This document shows, in pieces, positions 1-64,000 of a stretch of 64,000 bases of DNA. The notes below the pieces were generated by a model. It did not search any database, was not told the DNA's origin, and saw only the letters and a list, made by a program, of their open reading frames with translations. Numbering within the stretch: position 1 is the stretch's first letter; every line of letters begins with the position of its first letter. Both the position numbers and the translations under genes were made by a program. The DNA comes from Aequorivita iocasae. Lineage in GTDB: Bacteria > Bacteroidota > Bacteroidia > Flavobacteriales > Flavobacteriaceae. The stretch spans positions 2,356,001 to 2,420,000 of the forward strand of contig NZ_CP068439.1 of assembly GCF_016757735.1 (NCBI RefSeq), written 5' to 3'.

Positions 1-36
1 TTCTTGGGCCAAGAAATTATAATTAAGAAAAATTAA
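1..36 (+). CDS. 3' end of a gene that starts before the window (possibly ccoG)
   Basis: The first 36 bases read as an open frame of eleven codons ending in TAA, eleven bases before the ccoH start. Too little is present to identify the protein. In Bacteroidota the gene directly upstream of ccoH is usually ccoG, the polyferredoxin-like accessory protein of cbb3-type cytochrome oxidase, so that is the inferred identity. The short gap suggests one transcript with the next gene. Confidence 0.4.
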   Translation, partial: FLGQEIIIKKN

Positions 37-46
37 AAAGTAGGTT

Positions 47-493
47 ATGAAAATAAATTGGGGAACAGGACTAGTGATTGGAATGATATTTTTTATAGGC
101 TTCATTTTATTTTTTGTTATAAAAATAAGTACCGATAAAAAGTACGATTACGATTTGGTAACGGAAGAATATTATAAAAAGGAATTAGTATTTCAAAAAG
201 AAATCGATGACAGAGCAAATTCAAATTCCTTGGAGGCTAACATTATAGGTAAAAAAACTGAGAAAGGCTGGATGCTAACTTTTCCCGAAAACCTTGATTA
301 TACCAAGATTACAGGTACTGTGTTTCTTTATAGACCCTCCAATAAAAATCTTGATTTTCAAGAGCCTTTGAAGCTTTCGTCCAACAGCTTAGTAATAGCC
401 GATGAACGTTTGGTTGCCGGCCGATGGAACACTATTGTTCAATGGAGTTATGAAGGAAAAGATTATTTATATAAAAAAGAAATAGTTTATTAA
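47..493 (+). CDS. ccoH: FixH/CcoH family cbb3 oxidase assembly protein
   Basis: This 148-residue protein has one membrane helix near the N-terminus (about residues 7-27) followed by a soluble, presumably periplasmic domain, the layout of FixH/CcoH. Family members assist assembly and copper delivery of cbb3-type cytochrome c oxidase, the high-affinity oxidase used at low oxygen. The KKYDYDLVTEEYYKKEL stretch just after the helix resembles Bacteroidota FixH proteins. It lies between the tail of an upstream gene and a TauE/SafE-like permease, the usual order in flavobacterial cbb3 operons. The assignment rests on length, topology and context, not on a catalytic motif. Confidence 0.85.
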   Translation: MKINWGTGLVIGMIFFIGFILFFVIKISTDKKYDYDLVTEEYYKKELVFQKEIDDRANSNSLEANIIGKKTEKGWMLTFPENLDYTKITGTVFLYRPSNKNLDFQEPLKLSSNSLVIADERLVAGRWNTIVQWSYEGKDYLYKKEIVY

Positions 494-503
494 TAGACAT
501 TGA

Positions 504-1241
504 ATGCTATACACCGCCCTCATATTTGGATTAATGGGAAGTTTCCACTGCGTGGGAATGTGCGGGCCTATTGCTTTCCTATTGCCCGTAGACAGAAGTA
601 ATAATCTGAAAAAAGTTGGACAGATTTCACTATATCATTTCGGAAGAGTACTCGCATACAGTATTATAGGATTTATTTTCGGTTTGGTGGGTAAAAGTTT
701 GAATCTTTTCGGCTTTCAGCAACAGCTTTCTATTTTAATTGGTGTTTTAATGCTTGCCGTTATTTTCATTCCGCAGAAAACCTTTAACAATCACAATTTT
801 TCAAAACCTATTTACAGAATCATTTCCAAAGTGAAATCTGCATTGGGAAAAGAACTCAAAAAGAAAACCCCCGATACTTTTTTGACCATTGGTTTCTTAA
901 ACGGTTTTTTGCCGTGTGGTTTGGTCTATATGGCGGTTTTTGGAGCCATTGCTTCTGGCAATGCTCTTGAGGGAAGTTTGTATATGGCAATCTTTGGATT
1001 GGGAACCATTCCATTGATGACGTCGGCCATTTATCTGGGTAATTTTTTAAACGGGCAGGTACGCCAGCGCATCCGCCGCGCAATTCCCATATTTGTAGCA
1101 ATTATAGGCTGTCTTTTTATAGTTCGTGGTATGGGTCTGGGCATTCCGTATATTTCACCAAAACCCATGACCGAAAGTGTAGATGCCAATTACAACTGTC
1201 ACACCGTGACTTCAGAAGATAAAACAATTTTTAACCATTAA
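504..1241 (+). CDS. Sulfite exporter TauE/SafE family (UreH-type) membrane protein
   Basis: This 245-residue integral membrane protein has about six helices in two halves. Each half carries a cysteine-containing glycine motif: GSFHCVGMCGP at residues 12-22 and NGFLPCGLVYMAVFGA near residues 133-148. These are typical of the UreH/DsbD-like branch of the TauE/SafE superfamily, whose members move metal ions or sulfur compounds or pass electrons across the inner membrane. It follows ccoH by ten bases and probably shares its mRNA, which suggests a role in metal supply or maturation of the cbb3 oxidase. The transported substrate cannot be read from the sequence. The C-terminal 20 residues are polar and contain one more cysteine. 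Confidence 0.85.
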   Translation: MLYTALIFGLMGSFHCVGMCGPIAFLLPVDRSNNLKKVGQISLYHFGRVLAYSIIGFIFGLVGKSLNLFGFQQQLSILIGVLMLAVIFIPQKTFNNHNFSKPIYRIISKVKSALGKELKKKTPDTFLTIGFLNGFLPCGLVYMAVFGAIASGNALEGSLYMAIFGLGTIPLMTSAIYLGNFLNGQVRQRIRRAIPIFVAIIGCLFIVRGMGLGIPYISPKPMTESVDANYNCHTVTSEDKTIFNH

Positions 1242-1253
1242 AATATTGAAATT

Positions 1254-1421
1254 ATGACAACTACAATGATTCCCTTGGCAAATTGGGGTATGGGTACGGC
1301 CCTCATCATTTTCTTTGCAGTTTTATGTGTTGTGCTTTCCGCCATTGTTATCAACTTTGTTATGGGCGGTAAAAAAAAGAATAACGAAGAAATAACTACC
1401 CCTAAAGATGAAAACATTTAA
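1254..1421 (+). CDS. Small single-span membrane protein (55 aa)
   Basis: A short open frame starts with ATG twelve bases after the permease stop. It encodes 55 residues: a polar N-terminus, one strongly hydrophobic helix (about residues 15-37), then a Lys/Asn/Glu-rich tail. I do not recognise a named family. Its tight position between two genes in the same direction and its clean membrane-anchor layout argue that it is translated. It may be an accessory subunit or stabiliser linked to the cbb3 oxidase operon, but that is inference from position only. Confidence 0.6.
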   Translation: MTTTMIPLANWGMGTALIIFFAVLCVVLSAIVINFVMGGKKKNNEEITTPKDENI

Positions 1422-1433
1422 AATTGATACATT

Positions 1434-1619
1434 ATGAAAATTATAAACTCTATTCCACTGGTTGATTTTAGTGGTGGCGTAGCAGCAACTATAATTTCAA
1501 TAGTTGTTTGCTTTGCTCTTATCGCTGGGCTAATTTTTTATGTGAAACGTAGCAAAAAGCGAAAAAACATGGTTCATAATCGAAAAAAGAAGAATGACAA
1601 TCCCGAAAGAAAAGGTTAG
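1434..1619 (+). CDS. Small single-span membrane protein (61 aa)
   Basis: This 61-residue protein has one hydrophobic helix (about residues 15-37) and a very basic tail rich in Lys, Arg and Asn, which should lie in the cytoplasm. It starts twelve bases after the preceding 55-residue ORF stops and ends the rightward gene run. The two neighbouring mini-proteins share the same plan (one helix plus a charged C-terminus), so they may be paralogues or partners. No function is known to me. It is too long to match the usual CcoS protein closely and lacks CcoS-like residues. Confidence 0.6.
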   Translation: MKIINSIPLVDFSGGVAATIISIVVCFALIAGLIFYVKRSKKRKNMVHNRKKKNDNPERKG

Positions 1620-1670
1620 AATTTCAAAATATTAATATTTATTTTTTTCTGTTTTTCAAATATTATCTTC

Positions 1671-2291
1671 TTATTTGGCCAATTCAATGATGGCTTGCAC
1701 CGTTTCTTTATTGTCAACACCCAAGCCTTCCTGCTGATGCACCATTTCACCATGATGGTCAAAAACACTTATAATATTTGAATGTGAAAAATCCATCGGA
1801 GAGATTTCTTTATAATTAACTGCCAACACAGCTGCAAATTCGCGGGTATCTGCTTCGGTTCCGCGAAGGAAGAGCCATTTATCATCCTCCATTTCATTTT
1901 CTTTACTAAAAGCTTTTAGCCTTTCAGGGGTATCGGTTTCTGGATCAATGCTTACAAAAACATATTGTACATCGTCCTTTTTTTCCTCGGGCACTTGTTT
2001 TTCAATATTGCGCATATCTGCAACCAAACGTGGACAAGCAGCTTTACAGGTTGTGTAAATCATAACCATAACAACTACTTTTCCTTCAAGGTCTTTCAGT
2101 TCAATTTCTTCTCCATTTTGAGTGGTCCAATGGGAGGGAAGATTATAAATAGACATTTCCGGAATGGCTTCACTTACGGCTTTTTTCACTTTTGCAGAAT
2201 CAGAGGTGTCTGTATTTTTTTCTGAATTACTATTGCAGGAAAAAAAGCTCCCCAAAGCAAATGCTATTACCAAATATCTAAATTTTTTCAT
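1671..2291 (-). CDS. SCO1/SenC family copper chaperone lipoprotein
   Basis: This 206-residue protein has a lipoprotein signal (lipobox ending at Cys19) and a thioredoxin-like SCO domain. The copper-binding pair is visible as CKAAC at residues 82-86, and the conserved histidine appears in DFSHSNI near residue 168. SCO proteins bind copper in the periplasm and deliver it to copper centres, classically the CuA site of oxidases. Here it is the last gene of the porin-nirK-nirV operon, twelve bases after nirV. Copper loading of NirK, or of the neighbouring oxidase, is therefore a reasonable inference. All expected ligands are present. Confidence 0.9.
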   Translation of the reverse strand: MKKFRYLVIAFALGSFFSCNSNSEKNTDTSDSAKVKKAVSEAIPEMSIYNLPSHWTTQNGEEIELKDLEGKVVVMVMIYTTCKAACPRLVADMRNIEKQVPEEKKDDVQYVFVSIDPETDTPERLKAFSKENEMEDDKWLFLRGTEADTREFAAVLAVNYKEISPMDFSHSNIISVFDHHGEMVHQQEGLGVDNKETVQAIIELAK

Positions 2292-2302
2292 GTTTCTAAT
2301 TT

Positions 2303-3070
2303 TTAATTTTCAACATCCTTCGCACATCGAAAACCTAAGTTTTGTGAAGAATAGCGAGCCTTCATACTTCCCCGAAAGGCATAGCGCATAAATGCCGCAT
2401 AATTCATTAAATCTGAAGCTCCTATTGCCGCGCTTCCGCAGAAGAGATTGGAGTCTTTGTCAACGTCTTTTCGGGATTCTCCCGATATTAATACCGAATT
2501 AAAATCTAAAGTCCATTCCCACACCAAACCGTGAAGATCGTAGATTCCCCAATAATTTTTGAAGGTTTCGCCTATAGGGTTTTTAAAGGTTTTTGGGGTT
2601 TCGTACCAGTTTAGGATGAATTGGTTGTAGGTTTCTAGTCTTCTTGCATCCTGCACATTTTCATTGGCCATAGCAGCAAACTCCCATTCGTCCATTGTGG
2701 GTAGCCGTTTGCCTTGACATTCACAATATTTTTTTGCTGCAAACCAGGAAACATTTGTTACGGGAGCATTTGGAAGGCCTTGAAAAGCTTCGTCATTCTT
2801 CCAGTTTGTTAAATAGCTTTTATCGGCAAATAGGGTTTTGACATTGCTTTTTTTCCATTGCGGATATTCTTTCACGAATTTTAAATATTCGGCATTGCTT
2901 ACGGGATATACATCCATTAGAAAAGGATCAACCTTTACAGTTTGGTCCTCGGCGCCATATAGCGGAAGATAAACCCCGCCCTTCACTAAAGCCATATTAT
3001 CATTTTGGGCTGCGACCTCGCAAAATAATAATGAAAAGACTAAGAAAAGGGCGGAGCTATATAATTTCAA
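2303..3070 (-). CDS. nirV: NirV-like SUMF1/formylglycine-generating-enzyme-fold protein
   Basis: This 255-residue protein has a signal peptide (about residues 1-21) and a SUMF1/FGE-sulfatase fold. It shows VSWFAAKKYCECQGKRLPT-type and GLVWEWT motifs and the family ending LGFRCA. In many denitrifiers a protein of this fold, NirV, is encoded next to nirK, and the same arrangement occurs here, fourteen bases after nirK. The cysteine pair that true formylglycine-generating enzymes use for copper and catalysis, expected shortly before the final RCA motif, is not visible: that stretch reads ASDLMNYAAFMRYAFRGS. So it is probably not a sulfatase-activating enzyme. Its exact role in nitrite reduction is not settled. 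Confidence 0.8.
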   Translation of the reverse strand: MKLYSSALFLVFSLLFCEVAAQNDNMALVKGGVYLPLYGAEDQTVKVDPFLMDVYPVSNAEYLKFVKEYPQWKKSNVKTLFADKSYLTNWKNDEAFQGLPNAPVTNVSWFAAKKYCECQGKRLPTMDEWEFAAMANENVQDARRLETYNQFILNWYETPKTFKNPIGETFKNYWGIYDLHGLVWEWTLDFNSVLISGESRKDVDKDSNLFCGSAAIGASDLMNYAAFMRYAFRGSMKARYSSQNLGFRCAKDVEN

Positions 3071-3084
3071 TTTTTACAATTTTA

Positions 3085-4551
3085 TTATTTGTTTCTAACG
3101 GCTTGAACCATTGCTGGGGTAACTTCTTTTTTAGAATTTCCCCAACTGTTATAAACATAGGTCAGTACATTTGCTACTTCTTCATCACTAAGCGCCTGTG
3201 CTGTCATAACGCTGTTATACTTTTTACCGTTTACAGTTATTTCACCGGTTTTACCGTGCAATACAATATCGATTGCTCTGTCCACATCGGCATTTAGATA
3301 ATCAGATTTTGCCAAAGGAGGAAAAGCGTTCTCAATCCCTTTTCCATCAGCTTGGTGACAGGCTGCGCAAGTAGCTAAATATTGATCCTTTCCAAAGGTC
3401 ATACGTTCTTCAAGGCTTAAAGCTTTCACCTCTTCTTTTGGTTCTTTTCTCGTACCGTTGGGCATAGACTGTATTGCTCCACCTTCAGGAAGATAAATAT
3501 CATCGCGGATTTCACCAGAATAGATGCGCTTGTCTTCTTCGCCTTCTACTTTTAGCATTGCCAAAGCACCTTTATTGAACGCTCTGAAAATAGAGTGGTC
3601 TACAAGTATAAAGGTTCCGGGAACATCTACACGAAACTCCACAATTGCTGCACCACCTGCAGGAATTAATGTTGTTTGTACATTTTCATTGATCATATCA
3701 CCGCCTTCCACGTGAACTTTGTCAAAAATTTCACCAATAACGTGGAATGAGGAGACTAAGTTTGGCCCACCGTTTCCAACGAAGAGACGTACTTTTTCAC
3801 CCACTTTTGCAGTAATGGCATTGTCGCCAGTCATTGCTCCAACACTTCCATTAAAGACTACATAATCTGCCTTTTCATCAATGGCTTTCTGCATATCGAA
3901 GGCTTGTAAGCCACGATCGCCATATTTGCCTTCGGTATAGAAATCACCTTGCATGATGTAATATTCTTTGTCCACTGGAGGCAAACCACCTTCCGGCTCT
4001 ACCAAAATAAGCCCGTACATGCCGTTGGCAATGTGCATTCCCACGGGCGCGGTAGCACAGTGGTAAACATACAGTCCAGGATTAAGCACTTTGAAAGAAA
4101 ACACTTTTTCATGGCCGGGAGCTACAAAAGATGACTCTGCCCCACCACCGGGACCGTTCACGGCGTGAAGATCTATGTTATGCGGAAGTTTGTTGTCTGG
4201 GTGATTCTTTAAGTGAAATTCTACCTCGTCGCCCACGCGGGTTCGGATGAAACTTCCCGGGACGGTTCCGCCAAAAGTCCAATAAACATATTTAACGCCA
4301 TTAGTCATTTCACCCTCACGTTCTTGGATTTCCAAGTCCACGATTAGTTTTTTGGCCATTCGTTTTCCTACGGGAGTAGGCACATTTGGTGGAGAAGTAA
4401 GTTCCGCAATCATTTCTTGATTTACAGGAATTTCTACAGTATCGTTGTATTTTTTCTCTGACTGGTCATTTACACAGCCCGAAAGAAAAGCAACCGCGCC
4501 AAGGCCCAGCAGCATATTGGTAATTAACTTTTGTTTGATAACTAATTTCAT
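3085..4551 (-). CDS. nirK: Copper nitrite reductase lipoprotein with C-terminal cytochrome c
   Basis: NirK reduces nitrite to nitric oxide in denitrification. This 488-residue protein begins with a lipoprotein signal (lipobox Cys26, LSGC), so it should be anchored to a membrane on its periplasmic side. Two cupredoxin domains follow. The copper ligands lie in [10 protein letters not shown] (about residues 121-130), [13 protein letters not shown] (about 163-176) and the later [12 protein letters not shown]. After about residue 380 there is a fused class I cytochrome c domain with CAACH near residue 393 and a probable Met ligand in [10 protein letters not shown]. Fused NirK-cytochrome c forms are known and let the enzyme take electrons from its own tail. 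It is flanked by a porin upstream and nirV-SCO downstream. Confidence 0.95.
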
Positions 4552-4578
4552 AGGTTCGGTTTTTAAAAAGTGGTGGTT

Positions 4579-5862
4579 TTATTGGTTATTATTTTCAATT
4601 TCTGGTTTTTTCCAAGTAAATAAAGCAGGGTCTATCGTCACCATTACCCATGCCCAATTATTTGTATTTCCATCAAAATTATTTTTCAGGATTTCAATTC
4701 CTTTTGAAATAAAAAAGTGTGAATATCCTGCCTGAATACCTGTAAAATTGCTCGTTTTGAACGAAGTTACTAAATCTACTTCAAAACCCAAAACTTTTGA
4801 AGTATTGTCATCTATTTCCGCGGCAGCGAAAAATTGATGAAGCGCCAAATAAACGTTTGATTTTTTAGTGAAGGCATATTTTACATTTCCATAAAAATCT
4901 ACTAAGCCCACATTGTTAATATGATTGCCTACATAGAAATAATCCATAAACCCATTAAACTTGTGATTGGTTCCATAAAGTGGGTTAAAGGCTTTGTTTT
5001 CTCCATTGGCAGGGGCGCCATAATCATTTCCGCTTTGCAGTTCGGCACCTATGCCAATGCGTAGATTTTCCAAAGCAGAATAATTCGCCTCCAATGAAAG
5101 AAGGTAGGCGCTTAAATCATTATTTGCCACGTCATTCCCGAATTGATAGTAGAGATTTGAAGCAAAGTTGAATTTACTCAAATTCGCGTTTAAATGAAGT
5201 CCTGCGGTTTGACTATAGCGCGTATCGTTTTTTGATTTGTCGGTTTCATCAATATATTGCAAACCGTTGTTCAAAAAGAGAAAACTTGCTGATAATTTTT
5301 CCCAATCCTTGTCAAGCCAAACATATTGAAGGCTTTTATAGGTATTTGTTTTAAGGATATTTCCAGTCAATGCTTCTCCATCTTGGTTGTATGCAGCTCC
5401 GAAATGTAGCTTCAAAAAGCTGGGTTCGTATTTTAAAATAGCAGCATCGTGGCTTCTTCCTTGTTGCGCCCAGCCTACATTTCCGAAGAAACGCTGGTCG
5501 TCGTAAACAATTTCCTGACGTCCAATTTTTAAGGAAAGGTCTGGAACCATTACAACATCTGCCCAAGCTTGATGCAACGAAAATCCGTTTTCGTCTGCTA
5601 CATTTAGCTGCGGAACATCGCCCCAAACCCTTACATCCTGAGGACTTAAATAAAAATGAAGCTTTTCGGTCTTGTAACTGAAGTTTAATCTTGTGCGTTG
5701 CGAAACAAAGGCAGCAGGCTCTGTATTATCTGGAAAAAGATTTTTGTAGCCGTGGCGATATTCAAAACGTGGGCGAAGCTCTGCATCTAATGTAAACTGT
5801 GAATATATGTTAGTAACTGTAAGAATAAGAATTACCAAGAAAACATATTTTGGGGCGAACAT
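4579..5862 (-). CDS. Alginate-export-family outer membrane porin
   Basis: This 427-residue protein has a signal peptide (about residues 1-21) followed by alternating short amphipathic strands rich in aromatic residues, typical of an outer membrane beta barrel. The N-terminal block (DAELRPRFEYRHGY, FVSQRTRLNFSYK, DVRVWGDVPQ, LKIGRQEIVYDDQRF) matches the alginate_exp porin family found widely in Bacteroidota. It is the first gene of the operon porin-nirK-nirV-SCO, 27 bases before nirK, under a Crp/Fnr-like site. That context suggests an outer membrane channel for nitrite, nitrate or another anion used in anaerobic respiration, not alginate. This is inference; the solute cannot be read. Confidence 0.8.
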   Translation of the reverse strand: MFAPKYVFLVILILTVTNIYSQFTLDAELRPRFEYRHGYKNLFPDNTEPAAFVSQRTRLNFSYKTEKLHFYLSPQDVRVWGDVPQLNVADENGFSLHQAWADVVMVPDLSLKIGRQEIVYDDQRFFGNVGWAQQGRSHDAAILKYEPSFLKLHFGAAYNQDGEALTGNILKTNTYKSLQYVWLDKDWEKLSASFLFLNNGLQYIDETDKSKNDTRYSQTAGLHLNANLSKFNFASNLYYQFGNDVANNDLSAYLLSLEANYSALENLRIGIGAELQSGNDYGAPANGENKAFNPLYGTNHKFNGFMDYFYVGNHINNVGLVDFYGNVKYAFTKKSNVYLALHQFFAAAEIDDNTSKVLGFEVDLVTSFKTSNFTGIQAGYSHFFISKGIEILKNNFDGNTNNWAWVMVTIDPALFTWKKPEIENNNQ

Positions 5863-5887
5863 AATAGCTATAAATTTATTTCAGATA

Positions 5888-5930
5888 CAAATATCTTATT
5901 TTGTTGTGGTAACAAATATGACGTTTATCA
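5888..5930 (-). promoter_or_regulatory. Crp/Fnr-like operator and -7-like box before the porin-nirK operon
   Basis: On the minus strand TGATAAACGTCA (5919-5930) is a near-perfect TGAT-N4-ATCA palindrome of the Crp/Fnr type. A -7-like box GATATTTG lies at 5888-5895, one mismatch from TAnnTTTG. The centre of the palindrome is 29.5 bases upstream of the box, placing it about 41-42 bases before a start site near 5882, the classical activator position. The porin start codon lies at 5860-5862. The same geometry is found before hemN. The sites were found by eye and the regulator is not in the window. Confidence 0.65.
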
Positions 5931-5965
5931 GTATTTTAAAAAATCTGAAATTTTTAAAATAATTT

Positions 5966-7333
5966 TTAGATAGTCATAGAAAAAAGTTGCGTTTCTGGTT
6001 TGCTGCGCTGCAAAAGCACATCAAAAGCCATACAGATGTTACGCACATAGGGACGCCCCTTTTCGGTAATTTGAAGTGTTTTGGAACCTATGTTTACCAA
6101 GCCATCATCTTCCATTTCTTTAAGTTTTTCGAGCGCTCCGGGCAGTTCCTCAAATTGAAGCGAAGCATCTTCCCACGAAGTTTCCAAACGGCACATCATA
6201 TTCAAGATATGTTTGCGGATAATAAGATCTTCTGAATTTAAAATGTGTCCGCGATACACGGGAATAATATTTTCATCTACCAGCTCCTGATATTCCTCTA
6301 CGTTTTTTACATTTTGCCCAAAACTGTACCAGCTATCGTCAATTGCAGAAACACCTAGTCCCAGCATCAATTGGGTTTTGCTATCGGTATAGCCCATAAA
6401 ATTTCGGTGGAGGGTCTTATTTTCTACGGCTTTATAAAGGCTATCAGTTTTAAGGGCGAAGTGATCCATTCCAATTTCTATATATCCCGCTTCTTCAAGC
6501 ATACGCTTACCAGTTTCGTACATATCACGCTTTTCAATGGCACTGGGAAGATCTTCTTCTTTAAACCCGCGTTGGCCATTGCCCTTTATCCACGGCACGT
6601 GCGCGTAGCTGTAAAAAGCAATACGATCTGGCATTAACTCCTTTGTTTTCTCAATGGTGTGTATAACGTGTTCCTTTTTCTGAAAGGGAAGTCCAAAAAT
6701 AATGTCGTGCCCGACTGAAGTGTAGCCAATTTCGCGGGCCGTTTCGGTTACGCGTTTTACATTCACAAATGGCTGCAACCTGTGGATCGCCATTTGTACG
6801 GTTGGATTGTAATCCTGAACCCCATAGCTAACCCTTGTAAAACCATAATCAAAAAGCGTCTGCAAATGTTCTTCGGAAGTATTGTTTGGGTGTCCTTCAA
6901 AGCTGAAAGATGGATTTGGGGCTATGGTTGCATCTCGAAAAATTCCTTTAATGAGCAATTTTAGATTTTCCGCGGAAAAAAAAGTAGGCGTACCACCGCC
7001 AAGGTGCAATTCTTTAATTATGGGTCTTTCCGTAAATAATTTCAAATAAAGTCGCCATTCCTTTAAAACAGATTCAAGGTAGGGAGTTTCCACATTGTGG
7101 TTTTTTGTGATACGCTTGTTGCAGCCACAAAAAGTGCAAAGGCTTTCACAGAAAGGAAGGTGAATATAGAGGCTTATGCCTTCTTTAGAATTACTTTCAG
7201 AAAAACTTTTAATTACTCCTTTTTTCCATTGGTTTAAAGAAAAATCATCGTTTTTCCAATATGGAACTGTGGGGTAACTGGTATAACGTGGTCCGGGAAC
7301 GTTGTATTTTGAAATTAAACTGTTTTGCATCAC
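5966..7333 (-). CDS. hemN: Oxygen-independent coproporphyrinogen III oxidase
   Basis: HemN is a radical-SAM enzyme that converts coproporphyrinogen III to protoporphyrinogen IX without oxygen, in heme synthesis. The 455-residue protein has the expected length. Its iron-sulfur motif is CESLCTFCGC (about residues 64-73), the CxxxCxxCxC pattern of true HemN as opposed to HemW. Further family motifs are the N-terminal YTSYPTVPYW, LHLGGGTPTF and FGLPFQ. It is transcribed on its own from a Crp/Fnr-like promoter and lies just upstream of the nirK operon in the same direction. That fits heme supply for cytochromes under low oxygen. Confidence 0.95.
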   Translation of the reverse strand: MMQNSLISKYNVPGPRYTSYPTVPYWKNDDFSLNQWKKGVIKSFSESNSKEGISLYIHLPFCESLCTFCGCNKRITKNHNVETPYLESVLKEWRLYLKLFTERPIIKELHLGGGTPTFFSAENLKLLIKGIFRDATIAPNPSFSFEGHPNNTSEEHLQTLFDYGFTRVSYGVQDYNPTVQMAIHRLQPFVNVKRVTETAREIGYTSVGHDIIFGLPFQKKEHVIHTIEKTKELMPDRIAFYSYAHVPWIKGNGQRGFKEEDLPSAIEKRDMYETGKRMLEEAGYIEIGMDHFALKTDSLYKAVENKTLHRNFMGYTDSKTQLMLGLGVSAIDDSWYSFGQNVKNVEEYQELVDENIIPVYRGHILNSEDLIIRKHILNMMCRLETSWEDASLQFEELPGALEKLKEMEDDGLVNIGSKTLQITEKGRPYVRNICMAFDVLLQRSKPETQLFSMTI

Positions 7334-7350
7334 TCATTTTCTTATGGGCG

Positions 7351-7393
7351 CAAAATTACCTATGGTGCGGTTGCTGTAAAATGATATTTATCA
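7351..7393 (-). promoter_or_regulatory. hemN promoter with Crp/Fnr-like operator
   Basis: The perfect palindrome TGATATTTATCA lies at 7382-7393 and an exact Bacteroidota -7 box TAATTTTG at 7351-7358 (minus strand). The palindrome centre is 29.5 bases upstream of the box, so it sits about 41-42 bases before the expected start site near 7346. No -33 TTG is evident, as expected for an activator-dependent promoter. The hemN ATG is at 7331-7333. Confidence 0.7.
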
Positions 7394-7435
7394 GTTGAAA
7401 GGAATAAGAAATCCTTGCATTTCGGCTTTATATAA

Positions 7436-7466
7436 AAAAGAGCACTGATTATTTCAGTGCTCTTTT
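7436..7466 (-). terminator. Terminator of the tRNA-Pro transcript
   Basis: AAAAGAGCACTGA and TCAGTGCTCTTTT form a perfect 13-bp stem with a five-base loop just after the 3' end of the tRNA gene. The A and T runs at its base allow it to work on both strands. It separates the tRNA unit from the hemN promoter. Confidence 0.85.
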
Positions 7467-7468
7467 AA

Positions 7469-7546
<78 letters not shown>

Positions 7547-7558
7547 AAAATTGAATGG

Positions 7559-7589
7559 CAAAAATAAAGAAATTTAAAAGTTCTACAAA
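7559..7589 (-). promoter_or_regulatory. tRNA-Pro promoter (TTTG-N19-TATTTTTG)
   Basis: On the minus strand TTTG (7586-7589) is followed after 19 bases by TATTTTTG (7559-7566), an exact match to the Bacteroidota housekeeping promoter TTG-N19-21-TAnnTTTG. The tRNA begins 12 bases further at 7546, so transcription would start within a few bases of the mature 5' end. The rest of the 7547-7794 gap is AT-rich with no other gene. Confidence 0.8.
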
Positions 7590-7794
7590 TTGTTTTGCCT
7601 TTTAAAATTAAGCATTATCGAAAGAGAAAAATAAAAGCTTTTTTTAAAAGATTTTATTTGATTTAAACCTTAAAAATATTAATACTGTAATAGCGTATAA
7701 TGATAATAAAATAACAATTCTTCATAACTTTTGGGTTTTCATTCCTCTGAAAGTTGTTATTTTTACCATTCAAAAAATACACAGGAATACAATT

Positions 7795-8757
7795 ATGAGC
7801 GAAACTATTGAAAGAATAAAATGCCTGATTATTGGCTCAGGGCCAGCAGGATATACTGCTGCCATTTACGCCGCACGTGCCGATTTAAAACCTGTAATGT
7901 ACACAGGAATGGAGCCCGGCGGACAATTGACAACCACAACTGAAGTTGACAATTTTCCCGGTTATCCGGAAGGGATAGACGGCCCAACGATGATGGTTCA
8001 ATTACAGCAACAGGCAGAGCGATTTGGAACAGAGGTGAGAATTGGAATGGTTACAGCTGTTGAATTTAGCGATGAAGTTGGCGGTATCCATAAAATCACT
8101 GTTGATAACTCCACAAAACTTGAAGCCGAAACCGTAATAATTTCCACTGGGGCAACCGCAAAATATTTGGGTTTACCAAGCGAACAAAGATTGCGTGGCG
8201 GCGGGGTTTCGGCCTGCGCTGTTTGTGATGGTTTTTTCTACAAAGGTCAGGATGTGGCAATCGTGGGAGCAGGGGATACCGCAGCAGAGGAAGCTACTTA
8301 TCTAGCTAACATTTGCAACAAAGTAACCATGCTTGTAAGAAAAGATTACATGCGGGCCTCAAAAGCGATGCAGCACCGCGTTAACAACACCAAAAACCTT
8401 GAAGTACTTTATAACACCGAAGTAGATGAAGTTTTGGGCGAGCAGGTAGTGGAAGGTTTACGAATGGTAAATAACCAAACAGGTGAAAAGAAAGAAATAG
8501 CAATCACGGGATTGTTTATTGCTATTGGTCACAAGCCAAATACCGATATTTTTAAAGGACAACTTGAAATGGACGATACCGGTTATTTGATAACAAAAGG
8601 AAAATCTACCAAAACCAATAAACCCGGTGTATTCGCGAGTGGCGATGTGCAGGATAAGGAATATCGTCAAGCTGTAACTGCTGCCGGAACCGGCTGTATG
8701 GCTGCGCTTGATGCGGAACGTTACCTTGCTACAATTGAAACGGAAGTAACGGCATAA
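7795..8757 (+). CDS. trxB: Thioredoxin reductase
   Basis: TrxB is an FAD enzyme that transfers electrons from NADPH to thioredoxin in the cytoplasm. The 320-residue protein has the FAD motif GSGPAGYTAAIYAAR (about residues 14-28), the redox-active pair CAVCDG (about residues 141-146), the NADPH motif GAGDTAAEEA (about 159-168) and the C-terminal FAD motif GVFASGDVQD (about 280-289). These are all expected for the low-molecular-weight bacterial form. It is a single-gene unit with its own intergenic region upstream and a strong terminator downstream. Confidence 0.97.
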   Translation: MSETIERIKCLIIGSGPAGYTAAIYAARADLKPVMYTGMEPGGQLTTTTEVDNFPGYPEGIDGPTMMVQLQQQAERFGTEVRIGMVTAVEFSDEVGGIHKITVDNSTKLEAETVIISTGATAKYLGLPSEQRLRGGGVSACAVCDGFFYKGQDVAIVGAGDTAAEEATYLANICNKVTMLVRKDYMRASKAMQHRVNNTKNLEVLYNTEVDEVLGEQVVEGLRMVNNQTGEKKEIAITGLFIAIGHKPNTDIFKGQLEMDDTGYLITKGKSTKTNKPGVFASGDVQDKEYRQAVTAAGTGCMAALDAERYLATIETEVTA

Positions 8758-8773
8758 CAATCTTCATTATATA

Positions 8774-8802
8774 AAAAAAGCCGCTGTATTCGCGGCTTTT
8801 TT
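8774..8802 (+). terminator. Terminator after trxB (bidirectional)
   Basis: AGCCGC and GCGGCT pair around a seven-base loop, flanked by an A run and a T run that extend the stem. It sits between the convergent ends of trxB and the next lipoprotein gene and probably serves both. Confidence 0.9.
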
Positions 8803-8822
8803 ATTTTTTTTTATTTTCCAGT

Positions 8823-9254
8823 TTACAGTTTCGTAAATGTCAATAGTTCAATATCGCCATTTCCACCACTAACATCGGAAAGTTCTATAGTTGAATTACT
8901 AACTGAAACGATTTCCCAATCATCATTAAGTTGGTTAAACGGAGTCATTTGCCCAAACTGAAGCACCAATTCCTCACTACTTGAAGAATTATCATAAGCC
9001 CAAGTTCCACTTTCGGTCAAAAGATCATTTTGTGCTACTACTGAACCATCTTCCTTGAAATCGAAAACAAAGCTTTCAAAATCTATTGTATGGTCAGATT
9101 GGCCATCAAAGTAATTACTGATTTCCCATTCGCCCTGAGGAAGGGTGGTTTCTATTTGTTCAAATTCATTGGTGTTTGCATCGCCAGAATCATCATCAGA
9201 ACTGCAGGATAATGCAATTACTACTACTGCTAATAAAATCAATATCTTTTTCAT
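8823..9254 (-). CDS. Lipocalin-like lipoprotein, function unknown
   Basis: The gene is read from the ATG at 9252-9254, because this start begins a clean lipoprotein signal (MKKILILL..., lipobox ending LSC at about residue 17, then SSDDDSG). An in-frame start 81 bases further up would put a non-signal extension in front. The 143-residue product continues with a short acidic linker. A small beta-rich domain follows with GEWEISNYFDG, FDFKEDGSVVA, GTWAYD and a final LLTFTKL, the pattern of lipocalin-like lipoproteins common in flavobacteria. It should be anchored in the envelope. No specific ligand can be proposed. Confidence 0.75.
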   Translation of the reverse strand: MKKILILLAVVVIALSCSSDDDSGDANTNEFEQIETTLPQGEWEISNYFDGQSDHTIDFESFVFDFKEDGSVVAQNDLLTESGTWAYDNSSSSEELVLQFGQMTPFNQLNDDWEIVSVSNSTIELSDVSGGNGDIELLTFTKL

Positions 9255-9321
9255 AATTTTTTTGTTTTTTCTAATGTTGTAATTTAAGTAGAGAAAACCT
9301 CTTAAAATTTTTATAAATGAT

Positions 9322-9361
9322 AAAAGACCTAACAAAGTTTTAGCAAACTGTTAGGCCTTTT
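9322..9361 (-). terminator. Terminator after the PspC/head-GIN operon
   Basis: AAAAGACCTAACA and TGTTAGGCCTTTT form a 13-bp stem with a single mismatch and a 14-base loop, with T runs available in both directions. It lies downstream of the head-GIN lipoprotein gene (which ends at 9405) and upstream of the lipocalin-like gene. Confidence 0.8.
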
Positions 9362-9404
9362 TGGCAATTCAAGGCGTTTTAAAAATGAAATAATGTCGAT
9401 AGCT

Positions 9405-10124
9405 TTACATTTTATGCACACTGCCCGAATGGCTTTTATTTGAATTTACTGATACAGGGTTTCCGTAATAATTTATATCTCCACCGCTGCTTACATGGGT
9501 TTCAAGTTTTTCCTGAACGTTTACGGTTACTTCGGCACCACTGGATGCTTCCGCATTACAATTTAGCACTAAAAGCTCTTTAGCATTTAATTCACTACCG
9601 CTTGAGGCGTCCGCATTGAGAGATGACGCTTTGCCGGAAATTTTTAAATCGGCACCGCTACTGGTTTTAGCGATTAATTCCTGGGCAAAGACTTCTACTT
9701 CCAAATCGGCACCGCTGCTGCTTTTAAGGCTCAAATTCTGGCTTTTTATTACAGAATTTCCGGTAACATCGGCGCCGCTACTGGCTTCCACAGTATTGAG
9801 CTCTTTGAATGTAACGTAAACTTTTTTGGCATTGGAACGCCCAATATTTTCAGAAGTGGTAATGTGCAGTTTTCCATCTTCCACATCAGTTTCAATATAC
9901 TGAAGCAAATTTTCGTCAGCTTCCACTACAATTTTGTTTTCATCACCTTGGGTAAGATAAACGTCAAGCCCGGCACTGCCGCGTACTTCCGTAAAATCTG
10001 CGGTTACTTCGCGTTCTTCGGTTACAACCTTTCCGTTGCCGTTTTCTCCTGTGGTAATATTCAGGTTACAGGCACCCAAGATAAGTGCTGCGCCTATTGC
10101 GATTATAAAATTTGTTGTTTTCAT
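9405..10124 (-). CDS. Head-GIN domain (DUF2807) lipoprotein
   Basis: This 239-residue protein starts with a lipoprotein signal (lipobox Cys19, LGAC) and then matches the DUF2807 head-GIN family: FTEVRGSAGLDVYLTQGD near residues 44-61 is the family signature. From about residue 110 the motif SSGAD or a close variant recurs at least five times (SSGADVTG, SSGADLEV, SSGADLKI, SSGSELNA, SSGAEVTV), one per turn of a predicted right-handed beta helix. It is the last gene of the operon that includes PadR and the PspC protein, 19 bases after the latter, so it probably acts in the same envelope response. Its biochemical role is unknown. Confidence 0.9.
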   Translation of the reverse strand: MKTTNFIIAIGAALILGACNLNITTGENGNGKVVTEEREVTADFTEVRGSAGLDVYLTQGDENKIVVEADENLLQYIETDVEDGKLHITTSENIGRSNAKKVYVTFKELNTVEASSGADVTGNSVIKSQNLSLKSSSGADLEVEVFAQELIAKTSSGADLKISGKASSLNADASSGSELNAKELLVLNCNAEASSGAEVTVNVQEKLETHVSSGGDINYYGNPVSVNSNKSHSGSVHKM

Positions 10125-10143
10125 ATCGATTGGTTTTTGGTTA

Positions 10144-11904
10144 TTAATCTATGGTAATTGTTATGGTTTCACTGGTATTTGTGGATGCGGTATTTTTATT
10201 ATTGAAATCTTCTTTTACTTCTTCCTCCCAGTTTTTATTGATAGTTTTTACACTGTCAATAGTTTTATCGGAATGGAAGATTTCTGTGGAATCCATTTCA
10301 TCAACCCTTTCATCTTTCTCTTTGCAATCCAGGCATTGTACCTCGCTTTTTAAAATTCTGTAATAGTGCGCTTCGTTGTCCCAATTGCTTAACTCATCAA
10401 AATCTGAATTATAGCCATAATAGGAATTTGCATTCTCTTCAGAATAAATTACCGTGCCTTCGGGTACATAAACCGTTATTTCAATTTGCTGGTCGCGGTA
10501 TTTATTTTTTGTATCGGTAATAAAGAACCCATCCAGCAATAAGCTGTTATTTTCAAAGGAATACTTATATTCAATAGCTTCTGCACGTTTTTTTGCGTCG
10601 AGGTGATTGTTGCCCTCTGCTGTTTTTTCAATTACAATTTTTCCTATGGAATCTTTTGTGGATTCAATATTCAATAGAATATCGCTTGAATAAATTATTC
10701 TTTTGTCATCTTCGGTATATTTCAATTCAAGACCGTTTTCACGGCTCACTTCATAACTATATTGTTTATCGGCGCGCATTGCAATTCTCAGGGTATCTCC
10801 TGTGCGAACAGCAAGGGTCTGCTCTTCAATGAAGTTGCCATCGTAAGCTTGTTCTGTTGCCTGTTTTATTCCCAAAACAGCCAAACCAATTACCGACAAT
10901 GCCCAAACTACAATCAGTAGGATTTTTACGGTAGAGCTCATCGATTTCAGATTGCTAATTAAAAGCTTCAACCCTAAGATGAACAATACAAAAAATGGAA
11001 TGCCTACGGCAAACAGGGATAGCAGAGCAATCAGCCACAGAGGTACATTGGTTGTATCAACCAGCGCGATATACTCGGTCAACTCTGAATTGCCCCAAAA
11101 ATCTATCGATCCAAAGGTGAAAAAGCCTACAACCAAACCAATTATTGTGGAAAGGGAAACAATAATTATCAGTACGCCGATAAATTTTACAAAAACTTTA
11201 AAAAGTGTCATTATTAAGATTCCCAAGCTATCAAAAAAACTGGATGCGCCACTTTTCACTTTGTTGCCGTATTTGTCATAATCTACGTTTTTTACCCGGT
11301 CAGTAACATTGTCAAAGCCTTCTTTGAATTTTCTTTCAATGTTGGAAATATTCACGGGTTCGCCGGTCATTTTAAGTTTTTCTGAAGTAGTGAGTGCTGG
11401 CGGAACCAGTATCCACAGCAGGATATAGACTACTATTGGAGAGCCCATTCCGGCAACAACTAAAAGTATCCACAAAAGACGGATCCAAATAGCGTCTATG
11501 CCGATGTAGTGCCCAATTCCGGAAGAAACCCCAGAAATATATTTGTTGTCAACATCACGAAAAAGCTGTTTGTGTGAAGCAGTAGCCCTTGATTTTGTAT
11601 AGGTTTTTGAAGAAGGGGGTACATCTTCAAAAATTTCGTCGTCAACTTCATAATCTTCAGGTTGTCCCATCACTGAAATCACTTCGTCAAGATCTTTTAA
11701 AGTGACTACCTGTGAAGGGCTTTCTATTTTTTCAGAAAAAAGTTCGCCAATGCGGGCTTCAATGTCCTGCATAATTTCTTCACTACCGTCAGCTCCTTTC
11801 AGCGATTTGCGGATGGCGTCTAGGTAGCGCGAAAGTTTCCCAAAGGCATCTTCGTCTATGTGAAAGGAAGTGCCTGCCAAATTTATATTTACTGTCTTGT
11901 TCAT
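10144..11904 (-). CDS. PspC-domain membrane protein
   Basis: This 586-residue protein has an N-terminal segment of about 100 residues, then a PspC domain (LFRDVDNKYISGVSSGIGHYIGI near residues 110-135). Several membrane helices follow (roughly residues 140-170, 230-260, 285-315 and 325-345) and a long soluble C-terminal part. That part ends with beta-rich segments similar to head-GIN proteins (EQTLAVRTGDTLRIAM). PspC proteins sense or respond to inner membrane stress in other bacteria. It overlaps the padR stop by four bases (ATGA), so translation is coupled. The Bacteroidota PadR-PspC-DUF2807 gene set is widespread but little characterised. Confidence 0.9.
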   Translation of the reverse strand: MNKTVNINLAGTSFHIDEDAFGKLSRYLDAIRKSLKGADGSEEIMQDIEARIGELFSEKIESPSQVVTLKDLDEVISVMGQPEDYEVDDEIFEDVPPSSKTYTKSRATASHKQLFRDVDNKYISGVSSGIGHYIGIDAIWIRLLWILLVVAGMGSPIVVYILLWILVPPALTTSEKLKMTGEPVNISNIERKFKEGFDNVTDRVKNVDYDKYGNKVKSGASSFFDSLGILIMTLFKVFVKFIGVLIIIVSLSTIIGLVVGFFTFGSIDFWGNSELTEYIALVDTTNVPLWLIALLSLFAVGIPFFVLFILGLKLLISNLKSMSSTVKILLIVVWALSVIGLAVLGIKQATEQAYDGNFIEEQTLAVRTGDTLRIAMRADKQYSYEVSRENGLELKYTEDDKRIIYSSDILLNIESTKDSIGKIVIEKTAEGNNHLDAKKRAEAIEYKYSFENNSLLLDGFFITDTKNKYRDQQIEITVYVPEGTVIYSEENANSYYGYNSDFDELSNWDNEAHYYRILKSEVQCLDCKEKDERVDEMDSTEIFHSDKTIDSVKTINKNWEEEVKEDFNNKNTASTNTSETITITID

Positions 11905-12239
11905 TTTGTGTTTTTTTCGCTGGTTACTTTGTTCACGGCCTGTTGCAGTTCTGCCCAGGTATCGTTCAATTCGGTTAAAAATAGTTTACCGGTATCGGTA
12001 AGTTCATAATACTTGCGTGGCGGTCCGCTGGTAGATTCTTCCCAACGGTAAGAAAGCAAGCCCGCATTTTTTAGCCTTGTGAGCAGCGGATAGATTGTGC
12101 CTTCCACGACAAGCATTTTTGCGTCCTTTAGGGTTTCCAGTATGTCTGAAGTATAGGCCTCGCCGTCTTTTAAAACGGAAAGGATACAGAACTCCAAAAC
12201 CCCTTTTCGCATCTGTGCTTTTGTGTTTTCGATTTTCAT
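11901..12239 (-). CDS. PadR family transcriptional regulator
   Basis: This 112-residue protein is a PadR-type winged-helix regulator. MRKGVLEFCILSVLKDGEAY begins the DNA-binding domain, and VVEGTIYPLLTRLKNAGLL is the recognition region, followed by the GPPRKYYELTDTG wing. The C-terminal helix for dimer formation is short, as in the small PadR-s2 class. It overlaps the following pspC-like gene by four bases and the preceding small ORF by four bases. It probably represses its own operon, because an inverted repeat of PadR-like size overlaps the promoter before the first gene. The inducing signal is unknown. Confidence 0.93.
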   Translation of the reverse strand: MKIENTKAQMRKGVLEFCILSVLKDGEAYTSDILETLKDAKMLVVEGTIYPLLTRLKNAGLLSYRWEESTSGPPRKYYELTDTGKLFLTELNDTWAELQQAVNKVTSEKNTK

Positions 12240-12421
12240 AATTGTTCTTTACTTGTTTTTAATTCTTGTTCGCTATTGTTGATGAATGAATAGGGGAGCA
12301 CACTTGTGGTTTCTTCGCATTGTTGATGAGTCAATGCGCTAACAGTTTCCTGTTCCGTGGGCATACTTACACCTATAAACTGTAAAATGGCGGCCAATAG
12401 GTAACTAACTAATGTGCTCAT
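12236..12421 (-). CDS. Small hypothetical protein (61 aa) in the padR operon
   Basis: A 61-residue frame bridges the DUF4870 gene and padR, overlapping the first by 17 bases and padR by four (ATGA). Its N-terminal 20 residues are hydrophobic (MSTLVSYLLAAILQFIGVSM) and the rest is polar with one cysteine. I recognise no family. The overlaps on both sides are typical of coupled operon genes and are the main reason to accept it. It could be a small membrane-associated protein, or simply spacer sequence with a chance frame. Confidence 0.5.
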   Translation of the reverse strand: MSTLVSYLLAAILQFIGVSMPTEQETVSALTHQQCEETTSVLPYSFINNSEQELKTSKEQL

Positions 12422-12905
12422 TTTGAATAGGGTTTTTAAGGTTGGTTTTTATAAATGATATACTAAGTGGATAATTATAAAGTTTTCCGCGTGAAGCGTG
12501 GATGGAGGCATTGATTACGGCATACAGCTCAAAAACGAACAATGCCAGAAGCAATAAAATGGCCAATCCGAACAATAATATGTATCCTGAAAGATTTTGA
12601 ATGTTGTTTACTGAAAACTCCCCCGCATTGTGATCAATGGTTTCAATCAAAGAGATAAAATCCGTTGCGAAAATGATAAAGAAGGGAAGGCATATCAATC
12701 CTATTAATATGGTATATACCAAAACACTCAATTGAAAATTGATTGCCTGTTTTCCGTGCTCGTCCACAAAAGCCTTTTCCTTATTGAATGTCCAAATCAA
12801 TAATGGCGCGATAAAATTCGCGAACGGGAAAAAGTATTTTAAAAAGGTAGATAAGTGAATAAATGCACTTACGTTTTTCTGGTTTTCTGAAATTGTAGTT
12901 TCCAT
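12405..12905 (-). CDS. DUF4870 membrane protein
   Basis: This 166-residue protein has about three or four membrane helices (roughly residues 20-40, 65-90, 110-135). It carries the DUF4870 signature PLLIWTFNKEKAFVDEHGKQAINFQLS near residues 36-62. The family is found across bacteria and often sits beside PspC-type genes. It is the first gene of the operon DUF4870-small ORF-PadR-PspC-head-GIN and follows a good -7 box with an overlapping inverted repeat. Function is unknown; context suggests a membrane-integrity response. Confidence 0.9.
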   Translation of the reverse strand: METTISENQKNVSAFIHLSTFLKYFFPFANFIAPLLIWTFNKEKAFVDEHGKQAINFQLSVLVYTILIGLICLPFFIIFATDFISLIETIDHNAGEFSVNNIQNLSGYILLFGLAILLLLALFVFELYAVINASIHASRGKLYNYPLSISFIKTNLKNPIQNEHIS

Positions 12906-12924
12906 TGCTTGTTATTTTCTTATG

Positions 12925-12968
12925 CAAATATATGTCTAAAAGATAGTAGTATGTTACGCATAGTACTA
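12925..12968 (-). promoter_or_regulatory. Promoter and probable PadR operator of the DUF4870-PadR-PspC operon
   Basis: On the minus strand TATATTTG (12925-12932) is an exact TAnnTTTG box 20 bases before the DUF4870 start. Immediately upstream lies an inverted repeat at 12944-12968 with 10-base arms (TAGTAGTATG and CATAGTACTA), one mismatch and a five-base spacer. It covers the place where the -33 element should be, as a repressor site would. Size and position fit a PadR dimer; the identity of the binding protein is inferred from the operon. Confidence 0.65.
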
Positions 12969-13039
12969 AAATTAACATATTTTTAACAAATAGGATGTGT
13001 AGGATATATTGAATATCTTCGTGAACTATTTAAGTCGAA

Positions 13040-13492
13040 ATGAAACTGAGCCCAACTAAAATCAATACTTTTCTATTGTTTAAATTACCTGCTGCATATT
13101 TTACTGGAGTGCGTGTAAAATCAATTTCAGAAACCACTTGCATAACCACGGTAAAACATCGATGGATAAACCAAAACCCGTTCAAATCCATTTTTTGGGC
13201 GGTACAGGGGATGGCTGCAGAGCTCAGTACCGGCGCAATGATTATGGCGAAAATAAAGGAAAGCAATAAAAAGATCTCCATGCTTGTGGCGAATAATAGC
13301 GCAACTTTCACTAAAAAGGCTAGGGGCAGAATTCTGTTTACCTGTACAGATGGTGTAATGATAAATGAGGCCATTAATAAAACTATTGCTACGGGTAAAG
13401 GTCAAACCATTTGGATGAAATCGGTAGGAAAGGACATGGCCGGAGATGTGGTTTCTACTTTTGAATTTGAATGGACTCTGAAGGTCAAATAA
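13040..13492 (+). CDS. DUF4442 (hotdog-fold thioesterase-like) protein
   Basis: This 150-residue soluble protein matches the DUF4442 family, a branch of the hotdog thioesterase superfamily. It shows KLPAAYFTGVRVKSI, WINQNPFKSIFWAVQGMAAE (about residues 42-61) and a C-terminal WTLKVK strand. The NPF..S....QGMAAE region takes the place of the catalytic helix in hotdog enzymes. It probably acts on acyl-CoA or a related thioester, but no substrate can be inferred. It is divergent from the DUF4870 operon with about 130 bases between the start codons. Confidence 0.8.
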   Translation: MKLSPTKINTFLLFKLPAAYFTGVRVKSISETTCITTVKHRWINQNPFKSIFWAVQGMAAELSTGAMIMAKIKESNKKISMLVANNSATFTKKARGRILFTCTDGVMINEAINKTIATGKGQTIWMKSVGKDMAGDVVSTFEFEWTLKVK

Positions 13493-13684
13493 TGCAAACA
13501 TCAATCTTTTAGGGATTTGTATAGTCTTGAGGGTTGGTTAACAATTTTTTAACAGAATGAATTAGACTTCAAACAGAATTTAATTGAAAAAAATTAGTTA
13601 TATTTAAAACTCATTAATACAAAACTTCTTCTGCCTATTGTAAAAATCTACCTACTTAAATTTTTAACTAAACCTCAATTAGCT

Positions 13685-13882
13685 ATGGCAAGAGCAATGT
13701 TTGATTACACCAAAGCTGTACTTTCAAAAGTAAGTTTTGACGTCAATTTGTTTTGCAAGGAGTTGAAGAAAGCGTTAACCAGATTGCTTCCCTACGAAGT
13801 AGAAGAACTAAAAGTCTGGATTGATTCGCTTATCAAGCAGAACCCACAATTAAATCAATGTCTAATTTATTTAAACCCATAA
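13685..13882 (+). CDS. Small conserved-looking hypothetical protein (65 aa)
   Basis: This 65-residue frame begins MARAMFDYTKAVLSKVSFD and contains FCKELKKALTRLLPYEVEELKVWIDSL, a run of amphipathic helices with no membrane segment or signal. Small soluble proteins of this kind occur in many flavobacteria, but I know no function. It stands alone, with 190 bases of AT-rich non-coding DNA upstream and a strong terminator beginning at its stop codon, so it is very likely a real transcription unit. Confidence 0.7.
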   Translation: MARAMFDYTKAVLSKVSFDVNLFCKELKKALTRLLPYEVEELKVWIDSLIKQNPQLNQCLIYLNP

Positions 13883-13913
13883 AAAAATCCCGCTTTTACT
13901 AGCGGGATTTTTT
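13881..13913 (+). terminator. Bidirectional terminator between the 65-aa gene and oxyR
   Basis: AAAAAAATCCCGCT and AGCGGGATTTTTT form a 13-bp stem around a six-base loop, flanked by A and T runs. It lies between convergent genes and can serve both. Confidence 0.92.
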
Positions 13914-13936
13914 AGTAATTGATTAAGCGTTAAGGG

Positions 13937-14917
13937 TCATAAAGTTGTTTTCATTAATAACTTATAACTGAAAGCCGACTTTTTTTTAGTTGGACTGATG
14001 ATTTTCACGTCCTGAAAAGCAATTGCCCCGCGGATTACGCCAGAAATAATATCGTGCAGTGCATTGATAATTTGCATTTTCAACTCACTTTTACTGTAAA
14101 TCAAACTCACTTCGCGCGCTGGGGAGGGTTCTTTAAAATATTTTAAGTTTTTGGTTTGGGATGGCAAAATGTCCAACGTATGTAAATAGGGCAGGAGCGT
14201 CATTCCCAAGCCTTCATCTGAAAGTTTTATAAGGGTTTCAAAACTTCCACTTTCCAACTGGAACTTATCGTGGCTGTTGTTTTTAGAGGCTTTGCAAAGA
14301 TTTATTATCCCATCGCGGAAACAATGTCCGTCTTCCAGCAATAATATATCCTCGATGTCAAGATCAATGATTTCCAGTTTTTCTTTAGAGGCCAAACGAT
14401 GGTTTTCCGGAATGTAACCCACAAAGGGCTCGTAATAGATAGGCCTTTCTTTAATTTTTTCCTGACCCAAAGGCGTTGCAGCAATGGCAGCATCTAAGTA
14501 GCCATCGTTAATTTTTGCAATGATTTCATCGGTATTCAGTTCTTCGATTTTCAATTGCACCTTTGGATAGCGGTTTGAAAAACTTTTCAGAAACATGGGT
14601 AACAAAGTTGGCATTACCGTAGGAATAATACCAAGTTTGAAAGTCCCGCCAATAAAGCCTTTTTCCTGATCTACAACATCTTGCATGCGTTCCGACTCAT
14701 TGACGATGTTTCGAGCCTGCTCTACAATTTTTTTACCGACGCCCGTAAGTTCAATGGGTTTTTTACTTCGGTCAAAAATCTGGATTTCAAGTTCCTCCTC
14801 CAGTTTTTGAATCTGCATACTAAGTGTGGGTTGAGTAACAAAAGTTTTTTCGGCGGCTTTTGTGAAATTCTGCTGTTCGGCCACGGCCAAAACGTATTTA
14901 AGTTGTGTAATTGTCAT
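13937..14917 (-). CDS. oxyR: OxyR-type LysR regulator (peroxide sensor)
   Basis: OxyR is a LysR-family activator that senses hydrogen peroxide through a reversible disulfide. The 326-residue protein has the N-terminal helix-turn-helix (MTITQLKYVLAVAEQQNFTKAAEK, then TQPTLSMQIQKLEEEL). In the sensor domain it keeps both redox cysteines in EDGHCFRDGIINLC (about residues 197-210), the same spacing as in Escherichia coli OxyR. The C-terminus is about 15-20 residues longer than usual. It is transcribed alone, with a TAAATTTG box upstream, and converges on a small gene across a shared terminator. Catalase or peroxidase targets are not in this window. Confidence 0.93.
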   Translation of the reverse strand: MTITQLKYVLAVAEQQNFTKAAEKTFVTQPTLSMQIQKLEEELEIQIFDRSKKPIELTGVGKKIVEQARNIVNESERMQDVVDQEKGFIGGTFKLGIIPTVMPTLLPMFLKSFSNRYPKVQLKIEELNTDEIIAKINDGYLDAAIAATPLGQEKIKERPIYYEPFVGYIPENHRLASKEKLEIIDLDIEDILLLEDGHCFRDGIINLCKASKNNSHDKFQLESGSFETLIKLSDEGLGMTLLPYLHTLDILPSQTKNLKYFKEPSPAREVSLIYSKSELKMQIINALHDIISGVIRGAIAFQDVKIISPTKKKSAFSYKLLMKTTL

Positions 14918-14920
14918 TGT

Positions 14921-14963
14921 AAATTATATTTATGCAAATTTACATATTTAATCAATATAATTT
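14921..14963 (-). promoter_or_regulatory. oxyR promoter region with long inverted repeat
   Basis: An exact TAAATTTG box lies at 14935-14942 on the minus strand. It is bracketed by the ten-base inverted repeat AAATTATATT (14921-14930) and AATATAATTT (14954-14963). LysR regulators often bind near their own promoter, so autoregulation is possible. The repeat is pure AT and could be chance. Confidence 0.4.
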
Positions 14964-14974
14964 ATAATGAAAAT

Positions 14975-16309
14975 TTAAAGAAGCCCTCTCGCCTTTATTT
15001 CCAAATACTTATTAATTGTGTTCACCGTAAGATTTTCCGGCGCGGTAAGAATGGATTGGATGCCGTATTTGTGAAGTTCGTTAACTATTAGTTTCTTTTC
15101 ATAAATAAATTTTTCAGCAATCGTCTTCTCAAAAACTTGATGGGTCGTGGTTGCCTTTTTATTCATAAATGATTTCAACTCGGTATTCTCAAAAAAGATA
15201 ACCACCAAAAGATGCGTTTTATTAATTGCCTGCAAATACGGCAACTGACGGTGCAAAGCATCCATTGTTTCAAAATTTGTGAAGAGTAAAAGCAGACTTC
15301 GTTGCTTAATATGTCGCTTCACATCAACATACAAACGCGAAAAATCACTTTCTGAAAAATCGGTTTCCACGTTGTAAAGTGTTTCCAATATAAGGTGCAT
15401 TTGCACACTTCGGCGTTGTGCGATGACACGGTCGTCCACTTTTCGGGAAAACGTGAACATTCCGGCTTTGTCGTGTTTTTTGAGGACTATATTTGAAATA
15501 ACGAGCGTAGCATTAATTGCATAATCCAGCAAACTCAAGTGGTTGAAGGGCATTTTCATCACCCTCCCCTTATCAATCACCGCATAAACTGGCTGCGATT
15601 TCTCGTCCTGAAATTGGTTCACCATCAAGCTGCTTCGTTTCGCCGTGGCTTTCCAGTTTATATTCCGCACATCGTCGCCCGACGTGTAATCCTTTATTTG
15701 CTCAAACTCCATGGTATGGCCAATTCTTCGGATTTTTTTAAGTCCGAAAAGTTTCAGTTTATTGGTAAAAGCGATGAAATCATATTTTTTAAGCTGAAGG
15801 AATGAAGGGTAATTTGGGACCATCGCTTCTGCGGAAAATTGTTGTTTCCGGGCAACCAATCCCAAAACCGTAGAAGAAAAGATGTTCAAATTTCCGAAGT
15901 GATATTCCCCGCGCTCTGTTGGCCGGACTTGATAGGTGAATTTTTTTTCTTCGGAAGCATTTAAAATAGCTTCAATCTTAAAATCGCGAACCTGCCATTG
16001 AATGGGCAATTCATCAATAATCTTCACAGAAGTTTTAAACTGAAACCTATTTACAACCTTAATTTCAATGGAATTATCATCACCGTTGGAAAGCTTTTCG
16101 GGAAGTATTCGCTGTGCCTGAATTCCAGTTTTATTTCGATATAATAAGAAGATATCGAAAACAAAAACTCCCAAAAGCAAATAAAATAAAAGCTTAACCA
16201 CGCCAAACAATTCTTGGAAGAAGTAAGAAAACACAAACATAACCGCCAGCGAGAACAGCACGCTGAAAAATCGTTTTTTTAGGTATAGGCTTTTAAGGAA
16301 TTTCTTCAC
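14975..16309 (-). CDS. DUF58 domain protein
   Basis: This 444-residue protein has two N-terminal membrane helices (about residues 12-30 and 33-52), then a beta-sandwich region. The DUF58 signature follows (FEQIKDYTSGDDVRNINWKATAKRSSLMVNQFQDE, about residues 203-237), leading into a von Willebrand factor A-like domain (VYAVIDKGRVMKMPF). DUF58 proteins are almost always encoded next to MoxR ATPases, as here (73 bases after moxR). They are thought to be the MoxR partner in protein-complex maturation. It is the last gene of a six-gene leftward cluster. Confidence 0.92.
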   Translation of the reverse strand: MKKFLKSLYLKKRFFSVLFSLAVMFVFSYFFQELFGVVKLLFYLLLGVFVFDIFLLYRNKTGIQAQRILPEKLSNGDDNSIEIKVVNRFQFKTSVKIIDELPIQWQVRDFKIEAILNASEEKKFTYQVRPTERGEYHFGNLNIFSSTVLGLVARKQQFSAEAMVPNYPSFLQLKKYDFIAFTNKLKLFGLKKIRRIGHTMEFEQIKDYTSGDDVRNINWKATAKRSSLMVNQFQDEKSQPVYAVIDKGRVMKMPFNHLSLLDYAINATLVISNIVLKKHDKAGMFTFSRKVDDRVIAQRRSVQMHLILETLYNVETDFSESDFSRLYVDVKRHIKQRSLLLLFTNFETMDALHRQLPYLQAINKTHLLVVIFFENTELKSFMNKKATTTHQVFEKTIAEKFIYEKKLIVNELHKYGIQSILTAPENLTVNTINKYLEIKARGLL

Positions 16310-16382
16310 TTTTTAAAATTTGTTTCAGGTTTCGGGTTTTTCTATTGGCCATCCGCTATTGAGCGCCCAGCACCCAGCATCT

Positions 16383-17375
16383 TTATCTCGGAATTTCGAT
16401 GGTTTCAATAATCTGTTGAACCACTTTATCTGCCGTTATTCCTTCCATTTCACGCTCTGGGGTTAGCATAATTCTATGCCTTAAAACCGAAGGAGCAATT
16501 TTTTTAATATCGTCCGGCGTTACAAAATCGCGGCCGTTCATTGCAGCCAATGCTTTGGAAGCATTCATAATTGCCAACGATGCACGTGGCGAGGCGCCCA
16601 AAAATAAGTTGGCGTTGGTCCGCGTATTTTCCACAATTGCTGCGATGTATTTCAGCAAATTGCTTTCAATGATTATCTGTTTTATGGTGTGTTGGTATTC
16701 CGCAATCTGTTTTGCGTTCAGCACTTGTATCACGCTATCCAAGACGAAAGCATCCTTCCGGTGGTGCTCGTTTTCAAGAATGTGGATTTCCTCTTCCAAA
16801 GTGGGGTAGGGCACATTTATTTTAAAAAGAAAACGGTCCAATTGCGCTTCGGGCAGGGCGTAAGTTCCTTCCTGTTCTACAGGGTTTTGGGTGGCAAAGA
16901 CCAAAAATGGCGGTTGCATTTTATATTCGGTACCGTCCATTGTTACTTGGCGCTCTTCCATTATTTCAAAAAGTGCAGCTTGCGTTTTTGCGGGCGCACG
17001 ATTTATTTCGTCAATCAAAACAATGTTTGAAAAAACGGGACCTTGTTTGAATTCAAACTCGCTTGTTTTTACGTTGAAGATTGAAGTTCCCAAAATATCG
17101 CTCGGCATCAAATCTGGCGTAAATTGGATCCTGCTGAAATCTACTGCCAATGTTTTTGCCAACAATTTTGCGGTCAAGGTTTTCGCAACGCCCGGAACGC
17201 CTTCAATTAACGAATGGCCGTCGGTAAGTATTGAAATGATTAACATTTCTAGCATATCGTGCTGCCCAACGATTACTTTGCCTAATTCAGCTTTTATTTT
17301 TTCAACCGCTTCCTGCAGATTTTTTAAATCGATTCGCGAATTGAATTCCAAGGGATTTTCCTGTGTTTCTTCCAT
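16383..17375 (-). CDS. MoxR family AAA+ ATPase
   Basis: This 330-residue protein is a MoxR-class AAA+ ATPase. The Walker A-like loop is EGVPGVAKT (about residues 58-66), Walker B is NIVLIDEINRAPAKTQ (about 117-132), the sensor region is FATQNPVEQEGTYALPEAQLDRF, and sensor 2 lies in GASPRASLA. MoxR proteins act as chaperones that help mature or activate partner complexes, often with DUF58/vWA proteins. It lies between the DUF4350 and DUF58 genes in a conserved-looking cluster. All ATPase motifs are intact. Confidence 0.95.
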   Translation of the reverse strand: MEETQENPLEFNSRIDLKNLQEAVEKIKAELGKVIVGQHDMLEMLIISILTDGHSLIEGVPGVAKTLTAKLLAKTLAVDFSRIQFTPDLMPSDILGTSIFNVKTSEFEFKQGPVFSNIVLIDEINRAPAKTQAALFEIMEERQVTMDGTEYKMQPPFLVFATQNPVEQEGTYALPEAQLDRFLFKINVPYPTLEEEIHILENEHHRKDAFVLDSVIQVLNAKQIAEYQHTIKQIIIESNLLKYIAAIVENTRTNANLFLGASPRASLAIMNASKALAAMNGRDFVTPDDIKKIAPSVLRHRIMLTPEREMEGITADKVVQQIIETIEIPR

Positions 17376-17379
17376 AATT

Positions 17380-18573
17380 TTATAGTCTAAATGCTTCTAT
17401 TTGCTTGTTCAGTTCCAGTAAATCGGCTTCGCTGTGCACTGATTGTTCTTTTAAGTGTTTTATTAAGTGCATTAATTTCTGGGTCTTTTCGAAGGTGTTT
17501 CCACTTTTCAGTGCCAGTTTTTTAATGAAATCTTCTGTAATATCATTGGTGTTTAAATAATATTTTGAGCGAAGAGTTTCCAAAAAATAGGTGATTTTCT
17601 TCGCAATAATATTACCATAATCTTTGTGTTGAAAATAGAGGTCGCCAATGGTTTTGGTAAATTCCACCGAAGTATTTTCAAGCGGTTTTATCACTTCCAC
17701 AACGCGTTGCTCGCGTTTACTTTTGAAAAGCACAAAAATCAGCAATCCGCCCATCAACACATAATATGCCCAGGTAAGCGGCGCTTGGTCCAATACAAAA
17801 CGCATAGGCGATTCCACAACTTTTCGGCCAGATTTTAGATACTCATCCCAATAAATTTTATCGGCATCTATATAGGAAAGAACATTTGCGGCATATTGCG
17901 CATTGCCTTTCAGCAAGTAATAATTGGAAAATGCTTCGGGCAGGTTGTGCAATAAAAACTGTCCTTTTCCGAAGTTTACCTTCACATAATTCAAATCCCC
18001 CAAATCGTTATCGGCCTCTTCATTTTCATAATACCCCAAGGCAGTGGTTTTCAAAGTATCTATTTCAATAAAAGAGGCTTTAAAAACGCCTTTTTTGAAA
18101 GCGGGAAGTGAATCCTGTTTCAACGATGGCGAGAAAAATTTTGGGTGAAGTTCTTCCTCTAAAATGTTGTAGTTGGCGGCAGAATCAATATTTAATGAAT
18201 CACGTAGAATATACCCAATGCTTCGCGACGAAATGAATACGGTATTTCCTTTTTCCACATACTTTAAAATTTCATCTGCCTGTCTTTCATCAAAGAAAAT
18301 ATCATCATTTATAAAAATGTAGGCTGAATTTTGAGTATAGGTGCTGTCCGTTAAAAATTCATACGGGTCTTTGTCAATCTTTTCTATTTCAGCATTTTTG
18401 AATAGTGAAGCGGCTTCCTCAAAAAATACAAACCCACCAAAAGGAATTTTATCTATCGAAGTATAGCTGGGGCGCCAATTTATGGGTTTTGGACGCACAA
18501 GCTCGGTAATCACGATGATAAGCAGCGCTATCCCAAAAACCCAAAGTACTCTTTTTGAACGTTTATCCAGCAT
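17380..18573 (-). CDS. DUF4350 membrane protein
   Basis: This 397-residue protein has one N-terminal helix (about residues 9-24), a large extracytoplasmic domain of the DUF4350 type (FGGFVFFEEAASLF, AYIFINDDIFFDERQADEILKYVEKG) and a second helix near residues 268-285. A cytoplasmic C-terminal part rich in charged helices follows. Such proteins are typically encoded in MoxR/DUF58/DUF4129 clusters. It overlaps the upstream DUF4129 gene by eleven bases and is followed by moxR after four, so the three are translated as a unit. No enzymatic motif is visible. Confidence 0.85.
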   Translation of the reverse strand: MLDKRSKRVLWVFGIALLIIVITELVRPKPINWRPSYTSIDKIPFGGFVFFEEAASLFKNAEIEKIDKDPYEFLTDSTYTQNSAYIFINDDIFFDERQADEILKYVEKGNTVFISSRSIGYILRDSLNIDSAANYNILEEELHPKFFSPSLKQDSLPAFKKGVFKASFIEIDTLKTTALGYYENEEADNDLGDLNYVKVNFGKGQFLLHNLPEAFSNYYLLKGNAQYAANVLSYIDADKIYWDEYLKSGRKVVESPMRFVLDQAPLTWAYYVLMGGLLIFVLFKSKREQRVVEVIKPLENTSVEFTKTIGDLYFQHKDYGNIIAKKITYFLETLRSKYYLNTNDITEDFIKKLALKSGNTFEKTQKLMHLIKHLKEQSVHSEADLLELNKQIEAFRL

Positions 18574-19288
18574 TTTTCAAGTTTTGGTTCAGTCTTTCAA
18601 AATCTTTTTGAGCGTTTTCAAAACCGGCTTTGTCCAGCGCATATTCGCCGTACCAAATATTATCGTACAGGTAAGAAGTTTTTTTGAAATTTTCCTTTAA
18701 GGCTGCGTTTTCAATTTCGCGATAGTAGTCACTGTTGGTTTTTTCAAAATGCCAGTTTATAATATTGTTTAAAGAAAGCAATTTTAAGGATTTTAAGTAC
18801 ATATATCGTATTGCCAGTCGGTAATTTTCTTCTTTTAGGGCATTCTTGATATAGCTGTCCAGATCGATATTTTCAATGTGCTCCTCCTGAATATTCAGTG
18901 GAGCCACCATTTTGCTTTTTCTGCTGAAAAATGACGAAGCATTATCGCCCACGAGCAATTTCACCAGTATGTAGATGGCAAAAACGATAAGCAAAATGTA
19001 CACGATAATTTTTATGATTTGATAGGCTTCCGGTGAAAGATGGAAACCAAAAATATCGCCCATTCTATTAAAGAACCAAGTGATGGCACGGCCTAAATAA
19101 TTTTCTGCTTCACCTTCCATCACGTCGTAATCAAAATCGTTTCCGGAATATTTCTCACTTAAATTTTCTGAGAAATGTTTTGGAATAATCTTACTGCTGT
19201 CAACGGCCACTGTAAGACTGTCCGCTTCCGCAGCTTTGGCCGCGAGGAGATTTAAAAGAAAAAATATTATAAAAAGAAATCTACTCAC
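18563..19288 (-). CDS. DUF4129 domain membrane protein
   Basis: This 241-residue protein has a signal-like N-terminus (about residues 1-20), a 75-residue outside segment, one membrane helix (about residues 90-112) and a cytoplasmic C-terminal domain. The DUF4129 features are YRLAIRYMYLKSLKLLSLNNIINW (about residues 154-178) and YLYDNIWYGEYALD near residue 210. It overlaps the preceding gene by eight and the following one by eleven bases. DUF4129 domains also occur fused to transglutaminases, linking the family loosely to envelope or peptide processing. The molecular role is unknown. Confidence 0.85.
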   Translation of the reverse strand: MSRFLFIIFFLLNLLAAKAAEADSLTVAVDSSKIIPKHFSENLSEKYSGNDFDYDVMEGEAENYLGRAITWFFNRMGDIFGFHLSPEAYQIIKIIVYILLIVFAIYILVKLLVGDNASSFFSRKSKMVAPLNIQEEHIENIDLDSYIKNALKEENYRLAIRYMYLKSLKLLSLNNIINWHFEKTNSDYYREIENAALKENFKKTSYLYDNIWYGEYALDKAGFENAQKDFERLNQNLKNAG

Positions 19289-20207
19289 CGGCGCCTATGT
19301 TTTCAATACGCTCGCGCGTGGCTTCATTATATGTTTCTTCGTGAACGGAGAAATAAAGAATACCGTTTACAAACTGAATCATGGATTGATTAAGGGTGTA
19401 TAGGATTAATAGTATAGATAGGGCAAGCGTCCAAACCACGCTGGCTCCTGCGGAATTTGCAAGATCTACGCCGCTATCTAAAGAATGAAATGCATAAATT
19501 CCAATTAAAATTCCGGGAACCATCATCACCACAAGCATTAAAATACCAAGCAACATCCCGATAATAAGATTTGTGAGCACACTTTTCCAAAAAAAGCTTT
19601 TCAAAAGTTTCCAGCCTTCACCAAAAGCATCTATTACATCTTTATTACTGTTTATCATAGCCATAAATGCAAGACCCATCCAGCTGGTATATGCAAGAAC
19701 GATTAAATAATATGCGAAGGTTCCGATTATTGGTATAAACCCCAAGATCATTCCCGCAACCATAGCAACTACATAACCAATAACCATTAATATTATGAAG
19801 AGAATAATTTTTCCGAGGTTTTGTTTTACCATTTCCCAGACCTTTCTTTTTTCTACGGCGGCACCCCTGTTTTTTTCATATTCTATTACGTAAACCGCAG
19901 CAAGACTATAGTTTAGCACGGCTGTAATTATATACAGAATGAAAAATCCCATAAACCCCAAGCCCAACATTATAAAATAACTTGAATTGTCACTTTCAAT
20001 TCCATAGGTATTTGAGGCATTATATGCACCTAAGAAACCTGTAACCATTAAATAGCTTACTCCTAAGAAACTTAAAATAAAAAGCCCGTTGTAACTAATG
20101 AAGATGTTTAAAAAAGGCTTAAAATTCTGTTTGAAAAACTCAAAGTAGGTAGTAATCATTTCGCCTACATCGCGTTGCTGTTTAAGTGGTATATATTTGT
20201 CTTGCAT
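19281..20207 (-). CDS. Multi-span membrane protein of the MoxR/SpoIIM cluster
   Basis: This 308-residue protein has about six hydrophobic helices (roughly residues 38-60, 76-100, 130-155, 160-185, 205-235, 255-280) and glycine-rich segments such as MVAGMILGFIPIIGTFAYYL. It resembles the poorly defined group of membrane proteins that accompany SpoIIM-family genes in Bacteroidota; I do not recognise a precise family. It overlaps the SpoIIM gene by 26 bases and the DUF4129 gene by eight, so it is firmly part of the operon. Function unknown. Confidence 0.75.
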   Translation of the reverse strand: MQDKYIPLKQQRDVGEMITTYFEFFKQNFKPFLNIFISYNGLFILSFLGVSYLMVTGFLGAYNASNTYGIESDNSSYFIMLGLGFMGFFILYIITAVLNYSLAAVYVIEYEKNRGAAVEKRKVWEMVKQNLGKIILFIILMVIGYVVAMVAGMILGFIPIIGTFAYYLIVLAYTSWMGLAFMAMINSNKDVIDAFGEGWKLLKSFFWKSVLTNLIIGMLLGILMLVVMMVPGILIGIYAFHSLDSGVDLANSAGASVVWTLALSILLILYTLNQSMIQFVNGILYFSVHEETYNEATRERIENIGAGE

Positions 20208-21156
20208 GCTTTCTGTTGAGGATAATTGGATAAATAACGTAATAAAAAATAATAAGTGCCAAGGAGCTAAAAATAATGGTCATTGCCAACCATACAGGCA
20301 TATTGCTGTAACGGGTTATAAAGCCTTCAATAAACCCTGCAATGATGAAAAAGGGAATGGTGCTAACCACAATCTTAAGGCCGTCCTTCGCGCCTTTTAA
20401 AAATGAAACTTTCCGAGAATATGTTTTTGGAAAAAGAATACTGTTGCCCATCACCATTCCCGCGCAGCCTGCAATTACGATTACCGAAATCTCAATGGTT
20501 CCGTGCAGCCAAATGCTTTTTGAAGCTTCAAAAAGTAAATCGCGGTTATAGAAAAAAGTGAAAAATGCCCCGAGCATCACTCCATTACTGAATAGTATGT
20601 AAGCCGTACCTAAAGAGGTAATTACTCCGAAAGCATATGCCAAAAACGCTACGCGAATGTTGTTAATAGTGATTCCCAAAAAAGTGCCAATCTCGCTCCC
20701 GCTGTTGTAGATGGCGGTTGGGTCGCCTTTGTCAATATTATTCAAGGTTTCATTTACATAACCATCACCAAGAATCAACCGTACAAAGGAATCATCATTC
20801 AATGCTGAAATGGCGCCAATGGCTGTAGCTGTCGCAAAAAGCAAAAAAGAGAAAAAAAGCATGCGTTGGTGCTCCTTGAAAAACAACGGAAACTCTTCCT
20901 TCCAAAAACTTACAATACGGTTTTTTGTCTCCTTTTTGTTTTTATAAATTTTTTGATGCGCTTGTGATGCCAATGAATTCAAATACTGGAGCGCCTTGCT
21001 ATCGGGATAATAGGTTTGCGCATAGGCGAGGTCGTTGGTCAAGTGGAGGTAATGGTCGGCAAGCTGGTCTGGACTTATTTTTGAATTAAGTGTGATTGCT
21101 TTTTCAAAAGCAATCCATTTTTCCTTATTTTGCTTGACGAATGCTGCTTCGCGCAT
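20182..21156 (-). CDS. SpoIIM/DUF95 family membrane protein
   Basis: This protein of about 324 residues matches the stage II sporulation protein M (DUF95) family. It has a helical cytoplasmic N-terminus, then five or so helices, with LGITINNIRVAFLAYAFG and WLHGTIEISVIVIAGCAGMVMG as signatures. I choose the ATG at 21154-21156 (MREAAFVKQNKEKW). It gives the usual family N-terminus and leaves room for a -7-like box TATATTTA at 21174-21181, whereas the in-frame ATG ten codons earlier would lie upstream of that box. It is the first gene of the leftward cluster, divergent from an RDD gene. This bacterium is not a spore former, so the name reflects fold only. Confidence 0.85.
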   Translation of the reverse strand: MREAAFVKQNKEKWIAFEKAITLNSKISPDQLADHYLHLTNDLAYAQTYYPDSKALQYLNSLASQAHQKIYKNKKETKNRIVSFWKEEFPLFFKEHQRMLFFSFLLFATATAIGAISALNDDSFVRLILGDGYVNETLNNIDKGDPTAIYNSGSEIGTFLGITINNIRVAFLAYAFGVITSLGTAYILFSNGVMLGAFFTFFYNRDLLFEASKSIWLHGTIEISVIVIAGCAGMVMGNSILFPKTYSRKVSFLKGAKDGLKIVVSTIPFFIIAGFIEGFITRYSNMPVWLAMTIIFSSLALIIFYYVIYPIILNRKHARQIYTT

Positions 21157-21196
21157 CTGTTGAAATTTTTGGATAAATATAACCACTTGCTTTTAC

Positions 21197-21922
21197 ATGG
21201 CAAACTTAGAAATCAATACAACCCAAAACGTAAACCTAGACTATAAAATAGTTAGTGTTGGGGAGCGCATCTTAGCCTTTTTAATAGACATCTTCCTTTT
21301 TTCTGTATACTTTTTTATTGTAGAATTGGCTACTGAAGCTATGAATATGGCTTTTAGTGATAATTGGACGGTTTTTGGTTTGCAACAATTGCTACTTTTG
21401 CCAGTAATGTTCTATTCGCTGTATATGCATACACTTTTCAACGGAAGGACAGTCGGCAAAATGGCTTTGAAAACACGAGTTGTAAAAGTAGATGGAAATC
21501 CCGCCCGCTGGAGCGATTACATGGTTTTGTGGATGCTGCGTTTGGTAGATATTTGGATCTTTTTGGGTTCCATTGGGTTGCTATCCATTATTTTTTCTGA
21601 TAAAAGACAGCGTGTGGGAGACCACGCTGCGGGAACGGTCGTGATAAGTACAAAAAACAAAGTAAAAATAAGCCATACCATTTTAGAAGAAATAGCTGAA
21701 GATTACCAACCTAAGTTTTTAAACGTCACGAAGCTCACCGATAAAGACGCTAGACTTATAAAGGAAACGTATCTTATCGCACTAAAATCAAACGATTTCA
21801 AAACACTACATACACTTAGGAAGAAAGTGGAAAGTGTTTTGGAAACTTCTTCAGATTTATATGACAAACAATATATAGATACCGTTTTGCGCGATTATAA
21901 TCATTATACACAGAACATGTGA
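21197..21922 (+). CDS. RDD family membrane protein
   Basis: This 241-residue protein has the RDD domain with its Arg and Asp positions in VSVGERILAFLIDIFLF (first helix) and GRTVGKMALKTRVV, then LWMLRLVDIW and DKRQRVGDHAAGTVVI. It has about four helices in the first 150 residues and a soluble helical tail. RDD genes are regular partners of SpoIIM-MoxR-DUF58 clusters, and here it starts back to back with that operon. RDD proteins have been linked to ion transport in some bacteria; the role here is open. It overlaps the next gene by four bases. Confidence 0.88.
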   Translation: MANLEINTTQNVNLDYKIVSVGERILAFLIDIFLFSVYFFIVELATEAMNMAFSDNWTVFGLQQLLLLPVMFYSLYMHTLFNGRTVGKMALKTRVVKVDGNPARWSDYMVLWMLRLVDIWIFLGSIGLLSIIFSDKRQRVGDHAAGTVVISTKNKVKISHTILEEIAEDYQPKFLNVTKLTDKDARLIKETYLIALKSNDFKTLHTLRKKVESVLETSSDLYDKQYIDTVLRDYNHYTQNM

Positions 21923-22542
21923 ACCTGATATTATTAATAGATATTTTGGGGACCATTGCGTTTGCCATTTCTGGAGTACTAACGGCACTCAACAAACGCT
22001 TGGACCCATTTGGAATTTTGATAATTGCCTTTGTAACTGCTGTTGGCGGTGGAACTTTGCGCGATGTTCTTATTGATGCAAACGTAGCTTGGATGCGTAA
22101 CCTGACCTTTGTTTACGTTATTTTCTGCTCTACAATTTTTGCGGTAGTTTTCAGAAAAAGACTTGGTTACATTCGCAGATCACTGTTTTTGTTTGACACT
22201 ATCGGTATCGCGCTATACACTATTGTAGGTGTGGAAAAAGGCATTGCCGCAGGTTTTCACCCTATAATTTGTGTTGCTTTGGGAACAATGACGGCCTGTT
22301 TTGGAGGAGTTTTGCGAGATATTCTTTGTAATGAAATCCCGATTATCTTCAGAAAGGAAATTTATGCCACGGCTTGTATTTTGGGTGCTTCGGCCTATTT
22401 TCTTTTACATTTTACCCCAATTTCTGAAGATTTTATAGTTATCATTTCTGGGTCAATTGTAATTATAGTTCGTTTGTTTGCCGTTTATTTCAATCTTTCG
22501 TTGCCGAGTATTTATAGGAAGGATGAGTTGGAAAATAGATAA
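21919..22542 (+). CDS. TRIC-type cation channel (UPF0126) protein
   Basis: This 207-residue membrane protein belongs to the bacterial trimeric intracellular cation channel family (formerly UPF0126). It has two repeated halves of three helices plus a seventh helix, with the paired motifs AVGGGTLRDVL and CFGGVLRDIL at the equivalent positions. Family members form potassium-permeable homotrimers. The start is GTG at 21919, overlapping the TGA of the RDD gene (GTGA), which implies coupled translation. No ATG is better placed. Confidence 0.9.
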   Translation: MNLILLIDILGTIAFAISGVLTALNKRLDPFGILIIAFVTAVGGGTLRDVLIDANVAWMRNLTFVYVIFCSTIFAVVFRKRLGYIRRSLFLFDTIGIALYTIVGVEKGIAAGFHPIICVALGTMTACFGGVLRDILCNEIPIIFRKEIYATACILGASAYFLLHFTPISEDFIVIISGSIVIIVRLFAVYFNLSLPSIYRKDELENR

Positions 22543-22620
22543 ATAATTATTCAATTTATAAAAAGTATAAAATTCCATTTAAAATTATTTGGAATTTGGA
22601 GCTTGAAATTTGGGGATTTC

Positions 22621-23331
22621 TCACTCAATCACCTTAGCACTAATATAAATATTGTTCAAAGGCCAATCCCCATCGTCCGCTTTCACCTTTGAAATTTCCT
22701 CTACCACGTCCATACCCTTGGTCACTTTCCCAAAGATGGTGTATTTTCCGTTCAAATGCGTTGTAGAGGATTTTGGCCCAAGGAAGATGAAAAATTCATA
22801 CGGAGCTGTTCTGTTATCGGGGTTCTCGCGGTATTCCTTTGCGCCCGAAACCGTTCCGTATTCATGAATTCGGCCGGGAACGATTTCCGCGGGAAGCAAG
22901 TATTCCTTCCCTAGCTCTGCGCGTTTTTTCTGCGTTGAAACCAAATCACTATTGCCAGCTTGAATTATAAAATTTGGAACCACGCGATGAAAAAAGGTTT
23001 CGTCAAAATAGTGCTGCTTCACCAAATAGATAAAATTTGCACGGTGCAGCGGCGTGTCTTCGTAAAGTTCTAATTCAATATCGCCAAAACGGGTAGTTAC
23101 CAAAACCTTTGTTTCGGGGTTTTCCTTTCCGTATTCGGTTAAAAACGAAACCACATTATCGTTCGTAATTTCAGGATAGTCTGTTTTTGCCGAATCAATT
23201 TTTATATTTTGCTCACTATCATTTTTATTTTCCTTTTGAACTTCAACATCAGTTTCGGACTGCTTTTTCTTATCTTCACAGCTTCCAAAGAACAGAACAA
23301 TTCCCAGGCTATAAACAAACAACTTCTTCAT
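22621..23331 (-). CDS. Cyclophilin-type peptidyl-prolyl isomerase lipoprotein
   Basis: The ATG at 23329-23331 is chosen because it begins a lipoprotein signal (MKKLFVYSLGIVLFFGSC). A frame extension of 15 codons before it would overlap the divergent Nudix gene. After an acidic linker of about 70 residues comes a cyclophilin domain: RFGDIELELYEDTPLHRANF, FFHRVVPNFIIQAGN, EFFIFLGPKSSTTHLNGKYTIFGKV. The catalytic Arg of FHRV and the substrate-pocket Gln are present. It should catalyse proline isomerisation during folding in the periplasm or outer membrane. Its start lies two bases from the divergent CoA pyrophosphatase start. Confidence 0.9.
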   Translation of the reverse strand: MKKLFVYSLGIVLFFGSCEDKKKQSETDVEVQKENKNDSEQNIKIDSAKTDYPEITNDNVVSFLTEYGKENPETKVLVTTRFGDIELELYEDTPLHRANFIYLVKQHYFDETFFHRVVPNFIIQAGNSDLVSTQKKRAELGKEYLLPAEIVPGRIHEYGTVSGAKEYRENPDNRTAPYEFFIFLGPKSSTTHLNGKYTIFGKVTKGMDVVEEISKVKADDGDWPLNNIYISAKVIE

Positions 23332-23333
23332 AA

Positions 23334-23975
23334 ATGGATTTTCGCGATTTTGAAAAACGGATTGTAAAAGTAACAAAAATGGAACTTCCAGGCGAAACGG
23401 TCCAATTTAAAATGGCGCCTATGGAGCGTTTGCAGGAACTGAAGCGCGTTGCCCGCGGAAAAAACACAGCAAAAAGGGCAGGGGTGATGTCTCTTTTTTA
23501 TCCGTCGGAAGATTTTGAAACGCGGTTGATTTTAATTCTTCGGAAAACATATAAAGGCGTTCACTCAGCACAGGTTGGTTTTCCCGGCGGCAAACTTGAA
23601 GATAAAGATAATTCCATACAAGATGCGGCCTTACGTGAAACCGAAGAAGAAGTAGGCGTTTCGCGAAATACCATTTCGGTTTTAAAAGCGCTAACAGAAA
23701 TCTATATACCGCCCAGTAATTTTTTTGTGCAGCCTTTTTTAGGAATAACCGCCCAATCCCCAAAATTTATTCCGCAGGAAGAAGAAGTGGAAGCACTGAT
23801 AGAAGTAACCCTCCGCGACTTGATGGACGATTTGAATATAACCACACAAACCCTGTCCACCTCCTACGCCAAAAGCATCGAAGTGCCGGCGTTCAAACTA
23901 AACGGACATATAGTATGGGGAGCTACAGCTATGATGCTCAACGAAGTGCGCGAATTGCTTAAAAAGGTACTGTAA
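23334..23975 (+). CDS. CoA pyrophosphatase (Nudix hydrolase)
   Basis: This 213-residue enzyme contains the Nudix box GGKLEDKDNSIQDAALRETEEEVG (given here by its pattern G-x5-E-x7-REx2EE; about residues 83-105) preceded by the CoA-type segment SAQVGFPGGK. Enzymes of this group split CoA and its thioesters to 3',5'-ADP and phosphopantetheine, limiting CoA levels. Length and N-terminus (MDFRDFEKRIVKV) fit Bacteroidota homologues. It runs divergently from the cyclophilin gene. Confidence 0.88.
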   Translation: MDFRDFEKRIVKVTKMELPGETVQFKMAPMERLQELKRVARGKNTAKRAGVMSLFYPSEDFETRLILILRKTYKGVHSAQVGFPGGKLEDKDNSIQDAALRETEEEVGVSRNTISVLKALTEIYIPPSNFFVQPFLGITAQSPKFIPQEEEVEALIEVTLRDLMDDLNITTQTLSTSYAKSIEVPAFKLNGHIVWGATAMMLNEVRELLKKVL

Positions 23976-24090
23976 TGGCTTATTTTAGTATATTTGTATT
24001 GCTTAGCCTGTGGTTGGGGGCTGTCATAAATTTCCAATCTATGGCTACTTTTATTACGCAAATTGAATACTGACCACTGATTATTAAAAA

Positions 24091-24894
24091 ATGAGTCTCT
24101 TTAAAAAAAATCCTTTTGGGCATATACTTTTTTTAAAACTTTGGCTAATACGCATAGCAGGACTATTAACTCACCGAAGGTTCAAAGGTTTTAATGAGTT
24201 GAAAATTGAAGGAAGCGAGATTCTTAGAGAGCTTCCAGATAGAAATGTACTTTTTGTAAGCAATCATCAAACTTATTTCGCAGATGTTGCGGCCATGTTA
24301 CATGTTTTTAATGCTAGCTTGCACGGCCGAGAGGATAGCATTAAAAATGTTGGCTACCTCTGGAACCCGAAACTGAATATCTATTTTGTTGCAGCAAAGG
24401 AAACCATGAAAGATGGTTTGTTGCCAAAGATTCTTGCCTATGCTGGTTCTGTAAGTATTGAACGCACTTGGCGTGAAAAAGGAAAAGAAGTAAACAAGCA
24501 GGTGAAGATGAGCGATGTAAGCAATATAACCAAAGCGCTTAACGATGGTTGGGTTATTACCTTTCCGCAGGGTACCACCAAACCATGGAAACCCATACGA
24601 AGAGGAACTGCACACATTATAAAGAAAAACAAACCTGTAGTAGTGCCCATTGTTATTGATGGTTTTAGAAGGTCTTTTGATAAGAAAGGACTTCGAATAA
24701 AGAAAAGAGGCATTCTTCAATCCATGGAAATTAAGCAACCGTTGGATATTGATTATGAAAATGAAACGATGGAGCAGATTGTGGAAAAGCTGGAATACGC
24801 CATTGAACAGCACCCTTCTTTTCTGAAAGTAATACCTTCTTCTGAAATACAAAGCGAAGAAGAACTTAACAAAGAACGGCAATGGCGGTATTAA
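24091..24894 (+). CDS. PlsC-like lysophospholipid acyltransferase with altered motifs
   Basis: This 267-residue protein has one N-terminal helix and the layout of 1-acyl-glycerol-3-phosphate acyltransferases, which add the second acyl chain in phospholipid synthesis or acylate other lipids. Motif I reads SNHQTYFADV (about residues 53-62), with five residues between His and Asp instead of four. Motif II is AGSVSIERTWR. Motif III reads FPQGTTKPW in place of the usual FPEGTR. Motif IV is VVPIVIDGF. These changes suggest a divergent branch whose acceptor may not be a simple lysophosphatidic acid. It lies alone, about 115 bases after the Nudix gene. Confidence 0.85.
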   Translation: MSLFKKNPFGHILFLKLWLIRIAGLLTHRRFKGFNELKIEGSEILRELPDRNVLFVSNHQTYFADVAAMLHVFNASLHGREDSIKNVGYLWNPKLNIYFVAAKETMKDGLLPKILAYAGSVSIERTWREKGKEVNKQVKMSDVSNITKALNDGWVITFPQGTTKPWKPIRRGTAHIIKKNKPVVVPIVIDGFRRSFDKKGLRIKKRGILQSMEIKQPLDIDYENETMEQIVEKLEYAIEQHPSFLKVIPSSEIQSEEELNKERQWRY

Positions 24895-24978
24895 AAAAAA
24901 TAGCGGTTCTTAGCAGCAGTGTCTAGTGTGTTAATTTGAAAATTGAATTATTCCACTTCGCCTATAAATGAAACCTTT

Positions 24979-25623
24979 TTAAATTTCTATCTTCTTTAAC
25001 TCTTTATAGTTTTTGTGCAATTTTCTCAAAAGGATTCCGTAGACAATCCTATAAAATAAAAGTATAAAGCCAATCATCACAATTCCGAAAAGTATTTGAA
25101 TAACAAAGAACATTTTCATAAACCTTTGTTGTGAAATATTTGTGATACCGTAATCTTCGGTCATAAACTGGAATACAATATCTTGATTGAAATAGTAATA
25201 AAAATTAATTCCTATAATAAGCAAAATAGACCCTGTAACATTGTAAATCACAAAATACTTGACGGTTTTTCGTGTGCGCAGAATATTTTTCATCAAGTCT
25301 TTTATGGAATCTGTTGTTGAAATCTTACGGTAGTTTAAGTAAAAAAGAACTATAAAAAATCCAAACACCGTATAGTTAAGCACGTTTACACCCACCAAAA
25401 CATTGTGAAGACCGATATCATCGCTAAACTTGGTACTGGATTCGGGTACCATAAAGGAAAGAAGAGTCCAAAATAGAATTTCGGCAATGCTTATGTAGAA
25501 TATCCATTTCACTATTGAAGAGGATTTCTTCAACAACATTTTATAAATATCCTCATAGGAAAGTTTCGGAAGTTCATGCTCCCTGCTTTGCCATTGTTTT
25601 TTTAATAGTTCCAGTTCATCCAT
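24979..25623 (-). CDS. Membrane protein co-encoded with an ECF sigma factor
   Basis: This 214-residue protein has a cytoplasmic N-terminus (MDELELLKKQWQSREHELPKLSYEDIYKML) and four hydrophobic helices (about residues 38-58, 75-100, 125-145, 170-195). It starts six bases after the sigma factor gene stops. Position and topology suggest an anti-sigma factor or a membrane sensor for the sigma factor, but no known anti-sigma domain is visible. It appears to be a common flavobacterial companion of this sigma type. Confidence 0.7.
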   Translation of the reverse strand: MDELELLKKQWQSREHELPKLSYEDIYKMLLKKSSSIVKWIFYISIAEILFWTLLSFMVPESSTKFSDDIGLHNVLVGVNVLNYTVFGFFIVLFYLNYRKISTTDSIKDLMKNILRTRKTVKYFVIYNVTGSILLIIGINFYYYFNQDIVFQFMTEDYGITNISQQRFMKMFFVIQILFGIVMIGFILLFYRIVYGILLRKLHKNYKELKKIEI

Positions 25624-25629
25624 TGTGGG

Positions 25630-26124
25630 TTACGGATTTAAAATGGTTCGTAATTTTTCTTTTATCCTGTTCATTTTAACGCGTGCATTTACTTCAGTTA
25701 TCCCTAAGGTTTCGGAAATCTCCCTATAGTTTTTGTCTTCCAAATAGAGAAAAACCAATGCTTTGTCAATATCGTTCAGATCCTTCACGGCACTGTACAT
25801 AAGCTTCAATTGTTGTTCGGTTGTATCATCATAAGGTTCTGAGGTAATTTTAAAACTAATCCCTTCAAAATCCTGTGTTTTTATGTTGCGTTTTGATTTT
25901 CTGTAAAGCGTTATTGCGGTATTTAGAGCCACGCGGTACATCCAAGTACTAAATTTTGAATCGCCCCTAAATTTTGGGTATGCGCGCCAAAGCTGAATGG
26001 TTATTTCCTGAAACAGATCGTTATGAGCGTCACTGTCGTTGGTGTATAACCTACAGATTTTGTGTACAATGTTCTGATTCTCCTCTAGTTGGGTCACAAA
26101 ACTATGTTCCAGTTCTTTGTTCAA
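25630..26124 (-). CDS. ECF-type RNA polymerase sigma factor
   Basis: This 164-residue sigma-70 family protein has region 2 (DLFQEITIQLWRAYPKFRGDSKFSTWMYRVALNTAI, about residues 35-70) and region 4 (LEDKNYREISETLGITEVNARVKMNRIKEKL, about residues 128-158). There is no long N-terminal extension, as expected for an ECF factor. It should direct RNA polymerase to a small set of stress or envelope promoters. The next gene probably encodes its membrane partner. It is divergent from the NADH dehydrogenase gene across 113 bases. Confidence 0.93.
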   Translation of the reverse strand: MNKELEHSFVTQLEENQNIVHKICRLYTNDSDAHNDLFQEITIQLWRAYPKFRGDSKFSTWMYRVALNTAITLYRKSKRNIKTQDFEGISFKITSEPYDDTTEQQLKLMYSAVKDLNDIDKALVFLYLEDKNYREISETLGITEVNARVKMNRIKEKLRTILNP

Positions 26125-26237
26125 TGGTAGTTTGTTAGCTTTAGATTAGTATTTATGCAAAGAGGTTTGTTACAAAAATCATAAAAATTAAACGAACTCG
26201 CTCTACAATGCCTAAATTTAGGGTATAAAATCAACAG

Positions 26238-27512
26238 ATGAATATTCCCGAAACCGATGTGCCCCGAATAGTCGTAATAGGCGGCGGATTTGCGGGTATT
26301 TCCTTCATAAAAAAACTTCAAAAAGAAAAAATACAGATTGTACTTTTTGATAGGCACAACTACCATACTTTTCAACCGTTGCTATACCAAGTTTCCACGG
26401 CAGGTTTGGAACCAGATTCTATAGCATATCCACTTCGGAAGATTTTTAGGGAAAACGCCGATTTTCACTTTAGAATGGCTGAGGTTGAGAATATAGACAC
26501 TGAAAAAAATACAATCCACACTTCTATTGGCAGCTTGCAATATGATTATCTTGTTATTGCCACGGGCACCCGCACCAATTTCTTCGGAAATGAGAATATC
26601 GCAGCAAACAGTATGCCCATGAAAACAGTACCTCAAGCCCTAAACATTCGCAGCTTGATGCTTCAGAATATTGAAAAAGCAGATATAACTACTGATGAAA
26701 GGGAAAGAAAGCGCCTGCTGAATTTTGTGATTGCAGGCGCAGGGCCTACTGGCGTAGAGCTTGCGGGAGCTTTGGCTGAATTTAGAAAAGGAATTCTTGA
26801 AAACGATTATCCCGAGCTGGAAGAAGAAGAAATGAAGGTCCATCTAATTGAAGGATTGGACCGGGTACTACCGCCAATGAGTGAACAAGCTTCGGAAAAG
26901 GCACAAAAATTTCTGGAAAAACTTGGGGTTCAGATTCATTTGAAAACTTTTATAAGCGATTATGACGGTAAAACGGTTACCACAAAAGATGGAAAAAAAT
27001 TTGAAACCGCAACGTTTATTTGGGCTGCCGGAGTTACCGGAGCACCTATAAAAGGAATAAATGGCGATGCTTTAATAGAAAAAGCCAATCGATATAAAGT
27101 GGATGAATTCAATAAAATAAATGGTTTTGAAAATATTTATGCACTGGGCGACATCGCACTAATGGAAACCGAGGAATACCCCAAAGGACATCCACAGGTT
27201 GCACAACCTGCAATTCAACAAGGAAAACAACTGGGGAAAAATTTCAGAAAAATGCTAAGAGATGAACAAATGGAGCCTTTTGAATATTTTGATAAAGGTA
27301 CCATGGCCACAGTAGGTAGAAATAAAGCAGTAGTAGATTTGGGCAAGCTGCACTTTGGTGGTGCTATTGCCTGGTTTTTATGGATGTTTGTTCACCTATG
27401 GTTTTTGGTGGGTTTTAGAAATAGGGTAGTAACGTTTTTTAATTGGACATATAGTTATATTAACTATGACCGTGCTGCGCGGCTGATTATCCGTCCATTT
27501 AAAAAAAATTAA
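26238..27512 (+). CDS. Type II NADH dehydrogenase (NDH-2-like)
   Basis: This 424-residue flavoprotein has the FAD motif VIGGGFAGISFIKKL (about residues 13-27), the NADH motif VIAGAGPTGVELAGAL (about 165-180), and the FAD-binding FENIYALGDIAL. The quinone-site and membrane-anchor region follows near the C-terminus (LWMFVHLWFLVGFRNRVVTFFNW). NDH-2 passes electrons from NADH to menaquinone at the inner membrane without pumping protons. The expected length and C-terminal amphipathic or hydrophobic helix are present. It is a single-gene unit. Confidence 0.93.
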   Translation: MNIPETDVPRIVVIGGGFAGISFIKKLQKEKIQIVLFDRHNYHTFQPLLYQVSTAGLEPDSIAYPLRKIFRENADFHFRMAEVENIDTEKNTIHTSIGSLQYDYLVIATGTRTNFFGNENIAANSMPMKTVPQALNIRSLMLQNIEKADITTDERERKRLLNFVIAGAGPTGVELAGALAEFRKGILENDYPELEEEEMKVHLIEGLDRVLPPMSEQASEKAQKFLEKLGVQIHLKTFISDYDGKTVTTKDGKKFETATFIWAAGVTGAPIKGINGDALIEKANRYKVDEFNKINGFENIYALGDIALMETEEYPKGHPQVAQPAIQQGKQLGKNFRKMLRDEQMEPFEYFDKGTMATVGRNKAVVDLGKLHFGGAIAWFLWMFVHLWFLVGFRNRVVTFFNWTYSYINYDRAARLIIRPFKKN

Positions 27513-27555
27513 TTGTTATTTGTTGTTGAGTTATTTTAAAAATGCAACCTGTGGC

Positions 27556-27891
27556 TTATTGAACCTTTACCGCGATAGGTCCACCATTTGAAACCCAACC
27601 ACCACCAATTTCATCAATGTTAACATCCAACTCATCGGAAGTTTCAATCTTTTTGAGATTTACTTTTACTTCATCATAAGTGTCAACACTTTTAAGGTTT
27701 ACGTTTAGTTCGTCATAAGTGTTAATATCAACCAAACGTACGTCCATTACCTCCGTAAAAGTTTTATTTGGTAGAGTTTCGGTCTCATTTGCGTGAGCGG
27801 ATGGAATAAATTCAAAGTCTCTCATCACATTTATGGTAAGGCAAACAGCGATGATTGTTAAAATGATTTTTGTGTAGTTGTCTGTTTTCAT
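27556..27891 (-). CDS. Small anchored protein with three 13-residue repeats
   Basis: This 111-residue protein has one N-terminal membrane helix (about residues 7-23) and an otherwise polar sequence. Its second half is built from three near-identical 13-residue units: VDINTYDELNVNL, VDTYDEVKVNL (preceded by KS) and IETSDELDVNI (preceded by KK). It ends in a glycine-rich GGGWVSNGGP tail. The alternation of acidic and hydrophobic residues suggests short beta strands or a coil. I do not recognise a function. It lies 27 bases after the cyclase gene in the same direction and may be the last gene of that operon. Confidence 0.65.
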   Translation of the reverse strand: MKTDNYTKIILTIIAVCLTINVMRDFEFIPSAHANETETLPNKTFTEVMDVRLVDINTYDELNVNLKSVDTYDEVKVNLKKIETSDELDVNIDEIGGGWVSNGGPIAVKVQ

Positions 27892-27918
27892 AATTGTAAA
27901 TTTTATAGTCTTGTAGTA

Positions 27919-29034
27919 TTATAATTTTTCATAGGTGACCAATGCAATCTCCTCACTTTTACCGCGTAGCTTTTCTTTCCCCATTTCTTTTTTGGTAACG
28001 CCTTTAGGTAATTTATAGGCAATATCGGCAAATGGTTTTGAAGCCAAAATTTCTACGTCCAGTTCTTTGCACATGGCCTGAATACGTGAAGTAGTGTTTA
28101 ACACATCTCCAGAAAATGCAATGTCACGTTTTATCTGCCCAATTTCACCAACCATTACCGTGCCGTAGTGAAGACCGACTTTGAATTCGGGAACGACACC
28201 GTATTTTTTTAAATATTTTGGGGCTTTATATTTAATTATTTTTTTCATGCTATAGTAGCATTGTATAGTATTTCCGCGTTTTAGGCCCCATTTCATTTTC
28301 CAGGACACAACCACTTCGTCACCCACGTATTGATAAACTTCACCATGAGTTTGTACTATGGCAGGGGCAATATGCCTAAAAAAATCTTTCAAAAAATTAA
28401 AGTATTTCTCTTCACCCAAATTTTCGGCGATTCCTGTAGCATTTTTAATATCGGCAAACATGAAAATACGCCTTTCGTGCTTTGGGCGAAAATATCTTCC
28501 TATTAAATAATCCGGAAAAACCCCCGGTCCATACTTATCATTCACCATTAAAACAATAAGCGTTACCAAAACGATGAAAAGCCAAATGATATAATTCTTA
28601 ATGAAAAGCCAAGTGCCAAAAAAAGAAACTGTTTGCTGAAGCACTTCCGAAGTATAAAAAGGAACTCCCAAGTCTTCACTTGTTATATACAATGCTCCAA
28701 TGGCACCTACCAAAAAAGCGGTGACGGTGTAAGCGATTATTAAATAAAGAAGGGCTTTCCAAAAAACCACACGCCTAAGCCAGCGCTCCATTAAATTTAC
28801 GGTTACAATGCCACCTATGAGACCAGCTGAAATAGCAACAATTAGGTTTGCCATTACTGCTGAATAAAAATCGTAGCTCGAACTCAATACACCGTTGCTC
28901 TTTAGGGTGATAAATTCATAAAAAAACATGACACTTGAAATGATGACCCAAGCTATTAATATCCAAAAGGCGCGTCGGGCATAAAACCACAATTGTCGTG
29001 TGGTGTATCTCTCAAAATTTGGTTTTATTGCCAT
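27919..29034 (-). CDS. Membrane-bound class III nucleotide cyclase
   Basis: This 371-residue protein has four membrane helices in the N-terminal 160 residues and a C-terminal class III cyclase domain. The metal-binding aspartates are in FMFADIKNATG (about residue 194) and QYVGDEVVVSW (about 238), and the transition-state Asn/Arg pair is in NTTSR. The residues that normally select ATP or GTP differ: the first position reads Gln (YQYVGD) and the second Ala (IAFSGD). Substrate specificity is therefore uncertain, though the catalytic metal and transition-state residues look intact. The gene overlaps the upstream DUF1801 gene by one base (TAATG). Confidence 0.88.
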   Translation of the reverse strand: MAIKPNFERYTTRQLWFYARRAFWILIAWVIISSVMFFYEFITLKSNGVLSSSYDFYSAVMANLIVAISAGLIGGIVTVNLMERWLRRVVFWKALLYLIIAYTVTAFLVGAIGALYITSEDLGVPFYTSEVLQQTVSFFGTWLFIKNYIIWLFIVLVTLIVLMVNDKYGPGVFPDYLIGRYFRPKHERRIFMFADIKNATGIAENLGEEKYFNFLKDFFRHIAPAIVQTHGEVYQYVGDEVVVSWKMKWGLKRGNTIQCYYSMKKIIKYKAPKYLKKYGVVPEFKVGLHYGTVMVGEIGQIKRDIAFSGDVLNTTSRIQAMCKELDVEILASKPFADIAYKLPKGVTKKEMGKEKLRGKSEEIALVTYEKL

Positions 29035-29630
29035 TAGCAGTTTTTGTATTTATCATGAAGACCAACGCCATTTTTTATCATAGGAATGCACTTTTCCAAT
29101 CTACTCTTTTGGGTAGCTTCACGCTTTGCTTGCCCAATATATTCAGCATATTCGCGCTGTTTACCGGGAGTGAGTTTTTGAAAATGATTTTTCAATGAAG
29201 CATCTTTGTTGAAAGCATCTTCAAGTAAAGAGGGGATTGAAATACTTTTTTTTCTCACGGGTTTCAATTCCTTTCCAGCTTTGCAGTTGGCAATGGCTTC
29301 TTCTATATATTCCAAAACAATTTCTGGTTCAATTTTATCATTCTCTTCAAAGCGCCATTGGCGCAATGCTTTGGTAACACCTTCTTGCGCATTGATAAGT
29401 TTTTGGTGTTTGTCTTTCAAAAAAACACCCTGGTGAAACCAGAGGGCCAGATGATTTTTGAAATCGGCCATTCCCACTACCATTTTTCCGTCTAAAGTGT
29501 AGGTGGGTTTCCCCCATTTTATTTCTTCCTTTAATTCGGTTTGCAATATAATTTCGCGGAGTTTCTGCAGCTCTTGCTTCCACTTGGTTTGATTTTTAAA
29601 GAAGGCATCCACTTTTGTTGAATCGTCCAT
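29034..29630 (-). CDS. DUF1801/YdeI family protein
   Basis: This 198-residue soluble protein has an N-terminal DUF1801 domain (LREIILQTELKEEIKWGKPTYTLDGK, about residues 23-48, then HLALWFHQG) and a C-terminal YdeI/OmpD-associated-like part with the repeated helical motif LTPGKQREYAEYIGQAKREATQKSRLEK. The combination is common in Bacteroidota. YdeI-type proteins have been linked to peptide resistance in enterobacteria, but a role here is not established. One-base overlap with the cyclase gene shows they are co-expressed. Confidence 0.85.
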   Translation of the reverse strand: MDDSTKVDAFFKNQTKWKQELQKLREIILQTELKEEIKWGKPTYTLDGKMVVGMADFKNHLALWFHQGVFLKDKHQKLINAQEGVTKALRQWRFEENDKIEPEIVLEYIEEAIANCKAGKELKPVRKKSISIPSLLEDAFNKDASLKNHFQKLTPGKQREYAEYIGQAKREATQKSRLEKCIPMIKNGVGLHDKYKNC

Positions 29631-29773
29631 TTCTATTTCTTTTCTTCCGAAGATACAATTTTCCCTTTCTTCTTTCCTAAAAAAGCTTTGTTGAATTTTT
29701 CAGTAAAAACCGTAAGACCCCAAAAAAAATAGATGATTGTATTTAGAAAAATTGGCTTGTTAAAAATAATTGT

Positions 29774-29811
29774 TGATAAATAAAATATATTTATTGTTTA
29801 TCAATAAATAA
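29774..29811 (+). promoter_or_regulatory. Inverted repeats upstream of the DUF2975/HTH pair
   Basis: TATTTATTG-TTTAT-CAATAAATA (29789-29811) is a perfect inverted repeat with nine-base arms, 40 bases before the DUF2975 start. A second, wider pair TTGATAAA/TTTATCAA spans 29774-29805 and shares bases with it. They probably form the operator for the HTH protein encoded in the same operon. The rest of the 29631-29850 gap is AT-rich and shows no gene. Low sequence complexity makes chance symmetry possible. Confidence 0.45.
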
Positions 29812-29850
29812 TTATCTATTTTCGCAAAGTAATTTTAAAATCAACCAAAA

Positions 29851-30372
29851 ATGAAAACAAATATTATAATGAAAGTGATGAATATTATATTCTGGATAAT
29901 ATTCATTGGTTTATGCATAAAAACAGGAGCTTTGCTCGTCTCTCTTTTTGTGACCCTTTTTATAAATTCAAATGGTGCAGCGGATACTTATATGGGGCTG
30001 GATTTGCTAAATGTTTACAATTTTAACGTGGAATATTATCTTGGCATAGCCAGTTTTTTGATAGCGTTGTCGGCTTTGAAAACTTATCTTGCTTATTTAG
30101 TGATAAAACTTTTTATGAAATTTGATATAAATTATCCCTTTAACCAAAAAACAGCCTCGGCAATAATAAATATGAGCTATTACGCGCTCAGTATTGGCGT
30201 AGTTGCTATAATAGCTGAAAACTACGGCAGTCGTATTATGAAACAAGGGTTAATTTTACAAATTGATTGGGGGGCAGAACCGTTTTTGTTTTTTGCGGGT
30301 GTCATTTACATCATCGCATTGGTCTTTAAAAGAGGAGTAGAAATACAAAACGAAAATGAACTAACAATCTAA
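29851..30372 (+). CDS. DUF2975 membrane protein
   Basis: This 173-residue protein has four membrane helices (about residues 8-30, 55-80, 98-122, 140-160) and the DUF2975 layout, including FMKFDINYPFNQKTASAI between helices two and three. DUF2975 proteins are nearly always encoded with a small Cro/CI-type HTH protein, as here two bases downstream. The pair behaves like a membrane component plus transcription factor of unknown signal. Its expression probably depends on the inverted repeats just upstream. Confidence 0.9.
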   Translation: MKTNIIMKVMNIIFWIIFIGLCIKTGALLVSLFVTLFINSNGAADTYMGLDLLNVYNFNVEYYLGIASFLIALSALKTYLAYLVIKLFMKFDINYPFNQKTASAIINMSYYALSIGVVAIIAENYGSRIMKQGLILQIDWGAEPFLFFAGVIYIIALVFKRGVEIQNENELTI

Positions 30373-30374
30373 TT

Positions 30375-30578
30375 ATGCCAATAGTTGTAAACTTGGACGT
30401 AATGATGGCCAAGCGAAAAATGTCATTAAACGAACTTTCTGAAAAAGTTGGGCTCACGCTTTCTAACCTTTCCATCTTAAAAACCGGAAAAGCAAAGGCG
30501 GTACGCTTTAGCACTCTGGAAGCTATTTGCGAAGTTTTGGAATGTCAGCCTGGAGATATTTTAGAATTTGTGGAATGA
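30375..30578 (+). CDS. Small Cro/CI-type HTH regulator (YozG-like)
   Basis: This 67-residue protein is almost entirely a helix-turn-helix of the Cro/C1 (XRE) type. MAKRKMSLNELSEKVGLTLS forms the first helices and the turn, and NLSILKTGKAKAVRFSTLEAICEVLECQPGDILEF completes the domain. It starts two bases after the DUF2975 gene. Such pairs are common in Firmicutes and Bacteroidota. It likely controls its own operon through the inverted repeats upstream; the targets are otherwise unknown. Confidence 0.92.
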   Translation: MPIVVNLDVMMAKRKMSLNELSEKVGLTLSNLSILKTGKAKAVRFSTLEAICEVLECQPGDILEFVE

Positions 30579-30620
30579 TCTTAAATAAATACTTCTAAAA
30601 AAAATGTAAAGCTCAAAATT

Positions 30621-30691
30621 ACAGTTGAGCATTTCATTTTTACAGTTCAGCATTTTAATTTCTGAAAAGAGTAGCCAATATTTCATCTTTG
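30621..30691 (+). promoter_or_regulatory. LytTR-type operator 1, before the TonB-dependent receptor
   Basis: ACAGTTGAG (30621-30629) and ACAGTTCAG (30642-30650) are 21 bases apart start to start and both fit the LytTR half-site [TA][AC][CA]GTTN[AG][TG]. Thirty-three bases after the second repeat is CATCTTTG (30684-30691), one mismatch from the TAnnTTTG box. The receptor start is at 30717. The regulator is probably the LytTR protein encoded at the end of this gene group. Confidence 0.75.
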
Positions 30692-30716
30692 AACTGAAAA
30701 TAAAACCAACCATTTT

Positions 30717-32870
30717 ATGAAGATTTCAGTTATCACTTTTTTACTAGTTATTTTTCCAAGCTTTCTATTGGCGCAAACCACCATTTCAGGAACGGTTATG
30801 GACAATAAGGGAGTTCCAGTTTTTGGAGCCAATGTTTATTTGGAAGGCACTTACGATGGAAGTACTTCAGATGAAAGCGGAAAATTTTCATTTGAAACTT
30901 CCGAAACCGGAACACAAACCTTGACTATTTCTTATGTTTCTTTTGAGCCCACAAAAATCATTGATGATGTTTCAACGATGAAGCACCTCAAAATAACGCT
31001 TCGCGAAGACGTTAATTCACTGGAAACTGTAACTATTTCCGCCGGATCTTTTTCCGCAGGTGATAACAGCAAAATCTCCGTTTTAAAACCTTTGGACATT
31101 GTTACAACCGCAAGTGCTTTGGGCGATTTTGTGGGGGCGCTACAAACCCTTCCCGGAACCACGACTGTCGCTGAGGACGGTCGCCTCTTTGTACGCGGGG
31201 GTGATGCTGGTGAAACCCAGATTTTTATCGACGGCATTCGTGTGTTTACGCCCTATTCACCTACTGCAAACAATGTTCCTACACGCGGGCGTTTCAGTCC
31301 TTTTCTGTTTGATGGAATTACCTTTTCCACGGGCGGTTATTCTGCCGAATATGGGCAGGCACTGTCTTCCGTTTTATTATTAAATACAATTGATGAACCT
31401 TCGCAAGAAAAGACTGATATCGCCATTATGAGCGTAGGTGGTGGTCTTGGCCATACTGAAAAGTGGGAAAAGAGCTCGTTGAGTGTTAATGCTTCTTATA
31501 TAAATTTAGGACCCTACATAGCAATTTTGCCAGACAGGAATGATTGGCAAAAACCTTTTGAAACAGCTTCGGGAGAAGCGGTTTTTCGGCAAAAGATAGG
31601 CGATGGTCTCTTAAAAATTTATGGAGCTTTTGATACTTCGGATTTTGAACTTACCCAAGAAGACATAAACCAGCCCGAAGGAACACGCTTTAAGCTAAAC
31701 AACCAAAACTTTTACACCAACGCAAGTTACAGTGAAATGCTAAATAAAGGTTGGACCATTTTTGGTGGTGGAAGTTACACTTACGGAAAAACTAAAGTTG
31801 GAATTGATGAAGCAAATATAAAAGATACTGAGAATTCAGCACATCTTAAACTGAAGTTGAAAAAACGTTTTAGCAATCGGTTTAAATTAAATTTTGGAGT
31901 TGAACAATTTTTGACCGACTTCAATGAAGATTATGACGACCCCAATGTTGATGCAAAGTTAGGTTTCAACAATAATATTTCCGCAGCATTTACAGAGGCC
32001 GATATTATTTTTTCACGGAAACTTGCCTTAAAACTGGGCGTTCGTGGGGAGTACAGTGAATTATTTAAAGAGTTTACGGTTTCACCCAGAATTTCTTTTG
32101 CGTACAAAACTGGAAAGAGCAGCCAGCTTTCTTTGGCCTATGGCGATTTCTTTCAGCAACCGGATAGTGAAGTGCTCAAATTCACAAACAATCTGGAAGC
32201 CCAGCATACCCAACATTATATTATGAACTATCAATACTCAGCCAATAATAGGATTTTTCGTGCTGAAGTCTATAGAAAGCAATACACCAATCTTGTAACT
32301 TATAATGATGAATTTCCAGACATAAATACAACATTTAAAAACAATGGCGATGGCTTTGCGCAAGGACTTGATTTGTTTTGGCGCGACAATGAAACACTTA
32401 AAAATATAGATTACTGGGTAAGCTATTCCTACTTGGATACCCAACGGAAATATAAGAATTATCCTTTTGAGGCCACTCCGAGTTTTGCAAATACGCACAA
32501 CCTTTCCGTGGTTGCGAAATACTGGATAAATGATTGGAAAAGCCAGATAGGTTTCAGCTATCAATACGGTAGCGGCAGAACTTACACCGATTTGAACGAG
32601 CCTGGATTTCTTCAGAAAAAAACCAAGGGATATAACAGTTTAAGTTTGAATTGGGCGTATTTAATTTCACAACAAAAAATTCTCTATGCTTCAATAAACA
32701 ATGTTTTTGCTTTTAAAAACGTGAATGGGTATCAATATGCCAAAACTCCCGATATAAATGGAAACTTTGCCCGCCGAGAGTTACTTCCCGCTGCAGATCA
32801 GTTCTTTTTTGTGGGCTTTTTCTGGACCATTAGCGATGACGGCAAGGACAACCAGCTAGATAATCTATAG
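30717..32870 (+). CDS. TonB-dependent outer membrane receptor
   Basis: This 717-residue protein has a signal peptide (about residues 1-19), a carboxypeptidase-regulatory-like beta sandwich (TTISGTVMDNKGVPVFGANV, about residues 21-40), a plug domain (LGDFVGALQTLPGTTTVAEDGRLFVRGG...QIFIDG) and a beta barrel. It is in the size range of small, non-SusC TonB receptors. It imports a bound nutrient or siderophore across the outer membrane using TonB energy; no substrate can be deduced. It is the first gene of a group with a TPR protein, a LytS-type kinase, 2TM proteins and a LytTR regulator, and it carries a LytTR operator. Confidence 0.92.
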   Translation: MKISVITFLLVIFPSFLLAQTTISGTVMDNKGVPVFGANVYLEGTYDGSTSDESGKFSFETSETGTQTLTISYVSFEPTKIIDDVSTMKHLKITLREDVNSLETVTISAGSFSAGDNSKISVLKPLDIVTTASALGDFVGALQTLPGTTTVAEDGRLFVRGGDAGETQIFIDGIRVFTPYSPTANNVPTRGRFSPFLFDGITFSTGGYSAEYGQALSSVLLLNTIDEPSQEKTDIAIMSVGGGLGHTEKWEKSSLSVNASYINLGPYIAILPDRNDWQKPFETASGEAVFRQKIGDGLLKIYGAFDTSDFELTQEDINQPEGTRFKLNNQNFYTNASYSEMLNKGWTIFGGGSYTYGKTKVGIDEANIKDTENSAHLKLKLKKRFSNRFKLNFGVEQFLTDFNEDYDDPNVDAKLGFNNNISAAFTEADIIFSRKLALKLGVRGEYSELFKEFTVSPRISFAYKTGKSSQLSLAYGDFFQQPDSEVLKFTNNLEAQHTQHYIMNYQYSANNRIFRAEVYRKQYTNLVTYNDEFPDINTTFKNNGDGFAQGLDLFWRDNETLKNIDYWVSYSYLDTQRKYKNYPFEATPSFANTHNLSVVAKYWINDWKSQIGFSYQYGSGRTYTDLNEPGFLQKKTKGYNSLSLNWAYLISQQKILYASINNVFAFKNVNGYQYAKTPDINGNFARRELLPAADQFFFVGFFWTISDDGKDNQLDNL

Positions 32871-32875
32871 TAATC

Positions 32876-32946
32876 ACAATTCATCTGTAAAATTCAACAG
32901 TTCAGAATTTCAATTTTTAAAAGCTAAGTTTTTTAGGGGAAATTTG
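32876..32946 (+). promoter_or_regulatory. LytTR-type operator 2, before the TPR-like gene
   Basis: ACAATTCAT (32876-32884, one mismatch to the half-site) and ACAGTTCAG (32897-32905, exact) are again 21 bases apart. A -7-like box GAAATTTG (32939-32946) follows after 33 bases, the same geometry as operator 1. The TPR-like gene starts at 32982. Confidence 0.7.
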
Positions 32947-32981
32947 AACAACAATTAATACTAACTAAAAAATTAGAAACC

Positions 32982-33641
32982 ATGCAAAACGTAGTCACTT
33001 ATTTAATGATTTTTTTCACGGCCCTCATTATGCAGGGGCAAACAGATTCTGCAGTAAATGCAGCTGCCCACCCAACCAAATACCAACAGGGAATGCGTAA
33101 AGCCTTTCAGCTTTGGCAGGAGAACAAATCGTGGGAAGCCGCAAATGTTTTTGAAAGAATCGCGGCAGCAGAACCTGATAACTGGTTGCCTCCTTACTAT
33201 GTAGCTCAAATTAATGTAATCAATAGCTTCACTGAAAAAGACGCAACCAAGCTGAAAGCGCAATTGGATAAAGCACAGGATTTCATTAACGATGCGACTG
33301 CAATTTCAAAAGAGAATCCAGACTTACTGGTTTTACAGGCACAATTATATACGGCTTGGATTGTTTTTGACGGTCAACAATACGGAATGACCTACTCCCC
33401 AAAAGCTTCAGAACTATACAGTAAGGCTTTGGCGCTCGCGCCTAACAATCCACGTATAATTTTGGCAAAAGCCGAATGGGATATGGGCGGTGCAAAATAT
33501 TTTGGGCAATCCATTGAGCCCTATTGTAAAGACATTCAGCGGGCCATTGAACTTTTTGCTACCTTTAAACCAGCAGGTGAATTTTACCCAACATACGGCG
33601 AAGAACGCGCAAAGCAGATACAAGCAGAAAGCTGTAAATAA
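32982..33641 (+). CDS. Secreted TPR-like protein
   Basis: This 219-residue protein has a signal peptide (about residues 1-19) and a helical repeat region of the tetratricopeptide type (KAFQLWQENKSWEAANVFERIAAAEPDNWLPPYYVA, then SELYSKALALAPNNPRIILAKAEW). It is expected in the periplasm, as a scaffold for protein contacts. Its own LytTR-type operator and its place between the receptor and the kinase suggest that it works with the receptor or with the sensor kinase. The exact partner is unknown. Confidence 0.8.
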   Translation: MQNVVTYLMIFFTALIMQGQTDSAVNAAAHPTKYQQGMRKAFQLWQENKSWEAANVFERIAAAEPDNWLPPYYVAQINVINSFTEKDATKLKAQLDKAQDFINDATAISKENPDLLVLQAQLYTAWIVFDGQQYGMTYSPKASELYSKALALAPNNPRIILAKAEWDMGGAKYFGQSIEPYCKDIQRAIELFATFKPAGEFYPTYGEERAKQIQAESCK

Positions 33642-33649
33642 AAAATTTG

Positions 33650-33696
33650 CTGCAAATTCACGAGTGTTTTTTTAAATCATTCGTGAATTCGTAGCT
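33650..33696 (+). other. Long imperfect inverted repeat between the TPR and kinase genes
   Basis: The segments 33650-33667 and 33679-33696 can pair over 18 positions with two mismatches and one G-U pair, with an eleven-base T-rich loop. It is not a standard terminator because the T run lies in the loop, not after the stem. It may stabilise the upstream mRNA end or attenuate read-through into the kinase gene. Confidence 0.5.
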
Positions 33697-33713
33697 AACA
33701 AATAATTATTTCA

Positions 33714-35042
33714 ATGCGTATTTTAAAGGATTTTGGTAAGGCTTTTTTTGTAGGAACCCTAGTTTTTATTATTCTGGGTTTGATACAGTATGCCAACGGA
33801 TATCAGTATGATAATGGAAGGGATATTCTTATCACTTTTCTATATAATCAGCTGTATGCCGTGATTCTTTATATGGTGAATGCGTATTATTTTGATTTTT
33901 TGTTAAAGGTCTTTCCTAATGAAGTCTTTAAGCTGAAGAACCTTTTAAAAGGACTTTTCGGGGGAATTCTTGTTACTCTTTTGGCACTTTTCCTAATAAG
34001 GATCATAACGGAAGTGCTTATAGATGGAAGGGGCTTTTCAGAGTTTATTGCTTCCGAAAAGATGCAGTATTACTACATTTCATTTGTAATATCTGTAGTG
34101 GTCACGACCATTTTTTATGTGGCCTATTACTACAGAAATAAGCAGCAAACTATTGTAAAGGAACAGAAAATAATTGCCGGTACGGCTTCGGCAAAATTTG
34201 ATGCCCTTAAAAACCAACTGGATCCGCATTTTCTTTTCAATAGTTTAAATGTACTCACCAGTTTAATTGAAGAAAATCCCGAAGCCGCTACACGTTTTAC
34301 TACTTCGCTTTCCAAAGTGTATCGCTATGTTTTGGAACAAAAAAATAAAGAGTTGGTTACGCTGGAAGAGGAACTGAGGTTTGCGGAACTTTATATGTCG
34401 CTACTGGCGGTACGTTTTGAGGACAGTATTGTTTTTACTTCACCTTCAAAATTGGAAAACCCGCAGGCCAAGGTAGTTCCGTTATCGCTTCAACTTTTGT
34501 TGGAAAACGCAGTTAAGCACAACCAGGTTATGCCTTCGAAAAAACTTTATATAACTATTTCAGAAGAAAACGGCAATTTGGTTGTCACCAATAACAGTCA
34601 GCCAAAACAGGTTTTAAAAGAGAGTACGGGCGTTGGGTTGCGCAACATTCGCGACAGGTATGCACTCTTGACGAAACGCCCTGTAATTATTAACGAAAGC
34701 GAAAAAAAGTTCAGCATTGCAATACCCATTTTGGGTGAAAATCTTCAAATTATGAACACACCGGATGCTTATATTTCAGAAAAAAAGTACAAACTCGCTA
34801 AAAAACGGGTGGAAAAACTAAAAGGGTTTTACATTCACTTAACGCTATATATTTTAATGGCTCCGGTATTTATTTACTTAAATTATATTTCCCGGGCGGG
34901 CTTTCCGTGGGCGCTTTTCCCGATAGTTGGTTGGGGCATTGGGGTTATGGGCCACGCTGCGGAAACTTTTAATTACAACCCGTTTTTTGGCAAGGATTGG
35001 GAAGCGCGTAAAATTCGTGAGCTAATGGATAAGGATGAATAA
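33714..35042 (+). CDS. LytS-type sensor histidine kinase with C-terminal 2TM domain
   Basis: This 442-residue kinase has four N-terminal helices (about residues 10-30, 40-62, 80-105, 125-145) with no recognisable ligand domain. The LytS-type kinase core follows: LKNQLDPHFLFNSLN with the phosphorylated His near residue 172, LLLENAVKHN as N box and GVGLRNIRDRY as G box. An unusual addition is a 2TM domain (about residues 355-442: YKLAKKRVEKLKGFY, then GWGIGVMGHAAETF and GKDWEARKI), the same domain as in the three following small proteins. It should phosphorylate the LytTR regulator at the end of the group. Confidence 0.92.
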   Translation: MRILKDFGKAFFVGTLVFIILGLIQYANGYQYDNGRDILITFLYNQLYAVILYMVNAYYFDFLLKVFPNEVFKLKNLLKGLFGGILVTLLALFLIRIITEVLIDGRGFSEFIASEKMQYYYISFVISVVVTTIFYVAYYYRNKQQTIVKEQKIIAGTASAKFDALKNQLDPHFLFNSLNVLTSLIEENPEAATRFTTSLSKVYRYVLEQKNKELVTLEEELRFAELYMSLLAVRFEDSIVFTSPSKLENPQAKVVPLSLQLLLENAVKHNQVMPSKKLYITISEENGNLVVTNNSQPKQVLKESTGVGLRNIRDRYALLTKRPVIINESEKKFSIAIPILGENLQIMNTPDAYISEKKYKLAKKRVEKLKGFYIHLTLYILMAPVFIYLNYISRAGFPWALFPIVGWGIGVMGHAAETFNYNPFFGKDWEARKIRELMDKDE

Positions 35043-35045
35043 ACG

Positions 35046-35116
35046 ACAGTCCATCCCCCTAAAGCTACAGTTGGGAGATCGTATTTTTTTGAAGCCTTTA
35101 ATCTTTGATACCTTTA
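35046..35116 (+). promoter_or_regulatory. LytTR-type operator 3, before the 2TM genes
   Basis: ACAGTCCAT (35046-35054, one mismatch) and ACAGTTGGG (35067-35075, exact) are 21 bases apart, and TACCTTTA (35109-35116), one mismatch from TAnnTTTG, follows after 33 bases. This repeats the geometry of the other two sites. The first 2TM gene starts at 35140. Confidence 0.68.
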
Positions 35117-35139
35117 TACTATAATTAAAAACTACAATT

Positions 35140-35451
35140 ATGGAAACCGAAAATAACAAAGACAACAAATATTTTAAAGCCAAACAACGGGTGGCAGAGA
35201 TCAAGAAATTCTACACCAGTTTGATGTTTTATGTAGTATTCATTTGCGCTTTGGCAGGACTGAATTACTATACCAATGAATTAAGGTATCCATGGTTTTT
35301 GTGGGCAGCATTCGGTTGGGGAATCGGGATCTTTTTTCAGGCCATTAAAACATTTAGATGGGCGCCATTTATTGGCAAGGACTGGGAAGAAAAAAAGATG
35401 AAACAGTTTATGGAAGAGGAGGAACAAAAATCTAAAAATAATTGGAACTAA
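35140..35451 (+). CDS. 2TM domain protein 1
   Basis: This 103-residue protein is a free-standing 2TM domain. A basic start (KAKQRVAEIKKFYTSLMFY) leads into helix one (about residues 24-44). Helix two (about 52-72) contains the family motif AFGWGIGIFFQAIKTF, and the end is GKDWEEKKMKQFM. The same elements appear at the C-terminus of the kinase upstream. It may pair with the kinase in the membrane and tune its activity, or form hetero-oligomers with the two other copies; no direct evidence is available. It overlaps the next gene by ten bases. Confidence 0.88.
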   Translation: METENNKDNKYFKAKQRVAEIKKFYTSLMFYVVFICALAGLNYYTNELRYPWFLWAAFGWGIGIFFQAIKTFRWAPFIGKDWEEKKMKQFMEEEEQKSKNNWN

Positions 35452-35765
35452 TGTATTCTGAAAATTTAAAATGGAGAAAGGCCCGTAGAAGGGTAGATGC
35501 GCTAAAAGGATTCTACAAACATCTGTTGGTTTATATACTTGTAAATGTTGCCCTGTTTATTATAAGGGGAAGGGTTTTGGAATTTTTTCAAATTGAATCG
35601 AACGATAAAAATTTTGTTGAGTGGATTGATTGGAATATTTTGATAGTTCCACTGTTTTGGGGCATCGGGCTACTCTTTCACGCGGCTAAGGTTTTTCAAT
35701 ATAAATTCAAGTTCCTAAAAAACTGGGAAGACAGACAACTAAAAAAATTTCTTAAAGAAGAATAA
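35442..35765 (+). CDS. 2TM domain protein 2
   Basis: This 107-residue 2TM protein shows the same plan: KWRKARRRVDALKGFYKHLLVY, first helix, a longer loop of about 25 residues (VLEFFQIESNDKNFVEWIDW), then FWGIGLLFHAAKVF and the tail NWEDRQLKKFL. It differs from the first copy mainly in the loop between the helices, which would face the periplasm. The start codon overlaps the end of the preceding gene, so translation is probably coupled. Confidence 0.88.
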   Translation: MELMYSENLKWRKARRRVDALKGFYKHLLVYILVNVALFIIRGRVLEFFQIESNDKNFVEWIDWNILIVPLFWGIGLLFHAAKVFQYKFKFLKNWEDRQLKKFLKEE

Positions 35766-35776
35766 AAATCACTACA

Positions 35777-36082
35777 ATGGACACCAAGAAAAGTTTGGCC
35801 TACCTGCGGGCAAAGAAAAAAGTGGAAACCCTAAAGGGATTTTACAGTCACTTGGCGGTGTATATAATTGTTAACATAGCGATTATCCTTGTTTCGGCCA
35901 ATGTTTTTAATGCTAAGGAAATAAACTTTGCACATTGGAGCAATTACGTTACCGCTATTTTTTGGGGCATCGGTTTGGTGTCTCACGCCCTGTACGTGTT
36001 CTTTGTTATGAATGTGAACAATAATTTTCTAAAACGCTGGGAAGAGAAAAAAATAAAGCAATTTTTGGAGCAAGACCTTTAG
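35777..36082 (+). CDS. 2TM domain protein 3
   Basis: This 101-residue protein is the third free-standing 2TM domain, with AYLRAKKKVETLKGFYSHLAVY, helix one, a short loop (FNAKEINFAHWSNYV), IFWGIGLVSHALYVF in helix two and RWEEKKIKQFL at the end. It lies eleven bases after copy two and shortly before the response regulator gene. Four 2TM domains in one gene group, one of them on the kinase, suggest duplication within the locus. Confidence 0.88.
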   Translation: MDTKKSLAYLRAKKKVETLKGFYSHLAVYIIVNIAIILVSANVFNAKEINFAHWSNYVTAIFWGIGLVSHALYVFFVMNVNNNFLKRWEEKKIKQFLEQDL

Positions 36083-36114
36083 AAATCTACAACTTGAAAC
36101 CAGAAACCAACCCT

Positions 36115-36870
36115 ATGAACGTACTGATCATCGAAGACGAAAAACCCTCTGCTCGTTACCTGCAGCGGATGCTCGAAAAGCAAAAGGTAAACGTAAACCA
36201 AATGCTGCATAGCGTGGAAGAAGCTGTGGTGTGGTTTCAAAACAATGAACATCCCGATTTGATATTTCTCGATATTCAATTGAGCGACGGACTTTCCTTT
36301 GAAATTTTTGATACGGTGGAAGTAAACAGTGCAATAATTTTCACCACGGCTTTTGATGAATATGCCTTGCAGGCATTCAAACTGAATAGTATTGACTATC
36401 TATTGAAACCAATTGACGAAGCCGAGCTTCAGGCTGCCGTTAAAAAGTATAAATCCTTTAAACCTAGCCCCGCAAACGTACAGCTCAATTTTGAGGATAT
36501 TAAAAAACTGCTCGTAAATCCTGTGGAGCGCGAGTATAAAAAGCGATTTACCACAAAAATAGGGCAGCACATAAAAATGATTTCTGTTGATGAAATAGAA
36601 TGTTTTTATTCTGAAAACAAAGGTACATACGCACACACCGTAGATGGCCGCGATTATCTATTGGAAACTACTTTGGAACAACTGGAGCAGGAACTTTCTC
36701 CGGCAACGTTTTTTAGAATAAGCCGGAAGTTTTACATAAATATCAATTCAATAAAAGATATAATTGCGTACACAAATTCCCGGCTTCAATTAAAGCTTAA
36801 TAGTTTTAAGGGACAGGAAGTGATTGTAGCCCGCGAGCGTGTTAAGGATTTCAAGCTTTGGTTGGAGTAG
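36115..36870 (+). CDS. LytTR-type response regulator
   Basis: This regulator of about 251 residues has an N-terminal receiver domain (MNVLIIEDEKPSARYL; phosphorylated Asp in LIFLDIQLSDG near residue 52; FKLNSIDYLLKPID). A C-terminal LytTR DNA-binding domain follows (ISVDEIECFYSENKGTYAHT, FFRISRKFYININSI). The ATG at 36115 gives the standard receiver start; an in-frame ATG seven codons earlier adds only MKPETNP. LytTR proteins bind two 9-bp direct repeats 21 bp apart, and three such sites lie in this gene group, so it probably controls the whole module including itself. Confidence 0.93.
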   Translation: MNVLIIEDEKPSARYLQRMLEKQKVNVNQMLHSVEEAVVWFQNNEHPDLIFLDIQLSDGLSFEIFDTVEVNSAIIFTTAFDEYALQAFKLNSIDYLLKPIDEAELQAAVKKYKSFKPSPANVQLNFEDIKKLLVNPVEREYKKRFTTKIGQHIKMISVDEIECFYSENKGTYAHTVDGRDYLLETTLEQLEQELSPATFFRISRKFYININSIKDIIAYTNSRLQLKLNSFKGQEVIVARERVKDFKLWLE

Positions 36871-38094
36871 CTAATCTTTTCTTTTTAAAGTTTCAATTCT
36901 ATTTTCCTGAAAGGAAGACGGTAAAAGCTTCGGAATAAATTTCACCAAAAGCGGCAAAAGAACCGTTCCGCCGGGCAATAGAAATATTGTAAGCGATGGG
37001 ATGGTTTTACAAATATCCAATAATTGTTCTTTCACTTTCGATTTTTCTTCAACAGAAAGATCGCGGAGGGTGGACTGCCCAAGCAGCACCATCAATTCGC
37101 CACTTTCCTCCAGTTCGCGTGCCAAACGGTCTTTGTTGCGGATAATCAACAATTTTACAGTTGAAGCAGATTGTTTGTAAAACTGCTTCACTGGGTGCGA
37201 ATATTCAAAGAGTAGGATTTTTTCTGTATAATTTTTTGAAAAAGTATTTAGCGCCAGCAGACTTTTTTGAAGTTCGGTTTCAGGATAATCAAGTGTAACC
37301 AAAAGCTGCTGTAAAAATTGATGTTCTATTTCATCCATCTTTAAATCCTCCCACACGGTAAGGCAGCAAAGGTCAAGCAGATATTTTTTCTCCAATGAAT
37401 TTTTGCTATTCTTCAAATAATTTAGGCTTTCCAAAAAAGTGGCCGCGCCGCCTTCAGTATCATCAATTATATATTGTGAAGAAGTTTCAAATAGTTCGAT
37501 TAACAGTTTGTCGTACTTTGTTTTTTTCTTTTTGGATTTCAAAGTATAAAAACAGCCAGTTAACACAAAGGCTTCCAGTTGTTTGTAATATTTTTTTGCA
37601 GAATTTGGCTCTGAAAGCCATTGCTTGTATGCCAAAACGTCTAAATAGAGAAGGGCATAGGTAAGTAATGAAACGGTATTCTTTTTAAGAAGAGTATTTG
37701 CTTCCTGCAAACGCGTAGAAAGTATATGTTCCAAATTATTGACTGGACTTTGATTGAGTGAAAATTTGTGAAAAAAACCAGTTTTCTTCTTTTCCAGATC
37801 TTTGTAGAATAACAAAATACTAGCCACAGCTTCCTTATTATCTACGGTTTTATTTTCTTTATAAAATTGAAACAGCAAAGCGTGGAAGAGGTTTATTTTT
37901 GTAAGTTCTTCCTTGGTAAGTTTTAATTTACCGTACGATTTTTTAGGTAGAGCAGCAACCGAAATTCCATATATAAAACCGGTTTGCTTTAAAGCGTCAT
38001 AAAATTCATGTTCATCATTATAAGGTGCCACGAGATCGTTCGTATCAAAAAGATTTAGAAATTTTAAGATCCAATCTGGTGCGGAGGGGTTCAT
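36871..38094 (-). CDS. LETM1-like protein
   Basis: This 407-residue protein is mostly charged alpha helix. It ends in a region like the LETM1 ribosome-binding-like domain: VKEQLLDICKTIPSLTIFLLPGGTVLLPLLVKFIPKLLPSSF (about residues 352-393), here with one hydrophobic segment followed by the characteristic LLPSSF. In eukaryotes LETM1 is a mitochondrial inner membrane protein affecting potassium/proton exchange and ribosome contact; related Bacteroidota proteins have been called biofilm-associated without firm function. It converges on the LytTR gene, with no gap, and has a TAATTTTG box (38125-38132, minus strand) upstream. Confidence 0.75.
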   Translation of the reverse strand: MNPSAPDWILKFLNLFDTNDLVAPYNDEHEFYDALKQTGFIYGISVAALPKKSYGKLKLTKEELTKINLFHALLFQFYKENKTVDNKEAVASILLFYKDLEKKKTGFFHKFSLNQSPVNNLEHILSTRLQEANTLLKKNTVSLLTYALLYLDVLAYKQWLSEPNSAKKYYKQLEAFVLTGCFYTLKSKKKKTKYDKLLIELFETSSQYIIDDTEGGAATFLESLNYLKNSKNSLEKKYLLDLCCLTVWEDLKMDEIEHQFLQQLLVTLDYPETELQKSLLALNTFSKNYTEKILLFEYSHPVKQFYKQSASTVKLLIIRNKDRLARELEESGELMVLLGQSTLRDLSVEEKSKVKEQLLDICKTIPSLTIFLLPGGTVLLPLLVKFIPKLLPSSFQENRIETLKRKD

Positions 38095-38244
38095 CGTGTA
38101 AATAATTGACTATTTTCGGGCAGTCAAAATTAGTGTTTTTTTACGTTAACAAAAGATTAACGCTCTTATAAAAACCATGCTGTTACATTTAAACGTAAGT
38201 ATAAGCGAACAAGTAAAAATAAATAATATAAACCAACAAAAAAG

Positions 38245-38931
38245 ATGAAAAAATCAAAAATTTTTGCAGTAATCGGTGGAATAGGCGTAGCCGTACTATC
38301 GATATTTTTAATATCCGCAGATCACATTGACGCTCCAGCAGTAGCAGGAACCAATGCGGATATAACAGACTTTTATGCCTTTCAGGGTGAAAATAGCGGA
38401 AACCTTGTTTTTGCTACAAACGTTCAAGGGCTCTTGGCTCCAGGGCAACCCACGGAGCAGGCTGAGTTTGACGAGTCAGTTTTAATTGAAATTAATATTG
38501 ACAATAACAACGATCTTAAGGAAGATTTAGTTATTCAAGCTATTAGACGTGGTGACTCCATGTATTTCTTTGGACCAACCGCACCAGCAACGCAAGGTTT
38601 GCAAAGTACAATTGCAACTTCAACCCGCAGAAGCGTAAAAATTTCTACCAAGGATGATGTCCAAACAGCTGAAATAGATGGTATGAAGTTTTTTGCGGGA
38701 CCCCGCGAAGATCCTTTCTACTTTGATTTCAATCAATACAATGAAATTTTAGCGGGTACAGCAACCAGTTTTGACAATCCGGGTACCGACACCTTTGCAG
38801 GCTCAAACGTATTGAGCGTTGTAGTGGAAGTTCCAAAATCCATGCTTCCAGGAGGCGTAGCGGGTGTAAATCCATTTGCACCCAACACACCTATATATAA
38901 TGTGTGGGTTGAAGCTAAAAGAAAACAATAA
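38245..38931 (+). CDS. DUF4331 family secreted protein
   Basis: This 228-residue protein has a signal-like hydrophobic N-terminus (about residues 5-25) and the DUF4331 signature SADHIDAPAVAGTNADITDFYAF (about residues 24-46), then FAGPREDPFYFD and LSVVVEVPKSML. DUF4331 proteins are secreted or periplasmic and of unknown function, often encoded near TPR proteins and ECF sigma systems. It heads a rightward run of three genes (this, a lipoprotein, a TPR lipoprotein). The upstream gap (38095-38244) contains ACGTAAGTAT at 38193-38202, which recurs after the TPR gene. Confidence 0.88.
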   Translation: MKKSKIFAVIGGIGVAVLSIFLISADHIDAPAVAGTNADITDFYAFQGENSGNLVFATNVQGLLAPGQPTEQAEFDESVLIEINIDNNNDLKEDLVIQAIRRGDSMYFFGPTAPATQGLQSTIATSTRRSVKISTKDDVQTAEIDGMKFFAGPREDPFYFDFNQYNEILAGTATSFDNPGTDTFAGSNVLSVVVEVPKSMLPGGVAGVNPFAPNTPIYNVWVEAKRKQ

Positions 38932-38960
38932 AAATTGCTAACCTTAAAAATTTAAAAAAG

Positions 38961-39587
38961 ATGAAAACATTAAAATATATAACCCTTTTTGCTGCAATTT
39001 CAACATCACTTTTATTTGTGCAGTGTAAAGATGACGACGATAACGTAATAATACAGGAAACCTGTACCGACGGAATCATGAACGGTGAGGAAACAGATGT
39101 AGATTGCGGTGGGCCTGACTGCACACCTTGTGGGCAAGTACTTGACTTCAGCGGAACCTATATGCAGGAAGACCAAATGGGTCGCCCCGGTATTAACACG
39201 GTTTTTGGAACAGATGGTTTTAAAGACACCTTTAATGTAACCGTACCTTCAGAAATGCAAGCTGCATTTCAGGATAAATTTGAAACTAAATTATTGGGTT
39301 TAAATCCTGGATATACTGAAAACGCATTAGGTCTTGACGCCACTACTTTTACAACAGTACTTTCCAATGATGTATTGTGGGTAGCAAAAACAGGTATCAC
39401 AACATACTTTAACGGTACCGAAATATTGACCGGTAGAACCTTGAGCGATGATGTGATAGATGTATCATTACTATTGATCTTTGGCGGTCCTGATGGCTCT
39501 GAGAATCCAGGCTTGACCAGCGATGGTGTGCCATCAAACGATGTTGCTTTTTCAAGTAGCTTCCCATATTTGGCTGGACCATTTTAA
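38961..39587 (+). CDS. Lipoprotein with a Cys-rich DGIMNGEETDVDCGG motif
   Basis: This 208-residue lipoprotein (lipobox Cys22, FVQC) has a cysteine-rich segment CTDGIMNGEETDVDCGGPDC near residues 37-56, of a type seen in many bacterial surface proteins. A domain of about 150 residues follows with no family I recognise. It starts 29 bases after the DUF4331 gene and probably shares its function. The C-terminal part has DVSLLLIFGGPDGSENPG and GVPSNDVAFSSSFPYLAGPF. A terminator follows. Confidence 0.75.
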   Translation: MKTLKYITLFAAISTSLLFVQCKDDDDNVIIQETCTDGIMNGEETDVDCGGPDCTPCGQVLDFSGTYMQEDQMGRPGINTVFGTDGFKDTFNVTVPSEMQAAFQDKFETKLLGLNPGYTENALGLDATTFTTVLSNDVLWVAKTGITTYFNGTEILTGRTLSDDVIDVSLLLIFGGPDGSENPGLTSDGVPSNDVAFSSSFPYLAGPF

Positions 39588-39607
39588 TAGACCTAATTTA
39601 AAATCAG

Positions 39608-39636
39608 AAAAGAGAACCGTCTGTGTTCTCTTTTTT
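39608..39636 (+). terminator. Terminator after the DUF4331-lipoprotein pair
   Basis: AAAAGAGAAC and GTTCTCTTTT form a ten-base stem with a seven-base loop, followed by further T residues. It ends the two-gene unit before the TPR lipoprotein gene. Confidence 0.88.
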
Positions 39637-39680
39637 GCTTTAATAGATTTTAAAAGGTAAACCAACTTAAAATATCAATT

Positions 39681-40958
39681 ATGAAAAAAATCATCACAAT
39701 ACTTTTCATTGCTATTTTTTTTGGATGTCAGGAAAAGGCTGAAAAAATCACCGATAGCAATGATTACAATAAATATTTAATTACCACAAACATTCCTTCA
39801 AAAGAAGCGATAGAAAAAGATTATGAATTTTGGCAGGAAAAGTTCAATAATGATTCCACACATTTGATGGAGATGAATCGTTTATCTGGAATTCACGCAG
39901 CACTTTTTGGTAGTACGGGCGATATTTCCCAATTAAAAATTTCAGAAAAATTAATAAAAAAATCCCATGATATTGCCGCTCGCAATAAAGATACTTATTT
40001 GCGGAGTCTGGCCCACAATTATATTTCGCAACATCGTTTTAAAGAAGCGCAGGTTTTGCTTGATAGCGCTTATGCATACCCAGATAATAAAAAGCAAACG
40101 GAAATGATGCTTTTTGACGTGGCGATGGAATTGGGTGAGTACGAGAGGGCAGATACGCTATTGGGAAGAATTAAAAGCCCAAAAGATTTCAATTATTTAA
40201 TCCGTTTGGCAAAATGGAGCGATCACAACGGAAATTTGGAGGCTGCAATAAAATATTTGGAGCAGGCAAGGCAAGTTGCCGAAGAGCGCAATGACCAGGC
40301 ACTAAAATTGTGGATTTACAGCAATATTGGCGATTTTTATGGGCACGCTGGCCGACTTTCGGATTCGTACAATAGTTATCTGAAAACACTGAAATTAGAG
40401 CCGGACAACCATTATGCCAAAAAACAAATTGCGTGGCTGGTATATTCTTCCGAGAAAAATGCAAAAGAAGCGAATAGGATTTTAGATTCAATAATGGTAA
40501 ACCATAAAGCACCGGATTATCACCTATTGAAAGCTGAAATAGCAACCTACGAAGGAAATTTTTCCGAGGCAGAAAAGCAAAACGAATTATTTATAAAAAC
40601 TGCGGAAAACCCTGATTATGGTGCAATGTACAATACGTATTTAATTAATCTATACGCTGAAACCGATCCAGAAAAGGCCTTAAAATTAGCAGCGATGGAA
40701 ATTAACAACCGTGCCACTCCAGAAACATACCAATTGTTGGCATATGCACAACTAAAGGCGGGTCACAAGGAGGCGGCGCTAAAAACCATTGAGGAATATG
40801 TAGCGGGCAAAACTGAGGAACCCAAGGCACTGTTTCATTCTGCATTGGTTTATAAAGCTAACGGAATGGAGGAGAAAGTAGCTACTTTAAAAGAAGAATT
40901 GCTAGGTGCCACTTACGAACTGGGACCTGTAAAAGCAAAAGAAATTAAAAATTTGTAA
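39681..40958 (+). CDS. TPR-repeat lipoprotein
   Basis: This 425-residue lipoprotein (lipobox Cys16, FFGC) consists of helical repeats of the tetratricopeptide type, for example LAKWSDHNGNLEAAIKYLEQARQ, IGDFYGHAGRLSDSYNSYLKTLKLEPDN and ATYEGNFSEAEKQNELFIKTAE. It is expected at the periplasmic face of the outer membrane and to scaffold protein contacts. It has its own upstream terminator, so it may be expressed separately from the DUF4331 gene. The shared direction and the nearby ECF sigma/anti-sigma pair suggest a functional group, but this is not shown. Confidence 0.82.
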   Translation: MKKIITILFIAIFFGCQEKAEKITDSNDYNKYLITTNIPSKEAIEKDYEFWQEKFNNDSTHLMEMNRLSGIHAALFGSTGDISQLKISEKLIKKSHDIAARNKDTYLRSLAHNYISQHRFKEAQVLLDSAYAYPDNKKQTEMMLFDVAMELGEYERADTLLGRIKSPKDFNYLIRLAKWSDHNGNLEAAIKYLEQARQVAEERNDQALKLWIYSNIGDFYGHAGRLSDSYNSYLKTLKLEPDNHYAKKQIAWLVYSSEKNAKEANRILDSIMVNHKAPDYHLLKAEIATYEGNFSEAEKQNELFIKTAENPDYGAMYNTYLINLYAETDPEKALKLAAMEINNRATPETYQLLAYAQLKAGHKEAALKTIEEYVAGKTEEPKALFHSALVYKANGMEEKVATLKEELLGATYELGPVKAKEIKNL

Positions 40959-41012
40959 GTAATTGAAAACCATAGTTGGCAGTTTTACGTAAGTATTGTT
41001 GAGGTTGGTTAT

Positions 41013-41060
41013 CTACCAAGATATTGGTAGATTTTACGAAACCGGTTAATCCCGGTTTTT
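41013..41060 (+). other. Two adjacent hairpins after the TPR gene
   Basis: CTACCAA-GATA-TTGGTAG (41013-41030) is a perfect seven-base hairpin. AAACCGG-TTAATC-CCGGTTT (41039-41058), followed by two more T residues, is a terminator-like hairpin. Together with the next terminator they form three hairpins in about 100 bases. ACGTAAGTAT at 40987-40996 lies just upstream. The segment could be a double terminator or a small RNA. Confidence 0.5.
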
Positions 41061-41082
41061 CAGAGTTTTTTTGTTAGTTGAA

Positions 41083-41109
41083 GCGTCCGCCATTGGCGGA
41101 CGCTTTTTT
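41083..41109 (+). terminator. Strong terminator (GCGTCCGCC stem)
   Basis: GCGTCCGCC and GGCGGACGC pair perfectly around a three-base loop, followed by six T residues. It lies downstream of the TPR lipoprotein gene on the plus strand. Confidence 0.93.
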
Positions 41110-41165
41110 AATGGGAATGTTTCTTTGTTTTTTGCTCATCCACAATACTTTCTCAGCTACTTAAA

Positions 41166-41194
41166 ATTAAAAGGCCCTACGTTCTATGCAGGGC
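41166..41194 (-). terminator. Terminator of the ECF sigma/anti-sigma operon
   Basis: On the minus strand GCCCTGC and GTAGGGC (one G-U pair) form a stem followed by a T-rich run, about 20 bases after the anti-sigma stop codon. Confidence 0.75.
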
Positions 41195-41213
41195 TTCTTA
41201 AAAATCTTTTTTT

Positions 41214-42008
41214 TTAAATAGTTATCATTCCTAAAATATATAATTGAGACATTGTTGGTGTTTCACTTCCGCCTTCAGGCTCTAAGGTTATACCAAAGGC
41301 TTCTGGATCTGGGAAATTTACAAACTTATAGATACCTTCTCCTATTTCACTTTCCGCTGAGATCAAACCTACACTGGTTGGGGTGAGTGGTTCCATTTTA
41401 AGCGACCACACTTGATAAACTTTTCCGCGGGGTGGTGTAGGCAGTCCTTTGGTATCAATATATGCAATGCTCTCTTTTTTATTTAAATATACTTTTGCAA
41501 ATGCTTCAGGTGCTACAGCCTGGTTGCCCGGTAATGTATATGCTTGGTAATCTTTCGATCTTAAAACTTCAAGCACTTCATTATTTTCAGCAAGCTGGGT
41601 TTCGGTATTGGCTTTTTCTTCGCGTAGAATGGTATTTTCAGTGGTTGTAACTTGAATTGAATTATTTAAATCACTGTTTTGTTTCAACATCCACATGATG
41701 CCACCCATAAATAATATTGCTGCGGCCCAACCCGTTATGGCAGCCCAGTTCAATGATCTTATTTTATCATTTGCGGTGCTGTTATTATTTCTGATTTCGT
41801 TTAAAATTTCTGTCCAGGTCATGGCCTGAACAGGCGGGGAAACAGTTTCGGCTAAAAGCAAGAGTGACTCCTCGATAAGTTCGAGCTCGCGACGTACTTC
41901 GGGATAAGTATTAACGCCTTGTTGCACAATTTGCGCCTCGTCGGGAGGCAATGCGCCGCATACATACATTTCCAATTGGCCTGAGGCTATAATTTCTTCG
42001 GGATCCAT
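41214..42008 (-). CDS. RskA-type anti-sigma factor
   Basis: This 264-residue protein has a cytoplasmic N-terminal part that should bind the sigma factor (GQLEMYVCGALPPDEAQIVQQG near residues 9-30), one membrane helix (about residues 88-106), a coiled stretch and a periplasmic RskA-like C-terminal domain (YIDTKGLPTPPRGKVYQVWSL, near residues 180-200). It starts six bases after its sigma gene. Such proteins hold the sigma factor inactive at the membrane until proteolysis or a conformational signal releases it. Confidence 0.92.
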   Translation of the reverse strand: MDPEEIIASGQLEMYVCGALPPDEAQIVQQGVNTYPEVRRELELIEESLLLLAETVSPPVQAMTWTEILNEIRNNNSTANDKIRSLNWAAITGWAAAILFMGGIMWMLKQNSDLNNSIQVTTTENTILREEKANTETQLAENNEVLEVLRSKDYQAYTLPGNQAVAPEAFAKVYLNKKESIAYIDTKGLPTPPRGKVYQVWSLKMEPLTPTSVGLISAESEIGEGIYKFVNFPDPEAFGITLEPEGGSETPTMSQLYILGMITI

Positions 42009-42014
42009 AATATT

Positions 42015-42548
42015 TTATCCTAGAACCATTGCCCGTAATTCATTGATACAGGTTCGGTTTCGTGTTTTAAGTGTTCCTAATGGTATTTCTAATGTCTTTG
42101 ATGCTTCGGCCTGGGTAAATCCTTTAAAATATAAAAGGTCTATTATTTTTACACAAGCTGGTTTAAGCGCATTCACGAACTTTTGTATGCCGATGGCATT
42201 GGTTTTTTTGTTTAGACTATCTGAGGATGACAATATATCTACGAAATTTGTGGTACTTAGGTTTTTTTTTGAATTTTTAAATGCTTTTGAGCGTGTTTCG
42301 TCTATTGCCGTGTTACGTGCAATATTCAAAAGCCAGGTAAAAAAACGACCTTTATCTATAGAATATGAACCAGCATTGTTCCAAACTTTTATAAAAACAT
42401 CCTGTAAAAGTTCCTCTGCGGTTTCTTCATCTAAAACGATACTGTAAATTATTCCTTGGATAGCTTCGCAATACATTGTATATAAACGGGAAAAGGCTTT
42501 TTCGCTCCCATTCTGCATCTCAATAATGAGATCGTTAGGTTGTTCCAT
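42015..42548 (-). CDS. ECF sigma factor (partner of the RskA-type anti-sigma)
   Basis: This 177-residue sigma factor has region 2 (ELLQDVFIKVWNNAGSY, GRFFTWLLNIARNTAIDETRS) and region 4 (IDLLYFKGFTQAEASKTLEIPLGTLKTRNRTCINELR). It resembles the SigK/RpoE-type group that pairs with RskA. The anti-sigma gene follows directly in an operon with its own terminator. Its targets might include the nearby DUF4331 and TPR lipoprotein genes, an inference from proximity only. Confidence 0.93.
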   Translation of the reverse strand: MEQPNDLIIEMQNGSEKAFSRLYTMYCEAIQGIIYSIVLDEETAEELLQDVFIKVWNNAGSYSIDKGRFFTWLLNIARNTAIDETRSKAFKNSKKNLSTTNFVDILSSSDSLNKKTNAIGIQKFVNALKPACVKIIDLLYFKGFTQAEASKTLEIPLGTLKTRNRTCINELRAMVLG

Positions 42549-42681
42549 TGATGGTTGATTTTTCAGTAAATGTACAGAAATAATTAATTAAAATTTATAA
42601 TTGATTTAGAGGTGGAGTTAATATGAAATTACAGTCTTATGTATTAACTATGTTAAATTTCTTTTGAATTTTAAGAAAACC

Positions 42682-42711
42682 TTGTGAAAAAACTATTTTT
42701 TAATAGCTTTA
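42682..42711 (+). promoter_or_regulatory. Promoter of the M36 protease gene
   Basis: TTG (42682-42684) is followed after 19 bases by TAGCTTTA (42704-42711), one mismatch from TAnnTTTG. Transcription would start near 42718, giving a leader of about 44 bases. The remainder of the 42549-42761 gap between the divergent genes shows no further gene. Confidence 0.6.
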
Positions 42712-42761
42712 CAAAAACTTAACCGACTTAAAACGAGTATTAATCTAAACAAAATCAAAAA

Positions 42762-45700
42762 ATGAAAAAAGTTACCCGGATTTTATTCCTGGCACTGGTG
42801 TGTTCATTTTCGAGCACATTGATCGCACAAAACTTTTCAAAAGGAATCAACCAACAGTTGGGGCATTTTGTAGAGCAGAATGAACTATTGCCACAAGATG
42901 TCCAGTGGCAAATTACGAGTGAAACTGTTAGTAGCATTAGCGGAATTCAGCACGTTTACTATAGACAGGTATTGAATGGTGTTGAAATATTTGGCACGGA
43001 ATCTAGTATTCATTTTCTATCTAATGGAGAGGTCATATCGCAGAATAGTAAATTTATAAAGAATACTGCCCAAAAACTAAAAGGTTCAACTACACCAGCG
43101 CTTACGGCAGCACAAGCCGTACAGGCCGCGGCAGTACAATTGGGCTATACAGTTAACGGGTCATTATCAATCTTGGAAAGTGCCCAGGGGGTTGACAGAA
43201 AGACACTGCTTAATGACGGTGGAATTTCATTAAGTCCTATACCTGCAAGGTTGATGTACGCAATTACTGAAACTGGAGATTTGGTTTTAACTTGGGATAT
43301 TTCAATAGAAGAAAAAAGCCAAGAAAACTGGTGGAGTTTAAGAGTTGATGCTGCAACAGGAGCTATTGTTAATAGAGCTAACTGGACGGTTACTTGTGCA
43401 ATAAATCACGATCATAGCGATGATGTAAAAGAATTAAACTTTAACACTAATCTTTATGATATTCCAAATTACGATGAATTGATTCGAGATGCTGCTGGAT
43501 GTAATGAATGTTATGAGGTATTTGCATTACCACTTGAAAGCCCATATTATGGTAGCCGCACAATAGAGAGTCAACCTGCTAATGCTACAGCTTCTCCTTT
43601 TGGATGGCACGACACTAATGGCGCTGCTGGTGCAGAATATACTGTAACACGTGGTAATAATGTGAACGCCTATGAAGATGGCAATAATCCAGGTTATCAA
43701 CCTGATGCCGGAGCAAACTTAGACTTTATAGGATATCCTTTCAGCCAAATTTATACCAGTGGTAACCAATACGAAGATGCCGCTATTACCAACTTATTTT
43801 ACATGAACAATATTTTTCATGACATCATGTATCAATATGGTTTTGATGAAGAGGGTGGTAATTTCCAAGAAAACAACTACGGAAACGGTGGCGCTGGAAG
43901 CGACTCTGTAAATGCCGAGGCGCAAGATGGATCAGGAACTTGTAACGCAAATTTCTCGACACCTGGGGATGGAAGTAATCCAAGAATGCAAATGTACATT
44001 TGCGGAGATAAAGATGGAGATTTTGATAATCTGGTAATTCTTCATGAATATGGTCATGGTATATCAAACCGTTTAACAGGAGGCCCTAATGCCTCTAGTT
44101 GTTTGCAGAACCAAGAACAGATGGGAGAAGGCTGGAGTGATTTCTTTGGTGTGTTATTGACTATAGAGCCTGGAGATTTAGGCACTGACGCTAGAGCAGT
44201 AGGGACATATCTTTTTGGTCAAGGCCAAGGAGGTGGAGGTATTCGTGATTATCCTTACAGTACTGATATGGGGGTAAATCCACAAACGTATGATTTTATA
44301 AAGACTGCGGCCGTACCACACGGTGTCGGCTCTGTATGGGCTGAAATGCTTTGGGAAGTAACTTGGGCATTGATTGATGAGCACGGATTTGATTCAGATA
44401 TTTATAATTTTACTGGTGATGTAAACCAAGATGCTGGAAATATTCAGGCGTTGGCATTGGTTACTGAGGGTATGAAATTACAACCTTGTAGCCCTGGTTT
44501 TGTTGATGGCCGTGATGCAATTTTTGCTGCAGATCAAGCATTGTATGGTGGTGCTAATGAGTGCCTTCTATGGGATGCATTTGCAAAAAGAGGATTAGGA
44601 TTCAGCGCTACGCAAGGCTCCTCGGGCAGCAGAAGTGACGGTACACAAGCTTTTGATACTCCCTCACAAACAGCTTCTTTATCTGTACTGGAAGAAGTAT
44701 GTGCATCCTCAGAAGTCTTGACAGATCTTAGCGGTGGAACTCCCAGCGGAGGAACCTACAGTGGCCCTGGCGTAACTGATAATGGCGACGGATCTACTTT
44801 CACTTTTGACCCAGCAGCTGCAGGAGTTGGTGTACATACAATAACTTATGATGTTCCCGGCGGACCTTGTTCTATTGCATCTTCTGCAACAGATACTATT
44901 GAAGTACTTGCAGTACCCCCTGGCCCAACTACTACCGGTGTAACCGATTTTTGTGTTGGAGAGGCCGTAACTGTTACAGCCACCTTAAATGACCCTTCTA
45001 ATGTAATACGATGGTTTGATGCCCCCACTGGAGGTAATTTCCTTTTTGAAGGCACTTCATACACATTTACACCTTCTGGCTCTACTAGCGTATATGCACA
45101 GGAAAGTGCTCCTGGGCCACTATCTCAACTCGTAATTTCAGAAATTAACCTAGAAACTCCGGATAGATTTGAAATTCAAAATGTAGGAGTTGCAACAGAT
45201 TATACTGGCTATAGAGTTGCTGTAAGTGAAACTCCATATCTAGATATAAATACTGTAAATCCGATTGTTAAGACTTTAGGAAATATGGCAGCAAACTCTG
45301 TTATGGATTGGAATGATGACGGTGGTGCTGGCTATTGGGGAAATAACTTATTTTGGGATAACAGTGGAACAGGATGGATTCTTATAATCGATCCTTCAGG
45401 AAATGTAGTAGATTCTGTATTCTGGAATTTCAGTGCTGCTGAAATCAACGGATTCAATGTTACCATTGGTGGCTTTAATATTACAGCTGCTGATCTTGAT
45501 TGGACAGGAACAGGAGCATCCTTAACTACTGAGTGCGCTTCAGGATCTTTCAGAAGAGTGGGTGATACCAATGCAGCGGCTGATTGGACCGGAACTTGCG
45601 AAACCGCAGATTTCGGCACACCAAATAGTGATATAAACCTAGGAACCCCCGGATGTGCGGGAGAGCGTACGCTTACTGAGGTTATCGCGGAAACTGAAAA

Positions 45701-46205
45701 CCCCGTTATCACTTGCCCCGCAAATGTTATGGTCCAAGTTCCACTAGGAGAACAATTTACTTTACCAGATTATACTGTTGATGCATCGGCAACTGATAAC
45801 TGCCCAGATCCAGTAATTACTCAAGATCCTGCAGCTGGTACTATGGTTGGTCCTGGTGTTACAACTATGACTATGACTGCTACCGATAGCGCTGGTAATG
45901 AAGATACCTGTACTTTTACCGTTACTGTTGATGAGGTTTTGGGAGTTGGAGATAATGATTTTTCAAATAACATTTTGTTATATCCTAATCCTACAACTGG
46001 TACACTTACCTTGTTGAATAAAACTACAGCACAACTTAATAACGCAGTTATTACAGATGTAAAAGGTAGAATTATTAAAACAATAGACTTAACCACAGCG
46101 GGAATTGAAACTAATTTCTCTTTGGAAAGTCTTGCAACAGGTATGTATTTTGTAAAAATAAATGCAGAAAACAATAGTATTGTTAAACGCATTGTAAAGC
46201 AATAA
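42762..46205 (+). CDS. Secreted M36 (fungalysin-type) metalloprotease with T9SS sorting domain
   Basis: This 1147-residue secreted protease has a signal peptide (about residues 1-22), an FTP-type propeptide (GVEIFGTESSIHFLSNGEVIS near residues 73-93) and an M36 peptidase domain. The zinc motif is HEYGHG at about residue 428, with the third ligand Glu in EGWSDFFG. Beyond about residue 640 come adhesion-type modules: an Ig/PKD-like segment (SGGTPSGGTYSGPGV), a lamin-tail-like domain (LVISEINLETPDRFEIQN) and a HYR-like repeat (TCPANVMVQVPLG). The end is a type A T9SS sorting domain (LLYPNPTTGTLTL to IVKRIVKQ). It should be exported by the type IX system to degrade external protein. Confidence 0.95.
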   Translation: MKKVTRILFLALVCSFSSTLIAQNFSKGINQQLGHFVEQNELLPQDVQWQITSETVSSISGIQHVYYRQVLNGVEIFGTESSIHFLSNGEVISQNSKFIKNTAQKLKGSTTPALTAAQAVQAAAVQLGYTVNGSLSILESAQGVDRKTLLNDGGISLSPIPARLMYAITETGDLVLTWDISIEEKSQENWWSLRVDAATGAIVNRANWTVTCAINHDHSDDVKELNFNTNLYDIPNYDELIRDAAGCNECYEVFALPLESPYYGSRTIESQPANATASPFGWHDTNGAAGAEYTVTRGNNVNAYEDGNNPGYQPDAGANLDFIGYPFSQIYTSGNQYEDAAITNLFYMNNIFHDIMYQYGFDEEGGNFQENNYGNGGAGSDSVNAEAQDGSGTCNANFSTPGDGSNPRMQMYICGDKDGDFDNLVILHEYGHGISNRLTGGPNASSCLQNQEQMGEGWSDFFGVLLTIEPGDLGTDARAVGTYLFGQGQGGGGIRDYPYSTDMGVNPQTYDFIKTAAVPHGVGSVWAEMLWEVTWALIDEHGFDSDIYNFTGDVNQDAGNIQALALVTEGMKLQPCSPGFVDGRDAIFAADQALYGGANECLLWDAFAKRGLGFSATQGSSGSRSDGTQAFDTPSQTASLSVLEEVCASSEVLTDLSGGTPSGGTYSGPGVTDNGDGSTFTFDPAAAGVGVHTITYDVPGGPCSIASSATDTIEVLAVPPGPTTTGVTDFCVGEAVTVTATLNDPSNVIRWFDAPTGGNFLFEGTSYTFTPSGSTSVYAQESAPGPLSQLVISEINLETPDRFEIQNVGVATDYTGYRVAVSETPYLDINTVNPIVKTLGNMAANSVMDWNDDGGAGYWGNNLFWDNSGTGWILIIDPSGNVVDSVFWNFSAAEINGFNVTIGGFNITAADLDWTGTGASLTTECASGSFRRVGDTNAAADWTGTCETADFGTPNSDINLGTPGCAGERTLTEVIAETENPVITCPANVMVQVPLGEQFTLPDYTVDASATDNCPDPVITQDPAAGTMVGPGVTTMTMTATDSAGNEDTCTFTVTVDEVLGVGDNDFSNNILLYPNPTTGTLTLLNKTTAQLNNAVITDVKGRIIKTIDLTTAGIETNFSLESLATGMYFVKINAENNSIVKRIVKQ

Positions 46206-46227
46206 GCTAAAAACAATTTTTTTTGAT

Positions 46228-46259
46228 ACCCGCGTCATTTTTATGACGCGGGTTTTTTT
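46228..46259 (+). terminator. Terminator after the M36 protease gene
   Basis: ACCCGCGTCAT and ATGACGCGGGT form an eleven-base perfect stem around TTTT, followed by a seven-T run. Confidence 0.95.
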
Positions 46260-46287
46260 ACACCTTTGTTTTCAATAACTTTGACAA

Positions 46288-46830
46288 ATGAAAAAAATTT
46301 TATTCCTAGCTGGGAGTAACAGCAGCAAATCCATCAACCATAAACTCGTTCGTTTTGCATCATCACAAATAATGGGGCATGAGGTTGAACTAATTAAATT
46401 AACAGATTACGATCTTCCTATGTATGGAGAAGATATGGAACGAGAAAAGGGGTATTCAGTAAATTTAAAAATGCTTTATAATAAAATAAAAGAAGCCGAT
46501 GCACTGGTTATTTCTGTCAACGAACATAACGGAACAGTTTCAGCTTACTTTAAGAATACCATTGATTGGCTTTCCAGACTGGACCGTCAGTTTCTCAAAG
46601 AAAAGAAAATCCTTCTGATGAGCACTTCAAACGGAAAACGCGGCGCTGCTTCTGCTTTGGAATACACAAAAAATGTACTTCCCAGATTTGGCGCTACCAT
46701 TGTTGAAAGCTTTAGTTTTCCTTCATATTCAGAAAACTTTTCGGAAGAATCAAATTCAATTTCCAACGAAGTGCTACTCTTGGGATTTACAGATGTTATT
46801 CAAAATTTTGTGCATCAAATTGAGCAATAA
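46288..46830 (+). CDS. NAD(P)H-dependent FMN reductase family protein
   Basis: This 180-residue flavodoxin-fold protein has the FMN phosphate loop LAGSNSSKSINHKLV (about residues 7-21) and the second binding segment SVNEHNGTVSAYFKNTIDWLSR (about residues 77-98). Members reduce flavins, quinones or chromate with NAD(P)H. It overlaps pabB by one base (TAATG), so the two are co-translated, although a biochemical link to folate synthesis is not evident. Confidence 0.88.
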   Translation: MKKILFLAGSNSSKSINHKLVRFASSQIMGHEVELIKLTDYDLPMYGEDMEREKGYSVNLKMLYNKIKEADALVISVNEHNGTVSAYFKNTIDWLSRLDRQFLKEKKILLMSTSNGKRGAASALEYTKNVLPRFGATIVESFSFPSYSENFSEESNSISNEVLLLGFTDVIQNFVHQIEQ

Positions 46831-48131
46831 TGCGAACCATAAAGAAACTTTCTTTTTCTTTAAACGAAAATCTTAAAACAAGTTTACTGCTTTGGGCACA
46901 ACAGTTTGATGAGGTTGTTTGGATGGACAGCAACAATTATTCACAAAAACATGCCACCTATCAGGCAATTCTGGCAGTCGATGCTTTTACCGCTATAAAA
47001 ACTGATGCTCACAATGCTTTTGATAAATTAAAAGATTATCAACACTCAACGGCAGATTGGATTTTTGGCTATATGACCTATGACCTTAAAAACGATGTAG
47101 AAAAGTTGAATTCCAATAATTTTGATGGCTTGGGTTTTCCGGACCTATATTATTTTCAACCAAAAAAAATTTTCCTTTTTACTGAAAATAGTGTGGAGAT
47201 GCATTATTTGAATATGGTCGCAGATGAAATTGATAATGATTTCCGGACTATTTCTGAAATTAATCAACACCCCGAAGAACCTGTCCATCAGAAAAATATA
47301 AAAATAAGCATCCGGACCTCTAAAGACAACTACCTTCAGAAAGTGGAAGAGGTGCTTGAGCACATTAAGCGGGGAGATATATATGAAGTAAACATCTGTC
47401 AGGAATTTTATGCCGAAGATGCTGAAATCAATCCATTGGAAGCATTTATTCAGCTCAATAGAATTTCCAAGCCTCCATTTTCAGTTTTTTTAAAGCTAAA
47501 CAATATTTTTGCCCTTTCAGCTTCCCCCGAGCGCTATTTAAAAAAAACTGGAACTACTGTTATTTCGCAGCCTATAAAAGGAACGGCCAAGCGTTTGAAA
47601 AACAAGAAAAAGGATATAGAAATGGCGCAGCAATTGGCAAAAGACCCAAAAGAGCGCAGCGAAAACATAATGATTACAGATTTGGTGCGAAACGATCTCT
47701 CCCGCATTGCCGAAAAAGGAAGTGTTTCCGTTGAGGAACTTTGCGCCATCTATACTTTTGAACAAGTGCATCAAATGATTTCTACGGTTACCTGTAGTGT
47801 TTCGCAAAATACCTCCAGCGTTGAAATTTTAAGAAACACCTTCCCAATGGGCAGCATGACGGGTGCACCAAAAATTTCTGCAATGCAGATTATAGAAGAA
47901 ACAGAAGATGCCAAGCGTGGGCTATACAGCGGGGCTATCGGCTATTTCACGCCCACGGGAGATTTTGACTTTAATGTTGTTATTAGAAGTATTCTCTATA
48001 ATTCTTCCACTAAATATGTAAGTTTTTCCGTTGGTGGGGCCATTACAATAAATTCTGTGCCCGAAAAGGAATACGAAGAATGTTTACTTAAGGCAAAAGC
48101 TATGCGTGAGGTATTACATACTATTTTATAA
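46830..48131 (+). CDS. pabB: Aminodeoxychorismate synthase component I
   Basis: PabB converts chorismate with ammonia to 4-amino-4-deoxychorismate, the precursor of p-aminobenzoate and folate. The 433-residue protein has the chorismate-enzyme motifs QPIKGTAKR (about residues 248-256), ERSENIMITDLVRNDLSRI and GSMTGAPKISAMQIIEETED. The lysine in PIKGT is diagnostic for PabB; anthranilate synthase has Ala there. The amidotransferase subunit is not in the window. The stop codon overlaps the first of three palindromes that belong to the next gene's control region. Confidence 0.92.
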   Translation: MRTIKKLSFSLNENLKTSLLLWAQQFDEVVWMDSNNYSQKHATYQAILAVDAFTAIKTDAHNAFDKLKDYQHSTADWIFGYMTYDLKNDVEKLNSNNFDGLGFPDLYYFQPKKIFLFTENSVEMHYLNMVADEIDNDFRTISEINQHPEEPVHQKNIKISIRTSKDNYLQKVEEVLEHIKRGDIYEVNICQEFYAEDAEINPLEAFIQLNRISKPPFSVFLKLNNIFALSASPERYLKKTGTTVISQPIKGTAKRLKNKKKDIEMAQQLAKDPKERSENIMITDLVRNDLSRIAEKGSVSVEELCAIYTFEQVHQMISTVTCSVSQNTSSVEILRNTFPMGSMTGAPKISAMQIIEETEDAKRGLYSGAIGYFTPTGDFDFNVVIRSILYNSSTKYVSFSVGGAITINSVPEKEYEECLLKAKAMREVLHTIL

Positions 48132-48219
48132 GTTATTAAACTTATAAATCCTATTTATTAGTTTTTAAGCTAATAAAATACATTTATTAGTTTTTAAGCT
48201 AATAAAAAATGTATATTTG
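48125..48219 (+). promoter_or_regulatory. Three phased palindromes and promoter before the SatD-like gene
   Basis: Three 24-bp palindromes lie at 48125-48148, 48154-48177 and 48183-48206, starting exactly 29 bases apart. The second and third are identical (TTTATTAG-N8-CTAATAAA). The first is a variant matching them at 20 of 24 positions, itself a perfect inverted repeat with ten-base arms. An exact -7 box TATATTTG follows at 48212-48219, so the third copy covers the -33 region. This is the layout of a repressor array for the SatD-like gene starting at 48235. Confidence 0.8.
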
Positions 48220-48234
48220 AATAAATATTAAAAA

Positions 48235-48921
48235 ATGACCTACTCCGTAATATCTGGCGATATTGTTTCATCAACAGGTTTGCATATCCAAGACCGCAAA
48301 TTGGTGGAAGAATATCTAAACATTTTGCTCCAAAACTTGAAGAAGGAATTTAATGTGTATGGTCGCATTATAAAAGGTGACTATCTGGAATGTGTGGTTC
48401 CGAATGCCTCTCAAGGGCTACAAGTGGCCCTTGCCATAAAAAGCTTTGTAAAGGCAATTCCCATCCAAATGAAAACTTATAAAAGCGAAGATAACAGGAT
48501 AAAACAGTTCAAAACCCACGGAATAAGGCTAGCAATAGGATATGGAAAACTAAGCCGTTACAAACCGGAAGAAGGTATAATTGATGGCGAGGCCATTTAC
48601 CTTTCAGGTCGGGAAATAAGTGGGGAGACAACCTACAACAAAGAACGCATCGTTATAAAAAACACCCTGTTTTTTGCATCAAAAAACGAAGATTTTAATA
48701 AAAATTTCCAACCTTTACTTGCATTGCTGGATGTTTTATTGAGCAAAGCAACCGCACGACAATGTGAAGTTTTGTACTTAAAATTAATGAACAACCAAGA
48801 AGATGAAATAGCCAAACGCCTAGGTATTGGCCAGTCTGCTGTAAATCAGCACTCTACAAGCGTTGGCTGGAATGCTATTGAAGAAGCGGTAAATTATTAT
48901 AAAATGGTAATTTCAAAATAG
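48235..48921 (+). CDS. SatD family protein with C-terminal helix-turn-helix
   Basis: This 228-residue soluble protein matches the SatD family: an N-terminal domain beginning SVISGDIVSSTGLHIQDRK and containing GRIIKGDYLECVVPN and HGIRLAIGYGKLSRY. A C-terminal helix-turn-helix of the sigma region 4 type follows (ARQCEVLYLKLMNN, then QEDEIAKRLGIGQSAVNQHST). The name comes from an acid-tolerance locus in streptococci; the molecular role is not known. The HTH, together with the palindrome array at its own promoter, suggests autoregulation. It is followed after six bases by a DUF3307 gene, a recurrent partner. Confidence 0.88.
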   Translation: MTYSVISGDIVSSTGLHIQDRKLVEEYLNILLQNLKKEFNVYGRIIKGDYLECVVPNASQGLQVALAIKSFVKAIPIQMKTYKSEDNRIKQFKTHGIRLAIGYGKLSRYKPEEGIIDGEAIYLSGREISGETTYNKERIVIKNTLFFASKNEDFNKNFQPLLALLDVLLSKATARQCEVLYLKLMNNQEDEIAKRLGIGQSAVNQHSTSVGWNAIEEAVNYYKMVISK

Positions 48922-48927
48922 AAGCTT

Positions 48928-49632
48928 ATGGGATTAAAGGAATTATTGCTACTTCAATTCATCGCACACCTTTGTTTGGATTACTTTTTCCAAACAGATA
49001 AATTGGCAAACCAGAAAAATACAATTGGTTTTAAAAGTTCCTTTTTATATTGGCACGGTTTGGCGTGCTTTGCATTGGCGTGGTTATTTTCGTTGCAAAT
49101 CAATTTTGTTTTCTTTGCGGCAATAATCGCCATAAGCCATTTCTTATTAGACGGGTTTAAGCGCCACCTTAATAACAATAGCTATTTTGGACGCTATGCT
49201 TTTTTTATAGACCAGACTGCACATTTGGCAATCCTTACCTTGGTAGTTTTTTGGTATGATAAATGGCACGCTATAATTCCTTCAATCGAGGTCTCCATAA
49301 ATTTTAGGTACTTGCTTATAGTTACGGGGTATTTGGTCTGTTTAAAACCAGCAAATATATTTATAAGAGAAGTGTTCAGCTCTACTGAAATTCAAGTTAG
49401 TAGCGACAATGAAATGCCCAATGCCGGAAAGGTCATAGGCGTTTTAGAGCGTATTTTAACACTTACATTTATTTTAGTTTCACAATATTCAGCAGTAGGC
49501 TTTCTCATTGCCGCAAAATCTATTTTACGTTACGGAAACAATGAAACATTAAAAACGGAATATGTGCTAATAGGGACAATGCTAAGCTTTGGAATTGCCG
49601 TTATTGCGGGTATTATTATTAATTTCTTTTAA
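48928..49632 (+). CDS. DUF3307 membrane protein
   Basis: This 234-residue protein has about six membrane helices and the DUF3307 start LLLLQFIAHLCLDYFFQTDKLANQK (about residues 5-29), with a conserved His/Asp pair in AHLCLDYF and AISHFLLDGFKRHL. It shares an operon with the SatD-like gene. The pair is common in many phyla but without a known activity. The conserved acidic and histidine residues inside helices hint at metal or proton handling; this is speculation. Confidence 0.88.
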   Translation: MGLKELLLLQFIAHLCLDYFFQTDKLANQKNTIGFKSSFLYWHGLACFALAWLFSLQINFVFFAAIIAISHFLLDGFKRHLNNNSYFGRYAFFIDQTAHLAILTLVVFWYDKWHAIIPSIEVSINFRYLLIVTGYLVCLKPANIFIREVFSSTEIQVSSDNEMPNAGKVIGVLERILTLTFILVSQYSAVGFLIAAKSILRYGNNETLKTEYVLIGTMLSFGIAVIAGIIINFF

Positions 49633-49644
49633 ATTACAATCAGA

Positions 49645-50949
49645 TTGTTAGCCCAATTCATAAAAGATATTGAAATTCATTTTTCTTTTTTAAAAGAAAA
49701 AAAACTGCTCATCGCCTGCAGTGGCGGCTTGGACAGTGTGGTTTTAACACATTTGATGAAAAGATCGGGTTTCCAGATTGCACTAGCACACTGTAATTTT
49801 TCCCTCCGCGGAAAGGAGAGCGATGATGATGAGATGTTCGTAATCGGTTTGGCAAAACAACTTGAAATTCCTGTGTTTGCTGAAACTTTTGACACCAAAA
49901 CATTTGCCCGGGAACATAAAATTTCAACCCAAATTGCAGCCCGCGAACTCCGCTACGCTTGGTTTGCTGAAATTTTAAAGGATTTTAAGTATGATTATCT
50001 CTTGACCGCCCACCATTTGGATGATGATCTGGAAACATTTTTTATCAACCTTTCACGTGGTACGGGTTTAAATGGCCTCACAGGAATTCCAAAGCAGAAC
50101 AATAAAATCATTAGACCACTTTTAAATTTTTCAAAAGAAGAAATTTCAAAATTCGCTAATGAAAACAGTTTGAAATGGCGAGAGGATAGCAGCAACAAAA
50201 AAACAGATTATCTTCGGAATAAGTTGCGATTGGAAATGCTGCCGAAATTTAAGGAAACCAACGAAGCTATTCTGAAAAATTTTCAAAAAACCCAGCAAAA
50301 CCTACAAGATTCGCAAAGCCTCATTGATGATTATATGGCTTTGGTCTACAAACTTACAGTAACAGAAGCTGAAAATTCATATAATATAAATATCCCAAAA
50401 ATTCTGGAACTGCCACATACTGATGCCTTGCTGTATCAATTGTTGTTCGACTTTGGGTTTACGGAGTGGAAAGATGTTTCAAACTTGCTGGACGCACAAA
50501 CGGGAAAACAGGTTTTTTCAAAAACGCATCGACTTTTAAAGAACCGAGACGAATTAGTACTAACGGAAATCGATACAGAAAAAACCAATTATGAATTTTT
50601 AATTTACGAAGATGGAATAACCACGCCGATAAATTTAAAAATAGAACCCTCAAAGTATATTGGCGAAACCGAAAAAAACTTGATTTACGTTGCTTCAGAA
50701 AAACTAAACTTTCCATTAAAACTAAGAAAGTGGGAGAGAGGGGATAGTTTTCAGCCTTTCGGAATGACAGGAAAAAAAAAGCTCAGCAAATTTTTCAAAG
50801 ACGAAAAAATAGCTCTTAATGAAAAGGAAAATATATGGTTGCTTTTATGTGACGAAAAAATAGTTTGGGTAATCGGTCACCGGATGGACGACCGTTTTAA
50901 AGTAACGAAAGAGTCAAAGAAGATTTTGAAGATAATTTGGAAAGCCTAA
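49645..50949 (+). CDS. tilS: tRNA(Ile)-lysidine synthase
   Basis: TilS attaches lysine to the wobble cytidine of tRNA-Ile(CAU), changing its codon from AUG to AUA. The 434-residue protein has the PP-loop LLIACSGGLDSVVL (about residues 21-34), LAHCNFSLRGKES and TAHHLDDDLETF. Its C-terminal domain includes LRKWERGDSFQPFGMTGKKKL. The start is TTG at 49645, giving MLAQFIKDIEIHFSFLKEKK, which fits the family N-terminus; no ATG precedes it in frame after the DUF3307 stop. It closes the short rightward group that begins with satD. Confidence 0.93.
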   Translation: MLAQFIKDIEIHFSFLKEKKLLIACSGGLDSVVLTHLMKRSGFQIALAHCNFSLRGKESDDDEMFVIGLAKQLEIPVFAETFDTKTFAREHKISTQIAARELRYAWFAEILKDFKYDYLLTAHHLDDDLETFFINLSRGTGLNGLTGIPKQNNKIIRPLLNFSKEEISKFANENSLKWREDSSNKKTDYLRNKLRLEMLPKFKETNEAILKNFQKTQQNLQDSQSLIDDYMALVYKLTVTEAENSYNINIPKILELPHTDALLYQLLFDFGFTEWKDVSNLLDAQTGKQVFSKTHRLLKNRDELVLTEIDTEKTNYEFLIYEDGITTPINLKIEPSKYIGETEKNLIYVASEKLNFPLKLRKWERGDSFQPFGMTGKKKLSKFFKDEKIALNEKENIWLLLCDEKIVWVIGHRMDDRFKVTKESKKILKIIWKA

Positions 50950-50958
50950 TAATACAAA

Positions 50959-50985
50959 ACTCCCGACCAGTGGCCGGGAGTCTTT
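50959..50985 (+). terminator. Terminator after tilS
   Basis: ACTCCCG and CGGGAGT pair, with two more G-C pairs inside across one mismatch and a three-base loop, followed by TCTTT. The T run is short, so termination may be partial. Confidence 0.75.
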
Positions 50986-51011
50986 AACAAACCTAACTTA
51001 GTAAACTTTAA

Positions 51012-51062
51012 AGTGCACCAAGAATATTTTCTATCCCCACAAAAAATATTGCTTTGTGCATT
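51012..51062 (+). other. Structured hairpin in the pfkA upstream region
   Basis: Bases 51014-51030 and 51043-51060 form sixteen pairs with one mismatch and one bulge, extended by two weaker pairs to 51012-51062, around a 12-base loop. CTATCC in the loop (51031-51036) is complementary to GGATAG at 51090-51095, so a pseudoknot is possible. It may be a leader element or an independent small RNA. No known riboswitch class is recognised. Confidence 0.45.
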
Positions 51063-51151
51063 ATCCACTAATTCTATAATCCAAATATAGGATAGGAAAT
51101 AAATTTCCACAATACGTACTTACACGTATTTTTTTTCTGATGGAAATCATT

Positions 51152-51180
51152 TTGAATTGTAAACAATAATAGTAACTTTC
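51152..51180 (+). promoter_or_regulatory. Candidate pfkA promoter
   Basis: TTG (51152-51154) is followed after 18 bases by TAACTTTC (51173-51180), one mismatch from TAnnTTTG. Transcription would then begin almost at the pfkA ATG (51186), giving a nearly leaderless mRNA. If the real promoter lies before the hairpin at 51012, the mRNA has a leader of at least 170 bases. Confidence 0.4.
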
Positions 51181-51185
51181 CATTT

Positions 51186-52169
51186 ATGAATAGACCAAAA
51201 AAAATAGGGGTTTTAACCAGTGGGGGAGATGCCCCGGGAATGAATGCTGCAATCCGTGCGGTTGTAAGAGCTTGCGCTTATTACAATCTTGAATGTGTAG
51301 GCATTTATCGCGGATTGCAAGGTTTGATAGAAGGTGATTTTAAAGAACTTAATGCCCGTACTGTAAAGAATATTATCAACCGCGGTGGAACCTTTCTAAA
51401 ATCTGCACGATCAAAAGAGTTCCGAACTGAAGAAGGTAGAAAAAAAGCTTTCAATAATCTACAAAACGAAAATATAGATGCCTTGGTCGTTATTGGTGGG
51501 GATGGTACTTTTGCAGGCGCTTCCGTTTTTATTAAGGAATTTAACTTCCCGATTGTGGGTCTTCCCGGAACCATAGATAATGATATAAATGGCACCGATT
51601 ATACAATTGGTTATGATACAGCTCTAAATACTGTGGTGGAAGCCATTGACAAAATTCGAGACACAGCAAACTCACACAATCGCCTTTTTTTGGTAGAAGT
51701 AATGGGCCGCGATGCAGGCGACATTGCCTTGAATGCAGGAATAGGGGCTGGAGCCGAGGAGATTTTGATACCCGAACAGAATATGGGCCGCGAACGTTTG
51801 GTTGAATCACTAAGCAGAAGTAAAAAATCTGGAAAAACTTCAAGTATTGTTGTGGTTTCCGAAGGAGACCAAATTGGTAAAAACATTTTTGGCCTTGCCC
51901 AGTATATCGAAGAAAATTTAAAAGAATATGAAGTTAGGGTTACCGTACTTGGCCATATACAACGGGGCGGCTCCCCAAGTTGTTATGATCGTGTGCTCGC
52001 AAGCCGTCTGGGCGTCGGCGCTATTGATGCACTTTTGCGCGGTGAAACTAATGTGATGATTGGTATCGTTCACAATAAAGTAGTTTCAGTTCCTTTTTCA
52101 GAAGCAATAAAGGGAAGTAATGAAATAGATGAAGATTTGATTCGCGTGGCAGATATCATTTCAATTTAA
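51186..52169 (+). CDS. pfkA: ATP-dependent 6-phosphofructokinase
   Basis: PfkA phosphorylates fructose 6-phosphate with ATP, the committed step of glycolysis. The 327-residue protein has VLTSGGDAPGMNAAIR (about residues 9-24), ATP-type VVIGGDGTFAGA (about 101-112) and the catalytic GLPGTIDNDINGTDYTIGYD (about 125-144), then the GHIQRGGSPS motif near residue 256. The glycine pattern fits the ATP-using and not the pyrophosphate-using form. It begins an operon with gap, a sugar kinase and pgi. Confidence 0.96.
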   Translation: MNRPKKIGVLTSGGDAPGMNAAIRAVVRACAYYNLECVGIYRGLQGLIEGDFKELNARTVKNIINRGGTFLKSARSKEFRTEEGRKKAFNNLQNENIDALVVIGGDGTFAGASVFIKEFNFPIVGLPGTIDNDINGTDYTIGYDTALNTVVEAIDKIRDTANSHNRLFLVEVMGRDAGDIALNAGIGAGAEEILIPEQNMGRERLVESLSRSKKSGKTSSIVVVSEGDQIGKNIFGLAQYIEENLKEYEVRVTVLGHIQRGGSPSCYDRVLASRLGVGAIDALLRGETNVMIGIVHNKVVSVPFSEAIKGSNEIDEDLIRVADIISI

Positions 52170-52196
52170 AAAAATAAAGAAAAATAAAATTAATAA

Positions 52197-53195
52197 ATGA
52201 AGACGAAAATAGGAATTAACGGCTTTGGTCGAATTGGGCGTTTAGCTTTCAGAATAGCATCTCAAAGAAAAGATATTGAAATAGTTGCGGTAAATGATTT
52301 GTTGGAAGTAAATCATTTAGCATATTTATTGAAATATGACTCCGTACACGGAAAATATCCCGGAACAGTTGAAGTAAAAAATGGAGATTTGGTAGTTGAT
52401 GGCAATAAAATAAGGGTTACGTCAGAAAAAAATCCAGCAGACCTGAAATGGAACGATGTAAACGCAGAAATAATCATTGATTGTACAGGAATTTTCAAGG
52501 AAGTAGATACTGCCTCATCACACTTAAAAGCGGGAGCAAAAAAAGTGATAATCTCTGCACCTTCCAAAACGGCACCTATGTATGTCATGGGCGTCAACCA
52601 TACAGAGGTAAAATCTTCGGATACAATTATTTCAAATGCCTCATGCACCACAAACTGTCTTGCGCCGATGGCAAAAATAATAAATGACGAATATGGAATT
52701 GTTGAAGCTTTAATGACAACAGTACATTCTGTAACAGCCTCACAGTCCACTGTGGATCAGCCTTCAAAGAAAAATTTCCGAATGGGCAGAAGCGCATTGA
52801 GCAATATTATTCCCACAACTACGGGTGCAGCTGTTGCTGTAACTAAAGTTATTCCAGAGTTAAAGGGAAAATTGACTGGAATGGCTTTTCGTGTTCCCAC
52901 TGCAGATGTTTCGGTGGTTGATTTAACTGTTAGAATTAAAAAAGCAACTACATACGAAGAAATAAAAGCACTTTTCAAGAATGCTTCTGAAAATGAGTAT
53001 CACGGAATCGTGAATTATACAGAAGACCCAGTGGTTTCGCAGGATTTTGTCTCCGACCCGCATATATGTACTTTTGATGCCAACGCCGGCATTGCGCTTA
53101 ATGATAATTTCTTTAAGTTAGTGGCTTGGTACGATAACGAATATGGCTATTCTGCAAAATTGGTTGATCTGGCCGCGCACGTTGCAACTTTATAA
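52197..53195 (+). CDS. gap: Glyceraldehyde-3-phosphate dehydrogenase, type I
   Basis: This 332-residue enzyme oxidises glyceraldehyde 3-phosphate with NAD and phosphate. It has the NAD motif [15 protein letters not shown] (about residues 5-19), the catalytic [12 protein letters not shown] (Cys near residue 152) and the catalytic His in TVHSVTASQ (near residue 179). The C-terminal NAD contact is in [11 protein letters not shown]. It lies 27 bases after pfkA and three before the sugar kinase gene. All catalytic residues are present. Confidence 0.96.
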
Positions 53196-53198
53196 ATT

Positions 53199-54056
53199 AT
53201 GATTTTAATAACCGATGGAGGCTCTACAAAATGTGATTGGGTTTTGTTAGATAATTCCGGCAATCTAGTTTTTAAAACAGCTACTTTAGGTCTGAACCCA
53301 ACGGTTGTTCCAAAAGAAGAATTATTGCTTCGCATTGCCTCAAATGAAGATTTAAAAAATGTTTTCCAAAGTGCTGAACTGCTCGATTTTTATGGGGCTG
53401 GTTGTGGCACGCCCACATTGCGAAACATTTTAATGGAAGTTTTGGAAACATTATTTACAAATGCAAAAGTAACCGTTTCCGAAGATATGGTTGCGGCAGT
53501 TTTTGCGACTACAACTGAAGCGGGAATTGTGTGCATTTTGGGTACAGGCAGCAACAGTTGTTATTTTGATGGAACTGACATCCATGCGCCAACCCCCGCT
53601 TTGGGCTTTATTCTGATGGACGAAGCAAGTGGCAATTATTTCGGAAAAAGATTGATCCGCGATTTTTATTATCATCGAATGCCGAAGGAGATTGCTTCAG
53701 AATTTGAGAACCGTTTCAATCTGGAAGCCGATGAAATAAAAATGAATCTGTACAAAAAGCCAAATCCAAACGCATATTTGGCGTCTTTTGCCCAATTCAT
53801 ATTTACACAGAAAGAAATAAACCCATACTTTTACGCGCTGATAAAAGAGGGCATTTCAAATTTTATAGAATGCCGTATTCTTTGTTATGAAAAAGCGCAC
53901 GAGGTCCCCGTTCATTTTATTGGCTCCATCGCACATTTTTCAAAAGAAATTATAGAAGAATGTTTTGCAGAGCACAACCTTGAACTTGGAAATATCGTTC
54001 AACGTCCCATTGATGGTTTGATTGGTTACTATAAAAAAAGAATTCAAAAATCGTAA
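53199..54056 (+). CDS. BadF/BadG-type ATPase, probable N-acetylglucosamine kinase
   Basis: This 285-residue protein has the sugar-kinase/Hsp70/actin ATPase fold of the BadF/BadG/BcrA family: ITDGGSTKCDWVLLD (about residues 3-17), FYGAGC, IVCILGTGSNSCYFDG and GFILMDEASGNYFGK. In Bacteroidota this subtype is usually annotated as N-acetylglucosamine kinase-like. It lies inside the glycolytic operon between gap and pgi (three and six base gaps), which fits phosphorylation of a glucose-related sugar. The exact substrate is not established by the sequence. Confidence 0.85.
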   Translation: MILITDGGSTKCDWVLLDNSGNLVFKTATLGLNPTVVPKEELLLRIASNEDLKNVFQSAELLDFYGAGCGTPTLRNILMEVLETLFTNAKVTVSEDMVAAVFATTTEAGIVCILGTGSNSCYFDGTDIHAPTPALGFILMDEASGNYFGKRLIRDFYYHRMPKEIASEFENRFNLEADEIKMNLYKKPNPNAYLASFAQFIFTQKEINPYFYALIKEGISNFIECRILCYEKAHEVPVHFIGSIAHFSKEIIEECFAEHNLELGNIVQRPIDGLIGYYKKRIQKS

Positions 54057-54062
54057 ATCCAA

Positions 54063-55631
54063 ATGTTTTTACCCGCTATAAATCCTACAAAAACAAAAGC
54101 TTGGCAAGCACTTGAAAATCATTTTCAAAAAATCAGCGAGCAACAGTTGCAGGATATTTTTGAAAAGGATGCCGATCGCGCCAATCATTTTAAAATTGAA
54201 TGGCAGAATTTTTACGTAGATTATTCAAAAAATCGAATTACAAAAGAAACCATTTCTCAATTATTGAAACTTGCCGACGAAGTAAAACTTAAGGAGGCCA
54301 TATACCAACAATTTTCGGGAAAAAAGATTAACGAAACCGAAGATCGTGCCGTGCTGCACACTGCTTTACGTGATTTTGAAAATATGAAGCCCGTAGTAAA
54401 AGCCACGCTTCAAAAAATGGAACTTTTTTCGGAAGGAATAGTATCGGGTTCGCATAAAGGGTTCACTGGAAAACCGATTACAGATGTTGTAAATATAGGC
54501 ATTGGCGGCAGCCATTTAGGGCCAGAGATGGTCACGGAAGCGCTTCATTTTTATAGGAATCATTTAAAAACGCATTTTATCGCAAACATTGATGGCGATG
54601 CCGTTGCCGAAATTTTAAGTGAATTAAACCCGGAAACAACTCTTTTTATCATTGTTTCAAAAAGTTTTACAACCCAGGAAACCATTGCAAATGCTATCGT
54701 TGTGAAGGAGTGGTTTTTAAAAAGTGCTTCAGAAGCTGACATTCAAAAACATTTTGTGGCAGTTTCGGCAAATATTGAGGGTGCAAAAGAATTTGGTATT
54801 TCAGAAGCAAATATTTTCCCGATGCAGGATTGGGTTGGTGGCAGATTTTCACTTTGGAGTTCGGTAGGACTTTCTATTTGTTGTGCTATTAGTTTTAAGA
54901 ATTTTGAAGCGATGCTGAAAGGCGCTTATGAAATGGATAACCATTTTAAAAATGAAGATTTTGCAGGAAATATTCCCGTGATACTTGCTTTACTTTCAAT
55001 TTGGTACAATAATTTTTTTAAAGCGGAAAGTGAAGCTGTTGTGGCATATTCACAATACCTTCACAAACTTGTACCTTACCTGCAACAGGCGGTAATGGAA
55101 AGCAACGGCAAAAGCGTGGACCGTAATGGGGAAAAAATAGATTACCAAAGCGGGATGATAGTGTGGGGCAATGTCGGTAGTAATTCGCAGCACGCTTATT
55201 TTCAGCTTTTGCACCAAGGCACAAAATTGATTCCAACCGATTTTATTGGTTTTAGTCAGTCTTTACACGGCAATAAAGAAAACCATAATATTTTAATGGC
55301 TAATTTTTTTGCGCAAACTGAAGCACTTTGGGAGGGAACCCATCATAAAAATATTGAAAATTCTTTTAAATCCTTTGACGGAAACAAACCCACCAATACT
55401 ATTCTGATAAAAAAATTGTCGCCCAAAAATCTAGGAAGCCTTATTGCGCTTTACGAGCACAAACTTTTCGTTCAAGGCATTATTTGGAATATTTTCAGTT
55501 ACGACCAATGGGGAGTCGAATTAGGTAAAACCGTGGCAAAAGGAACTCTAAGAGCTATTGAAAGTAAAGACCCCTCTAAGATCAAAAACCAATCAACCGC
55601 TAATTTGTTGAAAAAATTTATGAAAGAATAG
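54063..55631 (+). CDS. pgi: Glucose-6-phosphate isomerase
   Basis: Pgi interconverts glucose 6-phosphate and fructose 6-phosphate. The 522-residue protein has the family motifs VNIGIGGSHLGPEMV (about residues 144-158), FIIVSKSFTTQET, the signature DWVGGRFSLWSSVGLS (about residues 258-273) and the catalytic His region LLHQGTKLIPTDFIGF. Length is slightly below the typical 540-550. It ends the pfkA-gap-kinase-pgi operon. Confidence 0.96.
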   Translation: MFLPAINPTKTKAWQALENHFQKISEQQLQDIFEKDADRANHFKIEWQNFYVDYSKNRITKETISQLLKLADEVKLKEAIYQQFSGKKINETEDRAVLHTALRDFENMKPVVKATLQKMELFSEGIVSGSHKGFTGKPITDVVNIGIGGSHLGPEMVTEALHFYRNHLKTHFIANIDGDAVAEILSELNPETTLFIIVSKSFTTQETIANAIVVKEWFLKSASEADIQKHFVAVSANIEGAKEFGISEANIFPMQDWVGGRFSLWSSVGLSICCAISFKNFEAMLKGAYEMDNHFKNEDFAGNIPVILALLSIWYNNFFKAESEAVVAYSQYLHKLVPYLQQAVMESNGKSVDRNGEKIDYQSGMIVWGNVGSNSQHAYFQLLHQGTKLIPTDFIGFSQSLHGNKENHNILMANFFAQTEALWEGTHHKNIENSFKSFDGNKPTNTILIKKLSPKNLGSLIALYEHKLFVQGIIWNIFSYDQWGVELGKTVAKGTLRAIESKDPSKIKNQSTANLLKKFMKE

Positions 55632-55716
55632 CTACAAACTTCGCACTTCACATTTCAAACTTCCCACATTTTTTATATCTTTCAGTTATAAACTCCCCGT
55701 TTATACTTACTGAATT

Positions 55717-57258
55717 ATGCTTACAAAAGTTTATGGAAGCGCCGTATTTGGCGTGGAGGCAACTACTATTACTGTAGAAGTAAACGTTGATAATGGAATA
55801 GGGTATCATTTGGTTGGCCTACCTGATAATGCCATTCGCGAAAGCAATTTTCGTATTGCTGCTGCCCTGCAAAACAACGGTTACAAAATTCCCGGAAAGA
55901 AATTGATTCTCAACATGTCTCCGGCAGACCTTCGGAAGGAAGGCTCTGCATATGACCTTACGTTGGCGATGGGTATTCTCGTTGCCACGGAACAGATTGA
56001 AGAGCGAAATCCACTTTCGGAATATATTATTATGGGGGAACTTTCCCTTGACGGAAATTTGCAACCCATTCGTGGTGCTTTACCAATTGCGCTGAAAGCA
56101 AAAGAGGAAGGTTTTAAGGGATTTATACTTCCGAAACAAAACGCAAAAGAAGCTGCTATCGTTGAAGGAATTGAAGTTTATGGAATTGAGAATATAAAAG
56201 AAGTAATCGATTTTTTCAACGAGAACATTCCCCTCGAAAAAACCGAGGTGGATATGGTGGCCGAATTTTACGAGCACTTAGAACATCCCGAACACGATTT
56301 TGCCGATGTAAAAGGGCAAGAATCCATTAAACGCTGCATGGAAATTGCCGCTGCGGGCGGTCACAATATTATTTTGATTGGTCCACCCGGTTCGGGAAAA
56401 ACGATGCTTGCCAAACGTCTGCCCAGCATTCTTCCACCCATGACTTTACAAGAAAGTCTCGAAACTACAAAAATACACAGTGTCGCCGGACGCACTATGG
56501 AAAAAGGCGGCATTATGACTTCGCGTCCTTTCCGCAGTCCGCATCATACAATTTCAGATGTTGCCCTGGTTGGTGGCGGACAATATCCGCAGCCGGGTGA
56601 AATAAGTTTGGCGCACAACGGCGTGTTGTTTTTGGATGAATTACCCGAATTTAAGCGCGGTGTGTTGGAAGTAATGCGCCAACCCTTGGAAGATCGCGAT
56701 GTAACAATTTCCCGTGCAAAATTCACAGTTACCTATCCCTCCAGTTTTATGCTCGTGGCGAGTATGAACCCAAGTCCGGGAGGATATTTTAATGATCCTG
56801 ATGCGCCTGTAATGTCTTCACCTGCAGAAATGCAGCGCTATTTAAGTAAAATTTCCGGTCCGCTTTTGGACAGGATAGACATTCACATAGAAGTAACGCC
56901 AGTTCCGTTTGAAAAACTGAGCGACGAACGCCGTGGTGAATCCAGCATTGTAATTAGGGAGCGGGTTACCAATGCCCGCAAAATTCAAGCGGAACGCTTT
57001 TTGGAATTTGAAAAAGTACATTACAACGCCCAAATGGGAGTGAAGCAGATTCGTCAGTTTTGTAAACTTGACGAAGCTTCGTTACAACTTTTAAAAACCG
57101 CCATGGAACGTTTAAATCTTTCTGCTCGTGCGTATGATCGTATTCTAAAAGTTGCAAGAACCATTGCCGATTTGGAAGCTTCCGAAGAAATAAACGGCAA
57201 TCACATTTCCGAGTCAATACAATATAGAAGTTTGGATAGGGATGGGTGGTTTGGATAA
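55717..57258 (+). CDS. YifB/ComM-type AAA+ ATPase (Mg-chelatase-like)
   Basis: This 513-residue protein has an N-terminal Lon-protease-like S5 fold domain ([32 protein letters not shown]), then a central Mg-chelatase-type AAA+ domain with Walker [11 protein letters not shown] (about residues 222-231) and Walker [12 protein letters not shown] (about 305-315). The C-terminal [18 protein letters not shown] region follows. The closest named relative, ComM, is a hexameric helicase that promotes branch migration during natural transformation. A similar role is inferred. All ATPase motifs are intact. Confidence 0.93.
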
Positions 57259-57359
57259 TATTTCGAAATTATTAACCACCGTCTCGTTTTAACTTATTTT
57301 TAAGATTTAAACACGCTTCACATAGTATCTTTAAAACTTTCTTAAAATGATACTCAATT

Positions 57360-60227
57360 ATGTTTAAAAACTCACTTAAAATCAGTGTTGTGGCAATAGC
57401 TATGGCAACATTGATAGCTTTTTCCTGTAAGTCAAAACAAGAGGCAAGCACCGATGAAAGCGCCAAACTTTCCGTGGAATTTGAAAAATACGAATTAGAT
57501 AATGGCCTAGATGTAATTCTTCATCAAGATAAAAGCGACCCGATTGTTTCACTCGCCATACAATACGGCGTAGGTTCAAACCGTGAAAAAACGGGACGTA
57601 CCGGCTTTGCCCACTTGTTTGAGCACATGCTTTTTCAAGAATCTGAAAATGTACCGCAAGACCAGTTTTTTAAAACAATCCAAGATGCCGGAGGAACACT
57701 TAACGGCGGAACGTGGAAAGATGGCACGATTTATTATGAAGTGGTGCCCAAAAATGCAATGGAAACCGTAATGTGGCTGGAAAGCGATCGCATGGGTTAT
57801 TTAATAAATACAGTAACAGAATCTGCCTTTTATAACCAACAAGAGGTAGTGCAGAATGAAAAGCGCCAAAGGGTTGACAATAATCCTTATGGGCACACCA
57901 GTTGGGTAATTGACAAAAATTTATATCCCGAAGGGCATCCATACAATTGGCAGGTAATTGGCGAATTGGAAGATCTTCAAAATGCGACTGTGGAAGACGT
58001 AAAGGAGTTTTACGATCGCTTTTACGGTCCTAATAATGCAACTTTAGTTTTAGCGGGAGATTTTGAAACCGAGGAAGCCAAAAAAATGATTGAAAAATAT
58101 TTTGGTGAAATAAAGCGTCGCCAAGAAGTGGAGCCTTTAAAACCACAACCCGTGACTTTAGCGGAGACAAAAAGGCTTTATCATGAAGATAACTTTGCCA
58201 CAGCCCCCCAACTAAATATGGTTTGGCCAACGGTGCAACAATATACTGAAGATGCGTATGCGCTGGATTTTTTTGGTGAAATACTTTCACAAGGAAAAAA
58301 AGCGCCACTGTATAAAGTTTTGGTGAAAGAAAAAGATCTTACCGCCAGAACTACAGCGTACAATAACTCAAGTGAATTGGCGGGCGATTTTCAAATCTCG
58401 ATAACAGCAAACAATGGAGTTGATCTAGATTCCATTGAAAGTGGTATAAATGAGGCTTTTATCCTTTTTGAAAAAGAAGGAGTGACTGATCGTGATATTG
58501 AAAGAATTAAAGCAGGTCTCGAAACCCAATTTTACAACGGAATCAGTAGCGTGTTGGGTAAATCATTCCAATTGGCACGATATAATGTGTTTACCAACGA
58601 CCCAGGTTTTATTACAGAAGATATTGAAAACATCAAAAAAGTGACCAAGGAAGATGTGGTTCGTGTTTACAATAACTATATAAAAGATAAACCCTACGTA
58701 ATGACCAGTTTTGTTCCAAAAGGGCAGTTAGAGCTTATCGCTGAAAATTCAGAAAAAGCAAATGTGGTAGAAGAGGAGATTAAGGAAAATGTAACTAAAA
58801 CCGTTGAAAATGCAGATACGGAAATTGTAAAAACACCTTCCAGCTTTGACCGTTCCACCCCACCGGTTCAAGGGACAGCCCCTGAATTGTCTATTCCCGA
58901 AATTTGGAATGCAACGCTTGAAAACGGGATAAAAGTTTCTGGAATTGAGCAGAACGAAATTCCAACCGTTAACTTCAGTTTGGTAATTGAAGGTGGCCAC
59001 CTACTAGATAATATGCAAAAAAACGGAGTGGCAAACTTAATGAGTGATATTTTAATGGAAGGTACAGCCAATAAAACCCCTGAAGAGTTGGAGGAAGCCA
59101 TTGACCTTTTGGGTGCAAGCATCAATATGTACACTACGGATGAATCTATCGTAATTAGAGGCAATACCTTGACCCGTAATTTCGATAAAACAATGGATTT
59201 GGTAACCGAAATCCTCTTAGAACCGCGTTGGGATGAAGAAGAATTGGGCCGTATTAAAACCAAAACCATTAACCAAATAGAACGTTCCGATGCAAACCCA
59301 AATGTAGTTGCAAATCGGGTCTACAATAAAATTCTTTACGGAGAAGACCATATTTTCAGTTATCCTGCTATTGGAACCGTTGAATCTGTAAAGGCAATTA
59401 CCATGAACGATTTAAAGGAGTATTACAACAAGAATTTTTCGCCTTCTATAAGTTCATTCCAAGTAGTTGGAAAAATTGACAAAGAGGCAGTTTTGAAAGA
59501 TTTGAAAGGCTTGGAAGAGCGTTGGGCCGCAAAGAAGGTTGCTATTCCTGAATATCCAATTGCAAATAATAGAGATAAAGCCTCCCTTTATTTTGTAGAT
59601 ATTCCAAACGCTAAGCAATCTGTAATTAATGTTGGTTATATAGCATTGCCAAGAACCGATGTCGATTTTTACCCAGCGGAAGTGATGAACTATAAATTGG
59701 GTGGCTCTTTTTCAGGAAATGTGAATTTAATCTTGCGTGAAGAAAAAGGCTATACTTATGGTGCACGAACCGGTTTCAGCGGAAGTAAAATTCCTGGAAC
59801 ATTTACAGCTTCTTCAAGCGTTAGAACCAATACCACTGGAGAATCTGTAGAGATTTTTAGGGATGAAATTTCAAAATACAAAGAAGGTATTTCTCCCGAA
59901 GATCTTGAATTTACGAAGAATGCACTTATAAAATCTAACGCCCGTCGTTTTGAGACACAGGGTTCACTTTTGGGAATGTTACAAGAAATCAACGAATATA
60001 ACCTTCCGGCAAATTACATTGAAAAAGAGGAAGCTATAGTGCAAAATATGACGCTGGAACAACATAAAGCGCTTGCCAATAAATATCTGGATGCTTCTAA
60101 AATGGCTTACTTGGTTGTTGGCGATGCCGCAACCCAGTTTGCACAATTTAAGGATATGGGTTTTGACGAAGTAAAACTGCTTGATAAAAACGGTGAGGAA
60201 GTAAAGCTTGATGATGTGAAACTATAA
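57360..60227 (+). CDS. Double M16-family metalloprotease lipoprotein
   Basis: This 955-residue protein has a lipoprotein signal (IAFSCKSKQ, Cys near residue 22) and two tandem M16 halves. The first half has the inverted zinc motif HLFEH (about residues 87-91) with the third ligand Glu in QQEVVQNEKRQ. The second half starts near residue 510 (EIWNATLENGIKVSG) and lacks the motif (NGVANLMSDILMEG), as is normal for the inactive half that closes the chamber. It should degrade peptides in the periplasm or at the outer membrane. Confidence 0.95.
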   Translation: MFKNSLKISVVAIAMATLIAFSCKSKQEASTDESAKLSVEFEKYELDNGLDVILHQDKSDPIVSLAIQYGVGSNREKTGRTGFAHLFEHMLFQESENVPQDQFFKTIQDAGGTLNGGTWKDGTIYYEVVPKNAMETVMWLESDRMGYLINTVTESAFYNQQEVVQNEKRQRVDNNPYGHTSWVIDKNLYPEGHPYNWQVIGELEDLQNATVEDVKEFYDRFYGPNNATLVLAGDFETEEAKKMIEKYFGEIKRRQEVEPLKPQPVTLAETKRLYHEDNFATAPQLNMVWPTVQQYTEDAYALDFFGEILSQGKKAPLYKVLVKEKDLTARTTAYNNSSELAGDFQISITANNGVDLDSIESGINEAFILFEKEGVTDRDIERIKAGLETQFYNGISSVLGKSFQLARYNVFTNDPGFITEDIENIKKVTKEDVVRVYNNYIKDKPYVMTSFVPKGQLELIAENSEKANVVEEEIKENVTKTVENADTEIVKTPSSFDRSTPPVQGTAPELSIPEIWNATLENGIKVSGIEQNEIPTVNFSLVIEGGHLLDNMQKNGVANLMSDILMEGTANKTPEELEEAIDLLGASINMYTTDESIVIRGNTLTRNFDKTMDLVTEILLEPRWDEEELGRIKTKTINQIERSDANPNVVANRVYNKILYGEDHIFSYPAIGTVESVKAITMNDLKEYYNKNFSPSISSFQVVGKIDKEAVLKDLKGLEERWAAKKVAIPEYPIANNRDKASLYFVDIPNAKQSVINVGYIALPRTDVDFYPAEVMNYKLGGSFSGNVNLILREEKGYTYGARTGFSGSKIPGTFTASSSVRTNTTGESVEIFRDEISKYKEGISPEDLEFTKNALIKSNARRFETQGSLLGMLQEINEYNLPANYIEKEEAIVQNMTLEQHKALANKYLDASKMAYLVVGDAATQFAQFKDMGFDEVKLLDKNGEEVKLDDVKL

Positions 60228-60250
60228 AAGTTATTATTAAAAATTTATTG

Positions 60251-60295
60251 GCCACGCATTCAGGAATAAAAAATTATTCCTGAATGCGTGGCTTT
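60251..60295 (+). terminator. Strong terminator after the M16 protease gene
   Basis: Nineteen perfect base pairs (60251-60269 with 60274-60292) enclose an AAAA loop and are followed by TTTG. The stem is unusually long for a terminator. It also shows that the next gene must start after it, at 60330. Confidence 0.92.
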
Positions 60296-60329
60296 GTATT
60301 TTTTATCTTTATACAAATTCTACAGTTTT

Positions 60330-61460
60330 ATGAAAAAACTATATATACCTTTATTCTTCATAATTATGTTTTTTAGCTGTAAAAATCAAGATCAAAGCCC
60401 AGAAGTTTTTAAGGACGAAGATCCCGCCAATCAAGAATTTCCTAAACCAACATTTACTGTGATGGAAGCTAATAAACTCCTAGAACTTCCCCTACACTGT
60501 GTGGGCACGAAATATCCGTATAAACCTGGCGAGACATTAGAAAGCAAAGCAGATTTGGTGGAACCAATCGCTGTACATCCTATATTCTACGGCTGTTTTG
60601 ATTGGCATAGTGCCGTTCATGGATACTGGTCAATGGTTACATTGCTGAGACAGTTTCCAGCAATGGACAAGGCTCAGGAAGCTAGAAAATTGCTGAAAGA
60701 AAAAATCACTGCAGAAAATGTGGCTACCGAGGTTGCCTTTTTTGAAAAGCCCATCAATATATCTTTTGAAAGAACCTACGGTTGGGCTTGGCTTCTAAAA
60801 CTTTCAGAAGAACTACACAATTGGGACGACCCAATGGCGAAGGATTTGGGACAAAACCTAAAACCATTGGCAGATATTATTGTGCTTCGTTACAAAGAAT
60901 TTCTTCCAAAACTGAATTACCCAATCCGAGTGGGCCAGCATACCAATACAGCCTTCGGATTGACTTTCGCTTATGACTACGCTGAAACTATGGGCGATTT
61001 GGAATTAAAACAATTAATTGAAAAGCGTGCCCGAGATTTTTATATAAATGATGTAAACTGCCCAATAACCTGGGAACCCAGCGGATACGATTTTCTCTCA
61101 CCCTGTCTGGAAGAAATTGATATAATGCGCCGTGTGCTTTCTCCGGAAGAATTTATTCCTTGGCTTGACAAATTCATGGCGCAATTGGTCAATAAAAATT
61201 ATCACTTAAAAGTAGGAGAGGTAAGTGACCGAACCGATGGAAAGTTAGTGCATTTAGATGGTTTAAACTTCAGTAGGGCTTGGGTCTTGTATGGTTTGGC
61301 AAAACATTATCCACAATACAAACACTTAGAAAACATTGCCAATGAGCACATAGCCTATTCCTACCCAAATTTAGTGGGCGATACTTATGAAGGTGGCCAT
61401 TGGCTTGGCAGTTTTGCAATTTATGCTTTGAATACCTTGCAAGAAAAATCTGTCCATTAA
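60330..61460 (+). CDS. DUF2891 family lipoprotein
   Basis: The ATG at 60330 is chosen because it begins a lipoprotein signal (MKKLYIPLFFIIMFFSC). An in-frame start 42 bases earlier lies inside the terminator hairpin. The 376-residue product has the DUF2891 layout: HPIFYGCFDWHSAVHGYWSMV (about residues 80-100), FERTYGWAWLLKLSEEL, HTNTAFGLTFAYDYA and GGHWLGSFAIYAL. Repeated aromatic and His residues and the helical pattern suggest an alpha/alpha-toroid enzyme, perhaps acting on sugars. No activity is known to me. It converges with the patatin gene, overlapping it by four bases. Confidence 0.85.
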   Translation: MKKLYIPLFFIIMFFSCKNQDQSPEVFKDEDPANQEFPKPTFTVMEANKLLELPLHCVGTKYPYKPGETLESKADLVEPIAVHPIFYGCFDWHSAVHGYWSMVTLLRQFPAMDKAQEARKLLKEKITAENVATEVAFFEKPINISFERTYGWAWLLKLSEELHNWDDPMAKDLGQNLKPLADIIVLRYKEFLPKLNYPIRVGQHTNTAFGLTFAYDYAETMGDLELKQLIEKRARDFYINDVNCPITWEPSGYDFLSPCLEEIDIMRRVLSPEEFIPWLDKFMAQLVNKNYHLKVGEVSDRTDGKLVHLDGLNFSRAWVLYGLAKHYPQYKHLENIANEHIAYSYPNLVGDTYEGGHWLGSFAIYALNTLQEKSVH

Positions 61461-64000
61461 AAAGTAATTTTTGGATTGGTATTTTTCTCAACTTTCTTTG
61501 TTTTTATAAGGTTTTCAATTTCTGAAAACTGTTCTTCGAGCAGCGGATGCTTCAAAATGGCATCAATGTAATTCAGACTACTTTCACTTAAATGCCTCGA
61601 AAGTGTTGGTTCGTAAAACTCCCACGGATCGAAAAAGGATTTATTCGGTTTTTCAGTTAAGGAAAGGATGAGATCATTTTCTTTTTCAAGAAAAAGTTTA
61701 AGTTTGAAGCGAGTACTTTCGTTTGTAATTGATCCTTTAAAAAAAGCTTCCACATCATCAATGGAGACTTTGTGCGGCATAAAAATTTTAAAATATCGCA
61801 GGTTTCCCTCGGCGGATTCTTCCCAGTTAGTCAAATAATCACTGAGATAATTTGGGATTTTGTCCAGATTGAGCCCCGTTTCCAAATCAACGACGATATT
61901 ATCGGACTCATTTTCGTTTTTGTGGATGTGCAGGATTTTGTTTTCTTTTTTGAATTTTTCAATCAAATAATTTGTGTACAGACTTTTACTGTTTATTATT
62001 TCAACATATGCAATCTGTTTATTGCCCAAAATTTGATTGCGCAGCAAGTAATTGTGCAAATCCAAACATCCCAAAAGCCCGCTGTTGTCAATAGCTCCCG
62101 CATCTATAAAGTGGCCGTGGCCCTTTATCTTTGCAGCGGGGCTAAAAATAGGAAATCGGTTTGTGGTTGAAACAGCTTGGTAATATGGGATGGTTTTATT
62201 ACCTGCCAAATCGGCAAGGTTTTCTGCATAAGGAAAAATAGCGTTAAAATCTTTTTGCTTCACTGACCAGAGAATGCCACGATTTCCCTTTTGGCCCGCA
62301 GTATTCATAATTAATGATGGAAAGTAACCATCTTTCAAAAAGGCTTCTTTCCAGAAATCGCGAAAGGAAATTTCAGAAAGGTGTTTTGAAGGCGTGTTTT
62401 GGATGGTGTTTTGATATTTCACCATTGCGTAGTATGGACGGTCGCGAAGGCCTATACGTTGGCTGAATGGCCACAGTTTGCGGTAGGTGTCCAGTCCAAA
62501 AGTTAAGGTTAAATCCAAAGAAGTGTAATTTTGTTTTGCAAGGGAATCTATTTTCTTTTTAATTCGAAGGGTATCCAGGCCATTTTCTTTAAAAAGCCCC
62601 GTATATAGTGCCAGGCCTAACGAACCGCCGGATGCACCTGAAAAAGCAATACTTTGCTTCAAAAGTTTTCCCTCAGTATTTGTTTGTAATTTGTTCAGCA
62701 CATTAAGTGTCCAAACGTTTGCTTTTAAGCCGCCGCCGTGTGAAGCTATAAAGAAAAGTGTGTTGTCCTTTTTTGCTTTTAGACTATCCAGAAATACAGC
62801 TTCGGGTATTTCGGTCTTTGTATTTTCAACCAGATCCAGTTCGTGGGTGGTTACTTCGGTATTGGTGCAGTTTGTAATAATTACCAGCGCGAAAAATATT
62901 AAGCTAATTGCCAAAAAGGCACGATAACTTTTGGTGGTCAGCAATTGCTTTTTTCTGGCAACAAAAAAGTACTTGCCCAAACTAGCCATTATAAAATAAT
63001 AAAAGTAGAAGAAAGCGAGTAAAATGGGAACGCCATTCATCAGGGGCCAACCAAGAATGCTGGCCAATGTGAGAACGAAAAGAAAAATTGCAGCCACTAA
63101 AAAGTTCAAATAAAACATTAACAGATAGTTCTCTGATTTTTCCAGAAAGTGGATTTTTTCAAAAAATATCCGTACGGGAAGATATTTGGCGCTAGTTAAG
63201 GTATTTAAAATCAAACTGAATTTGGAACGCAACAATCTGAAAAAAATATAATTGAACATGCACGCATAGCTCGTCAACAATAACAGTATAAAACCCCCGG
63301 GACTGAAATTTCCCCATGTGAGTGTGTTGAGCAGCAAGACCACACATAAAATTGCTATGATTAAATACCAAAGGGCTAATTTTCTGTATAATTTTATAAG
63401 TATTTCAGGAAGTTCTTCGGTAGTTTTTTCACTTTCATATTTGCTAATTTTTTCTTTCAAATAGATATAAAGTATAAAGGGAACAAGAAGGAGCACGTAG
63501 ATAATGATCTTAACCTTATCAAAAGGAAAATCCTCAAAAATAAAGTTTGGCTTAAAACTGCTTATAATGAAGTGGATCCAAACAATGTGTATCAAAATGC
63601 CCGTAGAATAGCGGAAATAATTGGCCCAGTTATCCGGTTTGTAGCCAGAATTTTTATCTGTGGTAAAAGTATAAATCGTGAATTTTTTAAAAATCCACCA
63701 GTTTAGGGGGTGCTTTGCGTGCCAGTAGGTATAATCGCCACTGTTATTGAGATCAGCAGCATAATAGGTATAAATAGGGTAGTGGGAAAGCGCAACAGCC
63801 AGCCCGTTGATAAAAAAGAATGCCAAAAACAAGGAAACCCATTTGGTCTCTATCAAATCAACCATCATAGTGAAGGCCTGATCCATTTGGGTCAACAATA
63901 AAAGAATGATCAAAATGACCAAAAGACTTAAAATAGAAGACTTAAAGAAGTTTTTGAAAGATTTGAAAAGATGATGCACAACATCAATCAACTTTGTTAT
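61457..64000 (-). CDS. Patatin-like phospholipase with N-terminal membrane domain (5' end not in window)
   Basis: The frame stays open to the window edge. The first clear start candidate inside it is a TTG at 63989-63991, so the true start may lie outside. The 844 residues seen consist of about eight or nine membrane helices (first 400 residues) and a patatin domain. The oxyanion segment is SHGGGLKANVW, the nucleophile motif SGASGGSLG (GxSxG), and the second catalytic residue Asp lies in FIDAGAIDNSG. The catalytic Ser-Asp pair is complete, so a lipase or acyl hydrolase activity at the inner membrane is likely; the substrate is unknown. Confidence 0.85.
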   Translation of the reverse strand: MTKLIDVVHHLFKSFKNFFKSSILSLLVILIILLLLTQMDQAFTMMVDLIETKWVSLFLAFFFINGLAVALSHYPIYTYYAADLNNSGDYTYWHAKHPLNWWIFKKFTIYTFTTDKNSGYKPDNWANYFRYSTGILIHIVWIHFIISSFKPNFIFEDFPFDKVKIIIYVLLLVPFILYIYLKEKISKYESEKTTEELPEILIKLYRKLALWYLIIAILCVVLLLNTLTWGNFSPGGFILLLLTSYACMFNYIFFRLLRSKFSLILNTLTSAKYLPVRIFFEKIHFLEKSENYLLMFYLNFLVAAIFLFVLTLASILGWPLMNGVPILLAFFYFYYFIMASLGKYFFVARKKQLLTTKSYRAFLAISLIFFALVIITNCTNTEVTTHELDLVENTKTEIPEAVFLDSLKAKKDNTLFFIASHGGGLKANVWTLNVLNKLQTNTEGKLLKQSIAFSGASGGSLGLALYTGLFKENGLDTLRIKKKIDSLAKQNYTSLDLTLTFGLDTYRKLWPFSQRIGLRDRPYYAMVKYQNTIQNTPSKHLSEISFRDFWKEAFLKDGYFPSLIMNTAGQKGNRGILWSVKQKDFNAIFPYAENLADLAGNKTIPYYQAVSTTNRFPIFSPAAKIKGHGHFIDAGAIDNSGLLGCLDLHNYLLRNQILGNKQIAYVEIINSKSLYTNYLIEKFKKENKILHIHKNENESDNIVVDLETGLNLDKIPNYLSDYLTNWEESAEGNLRYFKIFMPHKVSIDDVEAFFKGSITNESTRFKLKLFLEKENDLILSLTEKPNKSFFDPWEFYEPTLSRHLSESSLNYIDAILKHPLLEEQFSEIENLIKTKKVEKNTNPKITF

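Follow-up and report, generated by a model that had tools for sequence, protein, structure and literature searches.

E. coli BtsSR, a known LytS/LytTR two-component system, pairs a LytS-type kinase with a regulator made of a receiver and a LytTR domain and has tandem repeats. E. coli YpdAB, which acts on yhjX, shares these three features, and a single transporter target is described for YpdB (PMC4847170). Known LytTR sites are reported as 9-bp repeats, mostly 12 bp apart (spacers of 11–13 are given in PMC4847170), that lie most often 10 bp 5' of the -35 element and serve positive autoregulation (PMC6193735). In the LytTR Regulatory Systems (LRS) a membrane inhibitor takes the place of the kinase: HdrRM and BrsRM of Streptococcus mutans have 9-bp direct repeats mostly 12 bp apart at a fixed distance 5' of the promoter, and the LRS-like operons of Bacteroides, with which LytTR repeats in Bacteroidota are already in print, have 11-bp direct repeats 11 bp apart, again at a fixed promoter distance; both are described as positively autoregulated, and in both the regulator gene has genes for membrane proteins next to it (PMC6193735). 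In open-licence PubMed Central we found no study of the locus described here, of its operator or of its regulon. What our analysis adds is a sharply defined operator-promoter rule of 71 bp, a regulon readable from flavobacterial genomes, a lead on how HusA-like proteins are regulated and what they do beyond Porphyromonas, and a regulatory setting for the 2TM domain.

The window that we analysed, a stretch of 64,000 nt from Aequorivita iocasae, contains three operator-promoter sites, all on the forward strand. Operator 1 (30621–30650) consists of half-sites at 30621–30629 (ACAGTTGAG) and 30642–30650 (ACAGTTCAG) around a 12-bp spacer and is followed by the -7-like box CATCTTTG at 30684–30691, with transcription predicted to start at 30696 (G, after T). 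Operator 2 (32876–32905), which begins 6 nt past the receptor stop, has half-sites at 32876–32884 (ACAATTCAT) and 32897–32905 (ACAGTTCAG), the box GAAATTTG at 32939–32946 and a predicted start at 32951 (A, after A). Operator 3 (35046–35075) begins 4 nt past the kinase stop, with half-sites at 35046–35054 (ACAGTCCAT) and 35067–35075 (ACAGTTGGG), the box TACCTTTA at 35109–35116 and a predicted start at 35121 (A, after T). In each case the half-sites are 21 bp apart, start to start, and the second is separated from the box by 33 bp, so that the exact common geometry reported by the first-pass annotation agrees with our direct reading. Against ACAGTTNRK, a half-site derived from the LytTR consensus, sites 2 and 3 each show a single-base mismatch in their first half-site. 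Marks of LytTR-type operators are a pair of 9-bp direct half-sites with a gap of about 12 bp, found both in the window and in held-out loci, and a fixed position just 5' of the promoter -35 region; we predict that the three sites are such operators, their regulator being assigned by co-occurrence with a cognate kinase-regulator pair.

The genes around them, also on the forward strand, encode a TonB-dependent receptor of 717 aa (30717–32870; CarbopepD_reg_2, plug and barrel), a HusA-like secreted alpha-solenoid protein of 219 aa (32982–33641), a LytS-type histidine kinase with a C-terminal 2TM domain (33714–35042), three 2TM proteins (PF13239; 35140–35451, 35451–35765 and 35777–36082) and a response regulator with a receiver and a LytTR DNA-binding domain (36115–36870), which has no operator of its own. 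Very probably, judging from sequence comparison, this is an autoregulated LytS/LytTR system that controls a HusA-type importer through the three operators. The 2TM-fused kinase would phosphorylate its partner, the regulator, from H172 to D53, and two LytTR domains would then occupy the pair of half-sites, which lie near -71 and -50, separated by two turns of the helix and facing the same side of the DNA. From there the regulator would touch RNA polymerase at a sigma-A promoter whose -35 region is T-rich and whose -7 box is sub-optimal, and so turn the promoter on. Promoter 1 would drive the receptor gene, promoter 2 the genes of the HusA-like binding protein and the kinase, and promoter 3 those of the 2TM proteins and the regulator, presumably as operons; with these assignments, activation would raise sensor, regulator and importer alike.

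Operators ahead of the TonB receptor, a TPR-like gene and the 2TM genes, as the first-pass annotation had placed them, recur in the loci of the genus. Its label for the second gene was too generic as to the product, which by near-full-length sequence similarity and predicted fold is a homologue of the HusA haemophore: profile alignment with HusA gave E 1.2e-25 over 169 positions and Foldseek gave TM values of 0.74/0.80, whereas generic TPR chains, which we rejected as the better match, do no better than E 3e-6, their best stretches covering 20–38 residues. As in Porphyromonas gingivalis HusA/HusB, a HusA-family TPR-like secreted protein is encoded beside a TonB receptor, the likeness being one of gene position as far as the receptor is concerned, and a HusA-like gene lies just 3' of a homologous receptor in 20/20 distant loci, hand-picked from 113 genomes with a match in favour of the stronger ones. 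The ncbifam models gave only below-cut-off matches for both genes, and the sole match of the receptor in a PDB sequence search was an 85-residue chain named SusC homolog. HusA homologues have already been noted as spread in the phylum, and HusA has been described as unique among TPR-like folds in binding porphyrin (PMC6173696), so a widespread receptor-linked family makes the ligand testable; the consulted passages of that paper name no LytTR regulator. Most likely, the receptor and the HusA-like protein would work as a pair at the outer membrane and take up a small hydrophobic ligand, which may be haem or porphyrin.

We give an even chance to another possibility, namely that the pair serves a ligand other than haem or porphyrin, or the set as a whole envelope stress. 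Only F80 of the nine docking and groove residues listed for HusA (PMC6173696) is identical in the window protein, with three more conservative, as judged by eye on the profile alignment; the groove thus mostly differs from that of P. gingivalis HusA. The recognisable regulon is wider in relatives than in the window's own genome, with the operator also ahead of genes for DUF2141, for GIN/DUF2807 and for a few other products, and GIN/DUF2807 proteins belong to the Toastrack group, which has been tied to membrane stress (PMC11237479). Similarity to HusA in both sequence and fold, and the receptor linkage in all of the distant loci, argue on the other side, and the question is one of function only, compatible either way with the operator reading. 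Among 49 listed DUF2141 matches 30 had loci, 17 of them with the operator; 16 of these 17 score at least 70 bits (the other 64), while the 13 loci without it all score 68 bits or less, and such weak matches were discarded as targets. Two candidates in the A. iocasae genome were likewise set aside: DUF2141 has no match there, and the GIN gene of the window (~9.4–10.1 kb) starts just behind another reading frame, with no operator in the genome scan.

The reading of an autoregulated LytS/LytTR system builds on a PF06580 kinase and a receiver-LytTR regulator in which H172 (alignment A1) and D53 (alignment A2) are invariant. A classical LytS sensor region is a further mark of such systems; in the N-terminal part of this kinase Pfam found nothing beyond a SLAC1 match below cut-off. 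Unlike in YpdAB and BtsSR, the kinase carries a C-terminal 2TM domain and has no above-cut-off Pfam LytS-type sensor domain, and what it is predicted to control is a TonB receptor and its HusA-like companion; the regulator is not a BtsR equivalog, scoring 106.1 bits against a curated cut-off of 246 (NF008677). Its best ncbifam matches are below cut-off, and the kinase and 2TM protein receive no name there. The AlphaFold model of the kinase was weak (pLDDT 68.6, pTM 0.37) and was left out of the fold search. The locus also differs from LRS systems: its regulator contains a receiver and is partnered by a kinase, its 2TM proteins are not known inhibitors, and the regulators of the Bacteroides LRS-like operons carry transmembrane segments.

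Comparison with orthologous loci, as the first-pass annotation had proposed, showed that the repeats are conserved, with operator and box at ≤1 mismatch in 54/99 genomes of relatives and one reversed-control match; the absence of conservation that the first-pass annotation had named as refuting its idea did not occur. At ≤3 mismatches the genus loci carry the site 5' of the receptor in 26/26, 5' of the TPR gene in 25/27 (in the other two a DUF2141 gene sits between operator and TPR gene) and after the kinase in 27/28, the last test covering 240 bases around the kinase end and all per-gene counts being of loci with a placed gene start; none of 530 shuffles passed. An operator ahead of the regulator gene was looked for and rejected (0/25 genus loci, 0/31 loci of other genera). 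Operator 3 occurs mainly in the genus and its near relatives: among loci from other genera of the family, 7/32 have it and 25/32 lack it. Order-level loci had the receptor site in 3/5, with 1/25 shuffles also passing, and the site after the kinase in 0/5.

Within the family the operator occurs in 52/53 genomes with the kinase vs 1/7 without (p 1e-6), or, with one genome per genus, in 25/26 vs 1/7 (p 4e-5), the genomes being related and the counts not independent events. G038 and the order-level genomes G074, G087, G098 and G106 have the kinase and gave no match to operator and box at ≤1 mismatch. Outside the order, among the hand-picked distant loci, the operator is present in 6/8 that encode kinase and regulator close by vs 0/12 without them (p 7e-4; 0 control matches), a comparison that covered ~4 kb downstream, so that the 12 could carry a kinase elsewhere. 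Receptors encoded away from the kinase kept the operator in 13/14 cases, 10/24 genomes having no receptor match at E 1e-100. The set of jointly controlled promoters suggested earlier is borne out by these comparisons, as far as genome sequences can tell.

It is unlikely, in our estimate, that these real LytTR operators are bound by another, or by several, of the genome's LytTR regulators, with the locus regulator as one candidate. There are eight LytTR domains in the genome to choose from, and genome G033 keeps operators at GIN and DUF2141 genes (its GIN match is equalled by one reversed-control match) with no good cognate pair, its regulator being only 30% identical, which suggests that another LytTR protein may use such sites. 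Against this, every site of the A. iocasae genome at ≤1 mismatch falls within the cognate locus, and the operator co-occurs with a kinase and regulator of the locus type both inside and outside the family. A tentative further picture is that of an ancient Bacteroidota circuit, whose LytS/LytTR pair would sense what a HusA-type haemophore-receptor importer carries and amplify importer and sensor alike; the kinase might have gained its C-terminal 2TM domain in Flavobacteriaceae and near kin, and free 2TM paralogues, under the same operator in the genus, might pair with the kinase as a membrane feedback brake.

Sites picked on half-sites alone had the box at an offset of 33 in 271/294 cases (256/294 sites entered the sequence profile after a 75% redundancy filter), and a pyrimidine-purine step was found at -1/+1 in 214/271 promoters, not redundancy-filtered, the next best position reaching 115; promoter 2 is without a pyrimidine at -1. 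Relative to the predicted start, operators span -75 to -46, with the second half-site ending at -46, a T-tract from -36 and the box at -12. The start-site map of F. psychrophilum places the flavobacterial sigma-A box TAnnTTTG at -12 to -5 (PMC9723704), and our promoters share its A and TTTG positions and its start-site spacing and differ in the first T, which is mostly G or C (G 42%, C 33%, T 17%), as might be expected of activator-dependent promoters. The opposite sign of control, in which the regulator represses and the sites are silencers relieved by a signal, is compatible with the sequence, which gives position only; we hold it improbable, since the sites lie 5' of the promoter core and do not cover it, the -7 boxes are weak, and LytTR sites described at such positions activate (PMC6193735, PMC4847170).

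Within the window the half-site pair matches three times at ≤1 mismatch, while 100 dinucleotide shuffles gave a mean of 0.01 and never reached three; operator plus box at ≤2 mismatches gave three vs a shuffle mean of 0.01. The genome-wide scan suggested by the first-pass annotation found four half-site pairs at ≤1 mismatch, three of them sites 1–3; with the box added, sites 1–3 alone remained (reversed control 0), and at ≤3 mismatches one 3-mismatch match joined them (reversed control 2). The recognisable regulon of this genome consists of the three promoters of the locus, and the earlier view that a spacing shared three times is very unlikely by chance holds. The idea that chance or shared ancestry in an AT-rich region produced it as an artefact is hardly credible: spacer and flanks are AT-rich and the genomes compared are related, yet shuffled and reversed patterns yield almost nothing (the exception being the one order-level shuffle), and the identical geometry stands ahead of other genes on other contigs.

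Because sites 1–3 and their relatives partly served to fit the refined pattern, ACARTTSRK, held-out loci are the fairer test. In 74 of these (6/80 named loci were excluded for sharing DNA with the first set) the 21-bp spacing dominated with 112 pairs, the next spacing having 9 and the median being 3, and the box stood at offset 33 in 107/112. At least one operator with box at ≤2 mismatches was present in 71/74 loci, with 0 reversed-control sites; L221, L231 and L249 had none at that threshold. On the opposite strand of these loci the 21-bp spacing also occurs, with 15 pairs (next spacing 9); as a group, we take them to be sites facing the other way.

The locus is read as a HusA-type uptake module under a well-defined, conserved LytS/LytTR circuit, which varies a known kind of system and is not without precedent. 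Pfam names a TonB-dependent receptor (30717-32870), a LytS-type kinase (PF06580; 33714-35042) carrying a 2TM domain (PF13239) at its C terminus, three free 2TM proteins (35140-36082) and a receiver-LytTR regulator (36115-36870), and gives only weak TPR matches for the TPR-like protein (32982-33641). In alignments of 10 kinase and 9 regulator sequences from relatives, H172 and D53, respectively, do not vary. The first-pass annotation had read three repeat pairs, at 30621/30642, 32876/32897 and 35046/35067, as LytTR operators, each followed by a promoter-like box (30684-30691, 32939-32946 and 35109-35116), and the observation holds: pairs and boxes lie where claimed, with one layout in all three by direct reading of the window (two 9-bp half-sites around a 12-bp spacer, then a 33-bp gap and an 8-bp box). 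The interpretation proved largely right, and the autoregulation it had predicted is probable, in positive form. Operators 2 and 3 start 6 and 4 nt past the preceding stop codons. Directly upstream of operator 1, at 29851-30578, are genes for a Cro/C1-type HTH_26 regulator and for a membrane protein whose likeness to DUF2975 falls below the Pfam cut-off; both are retained at that place in many Aequorivita loci.

The half-site pair at ≤1 mismatch matched three times in the window, compared with a mean of 0.01 in 100 dinucleotide shuffles. The genome scan with half-site pair plus box that the annotation had proposed returned, at ≤1 mismatch, only these three sites in 3,353,883 bp (reversed control, 0); at ≤3 mismatches the whole genome gave one extra match against two control matches. 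Thus, in Aequorivita iocasae, the regulon recognisable by the operator-plus-box pattern is this locus.

Conservation was assessed in 64 loci of relatives (first set) and in a held-out set, the 74 of 80 named loci that remained after a test for DNA shared with the first. Using half-sites alone, with one mismatch allowed in each, the 21-bp spacing was dominant, accounting for 128 and 112 pairs in the first and held-out sets, respectively (runners-up, 10 and 9; medians, 2 and 3; maxima in reversed controls, 3 and 6), and the box stood at offset 33 in 121/128 and 107/112 of these pairs. Of the 74 held-out loci, 71 contained one or more sites with operator plus box at ≤2 mismatches, and there were no reversed-control sites; none was found at that threshold in L231 and L249, which start <500 bases from a contig end, or in L221, a genuine miss. 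Gene by gene (≤3 mismatches), Aequorivita loci had the site before the receptor in 26/26, before the TPR gene in 25/27 and after the kinase in 27/28 cases, and in both TPR-gene misses (G020, G025) a DUF2141 gene sits between operator and TPR gene. Other genera of the Flavobacteriaceae gave 9/9, 11/13 and 7/32, and five order-level (Flavobacteriales) loci gave 3/5 before the receptor, where 1/25 shuffles passed too, and 0/5 after the kinase. No site preceded the regulator gene at this threshold in 25 Aequorivita loci or 31 loci of other family genera. In the order-level loci L123-L125 some half-sites have drifted (ACCGTTCAG and similar) and some boxes, with full TAnnTTTG, stand at offset 34.

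In an alignment of 256 redundancy-filtered sites, selected by half-sites alone, the half-sites occupy -75 to -67 and -54 to -46, the spacer has an A-tract at -61 to -58, and further on come a T-tract (-36 to -33; 94% T at -35) and a [G/C]AnnTTTG box at -12 to -5, the position described for the Flavobacterium psychrophilum sigma-A box TAnnTTTG (PMC9723704), whose numbering we used to predict +1. Of 271 box-bearing sites, 92% have a purine at the predicted +1 and 214 show a pyrimidine-purine step at this point, compared with 115 at the next best position (sites not redundancy-filtered). This signal played no part in site selection and supports reading the boxes as working promoters; the step is present in window promoters 1 and 3 and absent from promoter 2. 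Published LytTR systems are described as having 9-bp repeats, mostly 12 bp apart and strongly biased to 10 bp upstream of -35, with positive autoregulation as the mode (PMC6193735), and general LytTR spacers are put at 11-13 bp (PMC4847170). The promoter 3 box retains the T of -12 and has A as its final base (TACCTTTA; in genus relatives, TACTTTTA and similar), unlike the commoner [G/C]AnnTTTG, and its strength may be different.

Co-occurrence points strongly, short of proof, to the locus regulator as the protein that binds these predicted operators. Operator matches occur in 52/53 family genomes with a full-length kinase versus 1/7 without (n=60; p 1e-6), or 25/26 versus 1/7 with one genome per genus (p 4e-5). 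One exception, G038, has the kinase and no operator match at one mismatch; the other, G033, has matches, yet its regulator is only 30% identical. The G033 operators (L168, L310) precede GIN and DUF2141 genes, and this genome shows no clear cognate kinase or regulator. In four order-level genomes (G074, G087, G098, G106) most of the kinase length is matched, and there is no operator match at ≤1 mismatch. Beyond the order, among 20 hand-picked loci (15 within the class, 5 from the rest of the phylum), operators at ≤3 mismatches were found in 6/8 with kinase and regulator nearby versus 0/12 without (p 7e-4), and no match came from the reversed sequence, from the opposite strand or at any of 22 alternative box offsets.

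Eight of the distant loci have a kinase, and its match stops near residue 340-350, short of the 2TM domain, which is present in all ten family and order kinases aligned; the 2TM domain therefore appears to have been fused on later. Given the shared domain and, within the genus, the shared operator, we would guess that the free 2TM proteins modulate kinase activity.

The predicted structure of the TPR-like protein, which is of good quality (pLDDT 87.8), has HusA of Porphyromonas gingivalis as its best fold match (E 1e-6, TM 0.74/0.80; the next match by E-value has a query TM of 0.50). With a profile of the protein's family, HusA is matched at E 1.2e-25 across positions 32-200 of 201. HusA is described as binding porphyrin and is thought to pass it to the TonB receptor HusB (PMC6173696). 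The HusA-like family was found in 113/395 sampled phylum genomes, and in 20/20 distant loci a receptor homologue (28-45% identical to that of the window) lies directly upstream, no more than about 0.7 kb away as judged from tblastn ends, with a DUF2141 gene between the two in L385 and a 2TM-like stretch in L382. This pairing makes it likely that receptor and HusA-like protein form an importer pair. The groove residues mostly differ from those of HusA: as read by eye from the profile alignment, of nine listed, F80 is kept, three are conservative and five are changed, including W130 and Y164. Twelve of the 20 receptor plus HusA-like loci (L371-L390) are without a matching LytS/LytTR pair nearby.

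Outside kinase loci, 40 listed operator-plus-box matches in relatives were retrieved, and 39 sites in these stretches were retained. DUF2141 genes follow 11 of them, the receptor orthologue 9, GIN/DUF2807 genes 7, beta-lactamase-family genes 3 and members of a single small secreted protein family, unnamed in Pfam, 2; another 4 are of other kinds, and for 3 no reading frame was found. This was tested directly in 24 genomes whose retrieved kinase locus has the receptor absent or partial: 14 carry a detached receptor, anywhere from about 5 kb off to a different contig. The operator lies upstream in 13 of the 14, the sole miss being a 35%-identical protein. DUF2141 genes with an operator were seen in 17 relatives' loci (L298-L313, L316); no DUF2141 match was found in the genome of Aequorivita iocasae, which therefore seems to have lost or never gained this regulon member. 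The window's GIN/DUF2807 gene (about 9400-10110, minus strand) has no operator in front, whereas in relatives of other genera the operator precedes a GIN gene. The window gene begins just behind another reading frame.
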